In this document: one piece after another, positions 1 to 37,648 of the stretch
Layout: each line of letters opens with the position of its first letter
Position numbering within the stretch: position 1 is the first letter of the stretch
Virus record (IMG/VR): IMGVR_UViG_3300045974_000319
Location: 1-37,648 of that record
Reading direction: 5' to 3' (one strand)
Source of the DNA: a virus
Length of the DNA stretch: 37,648 bases
Translations under genes and position numbers: made by a program
The notes under the pieces: generated by a model
The model's input: only the letters and a program-made list of their open reading frames with translations
What the model was told of the DNA's origin: nothing
Database searches by the model: none

Positions 1-82
1 ACGTATAGCCGGTCACCTGTGCGAAATCCGTCGGCGAAATATTCCCCTCCTCAGCCCAGCGCCTCAAAGCCTTAGTCAACAT
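1..82 (-). CDS. Cro-like regulator, N-terminal fragment (duplicate of the gene at 37203-37430)
   Basis: ATG at 82-80 on the minus strand begins the same reading frame as the complete 75-aa HTH gene at the right end. Only the first 27 codons lie here, cut by the contig edge. A strong GGAGGTG Shine-Dalgarno sits six bases upstream. In the closed circle this is the same gene as the right-hand copy, not a second one. Confidence 0.85.
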   Translation of the reverse strand, partial: MLTKALRRWAEEGNISPTDFAQVTGYT

Positions 83-110
83 TCACACCACCTCCCTACT
101 AATTCCTGTG

Positions 111-198
111 TTCATCAATTTGAGTAACTTATTCATCATTATAACCACTAATATATATTTGTCAATATATAACTCAAATTGAATTACTAAATTCATCA
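111..198. promoter_or_regulatory. Lysogeny-switch operators
   Basis: CAATTTGAGT (116-125) and ACTCAAATTG (172-181) are perfect 10-bp inverted copies flanking the leftward promoter. Read in the same direction, 116-138 and 175-198 also resemble each other, each having CAA(T/A)TTGA(G/A)T near its start and TTCATCA at its end. TTCATCA occurs at 111, 132 and 192. The repeats sit just downstream of the leftward -10 and just upstream of its -35, as expected for repressor/Cro sites. Binding by the flanking HTH proteins is inferred. Confidence 0.65.
138..165 (-). promoter_or_regulatory. Leftward early promoter
   Basis: On the minus strand a perfect TTGACA (165-160) is followed after 16 bases by a perfect TATAAT (143-138). 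The start would fall near 130, within the operator region, about 48 bases ahead of the Cro-like ATG at 82. It is a near-consensus sigma-70-type promoter that should drive the leftward early operon. It overlaps or abuts both operator arms, so repressor binding should shut it off. Confidence 0.75.
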
Positions 199-208
199 CT
201 CGAAGATT

Positions 209-214
209 TATGAT
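209..214 (+). promoter_or_regulatory. Weak -10 of the repressor promoter
   Basis: TATGAT lies ten bases before the repressor ATG at 224. No good -35 stands at the right distance: 186-191 reads ACTAAA. Transcription would start around 220-222, leaving almost no 5' leader. No convincing Shine-Dalgarno is present. The layout resembles a maintenance promoter that needs activation and yields a near-leaderless mRNA, as for lambda cI. This is inferred from sequence only. Confidence 0.4.
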
Positions 215-223
215 GAGTACACT

Positions 224-583
224 ATGCAATTTGATGAATGGCTTGATAAAGAGATAACAAAACGTGGCTGGTCTCGAAGGGAAGCATCCAGGCGAGCCGA
301 TATTTCTCAGTCAATGTTGAATAAAGTTATTACAGGGGACGCACAACCAGGTTTGTCTGTTTATCGGGGGATAGCAAAAGCATTCGATATGTCTCTTGTG
401 GATGTACTTTTGAAAGCCGGAGAAGTAACCCCCAACGATCTCGCGGACGAAAACTTAAACGAACAGTTCGCTACCCTGCCAGAATGGCAGCAGCGCCTGG
501 TCATCAAATTTATCGAAAACTTACGCCAGGAAAATACGGATGCACATTCCCCAACGCTATCTACGTCACCTAAATCGCAATGA
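224..583 (+). CDS. XRE-family (cI-like) phage repressor
   Basis: A 119-aa protein with a helix-turn-helix of XRE/lambda-repressor type at about residues 8-60 (SRREASRRADISQSMLNKVI, followed by a conserved Gly and the LSVYRGIAKAF helix). The tail (residues 75-119) lacks a visible LexA/S24 peptidase domain, so RecA-stimulated self-cleavage is not apparent. It is transcribed away from the Cro-like gene across a 141-bp operator region, the classic genetic-switch arrangement. It is likely the lysogeny-maintenance repressor and heads the rightward lysogeny module. The ATG at 224 has a poor ribosome site and may be read from a near-leaderless message. Confidence 0.85.
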   Translation: MQFDEWLDKEITKRGWSRREASRRADISQSMLNKVITGDAQPGLSVYRGIAKAFDMSLVDVLLKAGEVTPNDLADENLNEQFATLPEWQQRLVIKFIENLRQENTDAHSPTLSTSPKSQ

Positions 584-848
584 TCGTTACACGGTCCTCG
601 CTCGCATCCAATACTACCAACGCCGCAACCGCTTCATTCTCCCCATCCTCGAAGCGTTCGATCATCTAATCCCCGCACATCCCTTTTACCGCCGTCCCAT
701 CAAACTTCTCTTCACCCATGGCGCCCTCACCCTCGGCGCCCTGGCGCTCTTCCCCCCTGCCAATACCGTTCCGCCCATTGCTATTCCCATCGTCTTTTGC
801 GCATCCTTTTGCGTTGCCTATACACTTTCCGCTGTGCGGGTCATATAA
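540..848 (+). CDS. Small membrane protein of the lysogeny module
   Basis: A 102-aa protein with a basic N-terminal half rich in Arg and Tyr, then two hydrophobic stretches (about residues 58-72 and 78-98). I do not recognise the family. It starts inside the last 44 bases of the repressor gene, with CCAGGAAAA as a ribosome site seven or so bases before the ATG. This overlap suggests translational coupling. It ends eight bases before the methyltransferase start. Its place beside the repressor suggests expression in lysogens, where small membrane proteins often act in superinfection exclusion; that role is a guess. Confidence 0.55.
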   Translation: MHIPQRYLRHLNRNDRYTVLARIQYYQRRNRFILPILEAFDHLIPAHPFYRRPIKLLFTHGALTLGALALFPPANTVPPIAIPIVFCASFCVAYTLSAVRVI

Positions 849-856
849 TCACGGCA

Positions 857-2323
857 ATGATCAATACTCTTTTCTTTGGCGACAACCTGCACATTTTGCG
901 CGAACACATCGCAGCCGAATCGGTCGATTTGATCTACCTGGATCCGCCTTTCAACTCCAACCGGGCCTACAACGTCTATCTATCCACGCCAAAAGGGCAT
1001 CAATCAGACGCGCAAATTACAGCCTTTGAAGATACCTGGCATTGGGGTGATCAGGCCGAACAGGAATATTCCGCCCTTCTTCACCAATCAAATACCGATG
1101 TGGCAGACCTGCTTTCCTCCCTGCGAAAGTTTCTTCACGAGAGCGACATGATGGCCTATTTGGTCATGATGACAACTCGCCTGCTACCTATGTACCAGGT
1201 ATTAAAGCCTGCCGGTAGCCTTTATTTGCATTGTGATCCAACCGCCAGCCATTACTTGAAAATCGTTTTAGACAATATTTTTGGAGCAAAAAACTTTAGA
1301 AACGAAATCATTTGGAGTTATCGAAAATGGGCCGTTGCAGAAAAATCCTTTTCCAAAAATCATGATGTTATTTTCTTTTACGTCAAAGATGAAACAGAAG
1401 CAAAATTCAATGTACTTTTACAATCGAGAGCGCCTTCAACTCTAAAGAGATTCGGAAATAAAAAGATTGTCTCTGCGGTTGATTCTTCTGGTCATAGAGC
1501 CCCATCTCAAACATTAGAGCAGGATTCCGATGGCGTTAAAATGTCTGATGTTTGGGATATTCCTATCATCGCCCCATCATCCAAAGAGCGGTTAGGTTAT
1601 CCCACTCAAAAGCCCCTTGCCTTGCTCGAGCGCATCATCCAGGCCAGCAGCAACCCGGGCGATGTGGTTTTAGATCCATTTTGTGGGTGTGGCACGGCTG
1701 TTCATGCTGCGGAAAAGTTGGGCCGTAGGTGGCTGGGCATCGATATAACCCACCTGTCCATTCACCTGATCGAACGCCGCATGAAAGACGCCTTCCCCGG
1801 CATCCAGTTCAAAATTCACGGTGAGCCGGAGGATCTGGATGCAGCCCGCGACCTGGCCGAACGTGACAAATACGAATTTCAGTTTTGGGCCTGCTCGATG
1901 GTTGGGGCGCAGCCTTACAAGGGCGGCAAAAAAGGCGCCGACTCAGGCACGGATGGCATTATTTATTTTCAGGATGATAAAGACATTGCCAAAAAAATCA
2001 TCGTGTCGGTCAAGGGTGGGGAGCACGTTACCCGCACCATGATCGCCGACCTCAAAAATACGGTTGAGCGTGAAGGTGCCCAAATGGGCCTTTTTGTTGC
2101 TCTGATTGAGCCGACCGCGCCGATGCGCAAAGAAGCGTTGAGCGCCGGTTTTTATACAAACCCGTTTGACGAACAATTCCCAAAAATTCAGATCATCACA
2201 ATTGCCGAGTTGTTGGACGGTCGTAAACCGCAATACCGCGATTTCACCGGGGGAAGCGGGTCATTCAAAAAAGCCAAACCTGAAAAGCCAGCAGGCGACC
2301 AGCCGGTCCTGTTCGACACCTAA
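857..2323 (+). CDS. Beta-class DNA (adenine-N6/cytosine-N4) methyltransferase fused to an Mrr-like domain
   Basis: I chose the ATG at 857 because homologous-looking sequence begins there (MINTLFFGDNLHIL); an upstream in-frame ATG at 797 lies within the preceding gene. Catalytic motif IV, DPPF, is at residues 29-32 and the SAM-binding motif DPFCGCGT at about 273-280. This IV-before-I order defines beta-class amino-methyltransferases. The recognition region lies between them. The C-terminal part (about 330-460) has GTDG followed by VSVKGG, the layout of an Mrr-like PD-(D/E)XK nuclease, but Ser stands where Asp, Glu or Gln is usual. It may therefore be a binding or inactive nuclease domain. It lies in the lysogeny module and is followed three bases later by the serine recombinase. 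Confidence 0.85.
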   Translation: MINTLFFGDNLHILREHIAAESVDLIYLDPPFNSNRAYNVYLSTPKGHQSDAQITAFEDTWHWGDQAEQEYSALLHQSNTDVADLLSSLRKFLHESDMMAYLVMMTTRLLPMYQVLKPAGSLYLHCDPTASHYLKIVLDNIFGAKNFRNEIIWSYRKWAVAEKSFSKNHDVIFFYVKDETEAKFNVLLQSRAPSTLKRFGNKKIVSAVDSSGHRAPSQTLEQDSDGVKMSDVWDIPIIAPSSKERLGYPTQKPLALLERIIQASSNPGDVVLDPFCGCGTAVHAAEKLGRRWLGIDITHLSIHLIERRMKDAFPGIQFKIHGEPEDLDAARDLAERDKYEFQFWACSMVGAQPYKGGKKGADSGTDGIIYFQDDKDIAKKIIVSVKGGEHVTRTMIADLKNTVEREGAQMGLFVALIEPTAPMRKEALSAGFYTNPFDEQFPKIQIITIAELLDGRKPQYRDFTGGSGSFKKAKPEKPAGDQPVLFDT

Positions 2324-2326
2324 ACC

Positions 2327-3946
2327 ATGGCCGATCCATTCGCACCTGGCGCCCACGTTGTCGCCTATCTGCGCGATTCAGGCCATGAAGATCAGGAAGC
2401 CTCCGTCGATCAACAGGAAAGCCAGATCCGCGAGTTCTGCCTGGCCAATGGGCTTATCTTAACAACCGTATACGCCGATGCTGCCGCACCAGGTTCCTCC
2501 ACCATCGGCCGCGACCGCTTCCTGGAGATGATCCACCACTTCCGCTCTCCGGAGTGCAAAGATGCAGGCGTCATCGTCTGGAAGTTCAGCAGGTTTGCCA
2601 GGTCGATCGACGATTCGCAGTTTTACAAAGCCGATCTGCGCCGCCGTGGCTACACCATTCATTCCCTGCATGACCAGGTACCCGATGGTCTGGACGGCAG
2701 GTTTTTCGAATCGGCTGTCGACTGGATGAACGCCAGGTATCTCGAAGACATGTCTGCCGATGTCATCCGCGGGCAGCATCACCTCATTGAACAGCACGGC
2801 GCCCTGGGTGGCACCCCGCCCCGAGGCTTCACCCGCGAAGAAATCACGCTGCCGCCCCACCGTGATGGCCATCCACACATCGTCCACCGCTGGATACCCA
2901 ACCCAGACCTGGCCCCGCTCGTTCTACAGGCTTTCAGCATGCGCGCCTCCGGAGCGTCTTATGCTGCAATTAATAAGGCCACCCGCCTCTATAAATCCAC
3001 GAACTGCTACGAAACATTCTTCAAAAACCAGCTCTACATTGGCATCATGCGCTTCGGTGACAAAATCATCCTGGATTATTGCGCACCCATTGTTCCCCGT
3101 GAAATCTGGGACGCGGTCCAATCCATCCAGGCCGTCAGCAAAAAAGCCGTGTCCACCAGCGCAGATCATCCCCGTCGCAAATCAACCCCCTTCCTGCTCT
3201 CCGGCCTGGTCTTCTGTGCCCAGTGCGGCAGCAGCATGGATGCGGACCTGATCCAATTCCGCTCGACGGCCAAATATCGCTACGCCTACTACACCTGCTC
3301 AGGCCGCTCCCGCCACACCTGCAGCGCGCGCAAGGTCCCGCGTGCAATCCTCGAGAACACCATTCTCGAAACCATCGCCGAAATCATCCTTGAGCCAGCC
3401 TATCTGACTGCCCTCTACGACCACCAGGTCATCCTGCGCCGCGACCAGGCCAAGACCAACCGCGTAGAGCGCAACCGTCTCAACAGCCTCCTCACCGGCA
3501 CGCGCAAACGCATCGAGAATATCACTAACCTTCTCGCTGATATGGGCACCGCGGCACGCTCCCTGACCCCCAAACTGAAAGACCTCGAAGCCGAAGAAAC
3601 ACGCATCCTCAATAGCCTCAACGACCTCGAAAAGCCCCTCTCGCCCCTGCCATCCATCGAAGAGATCCAACAGCAAGCCACGCAACTGCGCGCTACGATC
3701 GCCCTGCTTGAAAATGCAGATCAAATCTCCACTATTCTGCACGGCCTGATCAGCAGAATCACCATCTCCCTCGACGAGGACAAGACTATCCGCGGCATCC
3801 TGGAGTATTTTGAGCCCTTAAACGCATACAGGGCATCCTATGATGCCCTGTATGGTCCTAATTTTTATGTCTATACTCAGTGCCCCGGGAGGGACTCGAC
3901 CTATAGACATAAAATTCAGCTGCCCTTCTCCACATTGGTTAAATAA
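2327..3946 (+). CDS. Large serine recombinase (phage integrase)
   Basis: A 539-aa protein. The N-terminal resolvase domain (about 10-150) carries the nucleophile region YLRDS, with Ser18 as likely catalytic serine and Arg16 beside it, and the KFSRFARS helix. A recombinase domain follows (about 160-275), then a zinc ribbon (CAQC near 300 and two later Cys), then a long coiled coil (about 375-480). Enzymes of this size integrate or excise phage DNA at attP/attB without supercoiling or host factors. It follows the methyltransferase by three bases. The last 30 or so codons overlap an attP-like inverted repeat, and the stop codon abuts the stop of the convergent lysin with no base between. Confidence 0.92.
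   Translation: MADPFAPGAHVVAYLRDSGHEDQEASVDQQESQIREFCLANGLILTTVYADAAAPGSSTIGRDRFLEMIHHFRSPECKDAGVIVWKFSRFARSIDDSQFYKADLRRRGYTIHSLHDQVPDGLDGRFFESAVDWMNARYLEDMSADVIRGQHHLIEQHGALGGTPPRGFTREEITLPPHRDGHPHIVHRWIPNPDLAPLVLQAFSMRASGASYAAINKATRLYKSTNCYETFFKNQLYIGIMRFGDKIILDYCAPIVPREIWDAVQSIQAVSKKAVSTSADHPRRKSTPFLLSGLVFCAQCGSSMDADLIQFRSTAKYRYAYYTCSGRSRHTCSARKVPRAILENTILETIAEIILEPAYLTALYDHQVILRRDQAKTNRVERNRLNSLLTGTRKRIENITNLLADMGTAARSLTPKLKDLEAEETRILNSLNDLEKPLSPLPSIEEIQQQATQLRATIALLENADQISTILHGLISRITISLDEDKTIRGILEYFEPLNAYRASYDALYGPNFYVYTQCPGRDSTYRHKIQLPFSTLVK
3863..3914. other. Candidate attP within the 3' end of the serine recombinase
   Basis: TTTTATGTCTATA (3863-3875) and its exact complement (3902-3914) form 13-bp arms around a GC-rich 26-bp core, 52 bp in all, a usual attP size for serine integrases. 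On the minus strand the core reads TCGAGTCCCTCCCGGGGCAC. That matches the 3' part of a tRNA gene: T-loop, 3' T-stem CCCTC, acceptor strand CCGGGGC and discriminator A. The 5' T-stem strand is absent, so this is not a tRNA gene. Identity blocks starting at the T-loop are typical of sites that restore a tRNA on integration. Which recombinase uses it is inferred from location. Confidence 0.6.
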
Positions 3947-5287
3947 TTATTCTGACACCTCAATCACATCCGCATAGATGTCCGTGCCGTTTTTGACGGC
4001 GAAATAAGCCTTGCCCAATGAAGCCCAGACGATTGTGCCATCCGCGACAGGCGCGCCATGCAGCTCGAACTGGATGCTCGGGCAGAACGTTTTGTCGAGG
4101 ATATTCGTGGTGATCGAGGCATCCGGCGTGCAGCGTAGTTTCAGCGCGGTCGAGGTTGGCCGCACTTTTGCGAAATAATGTACCACAGGCTCCGGGATGG
4201 GTGTCGGTGTGGGTACCGGCGTCGGGTCCCCTGTAAATCCCAACCAGGCGTAATCCTCGCCGGTCGAGTGCACACTGACATTGACATCAATCGACACAGG
4301 CGCCCCTGCTGCATTCGTGATCTCCGGGATCTTGATCTGGTCTCCGCTAATCTGCAGAAACTTGACGTTCCCAAATAAATACGGCCGCCAGTCATCAGGA
4401 ATTTTCGAGAGCCAATTCACTCGGAATGCATCCAGGGTCGTGATGCCAATGCTCGATCCAAAATAATACCCCGCAGGCCAGGACTGCTTATCGCCCAAAT
4501 ACGCCAGGAATTGAACGGGTGCATACTGTTTGATGAACCAACCTGCAGAATAGTGCAAGGTTTCATCTGGCGCATCCAATGGGACCTGCGGCAGATAGCC
4601 GTGCTGCATCATCCAGGACAGTTTTTCCTTGAGCCACTTCACCCAAAACATAATCCAGAAATCCTCGACCTTATGGGCCGTCGCCGCGTTGGTGTAATAC
4701 TCGGTGTAGGATCTCCACCAGCGCTCAACATCGAGGGCAAGTCCTGCCAGCGTGCGAAATCTCACCCGCCCATCCCTCAGAGCCGTTATATCCGTCGTGT
4801 AAACCGATCCCATCGCCCACGCCCGGATGATCATCGCGATCTCGGGAATATTCCTATAGAGTGACAACATCTTCGCGTCGTTTCCGATCGGTTGGTCGAA
4901 GATGTTATTCAGGCTTGCTGTGTCATGTCCAACGTTCAGTGGCCACGCCGTATTGACGAAAAAATACCCAATCGCCGGGATGCCTATGCTCGCAGCACCA
5001 CCAATTTTCTCAGCGCACTTGCTCTCGATCCAATAATCCGGGTTGGTCGTATCGTCCACCTCGCCCAATTTGATCATTACCCCGGCGATCTTGCCTTTGA
5101 GCGCTGCCCAGTTCACCACCGGCTGATAATCGCTCATGTCGATCCAGATCGGGCGATTTGCATAATAGGTGTTTGTCCCAGATATCGCAGTTAAAGCAAG
5201 CGGTAATTTCTGTGCATCCTGCTCACGCTGCTTTGTCAGGAGATTGTGACGATAATCGAGTTCTGCCTGTCGGTTTGCGAATTGCAT
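3947..5287 (-). CDS. Endolysin, GH25-like muramidase with SH3-like tail
   Basis: A 446-aa protein. Residues 46-280 resemble GH25 (Chalaropsis-type) lysozymes: WIDMSDYQ with Asp50/Asp53, the catalytic-type LDVE (Asp186, Glu188), and a barrel-end strand with YAPVQFLAYLG. A Pro/Thr linker (about 355-370) leads to a small beta domain (about 372-446) of SH3-like character, probably for wall binding. It should cut the glycan of peptidoglycan at the end of the lytic cycle. No signal peptide is visible, so release should need a holin; the best candidate lies far upstream at 23213. AAAGGTG precedes the ATG. It is the last gene of the late operon, with no terminator visible beyond it. Confidence 0.75.
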   Translation of the reverse strand: MQFANRQAELDYRHNLLTKQREQDAQKLPLALTAISGTNTYYANRPIWIDMSDYQPVVNWAALKGKIAGVMIKLGEVDDTTNPDYWIESKCAEKIGGAASIGIPAIGYFFVNTAWPLNVGHDTASLNNIFDQPIGNDAKMLSLYRNIPEIAMIIRAWAMGSVYTTDITALRDGRVRFRTLAGLALDVERWWRSYTEYYTNAATAHKVEDFWIMFWVKWLKEKLSWMMQHGYLPQVPLDAPDETLHYSAGWFIKQYAPVQFLAYLGDKQSWPAGYYFGSSIGITTLDAFRVNWLSKIPDDWRPYLFGNVKFLQISGDQIKIPEITNAAGAPVSIDVNVSVHSTGEDYAWLGFTGDPTPVPTPTPIPEPVVHYFAKVRPTSTALKLRCTPDASITTNILDKTFCPSIQFELHGAPVADGTIVWASLGKAYFAVKNGTDIYADVIEVSE

Positions 5288-5289
5288 AA

Positions 5290-5565
5290 TTACACCTTTA
5301 TCGTGTAAAGTTTCGCCAGCTCCGCTGTGGCGCTAGCGTTAAATATGATGTCCGTCAAAACCTTGACGGTCCCTACCGCAGCGACAAACTCAGTCGCCTT
5401 GATCGCTAAGTCTGGATCGTTCCCCACACAATCCGCGTCCGTCAGTTTCGAGGACAATGCCAGCGTGTCGTACTCTGTTTTCAGGTCAACAAGCTCCTGC
5501 ACGTTGGCGAGAAGTTGGCTAACCTGCGCGCGGTAATTCTCAACAAATTTATTTTTTGGTTTCAT
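5290..5565 (-). CDS. Small coiled-coil protein of the tail-tip region
   Basis: The start is set at 5565, where AGGAG lies four bases before the ATG; a longer reading to 5595 overlaps the upstream gene more. It encodes 91 aa: a charged helix rich in heptads (KNKFVENYRAQVSQLLANVQ) and then a hydrophobic Ala/Val/Thr-rich half ending LAKLYTIKV. I do not recognise a family. It lies between the fiber-like gene and the lysin, so it may be a small tail accessory or lysis-associated protein. Confidence 0.7.
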   Translation of the reverse strand: MKPKNKFVENYRAQVSQLLANVQELVDLKTEYDTLALSSKLTDADCVGNDPDLAIKATEFVAAVGTVKVLTDIIFNASATAELAKLYTIKV

Positions 5566-5572
5566 CTCGCTC

Positions 5573-6034
5573 CTAAATCTCGTAAATCGAGTCAATAAAA
5601 ATCCAATCGTTGACGACTACACCAGCACCGCCCCATGGCAGGGTGGTTATATTCCAACTGCTATGCCATACAAAAAGGGAGCTGTTCGACCCGGCAATGT
5701 TCGCCTTTGATGCTAATCCGCCAGACGGGACAATTTTCCCATTTTCCATAAAGAGAGAATTATTGACCGCTGCAATCGGACGCGCTACCTGAAAGTTTCC
5801 TGTCCATGATCCGACGTTCGTTATTATTTTGGAGACCTGGACATGGCAGAGATGATTGAATGTTCGGTAGCGGCTTCTTAAAACTGTTTCCGCATACGTT
5901 CCAGCCGATCCGGTCGATCCTGTTACGGTCGAGGTGTATGTGTACCAGATGGTCGAAGGTGTTTGCATTCTTTGCAGCCGGTCAACGTCCGCCTGTAATT
6001 TCGCAATCTGCTTGACTATGTCAACGTCGCTCAT
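5573..6034 (-). CDS. Putative tail fiber / receptor-binding protein
   Basis: A 153-aa protein with a short N-terminal heptad helix (IVKQIAKLQADVDRLQRM, residues 6-23), then a beta-rich body of Gly, Ser, Thr and Asn. A short coiled coil before a beta domain is the usual plan of small trimeric phage fibers and head domains. Its start overlaps the stop of the Gp37-like hub gene by four bases (6031-6034). Its position next to the hub and before the lysin fits a tail-tip host-binding protein. No specific family is recognised. Confidence 0.65.
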   Translation of the reverse strand: MSDVDIVKQIAKLQADVDRLQRMQTPSTIWYTYTSTVTGSTGSAGTYAETVLRSRYRTFNHLCHVQVSKIITNVGSWTGNFQVARPIAAVNNSLFMENGKIVPSGGLASKANIAGSNSSLFVWHSSWNITTLPWGGAGVVVNDWIFIDSIYEI

Positions 6035-7143
6035 ATCGCATCCTCTGCGTACAACTGCACCTCTATTTTTGCGGTTGTCGAATTGACCGTGCCGTGTTCG
6101 CTGTTGAGATGGCAGTTAAACGATGCTCCGCCATAATAGGCTGTTACCACGTCCCCAAATCCGATATGCACGCCATAAGTACAGGCGGGGGTATCCGCGA
6201 GGGTTCCCGTGAATATTCGCTTCCCACGGTCCGCGAAAAGCTCTTGACTGGCCTCTGCGTTGAGTGTCGCCGTGTCTGTTGTCGAGTAGCCGTAGATGAA
6301 CTTCTCGCGTCTCCCAAATGGGGAGGAGGCCAACCGCGCCGCATTGGTGGCGGTGCCGATTGTACGATCCGCCCCTGTACCCGATCCGCCCGCCTTGATA
6401 ACCGTGCGCTCCTGGGAGTAATCGTAGACAACCTTAGGGTTGAGCAGGTTCCCGCGATCTGTAGAGATTGTTACCGGCTGTGCACTGGTTGAGGAATGAT
6501 CGTTTCCGCGCCTGCCCACATAGCTATTGAAAGTGAGGGTTGTACCATCCCACGTCCAATCCCAGGTCAGATATGATCCGAGAGATGCGCTGTTTTGGGC
6601 TATTTCCTGCATGGTTTGCAGGAGATTGGCATAAGCGCATTGTTTTGTAATGCCTAAGCCCAATCCCAAATTTGCAGACACCGCGATGCTTGCGTTGATG
6701 CGCGTGGTATCTGTGGAAGCTGGCCCGCCATTCTCTCGCAAAAACTGCTTGATGAGGTCATCTGCGCCGCCCGTCTTTTGACTGTTGGCATTCGTGACCG
6801 TGTCGGTTGAGGCGGGGTAATCGACCATCAGCCCATCCAGCACATAATTCGCGTCGGCTGCCTGTATTTCGATATTCTGGAATTGCCCGCTGATCGTCTT
6901 TTTGCGTAATAGCCACTGCGTTCCACCTACCAGATAAGCAGGGCGTGATCCTATCGTGCACCATATTTCAAGCCGCGCATCCGTTGCCAGCCAACTTTGA
7001 TCGATCTTTCCCCCGGGGATATTGAGTGTCATCCATCCGACCTGCTTCTCGGTTCGCGCCCATTCCAGAGAGGTGAACGGAACGAACGGGGTAATCACTA
7101 CGTTATTCTGATTGAGGAGCCTTACCTGATAGTCGCTTATCAT
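6031..7143 (-). CDS. Siphovirus Gp37-like tail hub protein (tail-associated)
   Basis: The start at 7143 overlaps the stop of the distal tail gene as ATGA. The 370-aa protein opens with a beta-rich half (WARTEKQVGWMTLNIPG) and continues with the characteristic stretch around NLLNPKVVYDYSQERTVI and AGGSGTGADRTI, then a C-terminal beta domain. This agrees with the ReqiPepy6 Gp37-like family found at tail tips of many Gram-positive siphophages. It probably forms the hub below the distal tail ring. No peptidase motif is seen. Confidence 0.75.
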   Translation of the reverse strand: MISDYQVRLLNQNNVVITPFVPFTSLEWARTEKQVGWMTLNIPGGKIDQSWLATDARLEIWCTIGSRPAYLVGGTQWLLRKKTISGQFQNIEIQAADANYVLDGLMVDYPASTDTVTNANSQKTGGADDLIKQFLRENGGPASTDTTRINASIAVSANLGLGLGITKQCAYANLLQTMQEIAQNSASLGSYLTWDWTWDGTTLTFNSYVGRRGNDHSSTSAQPVTISTDRGNLLNPKVVYDYSQERTVIKAGGSGTGADRTIGTATNAARLASSPFGRREKFIYGYSTTDTATLNAEASQELFADRGKRIFTGTLADTPACTYGVHIGFGDVVTAYYGGASFNCHLNSEHGTVNSTTAKIEVQLYAEDAI

Positions 7144-9557
7144 CTGACCGCCTGTTCGATGCCCCAATAGCGCGGTGTCCATTGCGCCAGGATCGAGCTT
7201 GCTCCGGTCGTGCCTGTCATCAGCGCGGCGATATTATTCGCGCCAGGCTCGATGGTGAATTTCGTACTACCCCGTAAGATGTAGTTTGAGACATTGCCAC
7301 GGAATGAGCTAACTGCGCTGAAATTAAGCGGGTCGGTGTTGATCCACACCACCTCAGACGCGCCGAGGGTCAGACCGTTGAAGTATAGCGCGCTGCCGTT
7401 GGTGTAGTTTGTGATGGAAACGAGAGCGCCGGGGCCAGTGATTTTTAGAATGGGAGGCGTTTCGGAGGATGAACCGGTGGGGGTTGTGTAACTGGTGATT
7501 GTCACGGCCCCGGAATAATTAAATCCCGCGTAGAAATTCCCAGATAAATCAAATAACTGCCCCCCAATTCCTCCTGGAAATACTATATCAAAGAGTGTCC
7601 ATGTGAAATTATTCCATTTTGCAGAATAGGTTACTGCCAAATTTCCAGCAAGAGTAAACCCACCGGATACATATAATATTCCATCCGGTCCAATAGAAAG
7701 ACCATAAACAGCAGCATTAAGACCCGATCCTAACGGGTTCCATGCCGATCCGTCCCACCTCGCAATATACGCGGTATTGGCTACGCCCCCCGCCAACGTG
7801 AAACCGCCCCCTGCGTATAATGCTCCGTCAGGAGAAATTACAATGTTACTAACGGTTGCATTAGCCCCAGTACTAAGTGCTGTCCATGCTGATCCGTTCC
7901 ACTTGGCAATCTTTGCAGTGTTGGCAACGCCAGATGCCAGTGCAAATGCTCCTCCCGCATACAACGTTCCATCAGTAGCTATGGAAATTGCATATATGGA
8001 TCCATTCATTCCTGTAGATAACGGGGTCCAAGTCGCTCCATTCCATTTAGCTATATATGCGGTATTCGCAACTCCAGACGCTAAAGTGAAATCACCTCCG
8101 GCGTAAAGCGTTCCGTCTGGCGCAACTGCAAGGGCACGAACTGCGCCATTCATCCCCGTACTCAGCGCCGACCATGACCCTGCCGACCACTTAGCGATAT
8201 AGGCGGTATTTGCTACGCCGCCCATAGTCGTAAAACCTCCCCCAGCGTAAAGCGTGCCATCAGGAGCTACAGCCAACGCATATATATTAGTTCCTGCCGT
8301 AACGCCTGTCCCCAGTGGGGTAAACACCGATCCGTCCCATTTGGCAATGTAGATAGTATTCGCCACGCCTCCCGCAAGGGTAAACGCGCCTCCGAGATAA
8401 ATACTTCCATCAGGGGCAACAGCGAAACAATTTATAGCTCCATTCGTCCCAGTCCCTAACTTCTGCCATACCCCCGCTGCCGTGCGCATTATGATGTAGT
8501 TCACCGATGCCAGCGACGCATTCACGCCCAGGTCAGCGCCTACGGAGTAAGCGCCTTCGAGGAAGGGTTGCGCCTTCTGGACGCTCAGCGTCGCTTTCCC
8601 GATGCCCGGTTTCTCGGCAGTCAATTCCATGCCGCCCTTATAGCTGCAACGAATATCTACCGGCTCGGTCATGTCCGCGCCGGTAGCGTCCGCGCCCAGA
8701 TAGCGAATCAATATGTCTTGGTTCGAGGGAACCGCATCGCGCTTGATGAGATCCTCCAGTGCTTTGCGATTTGTGCGCATTGTCGCAAGATCGCCAGTGA
8801 AGATAAGGTTCAAACTCGCTTCGCGCTCCAATACCCTCGTGCCCTGGTAGATCGAACCATCTCCTGAAATTGGCGCCGCGAAATTCTGTACTGGCGGCAT
8901 TCCAAAACCATAATGCGATTTGATCCGGCAGTAGGTCTGGATATCCACCGGCAGGCCGCCCGATCTGGTATTCGCGGATCGCTGCGAGGTTGACGCATAC
9001 GCCGCGCCAGTCCACCAGTAAGCGCGTTCTCCGATGACATAACCTTGATTATCCCCATCGAAATAGGTTGTCGCTGCCGTAGACGCTTCGCACAGAAACC
9101 CGTCGCAGTAAAACTTGACAACACTTGCGACGCTATCTCGCATAACGTAGAGCCTGAAGTTCGTGGTTGAGTTACACGCCCAAGTAACCTGTTTGCGTTC
9201 CCAATAGCCATTACTTACCCATGAGTAAGGCATTCCCTGCGCAGCGCCGCCCGTATCCGCGAAATAGATTCTCATCGATTGACCCGCTGCGAGGTTGAGA
9301 ACGTCCACGCTGAAGGTGTAAGTTATGCCGCTTGTCAGAGCCACGTTCCCGAAATAATCGGAACTTGCAACTCCCGAAGCGGTCGTAACCTCGATACTAT
9401 GGGTATGCCTGCGTTGATAAGTGGCAACCCTGGCAATTGATACGCCAGCGCCCACGGCATTATGCCCGGTCGTACCTACTGCCGGTGATGGGTTGGTAAC
9501 AAGGTTTATGCTTGCCTGCGGTTTGATAATGTAAAACATGTCTCTTGTTAGTGGCAT
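7140..9557 (-). CDS. Distal tail (Dit-like) protein with CBM-like N-terminus and inserted beta-propeller
   Basis: An 805-aa chimera. Residues about 14-180 look like a carbohydrate-binding jelly roll (SINLVTNPSPAVGTTG, GITYTFSVDVL). About 195-350 resemble the Dit belt domain, with a basic LATMRTNRKALEDLIKRDAV helix. Residues 362-690 hold six clear repeats of about 48 aa with PDG-(S/T)-x-Y-x-GG cores and a degenerate seventh, the size of a seven-bladed propeller. From about 700 the usual C-terminal galectin-like Dit domain resumes (PPILKITGPG). The tail-tip ring is thus likely adorned with two extra binding modules. AGGAGGG precedes the ATG; it follows the tape measure directly. Confidence 0.75.
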   Translation of the reverse strand: MPLTRDMFYIIKPQASINLVTNPSPAVGTTGHNAVGAGVSIARVATYQRRHTHSIEVTTASGVASSDYFGNVALTSGITYTFSVDVLNLAAGQSMRIYFADTGGAAQGMPYSWVSNGYWERKQVTWACNSTTNFRLYVMRDSVASVVKFYCDGFLCEASTAATTYFDGDNQGYVIGERAYWWTGAAYASTSQRSANTRSGGLPVDIQTYCRIKSHYGFGMPPVQNFAAPISGDGSIYQGTRVLEREASLNLIFTGDLATMRTNRKALEDLIKRDAVPSNQDILIRYLGADATGADMTEPVDIRCSYKGGMELTAEKPGIGKATLSVQKAQPFLEGAYSVGADLGVNASLASVNYIIMRTAAGVWQKLGTGTNGAINCFAVAPDGSIYLGGAFTLAGGVANTIYIAKWDGSVFTPLGTGVTAGTNIYALAVAPDGTLYAGGGFTTMGGVANTAYIAKWSAGSWSALSTGMNGAVRALAVAPDGTLYAGGDFTLASGVANTAYIAKWNGATWTPLSTGMNGSIYAISIATDGTLYAGGAFALASGVANTAKIAKWNGSAWTALSTGANATVSNIVISPDGALYAGGGFTLAGGVANTAYIARWDGSAWNPLGSGLNAAVYGLSIGPDGILYVSGGFTLAGNLAVTYSAKWNNFTWTLFDIVFPGGIGGQLFDLSGNFYAGFNYSGAVTITSYTTPTGSSSETPPILKITGPGALVSITNYTNGSALYFNGLTLGASEVVWINTDPLNFSAVSSFRGNVSNYILRGSTKFTIEPGANNIAALMTGTTGASSILAQWTPRYWGIEQAVR
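7530..8470 (-). repeat. Tandem ~144-bp coding repeats (propeller blades)
   Basis: The DNA encoding the PDG motif recurs at 7681, 7825, 7969, 8112, 8257 and 8407, spaced 143-150 bp, with a degenerate seventh unit near 7545. Adjacent units are similar but not identical. Each unit encodes about 48 residues ending in a Trp-containing strand (IAKW-GS-W-PL). Such repeats can lose or gain units by slippage, which would change the blade number. Confidence 0.8.
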
Positions 9558-9559
9558 TA

Positions 9560-11500
9560 TTACCCTCCTGCCAGTGCTTTCATCATGCCAAACGACTGCG
9601 TTACCACGTCGGGCGATTGTGAGGTGTAGACATTCAATATGTAGGTGTTCCCCATCTGCCCATTGGATACAATGTCACCATTTGCACCTGGAACGAATAA
9701 TTCAGGGCCATTCTCACCGACGAGGTAGGGAACATTTGCGCTGACTGAACCACCTCCAGCCCGTGCCGGATAGGGAGTAGAGCCAGGCGCGACAGTTACC
9801 GAAGCGGCGCCCGATGCAACCTTCCCGGTGAACCCAGAAATAACCGCCATCGCATCAGCGATCACCTTATTGATTGCGTCCATCACCCAGGACGCGCCCG
9901 CCGTGATGCCGTTAGCAATTCCGTGAACAATATCCTGCCCGACCTGTCCCCAGTTCGTATTTGTGAAGAAGTTTTTCACGTTTTGGATCATTGTGTCCGT
10001 GGTTTTCTCAAACCACAACTTGAACTCTGCCCATAACGCCTTGAGTATCTTCCATGCGTTATCACAAATTACCCGCAGTTCTTCACCGAGCTTGACCCAT
10101 TGGCCTGTAAACGCGAGCTGGAATAGATCATAAATTCCCTTAATCGCAGCAACAAACACTTTGAATACGTCTTGGATCGTGGCCCAGATGGTCGTCCATG
10201 TAGCTGATAACCACGCCAAAGCGATAGGAATAGTTACCTGCAGCCATGTCCATAATTGCGTTAAAGCCGGGAGTAGCGTTCCATACCATACCGCCGTGAG
10301 GATGTCACGGATTCCGCCAAAGTTGGTCGTCCAGGCTGTATACAATAGATATGCCGCTCCGGCCACGAGAGCCATCACCAAAATAGCTGGGGCCAAAGCA
10401 ACGATTACAGATGCAATCGCTGGAACGACAACGCTGAATGTAAAGAAAGCAACAGCGACACCTAATGCCGCAAGAACTCCAACTATAATTCCTTGATCAT
10501 TTTGCATTGCTGTTTTTAAATTGTCGAATATATCCATCATTTGGAATATGGAATCTCCGATGAATTGGAATACTGGACTTATCTGGTACAACGATAGAAA
10601 ACCATTCGCAATTGATGTGAGAACGTCATTCCCATCTCCCAAGGAACTCGAGAAAGCATCTGCAAATGTATTTATTGAATCTGTCAATAATGCAATGCCT
10701 GTTTGAATAGCGGGATTCGCAAGAAAATCTATGAACCCATTAGCTAACTCATTGACAATTGGGAGTAAAGCTCCTCCAATAGACTTGCCAACATCATCTA
10801 GCTTATTTTGCATTATCGTCATAGTTCCTTCGAAAGTTGCTCCCGCCCTTGCTGCGCTTCCCCCAAATTCTTTATTTAATTCTGCAAGAATTATTTTCTG
10901 AGCCTCCGCAACTTTTCCGGCTTTCATCATGGATTCGACTTGCTTTTTCTGCTGATCTGAGAATGTGACCCCTACGCGTTGAAGTGCTGTTAATCCGGTT
11001 GTTGGATCGTTAAGAGCTTTCCCTAATTGGATTGCAGAGCTTTTCATATCCTGTCCCATTGCTTGGGATAAATCCAACATCGCAGTTGTGGCAGCCGGGA
11101 ACGTATCTTTTCCAATATTGGTAAATGTCAGGAGCATATTTTCTCCCGACACGACCATATCGTCATCAAATTTAGTTGTTGACATCGCAGCTTGTGCGAG
11201 TTCATTCACTTTCTGTGCAGTGACACCTGCTGCGCCTCCAGTCGACTCAAGAACAGCTGCTAATTGAGCCTGGACACTCGCACTTTCTGCAGCGCCCTTT
11301 GCTCCATCAGCTAGGAATTTAGTCATTGCAAAAAGTCCAGTGCCTACTGCAGCTATTCCACCACCAACAATCCCTCCCCCGATAATTGCTAGCCCATTCT
11401 GCAGACCGGCGGCTTTTTCCTTCGCCCGATCGGTGCCCTTGTCGAAATCAGTCGTATCCAGGCCAAGTTTGACCAATAAGCTCATCAGGGTATTACCCAT
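9560..11500 (-). CDS. Tape measure protein
   Basis: A 646-aa, largely helical protein with a hydrophobic Gly-rich segment (about 38-62), long amphipathic helices, a strongly hydrophobic zone (about 340-400) and Trp-rich repeats (about 405-450). Near the C-terminus is the common tape-measure motif VPYLVGENGPELFVPG. It would set tail length and help eject DNA. It is short for the class, implying a tail of about 100 nm if the usual 0.15 nm per residue holds. It follows the frameshifted tail chaperone genes, as in lambda, and its ATG overlaps their stop. The first two thirds (about 10440-11330) use more A/T-rich codons than the flanks. Confidence 0.92.
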   Translation of the reverse strand: MGNTLMSLLVKLGLDTTDFDKGTDRAKEKAAGLQNGLAIIGGGIVGGGIAAVGTGLFAMTKFLADGAKGAAESASVQAQLAAVLESTGGAAGVTAQKVNELAQAAMSTTKFDDDMVVSGENMLLTFTNIGKDTFPAATTAMLDLSQAMGQDMKSSAIQLGKALNDPTTGLTALQRVGVTFSDQQKKQVESMMKAGKVAEAQKIILAELNKEFGGSAARAGATFEGTMTIMQNKLDDVGKSIGGALLPIVNELANGFIDFLANPAIQTGIALLTDSINTFADAFSSSLGDGNDVLTSIANGFLSLYQISPVFQFIGDSIFQMMDIFDNLKTAMQNDQGIIVGVLAALGVAVAFFTFSVVVPAIASVIVALAPAILVMALVAGAAYLLYTAWTTNFGGIRDILTAVWYGTLLPALTQLWTWLQVTIPIALAWLSATWTTIWATIQDVFKVFVAAIKGIYDLFQLAFTGQWVKLGEELRVICDNAWKILKALWAEFKLWFEKTTDTMIQNVKNFFTNTNWGQVGQDIVHGIANGITAGASWVMDAINKVIADAMAVISGFTGKVASGAASVTVAPGSTPYPARAGGGSVSANVPYLVGENGPELFVPGANGDIVSNGQMGNTYILNVYTSQSPDVVTQSFGMMKALAGG

Positions 11501-11828
11501 TGTCGCCCTTATCCTTCAGCGCGATGGTGCCACCCAGCGCTTCCGTAAACATCGCCGCGAATTGGATCATCTGTTCCGGTGTTTGTTCGGCTTCCTGGTG
11601 ATTCCACTTCGGCATGAAATTATCAACTTTCATCTGGTTATCCTTGTCGTGGTTCACGTTATAGACGGTCGCGGCTGTGATCGCATGCCCAATATATGGG
11701 GTATCCCCGCCGAAGGGTTCTAGGCTGTAAAACGCCATCCATTCAGTCAGCTCCCTGCTCGTCATGCGCGCCAGCATCTCACCGCGCGGCAGGCCCAGCG
11801 CCAGGGCTAAGCGGTAGGTGAACCTTCT
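11493..11828 (-). CDS. Tail assembly chaperone, frameshift extension (gpT-like)
   Basis: This open frame is -1 relative to the upstream chaperone. It has no stop from the slippery site to 11493 and reads RLALALGLPRGEMLARMTSR, then ELTEWMAFYSLEPFG, the typical C-terminal part of siphovirus G-T fusions. Read through by a -1 shift at 11834-11828, the fusion would be about 236 aa. An internal ATG at 11777 exists but lacks a Shine-Dalgarno. The extension overlaps the tape measure start. The fusion coats the tape measure protein during tail assembly. Confidence 0.8.
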   Translation of the reverse strand, partial: RRFTYRLALALGLPRGEMLARMTSRELTEWMAFYSLEPFGGDTPYIGHAITAATVYNVNHDKDNQMKVDNFMPKWNHQEAEQTPEQMIQFAAMFTEALGGTIALKDKGDNG

Positions 11829-12202
11829 AAAGGGTCGCTTTCCAGAACCTCCGTCAGTTCCTTGACATCCTCTTCAGCCAGACCGCTCAACTTGCGCGCA
11901 ATCTCAAAGACTCGGTTGAGAGCCAGTGCCGATTTTTCAGCCAGCGCCTTAACATCCAGATCCGTGAAAATGCGCTGTCCATCTTCATCACAGATCGTCA
12001 TCGCGGCCAGTTTTGCGCGGATATTCAACAGGTTGACCGATTGTGATTTTCCGCGCTGCTCAATCATGCCGCTCTCGAATTTGTCACGCTCCGCGCCTGT
12101 CAAACTGCGCACACAAACATCGCCGCCCCATTCGGGAACGGAAACCAGCTGTTTTTCAAGATCCGCTGAGGATAAAATCTGATCACGAGTGAGAATTGCC
12201 AT
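11807..12202 (-). CDS. Tail assembly chaperone (gpG-like)
   Basis: The start is the ATG at 12202, with AGGCAGGAA about seven bases upstream; a GTG at 12220 is possible. The 131-aa helical protein has VPEWGGDVCVRSLTGAERD near its N-terminus, a signature often seen in tail chaperones between the tube protein and the tape measure. It ends in an acidic tail. A slippery heptamer near its end yields a longer fusion with the next frame. Both forms should bind the tape measure during tail assembly. Confidence 0.8.
   Translation of the reverse strand: MAILTRDQILSSADLEKQLVSVPEWGGDVCVRSLTGAERDKFESGMIEQRGKSQSVNLLNIRAKLAAMTICDEDGQRIFTDLDVKALAEKSALALNRVFEIARKLSGLAEEDVKELTEVLESDPLEGSPTA
11828..11834 (-). 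promoter_or_regulatory. Programmed -1 ribosomal frameshift site CCCTTTA
   Basis: On the minus strand C CCT TTA matches the X XXY YYZ slippery heptamer in the reading frame of the first chaperone. Re-pairing gives CCC TTT in the -1 frame. The zero-frame stop TAG lies about 20 bases later (11809-11807). The -1 frame stays open into the gpT-like part. This is the standard position for the tail-chaperone frameshift. Confidence 0.75.
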
Positions 12203-12291
12203 TGTGTTCCTGCCTTTCACAAACCTCCCGAAAGCGCCGGGCAGGGCGGGAGGACGCCTTTTCGAGGGCGGCTCTATCCCGGCGCTATTGA

Positions 12292-12696
12292 TTAAGCCAG
12301 GGTCGGTTGACCGGTGATCTTATACGTTGCTTTAGCCGTCAGTGCCCCATCCACCGGGGCATCCGTTTCAAAACCTGTGCAGAACGCCGTGAATGACCAG
12401 GTCACAGCGCCAGGGAAGACAATGCTGTAGGTCGTGGAAGCGCGCCCAATCAGGTCGCCGATGATGCCGCCTGCCGCGTTCTTATGCGTTGCCGCGTTGG
12501 GGTCATATACCAGGTCCAGCGTCACCTCACCGGATCGCAGGATGGTGGCCACCACTTCCTCCCATGCGCCGGTGCTGTCGTGCGTGGTCACATCCTCGGT
12601 ATCAAGGCTGAGTTTCGGGCCGCCAATTTTTTTGACAGCCGCAATCGTGGTGGCGCCACGTTTGAATAAAGTTCCATATGCAGAATATTTCGCCAT
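12292..12696 (-). CDS. Major tail tube protein (short paralog)
   Basis: A 134-aa protein with the tube-protein pattern: KKIGGPKLSLDTEDVTTHDS, an ILRSGEVTLDLVYDP strand pair and a C-terminal FETDAPVDGALTAKATYKI. It should polymerise into the siphovirus tail tube. It is a clear paralog of the gene just upstream (12709-13455), sharing the whole fold but lacking that gene's inserted domain. It probably makes up most of the tube, though this cannot be settled by sequence. AGGAGAC lies upstream of the ATG. Confidence 0.8.
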   Translation of the reverse strand: MAKYSAYGTLFKRGATTIAAVKKIGGPKLSLDTEDVTTHDSTGAWEEVVATILRSGEVTLDLVYDPNAATHKNAAGGIIGDLIGRASTTYSIVFPGAVTWSFTAFCTGFETDAPVDGALTAKATYKITGQPTLA

Positions 12697-12708
12697 TGTA
12701 AATGTCTC

Positions 12709-13455
12709 CTATACCAACGTAGGCGCGCCGGTAACCTTGAGCGTCACCTTCGCAGTGAGAGCGCCATCCACCGGTTCGTCGGGTTCGAAAGCTGTTGAAT
12801 ACCCGTTAAATGTCCAGGTGGTCGATCCTGGGAAAACGACCGCATACTGCGCAAAGGTTTTATTTTGCAGCTTTGCCAGCAGCCCGGATGTGGCCCCGTG
12901 GGTTGCGGTAGCCGGGTCATACACAATATCCAGGCTGACCTCTCCAGAGCGCAGGATGGTCACGACAAGCTCTTCCCAGGCTGTTGCCTGGTCATGTGTC
13001 GTCACGTCCTCGGTGTCTGCCGATAATTTCGGGCCGCCGACTTTTTTGACGTTCACCACCGGCGTCATCGCCACGCCCGCCACAGACACATCCGAGGTGG
13101 CGTCTGGCGTCAATCCCGTGCAGGTTGTATTGGTATAGGCGATGTTCATCGTCCCATCATTGGCCGCGGCCGCCAACGCTCCCACATACAGGATCGATCC
13201 GCTGCACCATGCCAGGCATTTGGCGTTGAAGTTGGGGGTAGCATTCAATGCCGCAACGGCCTTTGTCGCCACCGTATCCGTGCTGTCCAGGTTGAGTACC
13301 GCGACTACCACAGCCAGTGGGCTGCCCGTCATGCCTGCTTTTGTGATGGTGAACGTGGCGTTGCCGCTGCCGGTGATCGCCCCGACAATCGGGGTGCTCG
13401 TCACCTGCTGGATCCCCATATTCAAAACTGTTCCATAAGCTGAAAGTTTAGACAC
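12709..13455 (-). CDS. Tail tube protein paralog with inserted domain
   Basis: A 248-aa protein starting with GTG at 13455, overlapping the stop of the upstream gene (TAGTG), with GGAGG close by. Residues 1-22 and about 135-248 align with the short tube protein (KKVGGPKLSADTEDVTTHD; ILRSGEVSLDIVYDP; FEPDEPVDGALTAKVTLKV). Between them lies an extra domain of about 110 aa (ITGSGNATFTITKAGMTGSP to VSVAGVAM). That domain is of a type widespread as an add-on in phage head and tail proteins. The domain probably projects from the tube surface. Gene duplication plus insertion is the simplest history. Confidence 0.78.
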   Translation of the reverse strand: MSKLSAYGTVLNMGIQQVTSTPIVGAITGSGNATFTITKAGMTGSPLAVVVAVLNLDSTDTVATKAVAALNATPNFNAKCLAWCSGSILYVGALAAAANDGTMNIAYTNTTCTGLTPDATSDVSVAGVAMTPVVNVKKVGGPKLSADTEDVTTHDQATAWEELVVTILRSGEVSLDIVYDPATATHGATSGLLAKLQNKTFAQYAVVFPGSTTWTFNGYSTAFEPDEPVDGALTAKVTLKVTGAPTLV

Positions 13456-13871
13456 TAAGCCTCCTCATGCCAGATGATGTAATCGCTCTGGCTGCGCCAT
13501 AAATTCGTTTCACCATCGTATTGGGGACGTTCCTCATCGACATACGCGACCTGCACGTTCACGGTGTTTCCGCTGCCCATCGCGCCTTTGAAGCCGTTCA
13601 GCGCCGCGCGCACCGCGTCCGTGATCGGCTTGACGGTCCCATCCAGGTCTCCCCAGGCGTCAATCTGAAAACGTGGGCTGGCTGTACCCGCCGACCCCAC
13701 CGTATCGTGCGTCAAGATGCGCGGCGTGCTGATCCGGGTGATCACTATGCACGGCAGCGTCGCGCCCTGCGGGATGCGGTTGCCATAGACCCGCGTCGAT
13801 ACCAGCGCGGTAATACCGGCTGTATGCGACAGGTAATAAACCAGGCCTTCTTCAATCGTGATCGTGCTCAT
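13455..13871 (-). CDS. Tail terminator / completion protein (DUF3168-like)
   Basis: A 138-aa protein opening with EEGLVYYLSHTAGITALVST and RVYGNRIPQGATLPCIVITR, then a beta core ending DYIIWHEE. This matches the DUF3168/Gp17-type tail completion family, which caps the tail tube and joins it to the head. Its ATG overlaps the stop of the HK97 gp10-like gene (13868-13871). The gene order connector, gp10-like, terminator, tube is standard for siphophages. Confidence 0.8.
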   Translation of the reverse strand: MSTITIEEGLVYYLSHTAGITALVSTRVYGNRIPQGATLPCIVITRISTPRILTHDTVGSAGTASPRFQIDAWGDLDGTVKPITDAVRAALNGFKGAMGSGNTVNVQVAYVDEERPQYDGETNLWRSQSDYIIWHEEA

Positions 13872-14338
13872 TGAAGCGCCTTTTCAATATCACGCTGTAA
13901 GGATGCTCCGACCGCCTGGGTAATCTCCTCGATATGCTCATCCACCGCCGGGCGCAGGTAGGGCCGCGGTGGGAGATGCACCAGGTTCGCGAAGATTCGC
14001 ACCCCATCATCCACCCACGAGAGCATCTTGGCAGTCACCGGCTTGACGATCCCGCCAAACTCCTGGATGCGTCCATAGACCACGGATGGGCCTACGCTGA
14101 CTTCGGCGCTGCGCTCTCCGGATTTCGTCAGCTCCGTGTGAATCGAGCCGCCTAACCCTGCCCCACCGGTCGATTTGCTCGAAAAGGTCTTCTCAACGTT
14201 GATCTTTGCAAACGCTTCAATCGCCTGTCCGCCAGCCATCGCCGCCCGGGATAATGCGTCGCCGCGTGCGGCATTGCTGAGTTTGTTAAGTTGACTCTCA
14301 AACTCGTTGAGGTTGATAATCGTCGCGGTGACTTTCAT
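13868..14338 (-). CDS. HK97 gp10-like neck protein
   Basis: A 156-aa protein with an N-terminal helix (NLNEFESQLNKLSNAARG), a basic middle and the hallmark YGRIQEFGGIVKPVTAKMLS followed by PPRPYLRPAVDEH. That is the HK97-gp10 family pattern, a neck or tail-completion factor. It overlaps the genes on both sides by four bases, showing tight coupling within the neck cluster. Confidence 0.85.
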   Translation of the reverse strand: MKVTATIINLNEFESQLNKLSNAARGDALSRAAMAGGQAIEAFAKINVEKTFSSKSTGGAGLGGSIHTELTKSGERSAEVSVGPSVVYGRIQEFGGIVKPVTAKMLSWVDDGVRIFANLVHLPPRPYLRPAVDEHIEEITQAVGASLQRDIEKALQ

Positions 14339-14718
14339 ACATCCACCTTCTGCAGCATCAACCGGATCCCGGAAGGACCTCGCTGGATCGTTCCCACAAT
14401 ATTGAAGACCAGCGCTGTCGCCAGGGTTTCCCCAAAGCGTTTCGTCACCCGGAAGTTGTCTGACATCTTCACTGCTGTGCTGATTGGAATCCGGACCGTT
14501 GCGTCATAGATCACGGTCGTTTTATTCGGCTCCAGGTTGATCGACCCGGGCTTCATATCCAACCCGCAAGCGATATCGGCCGCATGCGCGAAGCTGGGAA
14601 CCGGCTCGCCAAATGTATTAAAGGATTCTGAATACGTTTCCACGTTGCCCGTATCTTGCATTGCACTCTCCTGGGCAACGCGCAAACTGGTCAATTCGGC
14701 AGTCGTGAATGCTTTCAT
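14335..14718 (-). CDS. Head closure / head-tail joining protein
   Basis: A 127-aa protein, mainly beta after an N-terminal helix (FTTAELTSLRVAQES), with a barrel-like run DATVRIPISTAVKMSDNFRV. Position between the adaptor and gp10-like genes, and size, fit a head-closure (SPP1 gp16 or HK97 gp7-like) protein. The family assignment rests mainly on order. Four-base overlaps join it to both neighbours. Confidence 0.65.
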   Translation of the reverse strand: MKAFTTAELTSLRVAQESAMQDTGNVETYSESFNTFGEPVPSFAHAADIACGLDMKPGSINLEPNKTTVIYDATVRIPISTAVKMSDNFRVTKRFGETLATALVFNIVGTIQRGPSGIRLMLQKVDV

Positions 14719-15167
14719 GGAGAACCCTGTATGCCGCCCTGCAGGCGCCGGTGGGGTTGCGGCTTGCCCTTGATCGTTTTGATGCTGGCCCGGCTGCGGT
14801 AATGCCTGGCCTGTTTCATAAACTGCTCATAAACATCTGAGCGCAGATAATGACCTCCATCCGCGCTGAAGGTGTAATCGGATGCCACCGCAGCGGCTTT
14901 CTCCTCCCAAATGTCAGCGGCGGCGGCGTTTAAATCATAGGTCGCAATCCAATCGGGATTCGCACCCAGGTCTAAAACATCCTGATATGCGACTATAACC
15001 ACCGGTCGGACCATGTCTCGGATCGGAATCTTAGGCTCTTCGCCGTTCTCATCGGTCAGGGGATATCCTTCGATATACCCCTGGATGAGTACATCCGTGT
15101 AAGTGGTCACAGTAGGTTCTGCAACCATCCTTCGAACTTGCGCGATCTGTCCCGCCGTCGCTGTCAT
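14715..15167 (-). CDS. Head-tail adaptor (connector) protein
   Basis: A 150-aa helical protein beginning TATAGQIAQVRRMVAEPTVT, with the adaptor-type run YDLNAAAADIWEEKAAAVAS. Such proteins sit beneath the portal (HK97 gp6/SPP1 gp15 type). The C-terminus is basic (KPQPHRRLQGG). It is the first gene of the overlapping neck cluster and is 16 bases downstream of the structural gene at 15184. Confidence 0.7.
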   Translation of the reverse strand: MTATAGQIAQVRRMVAEPTVTTYTDVLIQGYIEGYPLTDENGEEPKIPIRDMVRPVVIVAYQDVLDLGANPDWIATYDLNAAAADIWEEKAAAVASDYTFSADGGHYLRSDVYEQFMKQARHYRSRASIKTIKGKPQPHRRLQGGIQGSP

Positions 15168-15183
15168 TTAGGTACCTGATCCT

Positions 15184-15597
15184 TTACGCGGTGCGGATAT
15201 ATTCGACAAACAGCGTGGCCACCAGGCCGGTCGTATCTGCCGATCCGGTGAAGTTGATAAACTTCGCGGCCGTCCACAGCGTGGGTGCAGTCACCTCAGT
15301 CTTCGCAGTCACCTGCTGCGCCTGGCCGTTGTAATACTTGCCAGCAATTACACCGTTGACCGCGAGAGCTGAGATGATGTCAGAGGCCGCGCCGGTCGCG
15401 GTTGCCGCCACACCAGTTGTGAGGTTCGCCGCGCCGGTCGATGCAGTTTTGACATACAGGAAACAGCGCGTGATCATCACGTCCACGCCTTCCGGGTTGG
15501 CGACAGCGCCAATTCCACCGTTGCCAGTGCCAACCACGCCGGTGATGTCGATGGCCATCAGGCCACGACCAACATTCGAATTTTGAGAAGCAGCCAT
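15184..15597 (-). CDS. Putative capsid-associated structural protein
   Basis: A 137-aa beta-rich protein with conserved-looking N-terminus QNSNVGRGLMAIDITGVVGT, a central run rich in Ala, Thr and Gly, and a C-terminal FVEYIRTA strand. Proteins of this look occur next to major capsid genes in siphophages. A head decoration or minor head role is suggested by position; I cannot name a characterised homolog. Confidence 0.6.
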   Translation of the reverse strand: MAASQNSNVGRGLMAIDITGVVGTGNGGIGAVANPEGVDVMITRCFLYVKTASTGAANLTTGVAATATGAASDIISALAVNGVIAGKYYNGQAQQVTAKTEVTAPTLWTAAKFINFTGSADTTGLVATLFVEYIRTA

Positions 15598-15637
15598 TTT
15601 TTTATTCCTTTAGGGAGGTCACAGCCTCACCCATGAA

Positions 15638-16009
15638 CTAAGCCAGAGTTCCACCGACATTGCCGGTTACATACCACTTGCCCTGATAGGCAACAAGTTC
15701 GATATTGTTGCCTATGGCAGCAGTGAAGGTGCAGACGTCGGAAGCGGCACCGCCAGCGTTGAAGCCAGAACCGGCTGCATTGCTGACCGTGTGAGCAAAA
15801 GCTGTCGTGCAGACAACCACCAGACGTTTGCCATCATCAACAGTTGCGGTAGGGTCCGCCAAAGTCAATGCCGCAGCGCTGCCTTTGGTAATATAAACGC
15901 AGCCGGATCGGGCAGTGATTGCCCCATCCACCAATGCCACGCTCACCTGATTTTTGAAGCCTGCCAGGAACGAAACCACCCCGCGATTGAGTTGAGTATA
16001 AATAGGCAT
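15638..16009 (-). CDS. Putative head decoration-like protein
   Basis: A 123-aa protein rich in Gly, Ala, Val and Thr with alternating hydrophobics, as in small beta-structured head or fiber domains (SGCVYITKGSAAALTLADP; NNIELVAYQGKWYVTG). The closing YQGKWYVTG strand is common in trimeric phage surface domains. It lies 12 bases after the major capsid gene with AGGAGGT upstream of its ATG, suggesting high expression. It may decorate the capsid; this is inferred from place and composition. Confidence 0.6.
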   Translation of the reverse strand: MPIYTQLNRGVVSFLAGFKNQVSVALVDGAITARSGCVYITKGSAAALTLADPTATVDDGKRLVVVCTTAFAHTVSNAAGSGFNAGGAASDVCTFTAAIGNNIELVAYQGKWYVTGNVGGTLA

Positions 16010-16021
16010 TGAGACCTCCTC

Positions 16022-17008
16022 TTAGGCGGTCAGGACCGAGAACGGAACGCGGTTCGCCTGAGTGGCCTGCATGCGGTTGATCGGGTTGGGCAGGGAGAAC
16101 CCCAGGCGCATCACGATCCGCATCGCGATCATGTCCTGTTGGAACAGGTTAAAAACGATATTTCCCGCTCCATCCTGAATGACGCCCTGATCAGAGAAGG
16201 AGTAGCTGATATCCTGGCGCATGCCATAGACCAGCTGATTCCATTGGCCAGCGAATGCCAGGCTCTTGGAGCTGTCGATCGCGCCATTTAAAGGATAAAG
16301 GATCGGAGCGCCATCCAGTTCTCCGGTGGCAAAAGCGCCATTTTGGGCATTGGCGCCAGGCTTGAAGATCGGGTCACCGTCGGCGTTGCGCGTATTGCGC
16401 AGCTTGCCTTTGAGCGAGGTATGTCCGATCCAGCCAGATGCGATGTAGCCATTCTGTTCAAGGGTTCCCAACACGGCATCGTCAGCCATCAGCGCATCAT
16501 ACAGATCGACGCGAGCGGCCAGGCTGATCGAGTGCGACGGAGAAGCAGCGCCGCATAATCCCAGAATGCCCGTCGCGGAGCCGATATCGGTAATCCAGGA
16601 GGCGGGAATATTGACACCATAGAGCACGGCCTGATCGATAGCGATTCCCATCGCCTCGGTGATGTAGGGCTTGGCCGAATCCCAAAAGGCGAAACCGGAA
16701 GACGCCATATCGTCATAAACGGCCTGGGGAATTGGCACGATTACGGCCAATTCTTCCGCCGTTACATTTTTGTTGGCCCAGGTGATCTGGGTAGTCTGCT
16801 TGGTGCTGTTGTCGCCAGTCACGAAATAGGCAAACGGCAGCGCGGACAGAACCGGCATCGTCTTAATCCCGGCCGGGATATCGGTCAGCCGCTTGGCCAA
16901 ACGTAACACGGCGCTCGATTCGGTGGTTCCGGTCGCCATTTCTTGAGAATACTGGGGCGGAATGAGGCCAGCTGCATTCGCGCGGGTAGTTACACTGTTG
17001 TAAGGCAT
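16022..17008 (-). CDS. Major capsid protein, HK97 fold
   Basis: A 328-aa protein without a large N-terminal delta domain. It shows features of the HK97-type capsid family: LIPPQYSQEM, a spine region with KQTTQITWANKNVTAEELAV and VPIPQAVYDDM, and the late Gln/Asp-rich DISYSFSDQGV with FQQDMIAMRIVMRLGFSLPNP. It forms the icosahedral shell. A separate scaffold gene lies just upstream, consistent with the absence of a fused scaffold. AGGAG precedes the ATG. Confidence 0.88.
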   Translation of the reverse strand: MPYNSVTTRANAAGLIPPQYSQEMATGTTESSAVLRLAKRLTDIPAGIKTMPVLSALPFAYFVTGDNSTKQTTQITWANKNVTAEELAVIVPIPQAVYDDMASSGFAFWDSAKPYITEAMGIAIDQAVLYGVNIPASWITDIGSATGILGLCGAASPSHSISLAARVDLYDALMADDAVLGTLEQNGYIASGWIGHTSLKGKLRNTRNADGDPIFKPGANAQNGAFATGELDGAPILYPLNGAIDSSKSLAFAGQWNQLVYGMRQDISYSFSDQGVIQDGAGNIVFNLFQQDMIAMRIVMRLGFSLPNPINRMQATQANRVPFSVLTA

Positions 17009-17018
17009 CGTTTATCTC

Positions 17019-17564
17019 CTAGCGTCCAAAGGCGCCACGAATGATTTGGTCCATTGTGGGCGCCCCAGACGGCATATTTCCAGTTCCCGCCCCAGCATTT
17101 CCTGCAGCAGCGGGTTTACGAAACAATTCCGGCGCGGATTGTTTGATGGCCGCCCAATCGGCAACGCCTTTTTTGTCAAACAATCCTTCTGATTGTGCGA
17201 TCAACCAGGCAACCTTGGGATTATTGCAGCCGATCTCCGGCCTTGCAGCATCCTCGGCAAATGTCGCCCGTTTCTCAGCAATTTCGAGTTTTCCAGAAAA
17301 CTCTACCAGGCTGCGTTCCAGCTCGGAACCCTTTTCAGCCTTTGGCAGCAAGTCCTTAATTTGCTTCGAGAGAGCATCCCGCTCCTCTCGGGTTGCCTTG
17401 ACCGCATTTGTCAGCCCGGTAACATGCTGTGAATACAGTGCTTTCACAGGTTCAGGTAGCGTCTCAAGGTAAGCATCCCAGCTGGCAGGCGTCCCGCTTG
17501 CATCAGGCAGAGTGGTGGAGGCAACTTGATCTCCTCCGGATGATTGGGTCATAGAATCTGGCAT
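17019..17564 (-). CDS. Scaffolding protein
   Basis: The preferred ATG is 17564 (AAGGCGAG just upstream); an earlier ATG at 17588 would add eight residues. The protein has a flexible Ser/Thr-rich start, a central coiled coil rich in Lys and Glu (KATREERDALSKQIKDLL) and a helical C-terminus ending MDQIIRGAFGR. This is the gp20-like scaffold plan. It directs capsid shell assembly and leaves before maturation. It immediately precedes the major capsid gene. Confidence 0.8.
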   Translation of the reverse strand: MPDSMTQSSGGDQVASTTLPDASGTPASWDAYLETLPEPVKALYSQHVTGLTNAVKATREERDALSKQIKDLLPKAEKGSELERSLVEFSGKLEIAEKRATFAEDAARPEIGCNNPKVAWLIAQSEGLFDKKGVADWAAIKQSAPELFRKPAAAGNAGAGTGNMPSGAPTMDQIIRGAFGR

Positions 17565-17619
17565 CTCGCCTTCTTTCCTTCTTGGCATCTCGCCATAAAA
17601 TAAAAATATTGCTCGCTCA

Positions 17620-18639
17620 TCAACTTGCTACACCCACCAGTTCAGAGAGGGTTGCCACCCGGGGCGAGCTTCCCCAGGTCTCGTTGTGCTGCATACGCGC
17701 CAGGTCACTGAGTTGAAACTGGCCATCTTGCCATAATTTATATTTCTCCGGACCCATTCTTTCGGCCTGTTGTTCCGGATCCAGGCTCTTGAAGTAATCG
17801 ACACCGTTCTCCCATAGCGGTTTTCCAATCCCGATCACCTGGGGTACAGCCGTGCATTTCCCGCGTGGATGATCATCCAGTTCGCCGGCCGTGTCGAAGT
17901 GCTGACCATCCAGCATCAGGCAGGCCATGCAGGCGGTCTCCTTTTTGACCAGGCGGTAAAACCCGCTCACCACCCCGCTTTCGCGATACTGCAGGGTCGA
18001 ACCGGTGCGGTACGCACGTGCTGTTTCGGTGCGCGCGATCAACAGGGCGCGATCCAATCCATTGGACATTCCATTAGCCATATCAATGGATGTCTGGGCA
18101 ACACCGCTGCCGCGCGCGATTCCATTGATCAGGCTGCTCAAAATTCCATCTACCGCTTCCGGATAGGATTCCTTCAACAGTGAGTAGAGCGGCGAGCCAT
18201 CCCCGGAAAAACCAATCATCGTCTCCACCGCTCTCACGTTGATCCGGTTCCACATCGGACCCGCAACGCCCGTGGAAGCGATCGATACATGGATGGCATC
18301 CTGCGCTGCCGTGATGCCCAATGTGGCGTTCTGCTCTTGCGACTTCGAAATCAGATCCGCCGCATCCCGGTTGTACTTCTTCAGTTCAGTTTCGAGCTGG
18401 GCCTGGAGCTTTTTGTAACGATCTTCGCGCCAGACAATCTGCTCGGTGATCACGGTTCCCGCGGCCTGTCGTTTTTCAACTTCATAAGCCAGTGCCAGGA
18501 TATCGGATTTCAAACCCTGCTCAATTTCCAGCCAGTGTTGCGCCATTTCATCCATCAAGGCAGATTCGCGCGCATCCATAGCGGCGCGATAATCTTTCAA
18601 TACCCGGATGACCTGTGGGTCGCTGGTTGGCTTTGGCAT
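17620..18639 (-). CDS. MuF-like minor head protein (SPP1 gp7 family)
   Basis: A 339-aa protein with a long helical N-terminal half and the MuF core: LLIARTETARAYRTGSTLQY, then CMAC, LDGQHFD and DDHPRGKCTAVPQ, conserved polar and Cys/His residues of the F domain. MuF proteins ride with the portal and can carry C-terminal toxin domains; here the tail after the core is short and shows no extra domain. It lies between the portal and scaffold genes as expected. Confidence 0.85.
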   Translation of the reverse strand: MPKPTSDPQVIRVLKDYRAAMDARESALMDEMAQHWLEIEQGLKSDILALAYEVEKRQAAGTVITEQIVWREDRYKKLQAQLETELKKYNRDAADLISKSQEQNATLGITAAQDAIHVSIASTGVAGPMWNRINVRAVETMIGFSGDGSPLYSLLKESYPEAVDGILSSLINGIARGSGVAQTSIDMANGMSNGLDRALLIARTETARAYRTGSTLQYRESGVVSGFYRLVKKETACMACLMLDGQHFDTAGELDDHPRGKCTAVPQVIGIGKPLWENGVDYFKSLDPEQQAERMGPEKYKLWQDGQFQLSDLARMQHNETWGSSPRVATLSELVGVAS

Positions 18640-18642
18640 CGT

Positions 18643-19026
18643 TTAGAGCGGACCTGCAGTGGATTTGATCACTTTGAATATGCGGTCGGCGGTCTGGGCA
18701 ACCGGAGCGGGCACTGCCGTGCTGCATTCAATCTTCAAGAAGCGCACGCCTTTCAGATCCTGCGGATTGGTGAATAGGCCATAATCACTGACCGCGAACG
18801 TCAGTTTCAGCGCAGTTCCACCGCGTTTCACAAGCGAATAGGTTCCTCCCAGGCTGTCGCTCGAGTACAGGTTGATCTGCACCGTGGTGGCGTCAATGGC
18901 TGATGGGCAGATAAATCCAATGCAAACCATTCCCGATCCAAGGTCAATCGCGCCGCTTAGCGATTGGCCATTTAAGACCGTGATGGTCTGTGTCAGGTCT
19001 ATAGGATTTGGATAAATTGGGGGCAT
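18643..19026 (-). CDS. Unknown beta-rich virion-associated protein
   Basis: A 127-aa protein of alternating polar and hydrophobic strands (ITVLNGQSLSGAIDLGSGMV; VQINLYSSDSLGGTYSLVK). I recognise no named family. It lies between portal and MuF genes with spacers of one and three bases, so it is co-expressed with head proteins and probably structural. It has no signal peptide or membrane segment. Confidence 0.6.
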   Translation of the reverse strand: MPPIYPNPIDLTQTITVLNGQSLSGAIDLGSGMVCIGFICPSAIDATTVQINLYSSDSLGGTYSLVKRGGTALKLTFAVSDYGLFTNPQDLKGVRFLKIECSTAVPAPVAQTADRIFKVIKSTAGPL

Positions 19027-19027
19027 A

Positions 19028-20425
19028 TTATTTCACTCCTTGCATCATGGGCATTGTTTGATTAACCATCGGCATGGGCGCCGCTGGAGGATTTTGCTGT
19101 TCATTCTTTACACGCTGCTGTTCCAGGATCGCCTGCGCCATCGAGGTACCGGCAGCTTTATCCGCTTTCTGGTCTTTCTGCATCTGTTCGATTTCCGAAT
19201 CGCTCCAGCCTGCCTGTCGCAACACGGTAACTAATGGGATTCCGGCATCTGTCTGCAGCTTAATGATCTCGGCCTGGGTCTTGGGTTGGATGGTCTCAGG
19301 TTCGTCGAAGACGGGCGTAACATCCATCTTCTTAATCGACAAGCCACCGATCTGGGCGATAAAAGCTGCCACTTCCTGCCAGACAACAGTGAAGCGATCG
19401 ATCCGACCCTGCGCCTTTTTGTTCAACGGCGCTTCCATAGCGATCAATGCCTCGCCGCTGGGATCTCCGCCCTGGGAGAAAAAGTAATGCCGTGGTGTGC
19501 CGGTGACCTTGCCGATCGCGGTCGAGAGGTTGTCGATCGCCTTGAGGTAATTATCCAGGTCCGTGACGTCGAACTCACCCACGGCCGTATCCTGCTCCTG
19601 GCCGTCACCTGGTGGTAGCTGCAGCATTTCACCCGGCTGGCTGGAAACTTTGCCTTCCATTTGAGCCGCAGAGATCACCCAGCGCTGGCGGAATGCGCCG
19701 TACTCGGCTGCGACGATCATATCCGCCAGAAGTTTATTGATCCCGTTCTGGATTGGGATAACATTCTTCAGGTCAGACAATTTGCTCCGGTTGGGCTTGA
19801 AGCAGAAGACCGGCACGCAGCCATACTCATTGACCGGCCAGTTCTCACCTTCGGCCAGGAGCGGCTGAAAGGCGCTGGCGGCACTGACGTCTGCGATCTT
19901 CTGGGTGGTGGCATAATATTCGAGGTGATCGCAGTAATACAGTGTCATGCGCGCGGTGTCATCCGCAGCGGTCCACAGCTTGCCAGCGAACAACTTACAA
20001 CGCGGATTTCCTGGATCATAGACAATCTCGACCATGCGCGGATCATTGAAATATGCTTCCGGCTCACCGCTCTCTTCATTGGGCCAGACAATCAGGTAGG
20101 ATTCGCCGCAGACCAGAGCAGTTTCATGGACGTCGTCCGCCTCGATGCCCATCTCGTTCTCTCCCCAGACCGCATCCAGCAGCGCCTGCACGTGCGCGTC
20201 CTTGACATGGAAACCGGAAAGGGATATGCGGTCTTTGCACGCATCGACCACAACCGAACACCAGTTCTCTGTGAAGGCCAGGTCTACCCCGCGAAAAACC
20301 TCGCGCAGGCGCTGGGTCAGGTAGACCGTTGGCTGATCGCCTTCGTAATAACCGATCAGATGGGTCAGGCGGCTTTTCTTGGCCTGGATGGCATCGTATA
20401 TCGTTTTGACGTCTTGAATACTCAT
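19028..20425 (-). CDS. Portal protein (SPP1 gp6-like)
   Basis: The ATG at 20425 is chosen because AGGAT lies five bases upstream and the terminase stop is just before it; a longer frame to 20467 is unlikely. The 465-aa protein has the portal opening YDAIQAKKSRLTHLIGYYEG and FTENWCSVVVDACKDRI, a central beta body, and a C-terminal helical crown with Met/Gln/Pro-rich tail. Twelve copies form the DNA channel at one capsid vertex, working with the terminase. Confidence 0.88.
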   Translation of the reverse strand: MSIQDVKTIYDAIQAKKSRLTHLIGYYEGDQPTVYLTQRLREVFRGVDLAFTENWCSVVVDACKDRISLSGFHVKDAHVQALLDAVWGENEMGIEADDVHETALVCGESYLIVWPNEESGEPEAYFNDPRMVEIVYDPGNPRCKLFAGKLWTAADDTARMTLYYCDHLEYYATTQKIADVSAASAFQPLLAEGENWPVNEYGCVPVFCFKPNRSKLSDLKNVIPIQNGINKLLADMIVAAEYGAFRQRWVISAAQMEGKVSSQPGEMLQLPPGDGQEQDTAVGEFDVTDLDNYLKAIDNLSTAIGKVTGTPRHYFFSQGGDPSGEALIAMEAPLNKKAQGRIDRFTVVWQEVAAFIAQIGGLSIKKMDVTPVFDEPETIQPKTQAEIIKLQTDAGIPLVTVLRQAGWSDSEIEQMQKDQKADKAAGTSMAQAILEQQRVKNEQQNPPAAPMPMVNQTMPMMQGVK

Positions 20426-20432
20426 ACGGATC

Positions 20433-22001
20433 CTAACGCACCCATGAATAAGATTTAATAGAACCACGGTTCTTGCGGCTCTCTTTGGCGATCATCTGCA
20501 GGCCGCCGCTGCCGGTATCGATCTGGTCATCATGTTGACCGGTCGGAAAATCCAATGCTTCCAGGATGAACTGCTGATTCCAGTTTCCCCGGATTAGCTT
20601 GACCTTGCCCGCCTTGGCCCGGCCCTGCAGCGGCCGCGCCCGGGTCACCTTGTCGCCTTCTGGCCGGATGCGTTCGATCGTCGTGTTGGCCAGGCTCGGC
20701 TCACGCATCAGCTCCTGGAACGCCAGCGCCTGGAAAGCCACATCCTCCAGCGCCCAGCGCGTGCCAGTCTCATCAGGAGAAACCATCGCCGCTTTGAGAC
20801 GCTCCTTGTATTCGTTCCAGCCCTGCCCGCGGATCATATCGCGCAGGTAAACGATCCCTTCGCCATCCATCGCCATGGCCACGCTCGCGTTATAGTCTGC
20901 GGTCTTCTTCTCGCTCAGCGCCAGGTCCACATAACGGAACCACTTCATTCCTTCCGGCGCTTTCTCGACGATCTCAAAATCATCCGCTCCGAAGAACGCG
21001 CCTTCGGCTGGCCGCGGCTGCTGCATATACAGGCTGTACCAGTCTGTCACCTGGCCGGTCGCTTCGAGCGTGCTGCGGATCTGGTCCAGCATGCGCTGCG
21101 GAAATTCAATCTCCCACAGTGGCATCCGGCTGCCAGGCGCGCGCCCCAGTGGATCCGCAAATGGACGGTACAGCCCCTGCAGCATCGAGCGCATCTGCTC
21201 ATCCAGGTTAAGCGCATATTCGTTTTCCTCAAGTGGATATGCGGGCAGGCTCAACACCTTCCATGGCCGTGCTTTAGGATCGGTCTGCATGCTCTTCAGC
21301 ATCTCGCCGATCAGGTCTTCGCGGTGCCAGCGTGTGTGGATGATGATGATCGCCGTGCCCTTGCGCGCGCGCGGCAGGATCGAGCTCGTCATCCAGCGCA
21401 GGATCTTCTTGCGTTCGATCGGGTTCTCCGCTTCTTCCCGGTTCTTAAACGGATCGTCGATCACAATCAGGTCCGCGCTCTTGCCTGTCGCTCCGCCGCC
21501 CACGCCCGCCGCGATCAAACCGCCGCGGTGCGGCTCGGCCAATGACCAGGCGTTCTTTGCGCTGCTGTCATCGCTGATCTGTACCGGATCTTCCAATACA
21601 GACTGCGCGCCGAAGATCGCCGCGAATTTCTCGCCGGTCACAATCGAGCGCACCAACCGGCTGTTTTCCTGCGCCAGGTCCGCGCCGTAGGCCGTCAGGA
21701 TCACGCGGCTGTCTGGCCGCTTGCCCATCAACCAGGCCGGGAAGATCTGGCTGTCCATCGTCGTCTTGCCATGCTGAGGAGGCATCTCCACAATCAGCGA
21801 CCCGGTGCCGCGCTCTCCGCCGCTCTCGATGTATTCGTAAACGCCTTCCAGCGCTTCACACACCAGGGTGTGCACGGCAGCCGGTTGCCACCAGGGATAA
21901 ACGTATTCCCCGAAAACCGCCAGCCGACGCCGCGCCAGTTCGCGCCTTGCCCGTTCGGCCAGGGCCAGTTCCGGAGAAACCTTGATCACTTTGGTGGGCA
22001 T
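20433..22001 (-). CDS. Terminase large subunit
   Basis: A 522-aa packaging motor. The ATPase part has Walker A MPPQHGKTT (residues 73-81), Walker B LIVIDDPF (about 178-185) and the coupling motif IIIHTRWHREDL. The C-terminal RNase H-like nuclease has an acidic strand VDLALSEKKTADYN and the late DFPTGQHDDQID metal-binding region. It cuts concatemers and pumps DNA into the capsid through the portal. Start ATG overlaps the last base of the small terminase stop (22001). Confidence 0.95.
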   Translation of the reverse strand: MPTKVIKVSPELALAERARRELARRRLAVFGEYVYPWWQPAAVHTLVCEALEGVYEYIESGGERGTGSLIVEMPPQHGKTTMDSQIFPAWLMGKRPDSRVILTAYGADLAQENSRLVRSIVTGEKFAAIFGAQSVLEDPVQISDDSSAKNAWSLAEPHRGGLIAAGVGGGATGKSADLIVIDDPFKNREEAENPIERKKILRWMTSSILPRARKGTAIIIIHTRWHREDLIGEMLKSMQTDPKARPWKVLSLPAYPLEENEYALNLDEQMRSMLQGLYRPFADPLGRAPGSRMPLWEIEFPQRMLDQIRSTLEATGQVTDWYSLYMQQPRPAEGAFFGADDFEIVEKAPEGMKWFRYVDLALSEKKTADYNASVAMAMDGEGIVYLRDMIRGQGWNEYKERLKAAMVSPDETGTRWALEDVAFQALAFQELMREPSLANTTIERIRPEGDKVTRARPLQGRAKAGKVKLIRGNWNQQFILEALDFPTGQHDDQIDTGSGGLQMIAKESRKNRGSIKSYSWVR

Positions 22002-22672
22002 CAGTCTTCCACCTCCGCCCCTGGCGCACCTGAAGAGGTGCCTGGCTCTGGGTCGGGTTCGGTTTGTTTTCGAACCAACTTTGCCAGCTGTTCGAGCTCT
22101 TCTTCACTGACCTGGCTCATATCCTCCACATCGCCAGGCCTGCGCAATTCAATCTTAGAATGCGGCACATAATCGCCGGTCATCTCAAAATACAGCCGCC
22201 GGTCGGGGTTGCTGCGGTGATCACTGTCACTCGCGCTGATCGCCAATGCAGAAAAAACGTCTGCCCTATGCTGCATCAATGGAGCGGCCTGCAGGATGGT
22301 GATCACGTCGTCGATTGCCTGGTTCTTCTTGCGCCAGGTGCCGATCACGCGGTCGCTTGTCAAGCCCAGAACCGCCGTGGCCAGGTCCTGCTGCGTCGCT
22401 GGCCAGCGTCCGATGCGCGGGCTGGATGCCCAGGCGATGTAACACGCCACCCGCCACGGCCACCCGGACTCGAGCAGCTTGTAATACTGCTCCATCCACT
22501 GCTTGGCGCCTGGCAGATCTGCCAGCATCTGGCGTGCTGTCTCGCTGCGCAGGCGGGCCACCTCGGGGGTAACAAAAGTATCACCGGTTGCTGTGGTCTC
22601 TTCGTCGACCACCAGTCCCAGCGCCAGTTGTTCAAAAAATCCATTCCCCGGGTTTAAGTTTCTCGCGTCCAT
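22001..22672 (-). CDS. Small terminase-like DNA-binding protein
   Basis: The ATG at 22672 has AGGTG six bases upstream; a TTG immediately before is possible. The 223-aa protein contains a helix-turn-helix-like region (YIAWASSPRIGRWPATQQDL, then LTSDRVIGTWRKKNQAIDDV) and an acidic, Pro/Ser-rich tail. Size, location directly before the large subunit, and the HTH match a small terminase that picks the packaging site. Confidence 0.7.
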   Translation of the reverse strand: MDARNLNPGNGFFEQLALGLVVDEETTATGDTFVTPEVARLRSETARQMLADLPGAKQWMEQYYKLLESGWPWRVACYIAWASSPRIGRWPATQQDLATAVLGLTSDRVIGTWRKKNQAIDDVITILQAAPLMQHRADVFSALAISASDSDHRSNPDRRLYFEMTGDYVPHSKIELRRPGDVEDMSQVSEEELEQLAKLVRKQTEPDPEPGTSSGAPGAEVED

Positions 22673-22680
22673 CAATTCAC

Positions 22681-22806
22681 CTATACCAACAGCGATAACG
22701 TGAGGGAACCAAATCCCACGTTCATCATGTCAACCTGGCCGGTGTTGATCCCGGCGCCCTTGACGAAGAAACAAATACACGCGATCACGATAAAAATGAT
22801 TTTCAT
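22681..22806 (-). CDS. 41-aa single-span membrane protein
   Basis: A short gene whose ATG overlaps the upstream stop as ATGA (22806-22803), with AAAGGG upstream. It reads MKIIFIVIACICFFVKGAGI and ends LTLSLLV. The first 15 residues form a membrane span or signal-like segment. It sits in the cluster of membrane proteins before the terminase and could be a lysis partner or spanin-like peptide. Function unknown; the overlap and ribosome site are the case for its being real. Confidence 0.6.
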   Translation of the reverse strand: MKIIFIVIACICFFVKGAGINTGQVDMMNVGFGSLTLSLLV

Positions 22807-23213
22807 GGTTGCCCTTTGGGTCTTGGCCGCGTGCGCTCCTGCATGACAACCATCGCCGCGTCTGTTTTCGCGTCATGGGTCTGCAGGATCGTTGCTATTT
22901 TTTCAAGCATGTTCGCCAAATCAGTTACCTTGCTCTCGCGTTCACGGTCAAGCTGTTCATATCGAATATCACGGGCAGCCATTGCCTGACGCCATTGTCG
23001 GTTTTGTTCTGCGACTGCTGCTTCTCGTTGCTGATTTTGTTTCTCTCGCCATTCGAGATCCTTATCGCGTTCTGTGCGATAGACATTGACTGCCCAACGA
23101 GTGAAGGCAAATACGAAACTGCCTGCCAGCAAAAAACAAAGCACAATCACTGCAACAATTGGAAACTGGATCCAGGTTTCGCCCCCTGGAATCGGGATCT
23201 GCAGCTGCAGCAT
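22803..23213 (-). CDS. Membrane-anchored coiled-coil protein
   Basis: A 136-aa protein with one N-terminal membrane span (about 17-38, FPIVAVIVLCFLLAGSFVFA) followed by a long charged coiled coil rich in Gln, Arg and Glu (about 45-125). The plan resembles an inner-membrane spanin or XhlA-like lysis accessory. Its ATG overlaps the holin-like gene's stop (TAATG), so the two are likely made in fixed ratio. Assignment as a lysis accessory is inferred from topology and neighbours. Confidence 0.7.
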   Translation of the reverse strand: MLQLQIPIPGGETWIQFPIVAVIVLCFLLAGSFVFAFTRWAVNVYRTERDKDLEWREKQNQQREAAVAEQNRQWRQAMAARDIRYEQLDRERESKVTDLANMLEKIATILQTHDAKTDAAMVVMQERTRPRPKGQP

Positions 23214-23536
23214 TACGCAGTTCTCGCTTCTTTCGCAGCCTTCACGTCTGCCGGTTCAGGCACAATTCGGTTCACGCCCTGGTTGGCCACAATCGCCAAA
23301 AGGATCAGTTTCAAAAGATCCGGGATGCTGGCAGTTGTGCATGCCATGCCGGTGGTCAGCCAGCCGATGCACCCGGCGCCCCATACAGCGAACGCCGTCA
23401 GGACCATCAGCCCGATCATGATGCCGGACTTGGCTTCACTCGTCAGGCCAGCGAACCAGGTGCGCAAAACTGGGAATAAACTAAAAATTAGAGCAATCGC
23501 TGCTCCGGTAGTTGAAACGATCATCTCTGACGTCAT
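23213..23536 (-). CDS. Holin-like membrane protein
   Basis: The ATG at 23536 has AAGGAGAGG close upstream and is preferred to a longer frame from 23557. The 107-aa product has two or three hydrophobic spans (about residues 5-22, 37-58 and 68-88) and a charged C-terminus (PEPADVKAAKEARTA), the usual holin size and plan. It would be the partner of the GH25 lysin, but lies at the opposite end of the late operon, before the terminase. It is the first gene after the structured leader. Confidence 0.6.
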   Translation of the reverse strand: MTSEMIVSTTGAAIALIFSLFPVLRTWFAGLTSEAKSGIMIGLMVLTAFAVWGAGCIGWLTTGMACTTASIPDLLKLILLAIVANQGVNRIVPEPADVKAAKEARTA

Positions 23537-23558
23537 AGCCTCTCCTTGTGGAATCAAA

Positions 23559-23588
23559 AGCTCCCGGGATCCAAATATCCCGGGAGCT
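23559..23588 (-). terminator. 12-bp GC-rich hairpin before the late operon
   Basis: AGCTCCCGGGAT (23559-23570) and its exact complement (23577-23588) enclose a 6-base loop. On the minus strand the stem is followed by TTTTGATT, a short U-tract. It may be a leaky terminator or attenuator standing only 22 bases before the holin-like ATG. Because no promoter fits between it and that gene, late transcripts must read through it. Confidence 0.6.
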
Positions 23589-23598
23589 CACTCCGATT

Positions 23599-23622
23599 TG
23601 TCCAGCCAGGGGGTGCCGGACA
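23599..23622 (-). other. Leader hairpin (middle)
   Basis: TGTCCAGC (23599-23606) and GCCGGACA (23615-23622) can pair in the leftward transcript as an 8-bp stem with one G-U pair and an 8-base loop. No U-tract follows directly. Together with the two flanking hairpins it gives the late-operon leader an extensive predicted secondary structure. Confidence 0.4.
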
Positions 23623-23626
23623 GCCT

Positions 23627-23687
23627 AAAAAAAATAATTACTTAGTAAAGCTAATACTTAGCTAATATAACTATTAACTTCACTAAG
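23627..23687 (-). terminator. Long AT-rich hairpin with U8 tract ending the early operon
   Basis: In leftward RNA, CUUAGUGAAGUUAAUA (from 23687-23672) can pair with UAUUAGCUUUACUAAG (23656-23641), 16 pairs including two G-U, with a 15-base loop. Six bases later comes a run of eight U (23634-23627). This is consistent with an intrinsic terminator for transcripts coming from the small-gene cluster. The first arm overlaps the -10 of the candidate late promoter. Confidence 0.6.
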
Positions 23688-23714
23688 CATACGTCGATCT
23701 TAAAAGGTTGTCAA
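23686..23714 (-). promoter_or_regulatory. Candidate late-operon promoter
   Basis: Minus-strand TTGACA (23714-23709), a 17-base spacer and TATGCT (23691-23686). Transcription would start near 23680, inside the first arm of the long hairpin, so transcripts from here carry only part of that stem. It precedes the holin-terminase-structural block and would serve as its promoter. Confidence 0.55.
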
Positions 23715-23722
23715 GAGTCTCT

Positions 23723-23938
23723 TCATTTAAGTGCTTGTTCGCTTGCCCCTGGCGGGCGTCCATTGGTTCCAAAAGTCGCATCATAAACAGGACCGAGTAC
23801 CTCTTCCCACGCCTGGCGTTCCTCCTGCTCGCACACCGGGCACATCCAGTCCGACACCGGATCGTCCGCATCCGTCTGATGCTCCAATTCCTTATATTCC
23901 ATCGGGAGGCCATGTTCCTCGCAAATCTTTATTGTCAC
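23723..23938 (-). CDS. Small Cys-containing protein
   Basis: Starts with GTG at 23938 (GTGA overlap with the upstream stop) and AAAGGAG seven bases before. The 71-aa product has ICEEHG near the start and MCPVCEQEERQAW in the middle, enough Cys/His for a small zinc site. It ends in a Gly/Pro-rich tail. Unknown function; last gene of the early cluster before the terminator hairpin. Confidence 0.65.
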   Translation of the reverse strand: MTIKICEEHGLPMEYKELEHQTDADDPVSDWMCPVCEQEERQAWEEVLGPVYDATFGTNGRPPGASEQALK

Positions 23939-24180
23939 TTCGCATCTCCTTTCAAATGACCGACAATCAGTTCGATGCACGCCTGCTTTTCCGTCCCACC
24001 CCACAGGATGGACAGTGCCAGGCGCAGCCCGTCTTCCTTGCCGCACTTGAAGGCCGCCTTCCCCTGGAGCTGCTCAACCAGGTCGTTCAACCGTTTCACC
24101 TCGGATGTGAGCGCAGCGGTTTTCGCTTCTTCTTTTCTCAGCATTCCATAGCACTTCCAGAAATCACCGTTGAGGCTCAT
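23935..24180 (-). CDS. Small coiled-coil protein, unknown
   Basis: An 81-aa protein with a heptad helix in the middle (KTAALTSEVKRLNDLVEQLQ) and an amphipathic C-terminal half. No family recognised. Its ATG directly follows the TAG of the zinc-ribbon gene, and its own stop overlaps the next GTG. It therefore belongs to a tightly coupled run of small early genes. Confidence 0.7.
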   Translation of the reverse strand: MSLNGDFWKCYGMLRKEEAKTAALTSEVKRLNDLVEQLQGKAAFKCGKEDGLRLALSILWGGTEKQACIELIVGHLKGDAK

Positions 24181-24465
24181 CTATCCACCATCCGCCGTGA
24201 CCCGTTGGCCATAGCGCTCAATAATTCGCTTGATCGCTTCATCGCCCGGCACCCACGTCCGGTTCGAGCCGCAGATGCTGCAGCGCACATCGAAGAGCGT
24301 CCCTTCGGCGATGCCCAGCACATCCACCTCAGCCGGTTCCTCCACCGTGTCGTCGATCGCCTGGCGGTAGACCCACAGCTGCCGGATCCGGCTTGAATTG
24401 CGCACCACCACGCCCAGCTTATGGCCATTGCTGCATCTCCAATCACTGATCTTTTGTTGACCCAT
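24181..24465 (-). CDS. Zinc-ribbon protein
   Basis: A 94-aa protein with two metal-ligand pairs, WRCSNGHK near residue 10 and RCSICGSN near 63, joined by a beta-rich stretch. This is a zinc-ribbon plan; a nucleic-acid or protein-binding role is likely. Its ATG overlaps the preceding stop (TAATG). Function unknown. Confidence 0.7.
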   Translation of the reverse strand: MGQQKISDWRCSNGHKLGVVVRNSSRIRQLWVYRQAIDDTVEEPAEVDVLGIAEGTLFDVRCSICGSNRTWVPGDEAIKRIIERYGQRVTADGG

Positions 24466-24953
24466 TATTTTTCCTCCTCTCGAGTCACTACCACAAAATC
24501 TCGCGGCACCCAGGCCGCCTCGCGCAGCTCTAACATGCGCTCTTCACCTAAGATGACCAGCTTCACCGGCAGCAGCTTGCCATCCAGGTCGCGCGGCGCT
24601 GCCTTGGGCGCCTGGTGCATCAAACCAATATTCCCATCCAGCCCCGTTTCACCCCAGAACCATTCCGCCGCCTGCACCAGAGCATCGCGCACCGTCAGCC
24701 GATCCATCCACCACAGCGCGCAGACGTTCTCCATCTCAGCTTGGCGCACCAGCTCGCGCGCCATCCAGAAGACCCACAGGTGATGCACGCCCAACGCCTT
24801 CTCCTCATCCACCCGCACCCACAAACTATCCAGCGCTGGACCAGGCACTGCGTCGAGCCACTTGTCGCGTTCCACCGGCTTTCCGCCGCGCATCACATGC
24901 ACCGTCCTCATCCCGCCGCAGTCCAGTTCGTTCTTCACCACCATCTCGTCCAT
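24465..24953 (-). CDS. Unknown early protein
   Basis: A 162-aa acidic protein rich in Trp and Met (HHLWVFWMARELVRQAEMEN; VCALWWMDRLTVRDALVQAA). No known motif stands out. Its ATG directly follows the TAG of the 52-aa gene with GAGGAG before it, and it overlaps the zinc-ribbon start, so it is translated as part of the coupled series. Confidence 0.65.
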   Translation of the reverse strand: MDEMVVKNELDCGGMRTVHVMRGGKPVERDKWLDAVPGPALDSLWVRVDEEKALGVHHLWVFWMARELVRQAEMENVCALWWMDRLTVRDALVQAAEWFWGETGLDGNIGLMHQAPKAAPRDLDGKLLPVKLVILGEERMLELREAAWVPRDFVVVTREEEK

Positions 24954-25112
24954 CTATTTCTCCTCGAGCGTCGGTTCCCCATCTACCAGGTGCACGTTGA
25001 GCAGCGAGATCACCAGGTAAGGATGCTCTTTCTCGCCCCAATACTCGCTCACCCGCGCCTCGACCCCGTTCTTCTTTAACCACGCCAGCACCGCCAGGAT
25101 CAGCTCTTTCAC
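24954..25112 (-). CDS. 52-aa early protein
   Basis: GTG at 25112 overlaps the upstream stop as GTGA, with AAGGGG seven bases before. It encodes MKELILAVLAWLKKNGVEAR, then a short beta hairpin (HPYLVISLLNVHLVDG) and an acidic end. It resembles a small alpha-beta fold but no family is recognised. It fills an otherwise empty gap in a gapless operon, which supports it. Confidence 0.65.
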   Translation of the reverse strand: MKELILAVLAWLKKNGVEARVSEYWGEKEHPYLVISLLNVHLVDGEPTLEEK

Positions 25113-25483
25113 TTCGTTACCCCTTTACGCTTTTCTTCCCACCGGCGATTCTGGACCTGGTAGTAGACTTCCTTTAACTTGTGCAGATCTCTGGCTGTCT
25201 TCGCAAACGCCTTGATAAATTCCGGGTCGTCACACTGGCTTCTCCAGTCCTGATCCAAAAATAGAAACTGGGTAGACAACCACTCCAGCCAATGCACCAA
25301 AACATAGCTGCCAAAAAGATCCAGAATGAACGGGTAAATCTTTTGCGGCGCCCAGCTCAACAGGGTCATCACGATCTGATAATCCGGGATACTGACGGCC
25401 TTTTTGCCACCTTTTAAATCAATGAGTTTGTATTCACTGATCAGGCTGTTGTATGGATAACGTTCTTTTATAATGTCTCTCAC
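25109..25483 (-). CDS. Unknown early protein
   Basis: The start is taken as GTG at 25483, overlapping the upstream stop (GTGA) with GAGGGG before it. The 124-aa product has a charged N-terminus (RDIIKERYPYNSLISEYKLI), a hydrophobic aromatic middle (QKIYPFILDLFGSYVLVHWL) and a basic helical end. No family recognised. The amphipathic middle could be a helix bundle rather than a membrane span. Confidence 0.65.
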   Translation of the reverse strand: MRDIIKERYPYNSLISEYKLIDLKGGKKAVSIPDYQIVMTLLSWAPQKIYPFILDLFGSYVLVHWLEWLSTQFLFLDQDWRSQCDDPEFIKAFAKTARDLHKLKEVYYQVQNRRWEEKRKGVTK

Positions 25484-25968
25484 TTTGATTCCCCTCTCTT
25501 GTTGCTCGTGATCCGCATCTTGCGCCACGCCGCACTGCAGGCCTGGCTGTGACATTTCTGCCACGGCACCCGCGGCACGAACTCAACCCGGCATCCAGGG
25601 TTCGCGCACGGCCTGCTGTCCGCCAGCACCAAAGCCCCTGGTCGCACATGCCCGATCGCCTGGATGCTCACCCGCTCGCTCTTGACCAGCTCATCAGGCG
25701 TCCCGTCGATCGTCGCCCCCAGGCGCATGACTGCCTCGGCCAGCTTCGCGCTCGGCTCCAATTTCCCATTCAGCACATTGCGCAGATAGCGCCAGCCCCA
25801 GCCTGGTTCCTTGCTGGCCAGCACGCTTAGCCGGTCCGCGATCGCCTGCAGGTCCTCCGTATGGATCAGCGCCGCGTCGTGTCCTAACGCCTGTATAACC
25901 TCTTTTAGGGCTAAAGACGTGTTGTAGGTATAAACTTGTGCCTTGACCGCCGTTTTCGTTTCTAACAT
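25480..25968 (-). CDS. HTH plus zinc-finger DNA-binding protein
   Basis: The ATG at 25968 is preferred because AGGAGG stands eight bases before it; an in-frame ATG at 25992 exists. The middle (about 30-95) resembles an XRE-type HTH (RYLRNVLNGKLEPSAKLAEA). The C-terminus has four Cys in a CANPGC and CHSQAC pattern, a small zinc knuckle. The combination suggests a transcription regulator of the early-to-late region. It begins the run of GTGA-coupled genes. Confidence 0.7.
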   Translation of the reverse strand: MLETKTAVKAQVYTYNTSLALKEVIQALGHDAALIHTEDLQAIADRLSVLASKEPGWGWRYLRNVLNGKLEPSAKLAEAVMRLGATIDGTPDELVKSERVSIQAIGHVRPGALVLADSRPCANPGCRVEFVPRVPWQKCHSQACSAAWRKMRITSNKRGESK

Positions 25969-26012
25969 GTTTCTAACCTCCTGAAATGCCATTTCTGAGA
26001 TACCCCACAGGG

Positions 26013-26267
26013 CTATGCTTCAACCATCGCCGCCGCGCGTTCCATAAACGGTTCGGCCTCACCCAACCACAGATCATTCGTCAGCAGTTTCGCGCTCGCC
26101 TCGATGCGCACACCTGCCACAACCAACCCTTCCACATAAGCGCTGGTATGCACATAGCAAAGCGACGGCCGCCTGTTATACTTCTTCTCGTAATAGACCA
26201 CCGCCCGGGTAATCTTGTCCGCCAGCGGACTGCTCGTCCCATCGAACCACAGCATCATCTCTTTCAT
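26013..26267 (-). CDS. Conserved-looking small protein, unknown
   Basis: An 84-aa protein: MLWFDGTSSPLADKITRAVV, then YYEKKYNRRPSLCYVHTSAY and a short C-terminal helix. The layout resembles small proteins of unknown role on mobile elements in Chloroflexota and other bacteria; I recall this style but cannot confirm it here. AAGGAG precedes the ATG. It lies immediately after the FtsK-like gene and may share its function. Confidence 0.65.
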   Translation of the reverse strand: MKEMMLWFDGTSSPLADKITRAVVYYEKKYNRRPSLCYVHTSAYVEGLVVAGVRIEASAKLLTNDLWLGEAEPFMERAAAMVEA

Positions 26268-26289
26268 CGCTACTACTCCTTGTGTGTCT

Positions 26290-28305
26290 CTAAAAAACGA
26301 TATCTTCAGTGCCCTGGGTAGTAGTATTACAGGTAGTACTACCCTGGGTCATGCCCTTCAGCGCATCCCGCACCGCTTCGAAGGCGCTGCCGCCCGCGTA
26401 GCCAAACACCGTGCGCTGGATCTCCGCCATGCTGCTCCCCGTCCGCGCCATCCCCCGGATGCGTTCCGTGCGCTCGTCGATCACGTCCTGGCTCGTCACC
26501 GTCAGCCAGTCTGGCGCAGGTAAAGCCATCACCGGCCGCCGCGCTAAAAACTCTCGGATCTGCTCATCGCTCGGATGGAAGGCCACGCCCTTCTCCACCA
26601 CCGTCCCGAGCTGCGCGATGAACTGGTGTTCCTCTAAAACTTCCGCCCCGTGCGTATCCAGCGCTGCCTGGCTGACGGCTGCATTGCGCACCCGAAACAC
26701 CATCCGCCCGCAGTTGTCGCGCACGATCAGCCCGGGCTGCGCCAGCGTGCGGTAAGTCGGGTCCGTTGTGGCTGCCACAAAGCAGATCCCAAACTTGCGT
26801 CCCTTGCTCGTGATGTGGATCGCCGCGCGCCAGATCCGTCCGCTCAGCGTGCCGTTAGCGCTGTTGGCCAGGCTGACCAGCTCGTCGATCATCACCATCA
26901 ACCGCGGGCCATGACCGCTGCTGTTCGCCAGCCGTGACCAGGTTGAAACGCCCATACGCTGCAGCAGCGTATCGCGCCGCTCAGCCTCATCCACCACTGC
27001 CTCCAGCGCGTTGGCAATCTCAACCGGCCCGCCGTGCACCTCGATCAAATTGGCATGCCCATGCAGCGGCGCGAAATCCCCACCGGCGTCATTCATCAGG
27101 ATCAACTGCCAACCGCTCACCAGCGCCAGGCATGCCAGCGGACGTAAGCCGTCGATCGTCTTGCCGCTGCCACTCGTTCCCGCCACCAGTAAATGCGGCG
27201 TGCGTTCCGGGTCCAGCAGGATGCCCTGCCTGGATGCCCCGATGCCCAACGGCAGCGCGCCGCCCTGCCAGGTTTCCAGGGAGGCCCACGGCGCCATAAA
27301 CGGCAGGACTGCTTCAGCCAGGGGCTCCTCGATCGGCTCAGTGCCGCTGTTTGCCATCCCCGCGGCGATCCTCGATCCCGCCGCCGATTTACCACCCTGG
27401 GCCAGCGCCCGAATCGCGCTCACCTTCTGCTCATTCTCCGTCACGCGCATCTGGGTGGCCGTCTCAGGCAGTCTGGGGCTTTTCGGATCCAGCACCGGCC
27501 ACAATCCCCGGTCCGGGTTAACCACGCGGTGATCCATGACCATCACCGGCGCCGACCCATCCAGGCCGCGTTGCACTACGCGCATCCGTGTCCACTCCAC
27601 TGCTCCGAAGGCCGCCATCACCGTCAGCGCCACGATCAACAACAGCGGCAACGCTCCCCAATAATCTTTGAACGTATCCTGGACGTAGGTGCGCAGCTGC
27701 TCCTGTTTGAGCTGCTCACTGGCCAGACCGGCCTGCACGGCCTGGCTCGTCGAGAGCGCCTGCGCTCCGGCTGCGTCTGCTGTCGCCTGGCGGTTCACGG
27801 CCTCCTGCGTCCAGCTCAGGTAGATTCCATTCGCCTGCTGGGTCGAAGACCAGGACTGCGCCGTCGCTGTCACCTGCTGCGCCTGGCCAGTCTGCAGGAT
27901 CACATACGCGCGCTGCTCCGCTGCCTGGGTCGCCTGCGCCGCGCGTTCGTCAGCCTGCTGCGTGATCACCACGGACGACTGGGTCGCCTGGATGGCCGCC
28001 TGCGTCGCTCGCTGCTCCCGCCCCTGTTCTTCAGCCGTTGCTTCCCAGCGCGCCGCATCCGCGGTTTGTTGGGCAGCCTGGCTGGTGGCTGCGGCCATGG
28101 CGCTGCGGTACTTCGCCGCCTCCGCTGTGATCGCCACTACCTGGCCGGTTGCCGTCGCGTACATCACGCTCTGCGTGCTGCGGTAAGCTTGCTCGGTCGG
28201 TCCCACCGTGGCCACCGGTCGTAGCAGATCCACGCCCGCACCGGCCGTGTCGCATCCCGCCAAAAAGAACAACATCATTCCCATAACGATCCACTTCGCC
28301 TTCAT
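26290..28305 (-). CDS. Lipoprotein-anchored FtsK/SpoIIIE-type DNA translocase
   Basis: A 671-aa protein. Residues 1-18 are a lipoprotein signal with lipobox LAGC. A long Ala/Gln/Thr-rich stalk follows (about 35-205), then one membrane span (about 215-235, LLLIVALTVMAAFGAVEW). The cytoplasmic part carries Walker A GTSGSGKT (about 373) and Walker B RLMVMIDEL (about 465), and C-terminal helices like a DNA-binding winged domain. FtsK-type pumps move double-stranded DNA and act as transfer proteins on conjugative plasmids and actinomycete elements. A copy with a lipobox stalk in a phage is unusual. It forms a membrane cluster with the two upstream genes. Confidence 0.82.
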   Translation of the reverse strand: MKAKWIVMGMMLFFLAGCDTAGAGVDLLRPVATVGPTEQAYRSTQSVMYATATGQVVAITAEAAKYRSAMAAATSQAAQQTADAARWEATAEEQGREQRATQAAIQATQSSVVITQQADERAAQATQAAEQRAYVILQTGQAQQVTATAQSWSSTQQANGIYLSWTQEAVNRQATADAAGAQALSTSQAVQAGLASEQLKQEQLRTYVQDTFKDYWGALPLLLIVALTVMAAFGAVEWTRMRVVQRGLDGSAPVMVMDHRVVNPDRGLWPVLDPKSPRLPETATQMRVTENEQKVSAIRALAQGGKSAAGSRIAAGMANSGTEPIEEPLAEAVLPFMAPWASLETWQGGALPLGIGASRQGILLDPERTPHLLVAGTSGSGKTIDGLRPLACLALVSGWQLILMNDAGGDFAPLHGHANLIEVHGGPVEIANALEAVVDEAERRDTLLQRMGVSTWSRLANSSGHGPRLMVMIDELVSLANSANGTLSGRIWRAAIHITSKGRKFGICFVAATTDPTYRTLAQPGLIVRDNCGRMVFRVRNAAVSQAALDTHGAEVLEEHQFIAQLGTVVEKGVAFHPSDEQIREFLARRPVMALPAPDWLTVTSQDVIDERTERIRGMARTGSSMAEIQRTVFGYAGGSAFEAVRDALKGMTQGSTTCNTTTQGTEDIVF

Positions 28306-28316
28306 AAGTTCCTTCC

Positions 28317-28814
28317 TTACCAGGTCACCGGAAAATCATCATCGTCCGGGTTAACCTGCTTCCGTTTCACTTCCACCAGGCTCTTCGTCTCCGCGGGCTG
28401 GTTCATTTCCTTAAGCATCTTCAAAATCTGCAGCTGCACCAATTGCTGCATCGGGTCTCCCGTCAACTGCAGGCCAGGTCCTTCCTTTTCCCAGTGCGCA
28501 TTTGGCCCGCTCTTCCACTTGCCTGGGATCACCCGCGCCGGATTGGCTGCCACAATTTCATTCTCCGCATGTCTCCGCATCAGGTCCCAGCGGATGATCA
28601 AAATCACCAGGGCCAGAACCAGCACTGCCAGGACGATCACCACAATCGTCAAACCCACGCTGCTCACCGTCTGCCCGGCCGATGCCATCTGTGCCGCTCG
28701 CGCCGCCTCGATGGCTGCCTGGGCCTGCTGTGCGCTCGCCACGTTATTGCTGATCGACGATCCCAATACCAGCATCACGATTACCGCCAGTAGTATCACC
28801 ATGATCCAGAGCAT
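28317..28814 (-). CDS. Two-span membrane protein next to the FtsK-like gene
   Basis: A 165-aa protein with spans at about 3-19 and 52-75, an Ala/Gln-rich stretch between them, and a soluble C-terminal half (GKWKSGPNAHWEKEGPGLQL). The Ala/Gln linker echoes the stalk of the FtsK-like protein. It likely partners with that protein at the membrane. AAAGGA lies upstream of the ATG; the gene overlaps the preceding ORF by 71 bases. Confidence 0.7.
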   Translation of the reverse strand: MLWIMVILLAVIVMLVLGSSISNNVASAQQAQAAIEAARAAQMASAGQTVSSVGLTIVVIVLAVLVLALVILIIRWDLMRRHAENEIVAANPARVIPGKWKSGPNAHWEKEGPGLQLTGDPMQQLVQLQILKMLKEMNQPAETKSLVEVKRKQVNPDDDDFPVTW

Positions 28815-28932
28815 TTTTCCGATTCCTTTCTTCTTCAGCTCTCGAAATCCGACCCGATAAAATGCAGATGCTGATCACGCAAACGCCCACAAATGCACCA
28901 ATTCCCGCCAAAATCGCCCACAAAAGCCACAT
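28744..28932 (-). CDS. Small single-span membrane protein
   Basis: A 62-aa protein with an N-terminal membrane span (WAILAGIGAFVGVCVISICI) and a polar, charged tail. AGGAGG four bases before the ATG is among the best ribosome sites of the window. It overlaps the next gene by 71 bases, so its polar tail is less certain than its start. First gene of the membrane/FtsK operon. Confidence 0.55.
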   Translation of the reverse strand: MWLLWAILAGIGAFVGVCVISICILSGRISRAEEERNRKNALDHGDTTGGNRDAGIGIVDQQ

Positions 28933-28977
28933 ACGCCCTCCTAAAATCGCTTATTCATCTCTCTTTATTACCCGTTT

Positions 28978-29005
28978 ATTACAAATGTTAAAGAAACTTT
29001 TTCAA
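28978..29005 (-). promoter_or_regulatory. Promoter for the membrane/FtsK operon
   Basis: Minus-strand TTGAAA (29005-29000), a 16-base spacer and TGTAAT (28983-28978), each one base from consensus. It lies about 46 bases before the ATG at 28932 and just below the GTGAACTT cluster, whose binding protein could control it. Confidence 0.5.
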
Positions 29006-29014
29006 ACGAAGCCC

Positions 29015-29376
29015 GTGAACTTCCGATTCTGAAGTTCACACTAAGTTCACGCGATCTTCACCTTGACCAATAGCAGGCTTGACCACACCCTTAGAAAAAA
29101 AAGCGCGTCACTCATGTTAGTTAACAAGAGTTCAATGTATTCACAGGTATTGTGAATAAAATGATGCAAAATGGCCCTTCCAACCCCCCGCACCCCCCCT
29201 ATTACCAATGATTCCAATGTTAAAGAGCCGTGTGAACTTGTGAACTTCGTTAACTTCCATGGGGGGATACACATTGTGATTTAGTCTTTTTTCTTCCTTT
29301 TGACCCGTTTTCGCCGTTTTTTCGCCCTGCACAAAGTCAGCAGCCGCATGGAAGTTAACGAAGTTCACAAGTTCAC
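29015..29376. other. Candidate replication origin with GTGAACTT iterons
   Basis: GTGAACTT or its complement occurs at 29015, 29032, 29043, 29232, 29240, 29361 and 29369, with GTTAACTT at 29249 and its complement mirrored. The region has no convincing gene. It holds a T-rich stretch (about 29285-29325), a C-rich run near 29190 and a long inverted repeat. It lies directly after the primase-helicase gene. An eighth GTGAACTT is at 32569, upstream of that gene. An origin or autoregulatory site is inferred. Confidence 0.55.
29232..29376. repeat. 30-bp perfect inverted repeat
   Basis: 29232-29261 and 29347-29376 are exact reverse complements (30 of 30), separated by 85 bases. Each arm consists of two GTGAACTT units, a GTTAACTT unit and CCATG. 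The loop is too long for a terminator. Exact identity over 30 bases in non-coding DNA implies selection or recent duplication. Confidence 0.9.
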
Positions 29377-29397
29377 CGGGTTTGTTAAGGTTGTGGT

Positions 29398-32367
29398 TCA
29401 TAGTTCCATCGCTTCCTGGACGGGCTTTATTGGTTTGTTTTCCGTAACCTTCGGACCGAAGTCCGCCGGGTTGATTCCATACCGCGTCGTCAGCCCTTCC
29501 ATGCGCGGTCCGTTCCAATACACCCAGAATCCATCCCGCCGCCGTTCACTCACCTTCAGCTGCAGATCTGCCCGGATGATCCGTCCGATGCGCTGGCTCT
29601 TCAAGCCTTCTTTGTTTGATTTTTTACTCTCATCCTCCTCTTCGCCGGTGTCGTTCATTTCATCCATCAACTCGTTGGCAATCTTGGTGATGTCTCCCAC
29701 CTTGATCAGTTCAGACCCGTCCGCCTCGATCTTGACCATCTTGGCGCGCAGATCCGGGTACTGGTAGATCTTCCACATCGCCTCGAGCACGCGCGCGCCG
29801 ATGGTCATGCTCTGTGACAGGATCGTTTCCCGGTAGTATTCGCGCAGCGTGGTGCGGATCTCTTCCTGTTGGATCGGGTCTTCTTTGGCCAGGGCCAGCA
29901 GCGGACCGGCGACCTGGTTGAGACGTGCGCTGATCGTCATGTCGTACATATCAAAATCAATCGGGATCTCCGGCTGCCAGGTCTCCAGACGCCACCGGCA
30001 GAGCAGGTTGCGAATCGCCTGCGCCCTGGCCCGGATCTCGGGTGTCACCGAGAGCGGCACGTTGGCTGCCTTTAACTCCGTCATTTCCCTTGGGTTGAGT
30101 TTCAGCGTCAGCGACCTGGTGCCCACGGCATCATCCCGGAACTCCTTGCGCATTCCGATCAGCTTCGGACAGAACGTCTGGAAGGAGACCTCTTCCCAGT
30201 CCTTATCCCCGTTGGCATTGGTCACTTCCATCGTGCGCCAGATCGGGTTTCCTCTCATCGCTCCCAGGTTTAAGAACTTGATCATGTCGTTCTCGGTGTC
30301 ACTGGCTTCCAGATCTGCCTCATCCATGAGAACCACGCCCTTATAGCGTTCGAGCGCCCTGAACAGACTGCTGGTGGACCCAGCCCCGTTGGCTGTCATC
30401 GTCCTGTAACTCAGCATCCCGATGCGCTTGATCAGCTCGCTCTTGCCAGATCCGGCGCCGCCCATTGCGCGTAGATAGATGACCGTCTCGAAGCAGTCGT
30501 AGACCCAGGTGGACAGCACCCAGTAAGCGATCAGCCCCGCGGCCTGGTCACTCGGCAGGATGTAGAGACTGCTCACGTACATCTTGATGTAAACAATCAG
30601 TTCAGCCAGGCTCTTGCGTTCACCCAGACCACTCGGAAATGAAACCGCCCCGGAATGCAGTGTGTTGTTGGGTGGGTATGGCAAATAGCAGCGGCCTTCG
30701 ATGTTCACAGAGTCCCCGCTCGCGATGCGACCGTTCGGATCCCGCCAAGCCAGGCCTGCGCGGTCGTCCTCCATGTTGTAGAGGTATTCGATCAGCCAGC
30801 CGTCCACCATCCCACCCCAGGTGTAGATCGGGTCGCCGTGCGCCTGGTCTTCTTTCTTGGCCTGCTGCAGCGCCTTGAGCATGCCATCCAGATCGCGCGT
30901 GCCAACGCCCAGCAGCTTGGCAATCTGGGTGCGGTACTGGCTCATCTTCATCTTGTCCAGCCTGGCCACCACATTCAACGCTTCCATCTGTGCCTGGTCG
31001 CGCTCGGCGCCGCGCTGGTGGCCAGCCCAATCACACATGGCCAGCAGATAAGTTGGCGTCTCGGAGAACACGCCGCGCAGCGTGGCGATCTGTGCCTCCG
31101 TGGTCAACCCCGCGCCTGTCATCGCTCGCAGCAGGTCGTTGGCGTCCTTCACAGAGTGCACCTGGTTGTCGGCATCCTTGAAGCTGTTGAGCTCGTCGCC
31201 CAGCGGCCAGCGCATCTGGTGACTGACTGCCGCCGTGTAGTGCGCTGCCCGGGCTGTGTTCTGGCGCACCTGCACGGTTGCATCGGCTGGGACGTCCCAC
31301 TTGACCGCGCTTGGGTTCGTCCAGGGCAGAAGCCGCACCGATGGGTCCAATGCTCCGCTCAATCTCCAGGATGCCAGCACGCCCGTCACATCTGCATCCG
31401 TTCCAATGTAAATTGTCTTGTGCTTCTTCAGCGTCTCTGCCAGCTCTTCATCCTGCGCTACGCCTGCCAGTGCAATCGCTGCCACGTCCAGCTGTCCCAG
31501 GCTGATCGCGTCCGCCTGGCCTTCGACAACCACCACATCGTCCACCGATGGGTTGTATGCCTGGTTGAAATACACCTGGCGTTTGCCCACCAATGCTTCG
31601 GGCAGGTTGTAGTGAAACTTCTCGTGGATCCCGCGCGCACTCAGATAGCGCACCCGACCGGCGCGCACATGGGCGTACACCAGGCGAGAACGGCCCACCA
31701 TCCCCGGCACGTATCCATTCGCGATCCATTCGTCATTCAGCTGGATGCCATGGCGCTTGGCCCAATCGATGACGTTGCCATTCATGCCCAGGATCGAGAC
31801 GGCCGCGGGGCTGTCCAGATCAACGCCTGCCATCTGCAGTTCACTGCGCATCTCTGCGCGTTCTTCCTTCGTGCCTTCGCCGCTGTAGCCCAGCATGGCC
31901 ATGCGCAGCGTGCCCGGCTCAATCTCGCCCGCATCGTCGAGCTTGTCACCTGTCCAACCTCGCCCCATGGCATAGGCCTGCGCGTCTGCGCTCTTCCAGA
32001 ACCATCTCACAAAGACGCGCTGTGCCACGTCCAACACTTCCTCACGTGCTCGGGCTGCCATGCGTTGATTGTGATCCTCACCTTTCCACGTTGGCTCAGG
32101 GATGTTCGCCTGACGGCAAAGCAGTTCAATTGCTTCTTTGAAGTCGCATCCGCGCCGCTTCTCAATCCACCCGATGACATCCCCCCATTCGCCGTGTGTG
32201 TTCCAGAAGTACATTTGCTTGGAAACATTCACGACCAATCCGCCCGTGCTGGGTGTGGTGCACTTGCGATAGATCCCGCGTTTGGGCAGTGGGTACCCGT
32301 CCGCCTCGATCACATCCTCGATGCGTAGTTTGTTTTTGATCTGCTCAACAACATCAATGTCAGTCAT
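29398..32367 (-). CDS. Primase-helicase (Toprim plus AAA+/D5-like)
   Basis: A 989-aa protein. Residues 1-75 resemble a DnaG-type N-terminal zinc domain (IEDVIEADGYPLPKRGIYRK; WGDVIGWIEKRRGCDFKEAI) but the usual CHC2 metal ligands are missing. A Toprim domain follows (about 250-330): VVVVEGQADAIS with its Glu and IGTDADVTG with the DxD-like acids. The C-terminal helicase-like part has Walker A GGAGSGKS (about 635) and Walker B VVLMDEADL (about 680). It should prime and unwind DNA for phage or plasmid replication. AGGAGAC precedes the ATG. Confidence 0.85.
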   Translation of the reverse strand: MTDIDVVEQIKNKLRIEDVIEADGYPLPKRGIYRKCTTPSTGGLVVNVSKQMYFWNTHGEWGDVIGWIEKRRGCDFKEAIELLCRQANIPEPTWKGEDHNQRMAARAREEVLDVAQRVFVRWFWKSADAQAYAMGRGWTGDKLDDAGEIEPGTLRMAMLGYSGEGTKEERAEMRSELQMAGVDLDSPAAVSILGMNGNVIDWAKRHGIQLNDEWIANGYVPGMVGRSRLVYAHVRAGRVRYLSARGIHEKFHYNLPEALVGKRQVYFNQAYNPSVDDVVVVEGQADAISLGQLDVAAIALAGVAQDEELAETLKKHKTIYIGTDADVTGVLASWRLSGALDPSVRLLPWTNPSAVKWDVPADATVQVRQNTARAAHYTAAVSHQMRWPLGDELNSFKDADNQVHSVKDANDLLRAMTGAGLTTEAQIATLRGVFSETPTYLLAMCDWAGHQRGAERDQAQMEALNVVARLDKMKMSQYRTQIAKLLGVGTRDLDGMLKALQQAKKEDQAHGDPIYTWGGMVDGWLIEYLYNMEDDRAGLAWRDPNGRIASGDSVNIEGRCYLPYPPNNTLHSGAVSFPSGLGERKSLAELIVYIKMYVSSLYILPSDQAAGLIAYWVLSTWVYDCFETVIYLRAMGGAGSGKSELIKRIGMLSYRTMTANGAGSTSSLFRALERYKGVVLMDEADLEASDTENDMIKFLNLGAMRGNPIWRTMEVTNANGDKDWEEVSFQTFCPKLIGMRKEFRDDAVGTRSLTLKLNPREMTELKAANVPLSVTPEIRARAQAIRNLLCRWRLETWQPEIPIDFDMYDMTISARLNQVAGPLLALAKEDPIQQEEIRTTLREYYRETILSQSMTIGARVLEAMWKIYQYPDLRAKMVKIEADGSELIKVGDITKIANELMDEMNDTGEEEDESKKSNKEGLKSQRIGRIIRADLQLKVSERRRDGFWVYWNGPRMEGLTTRYGINPADFGPKVTENKPIKPVQEAMEL

Positions 32368-32637
32368 TACGTCTCCTGTAAGCCATCTAAAACGCCATTC
32401 CCGTTATGCGCCCTGAAAATCAAACCTTAACCCCCATCCAAACCGCCTTTATCATCTCGTTTGGACCAATCCAGTACGCATAATCAGACATTACACGTAC
32501 TGTATTTAAAACCGCCCGCCTAGAATATCTGTGACCGTGCCCGCCAACCCGTCCAGGGCTGATAAAGTGTGAACTTCGTGAGTTTTTCTTCTACTGACTT
32601 ACCAGTCACAAAACGCGCCCGAAGGTGGCAAAGCCGG
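32368..32637 (-). promoter_or_regulatory. Control region upstream of the primase-helicase
   Basis: This 270-bp spacer holds one GTGAACTT (32569-32576) and an imperfect palindrome at 32472-32502: CAGTACG ... CGTACTG with TAAT/ATTA inside and a 5-bp centre. It looks like an operator. A 23-codon frame (32491-32420, MSDYAYWIGPNEMIKAVWMG) starts inside the palindrome without a Shine-Dalgarno and is not called. No clear -35/-10 pair was found. Confidence 0.45.
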
Positions 32638-32913
32638 TCAGGCTTGCGCTTCTCCATAATCCGGGTGGACGCGCGTGCGCCAATCTTTCCATCTCGATAG
32701 ATACTCTGGGAACTCGGTCAGCCTGCGCGCAACTCGCGCTTTCTGGTTGGGTCCGATTTCCATTACCTGGCTGTGTGCCTGGCTGCATGCCTCGCAGAGC
32801 CAGAATTGCACCATCTTTGTCTTGGTGGGTGCCTTCGGACCCACAATCGTCACCACCATTGAAAGGTGATTTTTTGCTTCCTGCCCGCACGCATCGCACT
32901 TGTAATTCGCCAT
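32638..32913 (-). CDS. Zinc-ribbon protein
   Basis: A 91-aa protein with CDAC near the start and CEAC at about residue 40, a treble-clef or zinc-ribbon pattern, followed by a basic helical tail (NQKARVARRLTEFPEYLSRW). AAAGGAAC precedes the ATG. It lies between the periodic tract A and the primase control region and may bind nucleic acid. Function unknown. Confidence 0.7.
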   Translation of the reverse strand: MANYKCDACGQEAKNHLSMVVTIVGPKAPTKTKMVQFWLCEACSQAHSQVMEIGPNQKARVARRLTEFPEYLSRWKDWRTRVHPDYGEAQA

Positions 32914-33235
32914 TTCTGTTCCTTTTCTGAATGTAACTACTCACTACATTGCCATTACCAAGCCTTACACTACAATTCGTGGCATGTCCGTTCCATCGCA
33001 CAACACTCAATTCTGTTCATCTCATTCGCGGCTCAGTTCTAAACTCTACATTTCCTTCGCGATGCTGAGCATTGCCTTGCCTCACATGACCTGGCTTTTC
33101 CGTTGCCCCATTGCGCGATTCGTTACGCCGCCATTCCTTCACATTGCATAACCGATCCGTGCTTTACTGTTGCTACCCTGCTCTGTGCAAAACCTTGCCT
33201 TCACCTCTCCGATCTACACAACTCTATTCCTTCGC
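32914..33235 (-). repeat. Non-coding tract A with ~5-nt NNNNG periodicity
   Basis: On the minus strand this entire spacer divides into units of five (sometimes six) bases ending in G. A clear run is AAAAG CCAGG TCATG TGAGG, continuing CAAGG CAATG CTCAG CATCG CGAAG (about 33051-33098). Another is TAAAG CACGG ATCGG TTATG, then CAATG TGAAG. A period of five cannot arise from codons. The units are not copies of each other. The tract fills the space between the RAMP-like gene's stop and the zinc-ribbon gene's ribosome site. No gene is supported in it. Confidence 0.75.
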
Positions 33236-33844
33236 TCAGTCCCTCGTCAGCGTGTAGCGGAAGGTCCCATAGGCGCCAGATCCGTGCCATTGACCAATTC
33301 CGCGATAGAAACCATAATCCAGCAAATCCCGCAGCACTTCTTCCGTCACCGGCCCCTCTTCCAGGATCTCTATCCCACAGGTAAAGGTCGTGCCCTCTGG
33401 CACCATCTCGCTCCTGGCCAGCGTGACTCTCGGACCCTGCATCGTCTCAGCGCGCAGCGGCCGCTCCAGGTAATCCATCTCGCCATCGGCAGGCAGCGCC
33501 AGCGGAATGATGCGCGGGCTGATGAAAACGTTGTTTTCAACCTTGCTCTTCAGGTTCTTCACGCCGCCCGCCACGCGCCCGTTCTGCACGCTCGCTGATG
33601 CCTTCAGGAAACCGAGCACCTGGTAATTGACCAGGCAGATCTGCTCGAGTTTTCCAGGCACGCGATTGAAGACGGTCGTGCCCTTCTCCAGCGCTTCGGG
33701 CAGCAGCTCGTCATCGTTCTCCGGCAGGCTTTCCAGTCCCTTGCGCTTGGCAATATGCTCGCTGGCCAGTTCTTTGTTTCCCGGTTGGCTGCCCAGGATG
33801 GGCGTCAAAAACTCCACATTCAACTTGAATCCGATCGTTTTCAT
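33236..33844 (-). CDS. RAMP-like glycine-loop phage protein
   Basis: A 202-aa protein: N-terminal strand GFKLNVEFLTPILGSQPG, a central YLERPLRAETMQGPRVTLAR, and a C-terminal DYGFYRGIGQWHGSGAYGTF. Opening with a beta strand after which a substrate-facing loop follows and ending with a G-rich loop is how RAMP (Cas5/Cas7-type) RNA-binding domains look. I recall similar proteins among phages of Clostridia but without known function. No cas genes or CRISPR arrays are in the window. Its ATG overlaps the upstream stop (ATGA). It is immediately followed by tract A. Confidence 0.65.
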   Translation of the reverse strand: MKTIGFKLNVEFLTPILGSQPGNKELASEHIAKRKGLESLPENDDELLPEALEKGTTVFNRVPGKLEQICLVNYQVLGFLKASASVQNGRVAGGVKNLKSKVENNVFISPRIIPLALPADGEMDYLERPLRAETMQGPRVTLARSEMVPEGTTFTCGIEILEEGPVTEEVLRDLLDYGFYRGIGQWHGSGAYGTFRYTLTRD

Positions 33845-34083
33845 TTCGTTTCCTCTTCATATCGTTGCTTGATCCGAATTTGCATCCGGTTGATTAATTT
33901 ACCTAACCTTTGCAGGTCCTCCCCGCAAACACTCAATGGGCTGGTCTGTCGGGTCTTGCATGCCAATTCAATGCGTTCCAAAGCCATCTCTTCCAAAACC
34001 TGCATGCTGCCCAACATCGCCAGATCCCCCTCTACAAGCTCGCGGGTCTTTTCAATGTCACTTTTCTTCCGTCCCCGCGTCAT
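33841..34083 (-). CDS. Small helical protein
   Basis: An 80-aa, charged, wholly helical protein (KKSDIEKTRELVEGDLAMLG; LQRLGKLINRMQIRIKQRYE). No family recognised. It overlaps the membrane protein gene before it by 26 bases and the RAMP-like gene after it by four, so it is probably co-translated with the latter and might be its partner. Confidence 0.65.
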   Translation of the reverse strand: MTRGRKKSDIEKTRELVEGDLAMLGSMQVLEEMALERIELACKTRQTSPLSVCGEDLQRLGKLINRMQIRIKQRYEEETK

Positions 34084-34396
34084 GATCCATCACCTCCCGC
34101 AGCCGCTGTCCCTCCTGTTCAGCCGCCTGTAACCGCGTGGATGCGCTGCTCCAGCCATCCAGCAGATAACTCACAATCACCACCGCTCCCCCCAAGATCG
34201 TCACGATCCACAGCGCTGCCAGACCCCACCAGGTCTGCCAGACCAGGAAAAGCGCCGTCAGCGGCAGGTAAATCGCCAGCACCCCCAATGCGTAATTCAG
34301 GGTCGGATGGAGTCTCTTTTTCAGCCAGTAATGTTCCGCGAAGAGAATCACCATCGCCGTCAGTGTGCAAAGCGCGATACCTAGCCAGTGTTCCAT
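34058..34396 (-). CDS. Multi-span membrane protein
   Basis: The ATG at 34396 has GGGAGGAC directly upstream and is preferred over 34411. The 112-aa protein has about three membrane spans (residues 4-20, 33-54 and 56-78) followed by a polar helical tail (STRLQAAEQEGQRLREVMDH). Function unknown. Confidence 0.65.
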   Translation of the reverse strand: MEHWLGIALCTLTAMVILFAEHYWLKKRLHPTLNYALGVLAIYLPLTALFLVWQTWWGLAALWIVTILGGAVVIVSYLLDGWSSASTRLQAAEQEGQRLREVMDHDAGTEEK

Positions 34397-34514
34397 AGTC
34401 CTCCCATTCAATTCCCAGCATCCGTGACACCATGGCAGACATCGCCCACCAGCGCATTTCGCGCTCTGGCGGGCAGGGCACTGCCACCGTGTCGATCCGG
34501 ATGCTGTGTTTCAT
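34119..34514 (-). CDS. Possible small gene overlapping the membrane protein
   Basis: An ATG five bases after the preceding stop begins MKHSIRIDTVAVPCPPEREM and RWWAMSAMVSRMLGIEWEDY, which looks protein-like. It fills a 122-bp gap otherwise empty. After about 42 codons the frame runs under the membrane protein gene and looks like a shadow (Gly/Asp/Ala-rich). Either the gene is real only in part, or a frameshift shortened it. The ribosome site is weak. Confidence 0.35.
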   Translation of the reverse strand: MKHSIRIDTVAVPCPPEREMRWWAMSAMVSRMLGIEWEDYGTLARYRALHTDGDGDSLRGTLLAEKETPSDPELRIGGAGDLPAADGAFPGLADLVGSGSAVDRDDLGGSGGDCELSAGWLEQRIHAVTGG

Positions 34515-34518
34515 CAGG

Positions 34519-35211
34519 TTACGCCCGCATCTCCATGCGTTCATCCACCAGCGAATAGACCAGCGCTCTCAGTGCCTGATTCATGCCGTCCAGCGGCGTC
34601 GTATCCTCGGCATCCACCGGCACATATTCTGTTTCTTTCGTCAGGGGTTCGGATGCTTTTTGAGCCAGCAATTGGATATACTTTTCAGCGTTCTTCGTCA
34701 GGCATTGGTCATAAATCTCAAAGCGCTGTGCTGCCAGTGCCAGGATGACCTCAACATCATCCGAAGTTGTCAGATCGGCATGCGCAAATTTATTAGCATA
34801 GCGCCGATCGTTCCAATCCCAATCCACGCGCCCCTCATAAATCTCGCCTTCATCCATCGCTGGGGCCATACAGGCCACCCCTGGAACGCCCAAACCACGA
34901 TGATCTAACCGCACTTTCTTCCCATTCTCGAAAACTTCTAATTCAATGGAGATTGGTGCGAAACCTGGCATTTCAATGCTCAATCTCGGGTTTGTGTTTT
35001 CGATTGGTAATTCCTCGAACACGCTCCAAAAAACTTGGTTGATAAATTCTTCCGGCCACTGGTCCTTGAGCGCATCACGCACATTGGTCCAGAATTCCTT
35101 ACGCCTGGCTTTCTGCTCAGCGCGAGCCTGCTCAGCCACAGCAATTGCGTCGGCCTGCTCTGCCTTCAACTTCGCCTTTCCCGCCATTACCAATTCATCC
35201 AAAGTTTTCAT
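34519..35211 (-). CDS. Unknown 230-aa early protein
   Basis: An acidic protein with an N-terminal Ala/Glu/Lys-rich helix (about 8-40, AKLKAEQADAIAVAEQARAE), a beta-rich middle (RLSIEMPGFAPISIELEVFE) and a helical C-terminus. No family recognised. GAAGGAG precedes the ATG. It overlaps the stop of the 68-aa gene upstream by 17 bases. Confidence 0.7.
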   Translation of the reverse strand: MKTLDELVMAGKAKLKAEQADAIAVAEQARAEQKARRKEFWTNVRDALKDQWPEEFINQVFWSVFEELPIENTNPRLSIEMPGFAPISIELEVFENGKKVRLDHRGLGVPGVACMAPAMDEGEIYEGRVDWDWNDRRYANKFAHADLTTSDDVEVILALAAQRFEIYDQCLTKNAEKYIQLLAQKASEPLTKETEYVPVDAEDTTPLDGMNQALRALVYSLVDERMEMRA

Positions 35212-35401
35212 TGCTCTGCTCCTTCTTCACTCCCGTCATGTAAACGCGCACCTTGTCGGCGTCCAGATCCCGGCACGGCAGCGGCCGCGAGATCTCGATC
35301 ACCTCATATCCATCGCCTTCCAACAGCGCCGAAATCCGATCTGTCAGACTCTCCGCCACCCCCGGTGATACCATCACCCGCACCCTTACCACGTCACTCA
35401 T
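35195..35401 (-). CDS. Small alpha-beta protein, unknown
   Basis: A 68-aa protein with a beta-alpha-beta pattern (VRVRVMVSPGVAESLTDRIS; YEVIEISRPLPCRD; DKVRVYMTG). It resembles small ferredoxin-like folds, with no ligands visible. AGGAGG precedes its ATG, formed over the end of the 28-aa gene. Function unknown. Confidence 0.65.
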   Translation of the reverse strand: MSDVVRVRVMVSPGVAESLTDRISALLEGDGYEVIEISRPLPCRDLDADKVRVYMTGVKKEQSNENFG

Positions 35402-35408
35402 ACGCCTC

Positions 35409-35495
35409 CTAATTAATCAGAAAATACAGACTATAGCCAAATGCCAGCCCGGCGACCGCCACGATCACAAAGCAAAGTATCCACAGCAGTACCAT
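35409..35495 (-). CDS. 28-aa single-span membrane peptide
   Basis: ATG at 35495 is one base after the recombinase stop with GGAGGGGA ten bases before. It encodes MVLLWILCFVIVAVAGLAFG, then YSLYFLIN. The whole peptide is one membrane span. It occupies the only free space in this stretch and carries the next gene's Shine-Dalgarno at its end. Function unknown. Confidence 0.55.
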   Translation of the reverse strand: MVLLWILCFVIVAVAGLAFGYSLYFLIN

Positions 35496-35496
35496 G

Positions 35497-36441
35497 TTAT
35501 TTTCCCCTCCGCAGCTTGCCCAACTCGCCCGCTTCCACCGCTTCCGCCAGGTCCTCGCGACCCGGCTGCACGTAACGCGCGGTCGTTTCCAACTTCTCGT
35601 GACCCAGGATCTTCTGCACCTCGGTCAACGGGCGGCCAGCATCCACCATGCTCTTGGCGCAGGTATGGCGCAGCACATGGCAGCCCAGATCACTGATGCC
35701 CGTCTGGCGTGCGATCTCTTCGACCCGCTTCTGGATCCCGCGCACGCTCACCCCGGCGAAGAACGTCTCTTCATTCGTGTACGTCGAGATCGCCAGCCAA
35801 TCGCTCAGTGCTGCCCTGCAGGATGCTGACAGCGGCAATGTGCGCGTCTTGTCGCATTTTCCCCGCCGCACCACCACATCCCCCTTGCGCTCGCTCATCG
35901 TCACATCCCCATGCTGCAGGTTGGCCACTTCTTCCACGCGCAGCCCGGCGAAACGCATCAGGCTCACCATGGCCAGGTCGCGTATTGCCCGCTCGCGTTG
36001 GATCGATGTCATGGCTGCATTCACGTTGATCTCCACCTGGCGCATTACCTTGCGTTCCTCGGCTGCTTCCAACCAGCGCGGCGCCTGCTCCTGCTCGCGT
36101 TCGGCCTGCAGACATTTCTCGAAGGCAATCGGCCGCATGCCCAGCGCCCGTTCGCACCAGGTGCACAGCACGCGCAGCGTCGCCCGCCGCCGGTTCCACG
36201 TTGCCGGGCTGCACTGCTCCACCTCCACGCAGCTCGTGCGGTAATCGCGCAGATCGCGCGTGTTGAGCAGCCCAGGCTCGAAAAGCGAACCGTTTGCCCG
36301 CAGCCACCAGGCACAAAAATGCTTCAGATCCGCCTGGTATGCCTTGACTGTCCCCGCGCTGCGTTCCTCACGCAGGTAAGTCTCAAACTCACCTGCCCAA
36401 TCCAACTCCACCTTCGTCTTCTCTACTGTTTGCTGTTCCAT
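35497..36441 (-). CDS. Tyrosine recombinase (Xer/phage integrase type)
   Basis: The ATG at 36441 (AAAGGG upstream) is preferred to 36465. The 314-aa protein has an N-terminal SAM-like core-binding domain (about 15-110) and a catalytic domain with Arg in FAGLRVEEV (about 168), Lys in GKCDKTRTLPL (about 195-198), His-x-x-Arg in CHVLRHTCA (about 255-258), His in LGHEKLETTARY (about 281) and Tyr (about 290). All six catalytic residues are intact. A compact Xer-like enzyme in the early operon beside a separate serine recombinase suggests dimer resolution or a second integration activity. It follows tract B directly. Confidence 0.9.
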   Translation of the reverse strand: MEQQTVEKTKVELDWAGEFETYLREERSAGTVKAYQADLKHFCAWWLRANGSLFEPGLLNTRDLRDYRTSCVEVEQCSPATWNRRRATLRVLCTWCERALGMRPIAFEKCLQAEREQEQAPRWLEAAEERKVMRQVEINVNAAMTSIQRERAIRDLAMVSLMRFAGLRVEEVANLQHGDVTMSERKGDVVVRRGKCDKTRTLPLSASCRAALSDWLAISTYTNEETFFAGVSVRGIQKRVEEIARQTGISDLGCHVLRHTCAKSMVDAGRPLTEVQKILGHEKLETTARYVQPGREDLAEAVEAGELGKLRRGK

Positions 36442-36465
36442 CGCTACCCTTTCAACTCGTTTCAT

Positions 36466-36809
36466 TGCTTCTGCGTCTCATCGCTACCATTCACGACCGC
36501 GCCATGCCTTCTCAGATCCTCACAAAACGTATCTCGACCATTCCCTCGCATGACTGGACGTTTCGTTGCTTCGCCTTGCCACCACCATGCTTCCGATGCG
36601 ATCCGTCACAATGCCCTACCCCTGCTGTGCTCACCTATTCATTTCCTTCGCTCTCAATTCTGCGCAGAGCATACGCTGCCCCTGCTATTCCGCTCGGTTC
36701 TGTCCTGTGCCTTCGCCTTGCCTTGCCCGTCCGGTCTGATCTTTTCCGTCGCGCTGCCTTGCAGGTCTGATCTGTCCTTTGCCGTCGCAGTCCATATCCT
36801 GGCCCGGCT
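36466..36809 (-). repeat. Non-coding tract B with ~5-nt NNNNG periodicity
   Basis: On the minus strand this 344-bp spacer has the same phase pattern as tract A: ATCAG ACCTG CAAGG CAGCG, followed by CGACG; and ATCAG ACCGG ACGGG CAAGG, followed by CAAGG CGAAG (about 36710-36776). It shares local similarity with tract A, for example 36538-36569 against 33075-33106, and ATTTCCTTCGC at 36641 and 33050. The tract runs from the stop of the upstream gene to the recombinase gene. Open frames on the plus strand here are by-products of the C-rich, A-poor composition. Confidence 0.75.
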
Positions 36810-37166
36810 TTACAGTCCCAGTGCTACCTTCAACAGGTTCAGTTGTTGCTCATTCCAGAAAAACTTAAAGCCTTCGCGCGTGCGCATCGAGCGCAGCCCC
36901 AGCTTCGTCACAATCCGCCCCACCCGCGCCGCGGTCACTTCTCCCCCAGTCGGCTCGGTCTTGGTCAACAGCCAGGCCAGATCCTTCATAAACATCCACC
37001 AGGCTCCGCCGTGATTGATCGCCACAGCGTATTCCGGATCCGCCAGCTTTGACTCGAGCACCAGGTGCTTCACCACCAGTTTGCTCAACACGTCCGGAGC
37101 ACTGCATACCACCGGCTCCGCTTCCAACACCTTCGCATACGTTTCCCGATCCAAAATTCCATTCAT
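36810..37166 (-). CDS. Winged-helix-like early protein
   Basis: A 118-aa protein. The C-terminal half (TGGEVTAARVGRIVTKLGLR, then SMRTREGFKFFWNEQQ) has the helix-turn-helix and wing-like order of a small winged-helix domain. The N-terminal half is helical with a Trp-rich turn (GGAWWMFMKDLAWLLTKTEP). It is the second leftward early gene, where replication or antirepression regulators are common. AAAGGAAA precedes the ATG. Function inferred only. Confidence 0.65.
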   Translation of the reverse strand: MNGILDRETYAKVLEAEPVVCSAPDVLSKLVVKHLVLESKLADPEYAVAINHGGAWWMFMKDLAWLLTKTEPTGGEVTAARVGRIVTKLGLRSMRTREGFKFFWNEQQLNLLKVALGL

Positions 37167-37202
37167 TTCAATTTCCTTTTCTGCTGGATAAATTCGAAAT
37201 CC

Positions 37203-37430
37203 CTAACAGGGATTGACCGTGCTACTCTCAGCCTGTGACAACTTCACGATCTCCGCCGCCACCTCAGAACCATACGTGCGCAGGATCCGGCCCAACGTAT
37301 CGTCGGTCACCTGCCCATTTCCGCGGAGCAAGTTGTAGGCATGCTGGTACGTATAGCCGGTCACCTGTGCGAAATCCGTCGGCGAAATATTCCCCTCCTC
37401 AGCCCAGCGCCTCAAAGCCTTAGTCAACAT
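37203..37430 (-). CDS. Cro-like HTH regulator
   Basis: A 75-aa protein with a small XRE-type HTH: ISPTDFAQVTGYTYQHAYNL and RGNGQVTDDTLGRILRTYG (about 15-55). It is the first gene of the leftward operon, divergent from the repressor, with GGAGGTG upstream and a near-consensus promoter controlled by the operators. This is the position of Cro/antirepressor in lambda-like switches. It should favour lytic growth by blocking repressor synthesis. Its first 27 codons recur at 1-82 because of the contig overlap. Confidence 0.85.
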   Translation of the reverse strand: MLTKALRRWAEEGNISPTDFAQVTGYTYQHAYNLLRGNGQVTDDTLGRILRTYGSEVAAEIVKLSQAESSTVNPC

Positions 37431-37648
37431 TCACACCACCTCCCTACTAATTCCTGTGTTCATCAATTTGGTAACTTATTCATCATTATAACCACTAATA
37501 TATATTTGTCAATATATAACTAAAATTGAATTACTAAATTCATCACTCGAAGATTTATGATGAGTACACTATGCAATTTGATGAATGGCTTGATAAAGAG
37601 ATAACAAAACGTGGCTGGTCTCGAAGGGAAGCATCCAGGCGAGCCGAT
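37349..37648. repeat. Terminal direct repeat, right copy (contig overlap)
   Basis: The 300 bases match 1-301 except for one base missing in the first operator arm (CAATTTGGT at 37464-37472) and an A at 37522 in the second arm (ACTAAAATTG at 37519-37528). The leftward promoter with TTGACA and TATAAT is unchanged here. Confidence 0.9.
37571..37648 (+). CDS. Repressor, N-terminal fragment (duplicate of 224-583)
   Basis: The first 26 codons of the XRE repressor, identical to 224-301, cut by the contig edge. In the closed circle it is the same gene. Confidence 0.85.
   Translation, partial: MQFDEWLDKEITKRGWSRREASRRAD

Follow-up and report, generated by a model that had tools for sequence, protein, structure and literature searches.

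A large serine recombinase (LSR) gene in a 37,648-bp virus record from IMG/VR (the window, by which the whole analysed stretch of DNA is meant) carries a long perfect inverted repeat close to its 3′ end, which raises the question of whether the phage attachment site lies inside the gene of its own integrase and what integration would then do to the encoded protein. An initial annotation, made without database searches, had proposed that the repeat is an attP with a tRNA 3′-end core, and that crossover there would replace the C-terminus of the enzyme with host-encoded sequence. Taken together, the placement of attP within the 3′ end of the LSR gene, a host tRNA-Arg(CCT) as the target and the exchange of the integrase tail are very likely.

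The integrase gene and its inverted repeat

The locus comprises the following features.

2327..3946, plus strand: large serine recombinase (integrase) gene, 539 aa in the circular form, with Pfam Resolvase, Recombinase and zinc-ribbon domains
3825..3854, plus strand: perfect hairpin with 13-bp arms and a 4-nt loop in the LSR coding sequence just 5′ of attP, matched in 0/200 shuffles
3863..3914, no strand assigned: attP, perfect 13-bp inverted arms and a 26-bp core, 52 bp in total, at an equivalent position in relatives
3863..3875, plus strand: left attP arm TTTTATGTCTATA, from the inverted-repeat scan
3879..3899, minus strand: 21-bp block identical to the 3′ end of the host tRNA-Arg(CCT), with the crossover within the block, near 3888/3889 by symmetry
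3902..3914, plus strand: right attP arm TATAGACATAAAA, translated in frame as YRHK
3914..3943, plus strand: codons 530–539 past attP, encoding IQLPFSTLVK, with a predicted beta strand at 530–537; predicted to be lost from the gene on integration
3947..5287, minus strand: convergent lysin-like gene across attP, a homologue of which adjoins attR in an integrated relative (tblastn)

The integrase contains the domains PF00239, PF07508 and PF13408, its fold matches are the Bxb1, SPbeta, phiC31 and A118 integrases, and the long helices at residues 357–435 of its AlphaFold model correspond to the coiled-coil C-terminal part expected from the LSR domain order. The structural alignments mostly reach approximately residue 504, short of the strand in the tail. 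Residues R16, S18, R62, R89 and R92 are invariant across 40 homologues, and of these S18, assigned by motif, is taken to be the catalytic nucleophile. As for the neighbouring elements, the lysin role of the 3947–5287 product is a guess without support from a Pfam match, and the hairpin at 3825–3854 might represent an mRNA 3′-end element that stays with the LSR gene after integration. The window also encodes a DNA methylase (797–2323, N6_N4_Mtase domain) fused to a C-terminal part resembling Mrr/NACHT-associated endonuclease domains, and an Xer-like tyrosine recombinase (35497–36465) that is likewise found in many, not all, of the LSR phages; Virus Rctr41k has a xerD-annotated gene.

The inverted repeat stands out within the window. 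A scan for perfect arms of at least 12 bp with gaps of at most 60 returned three inverted repeats in the whole 37.6 kb, the others being tight hairpins with gaps of 4 and 6, and the palindrome score was matched by none of 100 shuffles of the 3863–3914 region. Serine integrase attP sites are described as 42–69 bp long, with perfect inverted arms separated by 20 bp or more and located next to the integrase gene (PMC4068962), a design with which the 13-26-13 arrangement and its spacer CTCAGTGCCCCGGGAGGGACTCGACC agree. The site occupies codons 513–530 of the 539-codon gene, and the first two elements of the initial reading, the perfect 13-bp arms around a 26-bp core at 3863–3914 and their location in the last codons of the recombinase, were both upheld. 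The accompanying claim that the intact site indicates an excised, circular form was upheld in part: since the ends of the record overlap by 300 bp with 99.3% identity, the genome is circular or circularly permuted, and a free circle cannot be distinguished from a packaged concatemer.

Relatives, integrated copies and the host tRNA

With the window LSR as the sole query, no relatives were found in the viral or genome collections. They were reached through a terminase-linked phage (L002/L079), whose LSR is 39% identical to that of the window, and then by alignment-based searches, which yielded approximately 45 viral records and seven loci from assembled genomes; for six of the seven, the title gives Anaerolineae-type or Chloroflexota bacteria. 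In LSR relatives of 30–55% identity a site built alike lies at the corresponding point of the gene, and in 20 or more diverged relatives the equivalent position is occupied by a palindrome with arms that are different but self-matching, such as CTGTGCCTATAT, TTTATGCCTACG, GAATTTGTGTCTAT, ACTATGGATAT and CTAACGCAAC. Arms that vary between phages yet remain self-complementary are what would be expected for a symmetric protein-binding site, as inferred from the sequences. For 16 free-form relatives the palindrome reaches 1/100 or better in a shuffle test, and others are clear by eye. The automatic search chose terminator hairpins in L085 and L146, where the sites were instead placed by eye, and weak palindromes (L088, L092 and a few others) were left out of the counts.

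Separate hairpins are also present around the site in many of these genes. A hairpin 5′ of the site within the LSR coding sequence is seen in the window, L118, L138, L147 and L148, a terminator-like hairpin 3′ of the site, often over the stop codon, in L079, L085, L096, L103, L113, L127, L128, L130, L133, L137, L140 and L146, and hairpins on both sides are seldom found (L125). In phages with a terminator-like hairpin after the site, integration would also part the integrase from its terminator.

The clearest view of an integrated copy comes from an Anaerolinea metagenome-assembled genome (G002), in which an LSR 55% identical to that of the window (L097) continues into the antisense strand of a tRNA-Arg(CCT) and ends in CPRRDSNSQPKR before its stop codon. 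The provirus is approximately 51.4 kb long (junctions 51.35 kb apart), is bounded by a 22-bp direct repeat ATGCCCCAGGAGGGACTCGAAC of the tRNA-Arg(CCT) 3′ end, and encodes homologues of the window TerL (63%), TerS (63%), primase (67%) and Xer-like protein (57%, all by tblastn). Its lysin-like gene lies beside attR and its LSR beside attL, which is the order expected if the window circle opens at 3863–3914. A second LSR (L098) likewise runs into the antisense strand of tRNA-Arg(CCT), and in both L097 and L098 the tRNA is intact at attL, as required for restoration of the target; the LSR tail of a third (L106) also enters an antisense tRNA-Arg(CCT), with the contig ending inside the tRNA. In these relatives the site, its target, the junctions and the tail exchange are shown by their sequences. 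Not all members of the family use this tRNA: L129 adjoins a complete tRNA-Glu(CTC), with the LSR frame stopping just short of it, L110 ends in an apparent tRNA-Glu(TTC), read by eye only, and others sit intergenically, e.g. L089 near a gene reading as pfkA. The crossover can be seen independently in two very similar phages, one free (L087) and one integrated (L100): directly after the shared core, L100 has other sequence where L087 has its perfect 16-bp right arm.

In the window itself, no tRNA gene was found when it was scanned for them. The match of the attP core to the tRNA was initially taken to cover all 26 bp, and this was confirmed only in part: on the minus strand 21 bp agree (AGTGCCCCGGGAGGGACTCGA, 3879–3899), spanning the T-loop from the second T, the 3′ side of the T-stem, the 3′ strand of the acceptor and the discriminator with one to two downstream bases, and the outer core bases CTC and CC are unlike the tRNA. 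Among 400 genomes of the order to which G002 belongs, 12 contain this core at 20–21 bp identity; in 11 of them ARAGORN identifies it within a tRNA-Arg(CCT), and in the twelfth only tRNA-derived repeats were seen. A search with a 19-base core in a separate sample of 396 genomes of the class gave no matches, and an integrated copy of the window phage itself was not found in the searches. Jointly with the attP site and the tail exchange, it is very likely that the attB of the window phage is the 3′ end of tRNA-Arg(CCT), with the caveat that the host is inferred and recombination has not been tested.

The proposal of a serine recombinase attP with a tRNA 3′-end target thus held, specifically for tRNA-Arg(CCT), and the suggestion that such a pairing is unusual is to be softened, as it is uncommon but common to several members of this family. 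Two observations that would have refuted the proposal, attachment sites located elsewhere in relatives or the lack of a host tRNA with this block, were looked for and neither was made.

In L159 (G003 C50, ~25.9–26.1 kb), L157 (~1040–1140) and L176/L178, the 3′ end of tRNA-Arg(CCT) also recurs as short repeats interrupted by a small hairpin, which sits between TCGA and CTCTCAACC; in one genome such repeats form tandem units of approximately 69 bp, in which an att-like arm is present as well. Their appearance is that of scars or arrays that have remained at the tRNA.

The exchanged C-terminus

The window's own junction is a prediction. When the left half of the window is joined in silico to a core-bearing tRNA-Arg(CCT), the LSR changes from 539 aa, ending in STYRHKIQLPFSTLVK, to 530 aa, ending in YVYTQCPGRDSNSQPKR (tail CPGRDSNSQPKR), with the stop codon falling over the anticodon region of the tRNA. 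The predicted ending matches the one observed in L097, and across the family the free forms have ends of the YRHKIQLPF type versus CPRRDSNSQP in the integrated relatives. The tails were compared across phages and never for one phage with tRNA-Arg in both states. The claim that the C-terminus is replaced by host-encoded sequence therefore held in integrated relatives, where the new codons come from the antisense strand of the tRNA.

Several lines of evidence bear on the part of the protein that is lost. First, the integrase frame is open across 22 of 24 accepted free-form sites, compared with 42–58% for the other frames of the same DNA; the count includes L085 and L146, and owing to shared ancestry the sites are not 24 independent trials. 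Next, the right arm is translated as YRH in many members and followed by an alternating hydrophobic stretch (IQLPF, IQFPF, FTISF, IEFEF etc.), and the right-arm YRH frame is common to the window and L079, although their left arms are read in different frames. In an AlphaFold model built with 40 homologues, the att-encoded residues 500–527 are disordered (pLDDT ~36) and residues 530–537 are predicted to form a beta strand (pLDDT ~92); a homologue of 33% identity gives a similar picture with lower confidence (strand 528–537), the two predictions sharing most of the alignment and being not fully independent. Finally, the differences between the tails of the closely related pair L127 and L146 are mostly in the third codon position (2/4/11 for the three positions; 8 synonymous and 4 non-synonymous codons), and the L133 and L135 tails are without a clear third-position excess. 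Because of the open frame, the YRH and hydrophobic pattern, the predicted strand and the third-position differences in L127/L146, the lost tail is likely to be meaningful, a judgement that rests on sequence patterns and a predicted structure. The tail is not essential in all members, since in L083 and L087 a stop codon lies within the site.

In the mechanism that we propose, a temperate phage of Anaerolineae (Chloroflexota) would carry attP within the 3′ end of its own LSR gene, and two LSR dimers would pair the 52-bp attP with attB at the 3′ end of the host tRNA-Arg(CCT), with crossover inside the shared 21-bp core. Integration would rebuild an intact tRNA on the integrase side and make the reading frame of the integrase continue on the antisense strand of this tRNA, from which the residues RDSNSQPKR and, over the anticodon region, a stop codon would be read. 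The free phage would produce a 539-aa enzyme ending in the beta strand (IQLPFSTL) encoded past attP, the prophage would produce a 530-aa enzyme without the strand, and excision would restore the long form.

Whether the exchange has consequences for activity can be addressed only by inference. By way of background, serine integrases are one-way enzymes, the direction of which is set by a separate directionality factor. The control of LSR directionality lies near the coiled coil, with the C-terminus of the Listeria (LI) enzyme close by, and fusion of a directionality factor to the LSR C-terminus changes the direction of the reaction (PMC5737554), which makes it reasonable to connect the terminal strand with directionality. 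The tail-less enzyme cannot be dead, as the prophage form must still excise. It is conceivable that the free form is biased to integration and the prophage form to RDF-dependent excision or quiescence, and the most economical regulatory reading, itself tentative, would be that the presence of the strand promotes integration and the loss of it promotes excision or a silent state. A bolder reading, possible and equally untested, would have the C-terminal swap act as a built-in directionality switch, with the terminal strand needed for or favouring attP × attB integration and the antisense-tRNA peptide that replaces it locking the prophage LSR out of re-integration or priming it for excision. If such a switch were real, the state of the phage DNA would be written into the integrase protein. 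The initial suggestion that the swap switches or tunes excision accordingly stays an inference without activity data.

Alternative explanations and known systems

The most serious rival does not dispute the attP; it disputes the switch, and holds that the site merely abuts the integrase gene, the frame being open by chance and the two tails equivalent. In its favour are the members that stop inside the site (L083 and L087), the requirement that the tail-less form work in excision, and the phiC31 integrase, the final 21 residues of which, beyond its last known strand, are dispensable (PMC5737554). Against it stand the frame open in 22 of 24 sites versus about half for the other frames, the strand-like hydrophobic pattern that many members show beyond the right arm, the confidently predicted strand that recurs in a distant member, and the YRH frame kept between the window and L079 though the left-arm frame differs. 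Such a passive overlap is rated as somewhat less likely than not, and it cannot be set aside.

A second possibility is that the integrase is the Xer-like tyrosine recombinase, acting on the tRNA 3′ end as tyrosine enzymes usually do. Such targets are indeed typical of tyrosine enzymes, and the gene is present in the window and most relatives. However, attP sits inside the LSR gene, a long way from the Xer gene. Its 52-bp palindrome and spacer of more than 20 bp follow the serine attP design (PMC4068962) and not that of a tyrosine core site, and 6 of the 18 records with an LSR and an att site have no Phage_integrase match, five of these being 36–39 kb long, although records may be incomplete. 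This explanation is very unlikely. An RNA element such as a terminator or regulatory hairpin, suggested by a palindrome near a gene end, is all but excluded by AT-rich arms 26 nt apart without a U-run, by Rfam matches at the site that are at chance level only, by the separate hairpins before or after the site in relatives, and by the provirus junction falling at the site where relatives are integrated; the attL/attR junctions in G002 contradict the terminator reading, which was rejected.

The preferred reading, an attP within the integrase gene with a tail exchanged on integration, has several practical consequences. An integrase C-terminus edited by integration in a natural family allows a direct test of the part of the tail in direction, palindromes within LSR genes can reveal complete attP sites, and the family offers many ready-made attP/attB pairs, including tRNA-targeting ones, from barely characterised Chloroflexota phages.

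Known systems share individual elements of this arrangement. In the archaeal "suicidal" SSV-type tyrosine integrases, too, attP lies in the integrase gene and integration changes that gene (PMC8371274), but there a tyrosine recombinase gene is split in two and inactivated, which does not apply to the window LSR, a serine enzyme in which only the last residues change and the catalytic protein remains whole. In the integration-dependent immunity of mycobacteriophage BPs, attP likewise lies in a coding sequence, a C-terminal segment is removed, and free and prophage isoforms exist (PMC4557955). That protein is, however, a repressor with a degradation-tag tail, whereas here attP is in the integrase gene, and the removed tail is a predicted strand of unknown role without a recognised degradation tag. 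In the Streptomyces phage SV1 and other serine integrase systems attP is found upstream or downstream of the gene (PMC4068962), in contrast to its position inside the gene here.

A close counterpart is provided by the streptococcal ICEs with a single serine integrase inserted in rumA, the C-terminus of which is exchanged on integration (PMC4701971). This was the only earlier report related to an attP inside a phage serine integrase gene found in the literature searched, with most subscription journals outside the search. As in the present family, the att site lies in the 3′ part of the serine integrase gene and the integrated copy encodes a different C-terminus. The ICE target is, however, a protein gene, and both products change, whereas here the element is a phage and the tRNA target is rebuilt; the antisense strand of the tRNA encodes the new tail here, and the relevant section of the ICE report gives no structural role for the tail. 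The C-terminal exchange of a serine integrase on integration is thus already known as a bare principle (PMC4701971), and what is new, within the literature searched, is a phage LSR family with the attP-in-gene layout throughout, a host tRNA as the target, with its antisense strand encoding the new tail, and a predicted strand past attP.

Follow-up and report, generated by a model that had tools for sequence, protein, structure and literature searches.

The locus and its periodic tracts

The window considered in this analysis is the whole 37,648 nt of the IMG/VR virus record IMGVR_UViG_3300045974_000319. Two tracts, termed A and B, carry a G every 5 bases on the minus strand, which is also the strand of the genes surrounding them, and the stop codon of a gene for a predicted RAMP protein marks the start of tract A. 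The features referred to throughout are as follows:

32911..33239, minus strand: tract A, proposed to be a guide-RNA array and immediately following the RAMP gene (HMM parse, 64 units, 10 boxes)
33236..33844, minus strand: gene for a 202-aa Cas7-like RAMP protein, the proposed Vipr (profile, model and structure matches)
36418..36823, minus strand: tract B, a further proposed guide-RNA array, lying upstream within this gene block (HMM parse, 80 units, 11 boxes)
37485..37512, minus strand: candidate promoter of the leftward early block holding both tracts (12/12 match to the sigma-70 consensus TTGACA-16-TATAAT)

Near the initially annotated positions, the G-power of the minus strand at a period of ~5.1 was 23.6 for tract A (322 nt) and 25.9 for tract B (344 nt). 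On a finer grid these values rose to 30.1 and 33.0, while the maxima of 300 first-order Markov shuffles of each tract were 9.8 and 8.2. The longest chain of G at 5/6 spacing counted 24 in A and 27 in B, as compared to maxima of 18 and 22 in 500 shuffles each, and position 5 of the unit was G in 94% of the units of A and 99% of those of B. Some of the units, roughly one in six, are 6-mers that end in GG (2194 of the 13,230 units in the HMM parse of all sense tracts), and these raise the mean period from 5 to 5.1. The period of five in both tracts is thus confirmed, as is the statement of the initial annotation that tract A has the same NNNNG phase as tract B and that both lie on the same strand relative to transcription. 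A search of the window against Rfam gave no match, and neither did one of the surroundings of the tracts with values of up to E 1 admitted.

A predicted Cas7-type protein encoded beside tract A

No match to the 202-aa protein was found in Pfam, PHROG, PADLOC or NCBIfam, and a search with the single sequence gave none in viral contigs and none in plasmids. With tblastn, four human-gut phages were found (E 1e-27 to 9e-24), and an alignment of five rows yielded 145 relatives in viral contigs, of which 80 were kept, and 28 in genome contigs, mostly of Clostridia MAGs. As the window is itself a virus record and the relatives of the protein number 145 in viral contigs against 28 in genome contigs, the gene is carried mainly by phages and proviruses. 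The profile A2, with 83 members, matches Cas7 (E 1.2e-4) and Csm4 (E 1.4e-3) in the PDB over a glycine-rich loop, which is found at the end of the 202-aa protein (GIGQWHGSGAYGTF) and is conserved in the 79-row alignment A3.

While structure prediction from the one sequence was useless (pLDDT 33.8), the AlphaFold model from 79 rows reached a pLDDT of 88.6 and a pTM of 0.83. The best Foldseek matches of the model were chains of type VII and type III-A (Csm) CRISPR complexes, the top one being a type VII Cas7 (E 2.8e-8). VIA-align gave Z 14.3 for the Csm complex chain 6xn3_F, with 165 residues aligned at 3.3 Å, and Z 13.3 for the crystal structure of Csm3, 6ae2_B. Among viral models, the best match was a 'Cas system-associated RAMP superfamily protein' of an uncultured siphovirus (E 3.4e-18). 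The protein is small and presents an RRM core and a G-loop, as a RAMP protein does, and the predicted structure points to a protein of the Cas7/Csm3 type.

Association of the tracts with the RAMP gene

To consider the tracts beyond the window, we analyzed the loci that carry the RAMP gene. The HMM parse revealed a sense tract of at least 20 units in 110 of these 113 loci (the window included), and an antisense tract in 21. For the 112 relatives, the maximum G-power per locus had a median of 25.9 within 1.5 kb of the RAMP gene and of 7.5 further away, and C-power on the same strand in the same comparison was 9.35. G-power exceeded 15 in 105 of the 112; the remaining seven were below 11, with several of these lying at contig ends. 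The nearest tract was no more than 50 nt from the RAMP gene in 94 of the 103 loci with a good tract.

The association was also seen in an independent sample of 158 viral loci, which were recruited by an antirepressor-like and a RecT-like protein (names that reflect our reading of the sequences) regardless of the RAMP gene. Here, a chain of at least 30 units was present in all 3 loci with the RAMP gene and in 2 of the 155 without it. One of these two, L227 (minus strand, ~9045), reads as a pentapeptide-repeat gene coding for ADLxxADL, and the other, L295, presents the same 15-nt pattern. It should be noted that a G every 5 bases is also a property of pentapeptide-repeat genes, which are, as such, a false positive for scans of such tracts.

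The 80 nt following 113 tracts share, by sequence comparison, only Shine-Dalgarno-like and A-rich 8-mers, each in at most 12 of the 113, and a conserved 3' tail is absent at this level. No accessory gene is universal within 4 kb, the largest cluster of neighbors, represented by an HTH protein, being found in 40 of the 113 loci.

Composition of the unit and the six-base boxes

Over all tracts, the unit reads H (C 0.57, A 0.26, T 0.15, G 0.03), N (A 0.49), N, N and G (0.94). This composition was taken from the first HMM, which had run-on insertion states, and it is the only result used from that HMM. As position 4 is G in only 23% of units, the unit is not a literal GGY/NN.

The initial annotation had proposed that the spacing is maintained rather than the sequence, and suggested as a check whether the phased G is conserved more than the four bases between. 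Since tracts A and B do not align with each other, we examined this in related sense tracts of other phages; the relatives of the window protein are distant, with 44% identity at best, and the window is therefore without a close pair that would show constraint. The sample comprised 27 pairs with 45 non-overlapping matches, and it should be considered that some pairs come from the same small phage group and are not independent. The phased G differed at 12 of 1118 positions, while positions 1, 2, 3 and 4 differed at 83 of 1086, 129 of 1095, 166 of 1084 and 135 of 1096, respectively, so that the proposal is supported in these relatives. Of the 25 informative pairs, all presented more variation at positions 2-3 than at position 5, while 21 did so relative to position 1 and 18 relative to position 4. 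From this divergence per unit position, G and H constitute the scaffold, and the other three bases are free to vary. An adjacent intergenic tract of 5-nt repeats, with a conserved scaffold and variable bases, thus accompanies the gene. A hypervariable dinucleotide at positions 2-3 (20.2% and 22.4%, with 10.2% at position 4) had also appeared but was rejected as inflated by redundant overlapping matches; once these and the antisense tracts were removed, positions 2, 3 and 4 were about equally variable.

The 6-mers follow the consensus C-A-A-N-G-G (0.82, 0.57, 0.67, -, 0.96 and 0.99) and are succeeded by an A-rich unit. These boxes are spaced by 5-7 units in 73.2% of 1884 intervals, as compared to 20.2% when box positions are shuffled (maximum of 21.8% in 50 shuffles). 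In units, the spacings are 6, 6, 6, 7, 9, 6, 6, 8 and 6 in tract A, and 7, 7, 7, 6, 7, 5, 8, 7, 7 and 14 in tract B. We infer that the boxes punctuate individual guides. The initial annotation mentions neither a box every 5-7 units nor the RAMP gene beside the tract. The array of tract A runs straight into the next gene (32638-32913), and its last box (AAAAGG, minus strand; 32911-32940) lies where the Shine-Dalgarno sequence of that gene would be.

Comparison with VIPR and other systems

Our literature search found no description of such tracts besides a 2026 preprint on VIPR (PMC13142463), from which the following statements are drawn as far as its accessible text goes. VIPR was first reported in 2026 and is thought to be older than CRISPR. 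In this system, a phage RAMP protein is bound to guide RNAs of 9-16 YNNGG repeats. DNA recognition relies on the NN bases, with a 1-nt skip, and competing elements are repressed by the protein. For SUSP1 and P. fulva, tracts of this kind are shown to be the guide RNAs that the RAMP protein binds. Seven types of VIPR are described, with related consensus units and staggered, overlapping arrays among them (PMC13142463).

In SUSP1 (L114), the RAMP candidate, ALH47069, has GGT-NN tracts on its flanks; we took this gene as Vipr by these flanks and not by its name in the accessible text of PMC13142463. Profile homology to the SUSP1 protein is weak (hhalign E 3.4e-5 with probability 72, and E 1e-4 with probability 57). 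Phages of Gordonia, mycobacteria and Vibrio whose RAMP genes are SUSP1-like have GG[TC]NN or GCANN tracts alongside. The GCA-NN units beside the gene in Vibrio phage 1.266.O (L375, ~1330-1480 and 2092-2330) are closer to the unit of the window family than the GGT-NN of SUSP1. In Gordonia phage MakoManhole (L373, ~2604-2960) and mycobacteriophage LittleE (L374, ~1040-1480 and 2650-3010), the GGYNN tracts are succeeded by sequence resembling the T-arm and acceptor half of a tRNA (GGTTCGA...), which is possibly the tail of the guide RNA.

As compared to VIPR type II (SUSP1 and a Pseudomonas fulva prophage), as described in the part of the preprint available to us, the window family likewise has a single-domain phage RAMP protein of ~200 aa and intergenic tracts of 5-nt tandem repeats on the same strand, with a scaffold G and variable bases, and several guides per locus (PMC13142463). 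The two differ, however, in the unit, which is G-H-NNN in the window family and GGY-NN in type II, the second G not being kept. They also differ in that the ~100-nt guides of type II have a structured 3' tail, whereas in the window family the arrays are continuous, a 6-nt CAANGG box recurs every 5-7 units, neither a 3' tail nor a conserved accessory gene was found, and the sequence homology of the protein is weak. As layout, fold and period agree, we consider this to be the same kind of system, and the best reading is that the tracts and the RAMP gene constitute a VIPR-like system, either a new variant or one of the seven types of the preprint. The predicted protein also resembles the Cas7 of class 1 CRISPR (Csm3 and type VII Cas7) in its G-loop and RAMP fold, a resemblance that extends along all of the 202-aa model, but proposed guides with 5-nt units are unlike those of CRISPR. 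No cas neighbors were found among the 7 proteins scanned, PADLOC giving only DndG for one protein (E 0.048), and a tandem-repeat scan of the window revealed no CRISPR repeat-spacer array.

Search for a code and targets

Possible targets were searched in 2.9 Mb of phage DNA, mostly contigs with the RAMP gene, and then in a second set of 2.3 Mb from 158 other loci, with shuffled units always serving as decoys. We tried 28 codes in 1.1 Mb, 20 in 2.9 Mb with 3 decoys each and 9 in the second set, together with module-bounded readings and offsets at the boxes. The published rule of two bases with a 1-nt skip yielded no excess over shuffled guides in the 2.9 Mb or the 2.3 Mb, in a search with little power for short guides.

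When three contiguous bases were read per unit and a module match was defined as at most 1 mismatch over at least 18 nt, 14 modules matched in the first set, as compared to 4.35 ± 2.14 for decoys (60 decoys, none of which reached 14), although three of the 14 are doubtful (two from L031 on opposite strands and one of low complexity). In the second set, 3 modules matched against 4.7 for decoys, and when up to 2 mismatches were allowed the excess was absent from the first set as well (43 against 39.6). A complete module of 7 units, from locus L056, matches 21 of 21 contiguous nt at positions 5598-5618 of L039, a locus that carries the RAMP gene, and the match spans the ribosome-binding site (Shine-Dalgarno) and the start codon of a gene for 72 aa. 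The match was equalled in 1 of 400 decoy sets but should be considered weaker than this figure, because several codes were tried; the 21-mer occurs in one IMG/VR contig only. Within the arrays, the correlation of position 4 with the following unit is stronger for position 2 (z 10.8) than for positions 1 and 3 (z 4.9 and 3.9).

The variable positions, this correlation and the 21/21 match can be regarded as hints, not proof, of a contiguous three-base code, in which each 5-nt unit would pair with three consecutive target bases without a skip and a module from box to box (5-8 units) would be a guide for 15-24 contiguous nt. The disappearance in the second set of the excess of near matches seen in the first speaks against such a code, and we consider it doubtful. 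Two further readings gave apparent signals. Those for three bases with a skip of 2, that is, a period of five, were rejected as they look like unmasked tracts, and those for offsets at the boxes, where three settings were flagged (e.g., 7 against 1 and 0 matches of at least 20), counted overlapping seeds repeatedly.

Alternative explanations

If tracts A and B were diverged copies of one spacer or microsatellite, ordinary duplication would explain their likeness, and the 11-nt string ATTTCCTTCGC, found only at 33050 and 36641, as well as a tandem repeat of 36 nt and 2.5 copies inside part of tract B, would fit this. Of the short blocks that had been annotated as shared, this string is indeed present in both tracts, where it corresponds on the sense strand to the box CGAAGG and the next unit AAATG, and the longer block (33075-33106 and 36538-36569) is partly alike. 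Nonetheless, the best local alignment of A and B scored 26.0 while unit-shuffled B scored 26.2 ± 3.8, with 153 of 300 shuffles reaching the real score. As the real score equals that of the controls, the longer block is no evidence of common descent, the relatedness claimed beyond the unit grammar is not supported and a recent copy is already refuted. Divergence between related tracts of other phages is, moreover, far from uniform over the unit positions, unlike what the initial annotation had expected of a recent duplication. Tracts A and B thus share a unit grammar and not recent ancestry, and duplication is highly improbable. Even harder to credit is that the periodic G is a by-product of a protein-coding repeat (a pentapeptide with a 15-nt period), or of a decayed one. 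Such a pattern does occur in the 2 of 155 loci without the RAMP gene, one of them read as coding, but all three sense frames of both A and B contain stop codons (4-9 per frame), and units of 6 nt would shift the frame.

The trp RNA-binding attenuation protein (TRAP) binds NAG triplets spaced by 2-3 nt, in ~11 repeats, and needs the AG of each. The tracts would resemble TRAP sites in offering protein-binding sites about every 5 nt in RNA, and one could thus regard them as a periodic binding scaffold, of RNA or DNA, without guide function, on which the RAMP protein or a TRAP-like ring assembles via the phased G for packaging, replication or control of mRNA. The phased G is the conserved element, and no target was established in the searches of phage DNA, both of which agree with a scaffold of this kind, as does the similar spacing of the TRAP triplets. 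However, A precedes the phased G in only 34% of units, the tracts count 64 and 80 units, and a plain scaffold need not have three free positions per unit over tens to more than 100 units. The neighboring gene, moreover, encodes a protein with a predicted Cas7 fold, and phages with the same layout carry guides, according to the accessible text of PMC13142463. We therefore consider a scaffold without guide function improbable.

Proposed mechanism

Tracts A and B are, with high probability, arrays of VIPR-like guide RNAs used by the 202-aa RAMP protein against competing elements. Transcription of the tracts would run leftwards along with the early genes of the phage, and may start at the consensus promoter at 37512-37485. 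The transcript would carry tract B first, followed by the integrase and small genes, then the RAMP gene and finally tract A. The RAMP protein would coat the RNA of the tracts, each subunit covering one 5-nt unit. The phased G and the non-G base following it would be held as a scaffold, leaving the variable bases in between accessible for pairing. Pairing with the DNA of competing phages, prophages or satellites would lead to repression of their genes, and the 6-nt boxes every 5-7 units would mark the ends of individual, probably overlapping, guides. The binding of RNA, the pairing with DNA, the repression and the processing at boxes are put forward by analogy with the system of PMC13142463, within the extent of its accessible text, and from the predicted fold.

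If true, the presence of a large VIPR-like family in gut and environmental phages would show that the guide format varies, the window family differing in its unit, in its dense box-punctuated arrays and in having no obvious tail or helper gene. Over a hundred loci are available for working out the code and the targets.

Genome context

The promoter candidate (37485-37512, minus strand) lies upstream of the first leftward early gene; it is defined only by its match to the consensus, and sigma-70 consensus sites numbered 3 as compared to 3.0 in shuffles. A search for relatives of the large primase-like protein of the window gave no viral relatives. The two ends of the record, 1-301 and 37349-37648, form a direct repeat of ~300 bases with 99.3% identity, and the phage genome is therefore probably circular or terminally redundant.

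What the first reader, a model, noticed from the sequence alone, without database searches (positions are those of the whole stretch)
36466..36809. Tract B: an intergenic region built of ~5-nt NNNNG units
On the leftward strand G recurs at about every fifth base for more than 300 bases, with occasional 6-nt units that shift the phase. The units themselves differ, so it is not a simple microsatellite, and a period of five is not a codon effect. The whole spacer is filled, from the stop of the winged-helix-like gene to the tyrosine recombinase. I know of no named element with this property. It could be a binding lattice for a protein contacting one base in five, a nucleic-acid loading or recombination site, or a structured purine-rich RNA.
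Basis: seen in the sequence. Interest (0 to 1): 0.78.

Follow-up and report, generated by a model that had tools for sequence, protein, structure and literature searches.

The report
Phage guide-RNA array (VIPR type)
The odd stretch with a G at every fifth base is most likely a long guide-RNA array for a small CRISPR-like protein that the same phage encodes 2.6 kb away, a phage-versus-phage weapon called VIPR that was first described in a 2026 preprint.

Summary
In detail: on the minus strand G recurs every 5 nt through 36466-36818 (lag-5 z=6.0; detector score 22.4 against at most 8.9 in 2000 shuffles). A sister tract lies at 32937-33242. Tract A starts at the stop of an unannotated 202-aa gene (33236-33844, -) that folds like the CRISPR backbone protein Cas7/Csm3 (Z about 13). 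Relatives found by protein homology alone carry the same kind of tract beside the gene: 74/80 and 67/80 viral loci and 47/49 bacterial-genome loci, about 20-60 times the density elsewhere. Reading afterwards, I found that this is VIPR (PMC13142463): a phage RAMP protein (Vipr) with RNAs of tandem pentanucleotides, a fixed motif alternating with a variable NN that pairs with target DNA. My detector, run on the VIPR phage SUSP1, finds four tracts, placed as its four published vrRNAs are. So tract B is a vrRNA-type guide array. It differs from published type II: one invariant G per unit instead of GGY, no recognisable 3' tail, about 60 units per array, and 6-nt units at a regular superperiod (31 nt in tract A, 36 nt in tract B). 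The target code of this lineage could not be tested: no targets were found.

The parts
36466..36818 (-). Tract B: array of about 65 units, consensus [C/A]ANNG, with 6-nt units (NNNNGG) about every 7th unit; proposed vrRNA-type guide array
32937..33242 (-). Tract A: sister array, about 59 units, 6-nt units about every 6th unit; lies directly downstream of the Vipr gene
33236..33844 (-). Vipr homologue P0001, 202 aa, Cas7/Csm3-like RAMP fold with C-terminal glycine-rich loop (GIGQWHGSGAYGTF)
35497..36465 (-). Neighbour of tract B: tyrosine integrase (context, not part of the system)
36810..37166 (-). Neighbour of tract B: 118-aa protein of unknown family whose stop codon opens tract B (context)

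Best explanation
Tract B (with tract A) is a DNA-encoded array of guide RNA of the VIPR kind. The leftward transcript carries about 65 units of 5 nt. In each unit the invariant G, flanked by C/A-biased bases, would be held by one protomer of the phage's own Cas7-like Vipr protein (33236-33844), while the two most variable bases (unit positions 3 and 4) are shown for pairing. Vipr protomers would polymerise along the RNA and use the chain of dinucleotides to recognise DNA of competing phages or prophages and repress transcription. Shown here: the periodicity, its linkage to the Vipr gene family, the Cas7-like fold, the invariance of G and the fast change of the other positions. Inferred from the published VIPR systems: transcription and processing, binding by Vipr, DNA targeting with a 1-nt skip, and repression of rivals.
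For: Only two tracts in the window, one starting at the stop of P0001. P0001 folds like Csm3 and type VII Cas7 (Foldseek E 1.7e-8; Z 13.3 over 167 residues; model pLDDT 86.8). Protein-only searches recover tracts beside the gene in 74/80, 67/80 and 47/49 loci; density near vs far 4.1 vs 0.07, 5.7 vs 0.09, 3.6 vs 0.19 per 10 kb. In 31 large viral contigs, 28 have the tract within 2.5 kb of vipr, on its strand, and only two other tracts exist. SUSP1 positive control: exactly four tracts, one upstream and three downstream of its vipr, as published for its four vrRNAs. P0001's subfamily is linked by profile to the SUSP1-type Viprs (hhalign E 2.2e-6, probability 89). Between relatives (pairs with tracts 50-99.5% identical) the G position differs at 4.6% and the others at 27-44%.
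Against: No transcript evidence. No natural target was found in 5.5 Mb of fetched DNA under any skip rule, nor for one tract A stretch in viral contigs. The unit is not GGY/NN but one invariant G with weak flanking bias. No 3' tail and no constant accessory gene were seen. Tract B sits 2.6 kb from vipr, whereas relatives nearly always have one adjacent array. The between-relative comparison rests on alignments of 54-99% identity that are anchored by the Gs.
Confidence: 0.85

Rival explanations
1. The tract is an RNA lattice for the phage's Cas7-like protein but not a guide: Vipr coats its own mRNA leader or spacer for autoregulation or RNA protection, and the bases between the Gs carry no target information.
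For: Arrays fill intercistronic spacers on the vipr strand and end at the Shine-Dalgarno of the next gene; no targets found; arrays are far longer than the published 9-16 repeats.
Against: Positions 3-4 are near maximal entropy and diverge quickly while vipr is conserved; one pair of genomes that are 99.5% identical differs in two local patches of the tract; the related SUSP1 RNAs are proven guides (PMC13142463).
Confidence: 0.1
2. A decayed pentanucleotide satellite (GGCAA-like) with no function.
For: CAAGG and CAATG are the commonest units; one short TRF hit with a 36-nt unit, 2.5 copies.
Against: Decay would not spare one base in five; G is retained while the other positions randomise; tight linkage to one gene family in unrelated phages and genomes; regular 6-nt superperiod.
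Confidence: 0.02
3. A DNA loading or recombination site for a single-strand annealing protein or for the integrase.
For: Tract B abuts the integrase; some relatives neighbour SSB or recombination genes.
Against: Neighbours vary and the only constant partner is vipr; tract A is far from the integrase.
Confidence: 0.02

Closest known systems
VIPR systems, type II (Escherichia phage SUSP1 and Pseudomonas fulva prophage; PMC13142463, bioRxiv 10.64898/2026.04.26.720920)
   Same: Small phage RAMP protein; neighbouring non-coding arrays of 5-nt units on the vipr strand; one fixed motif alternating with hypervariable bases; single-domain Cas7-like fold.
   Different: Window dialect has one invariant G and C/A-biased flank instead of GGY; 6-nt units at a 31- or 36-nt superperiod; arrays of about 60 units instead of 9-16; no 3' tail found; no recognisable vap; a second array 2.6 kb from vipr. 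Whether another of the seven published types has these traits could not be checked because the supplement was not readable.
Class 1 CRISPR-Cas backbone proteins Cas7/Csm3/Cmr4 and type VII Cas7
   Same: Same fold and glycine-rich loop; protomers repeat along a guide RNA with periodic interruption of pairing.
   Different: Period 5 instead of 6; no CRISPR repeats, no spacers, no other cas gene; encoded by phages.
TRAP RNA-binding ring ((K)AGNN repeats)
   Same: 5-nt spaced RNA triplets read by repeated protein subunits.
   Different: Recalled from memory, not tested; TRAP binds about 11 repeats and has a different fold.

Membership tests
VIPR (any type) | Vipr protein with the RAMP fold (RRM core, glycine-rich loop) | tested here: met
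   Csm3 Z 13.3, 167 residues aligned, rmsd 3.6; Foldseek 1.7e-8 to type VII Cas7; G182/G184 loop conserved
VIPR (any type) | Homology to a published Vipr (SUSP1) | tested here: met
   Subfamily A3 vs A4: hhalign E 2.2e-6, probability 89; A4 profile vs SUSP1 gene 28474-29061: E 5.8e-81
VIPR (any type) | Non-coding tandem 5-nt array flanking vipr, fixed motif alternating with hypervariable bases (GGY/NN or related consensus) | tested here: met
   consensus is the 'related' kind, one invariant G
VIPR (any type) | Thumb domain contacting the guide | not tested
   The model has long insertions but no RNA complex was modelled
VIPR (any type) | Encoded mainly by phages or proviruses | tested here: met
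   Window is a virus record with terminase, capsid and integrase genes
VIPR (any type) | RNA made from the array and bound by Vipr | not testable with these tools
   Needs small-RNA sequencing and pull-down
VIPR (any type) | Target recognition by variable NN with a 1-nt skip | tested here: inconclusive
   No excess over shuffled unit order in 5.5 Mb; chance-level hits only
VIPR type II (SUSP1-like) | Strict GGY/NN (YNNGG) units | tested here: not met
   In 5-nt units of this lineage only G5 is invariant, position 4 is G in 24%
VIPR type II (SUSP1-like) | Several vrRNAs of 9-16 repeats each with an invariable 3' tail | tested here: not met
   About 65 and 59 continuous units; no shared tail k-mers, 3' flank shows only a Shine-Dalgarno
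VIPR type II (SUSP1-like) | vap accessory gene beside vipr | tested here: inconclusive
   68 neighbours of A3 viprs share no common family; vap profiles were not available
CRISPR-Cas class 1 | CRISPR repeat-spacer array and several cas genes | tested here: not met
   The only conspicuous arrays are pentanucleotide tracts; no cas gene among the Pfam/PHROG matches of the genes searched

The most novel reading that the evidence does not exclude
The window's lineage is a VIPR variant with its own reading frame: a single invariant G per 5-nt unit and a 6-nt unit inserted every 6 or 7 units (31 or 36 nt), read as one very long tail-less guide or as many overlapping guides, so that the published 1-nt-skip rule would need a register correction at each 6-nt step.
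Probability: 0.4. Interest if true: 0.75.

Novelty: new member of a known kind. Interest (0 to 1): 0.55.

Why it matters
VIPR is proposed to be the phage-borne ancestor of CRISPR. This window adds a member found with no prior knowledge, from sequence periodicity alone, and its lineage (at least 264 viral relatives in one scan and 49 bacterial-genome loci) shows a measurable grammar: invariant G, variable positions 3-4, and a 6-nt unit at a fixed superperiod. The superperiod gives a concrete handle on how the protein filament tracks its RNA, and periodicity scanning gives a cheap way to find guide arrays that are not annotated, including in well-known phages such as wV8, phiHSIC and LittleE.

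Tried and rejected
BLASTN of tract B against phages, of tract A against plasmids, and of two tracts from other loci against phages: no match, because only phase is conserved. Phage relatives by terminase (76 loci): no tracts on the fetched DNA. Single-strand annealing protein and TRAP-like ideas: dropped once the constant neighbour proved to be a RAMP protein. Target search: an apparent excess at skip 1 came from low-complexity satellites and vanished after filtering and with 31 large phage contigs added; a single 12-unit match, guide L133 to L317, 23 of 24 bases, outside the window's lineage, is left as an anecdote. One predicted target stretch of tract A gave 64 exact hits in viral contigs, none extending beyond chance. 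Rfam: no ribozyme in the window or in 14 relatives. RNA folding: tracts not more structured than shuffles. The 5' 7-mer enrichment near arrays turned out to be codons of the Vipr glycine loop.

Full report
1. Observation. I recomputed the G periodicity of the minus strand of 36466-36809. Lag 5 gives 75 G-G pairs against 48.3 in dinucleotide shuffles (z 6.0), lag 10 z 5.5, lag 3 z -2.6. Chaining Gs gives 65 of 84 steps of exactly 5 nt and 12 of 6 nt; that chain was built on 36380-36830 and so runs a little into the integrase gene. A local log-odds detector for this spacing scores 22.4 on the stated interval; 2000 dinucleotide shuffles reach at most 8.9. Over the whole window only two segments stand out, 36477-36818 (25.0) and 32937-33229 (25.9), against at most 10.7 in 20 shuffled windows. 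Both are intergenic and on the coding strand.

2. The 6-nt units. They are regular. In tract A they fall every 6 units (intervals 6,6,6,9,6,6,8), in tract B about every 7 (7,7,16,8,7,7). In relatives of the same lineage, 74% of the intervals between successive 6-nt units hold 4-6 five-nt units, against 21% when unit order is shuffled (n = 1179). So there is a superperiod of about 31 nt (36 nt in tract B). The 6-nt unit has its own bias (C 84%, A 58%, A 68%, N, G, G).

3. Finding the partner. A pattern scan of viral contigs for G-every-5 returned 120 loci before stopping at its limit. Scoring them separated true satellites from diverse, G-only tracts. The genes flanking the G-only tracts included one recurrent family of about 200 aa, PHROG 4652 in part, function unknown. 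The window gene that ends where tract A begins (33236-33844, -, P0001) is a member: it aligns at 36-39% identity with tract-linked genes from L113 and L088.

4. Unbiased linkage test. The pattern scan is biased, so I searched by protein alone. GenBank phages found with a PHROG 4652-type member include Felixounavirus wV8, LESphi2, phiHSIC, Trine, LittleE and Medea1; P0001 itself finds four faecal phage scaffolds. Twelve of these loci were fetched and all have G-every-5 segments beside the gene, though some score only 9-13, near the noise limit. Larger sets: subfamily A3 (P0001 type) in viral contigs 74/80, subfamily A4 in viral contigs 67/80, A3 in GTDB genomes 47/49 have a tract (score 10 or more) within -1.2 to +1.8 kb; densities near against far are 4.1 vs 0.07, 5.7 vs 0.09 and 3.6 vs 0.19 per 10 kb. 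Of 76 loci chosen by terminase none showed a tract at 12 or more. In 31 large viral contigs, 28 have the array within 2.5 kb of vipr, on its strand (one also has a minor opposite-strand segment), and only two further tracts exist anywhere.

5. The protein. AlphaFold2 with 46 lineage members gives pLDDT 86.8, pTM 0.80. An earlier model (pLDDT 77) hits type VII Cas7 with Foldseek E 1.7e-8, and the better one aligns to Csm3 (9ash_F) with Z 13.3, 167 residues, rmsd 3.6; the 50 rows listed are CRISPR Cas7-type entries. A viral relative in BFVD is named 'Cas system-associated RAMP superfamily protein'. Conserved features include the C-terminal GxGQW loop.

6. What it is. A literature search then found PMC13142463 (bioRxiv, April-June 2026): VIPR, a phage RAMP protein (Vipr) with vrRNAs of 9-16 YNNGG repeats plus a 3' tail, recognising DNA through the NN bases with one skipped target base, used between competing phages; seven types, 'GGY/NN or a related consensus'. 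As a positive control I ran my detector on SUSP1, the phage used there. It finds exactly four tracts, one upstream and three downstream of the vipr gene, matching the four vrRNAs described. The SUSP1 gene is hit by my A4 profile at E 5.8e-81 and A4 is linked to the window's subfamily A3 at hhalign E 2.2e-6, probability 89.

7. What differs. In the A3 lineage only one base in five is invariant; positions 1 and 2 are biased to C/A and A, positions 3 and 4 are close to random (entropies). Arrays are long (median about 400 nt, up to 1.9 kb), lie as a rule directly after vipr or directly before it, and where the next gene follows closely they end at its Shine-Dalgarno; no common 3' tail, ribozyme or accessory gene was found. 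The window is unusual in having a second array 2.6 kb from vipr; among 31 large contigs one other (G023) has a remote array of comparable strength.

8. Evolution. Between relatives whose vipr genes are 85-96% identical, tracts are 57-78% identical in most pairs, though one pair keeps an unchanged tract. Pooled over all pairs with tracts between 50% and 99.5% identical, the G position differs in 4.6% of aligned units and positions 1-4 in 27, 36, 44 and 39%. The alignment leans on the Gs, so this shows retention of G and fast turnover of the rest, not exact rates. Two genomes 99.5% identical over 10.6 kb carry 18 of their 45 mismatches in the 615-nt tract, in two patches, one of them overlapping an internal duplication.

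9. Mechanism. Inferred from VIPR: transcription of the array, one Vipr protomer per unit with G held, dinucleotides at positions 3-4 reading DNA, repression of rival phages. Shown here: periodicity, linkage, fold, invariance of G. I could not test the code: no array-target match exceeded shuffled controls in 5.5 Mb and one predicted target stretch gave chance-level hits. Absence of targets is weak evidence, as the host of this phage is unknown and its phages are poorly sampled.

10. Verdict. A real and remarkable feature, but of a kind described in 2026. I file it as a new member of VIPR, not of type II. The superperiod, the single-G dialect and the remote second array may be unreported, but the preprint's supplement could not be read here.

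Noticed in passing
window 12224-12284 (-): Match to Rfam int-alpA RNA (RF02996), 36.6 bits, above the family's gathering score, E 4e-4.
   Followed up: no
window 2327-3946 (+) and 35497-36465 (-): The phage carries a large serine recombinase (phrog_95, E 1.6e-65) as well as a tyrosine integrase.
   Followed up: no
L262 and L267, tracts at 5946-6560: Two genomes 99.5% identical over 10.6 kb have 18 of their 45 mismatches in the guide array, in two patches; one patch overlaps a 43-nt internal duplication, which suggests local rewriting of the array.
   Followed up: partly
L204:4697-6297 (wV8 genes 95/94), L206 (LittleE gp34/33), L203 (phiHSIC ORF22), L202 (LESphi2 P21_9/8), L205 (Trine 41), L207 (Medea1_0009/0008): Well-known phages carry unannotated vipr-like genes with flanking pentanucleotide arrays, often inserted among tail or regulator genes.
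   Followed up: partly
L108, L121, L125, L169, L171: A third dialect, NNNGG units with 3-nt CAG inserts recurring at intervals, next to a vipr and a 160-aa PHROG 15946 partner where the flanks were checked (L121, L169, L171); the inserts may mark separate RNAs.
   Followed up: no
L133:3002-3131 to L317:2537-2572: A 12-unit guide stretch matches a target with one skipped base per unit at 23 of 24 informative positions.
   Followed up: no
L099, L190, L128: True pentanucleotide satellites of several hundred bases in viral contigs, periodic in C as well as G, not tied to vipr as far as checked.
   Followed up: no
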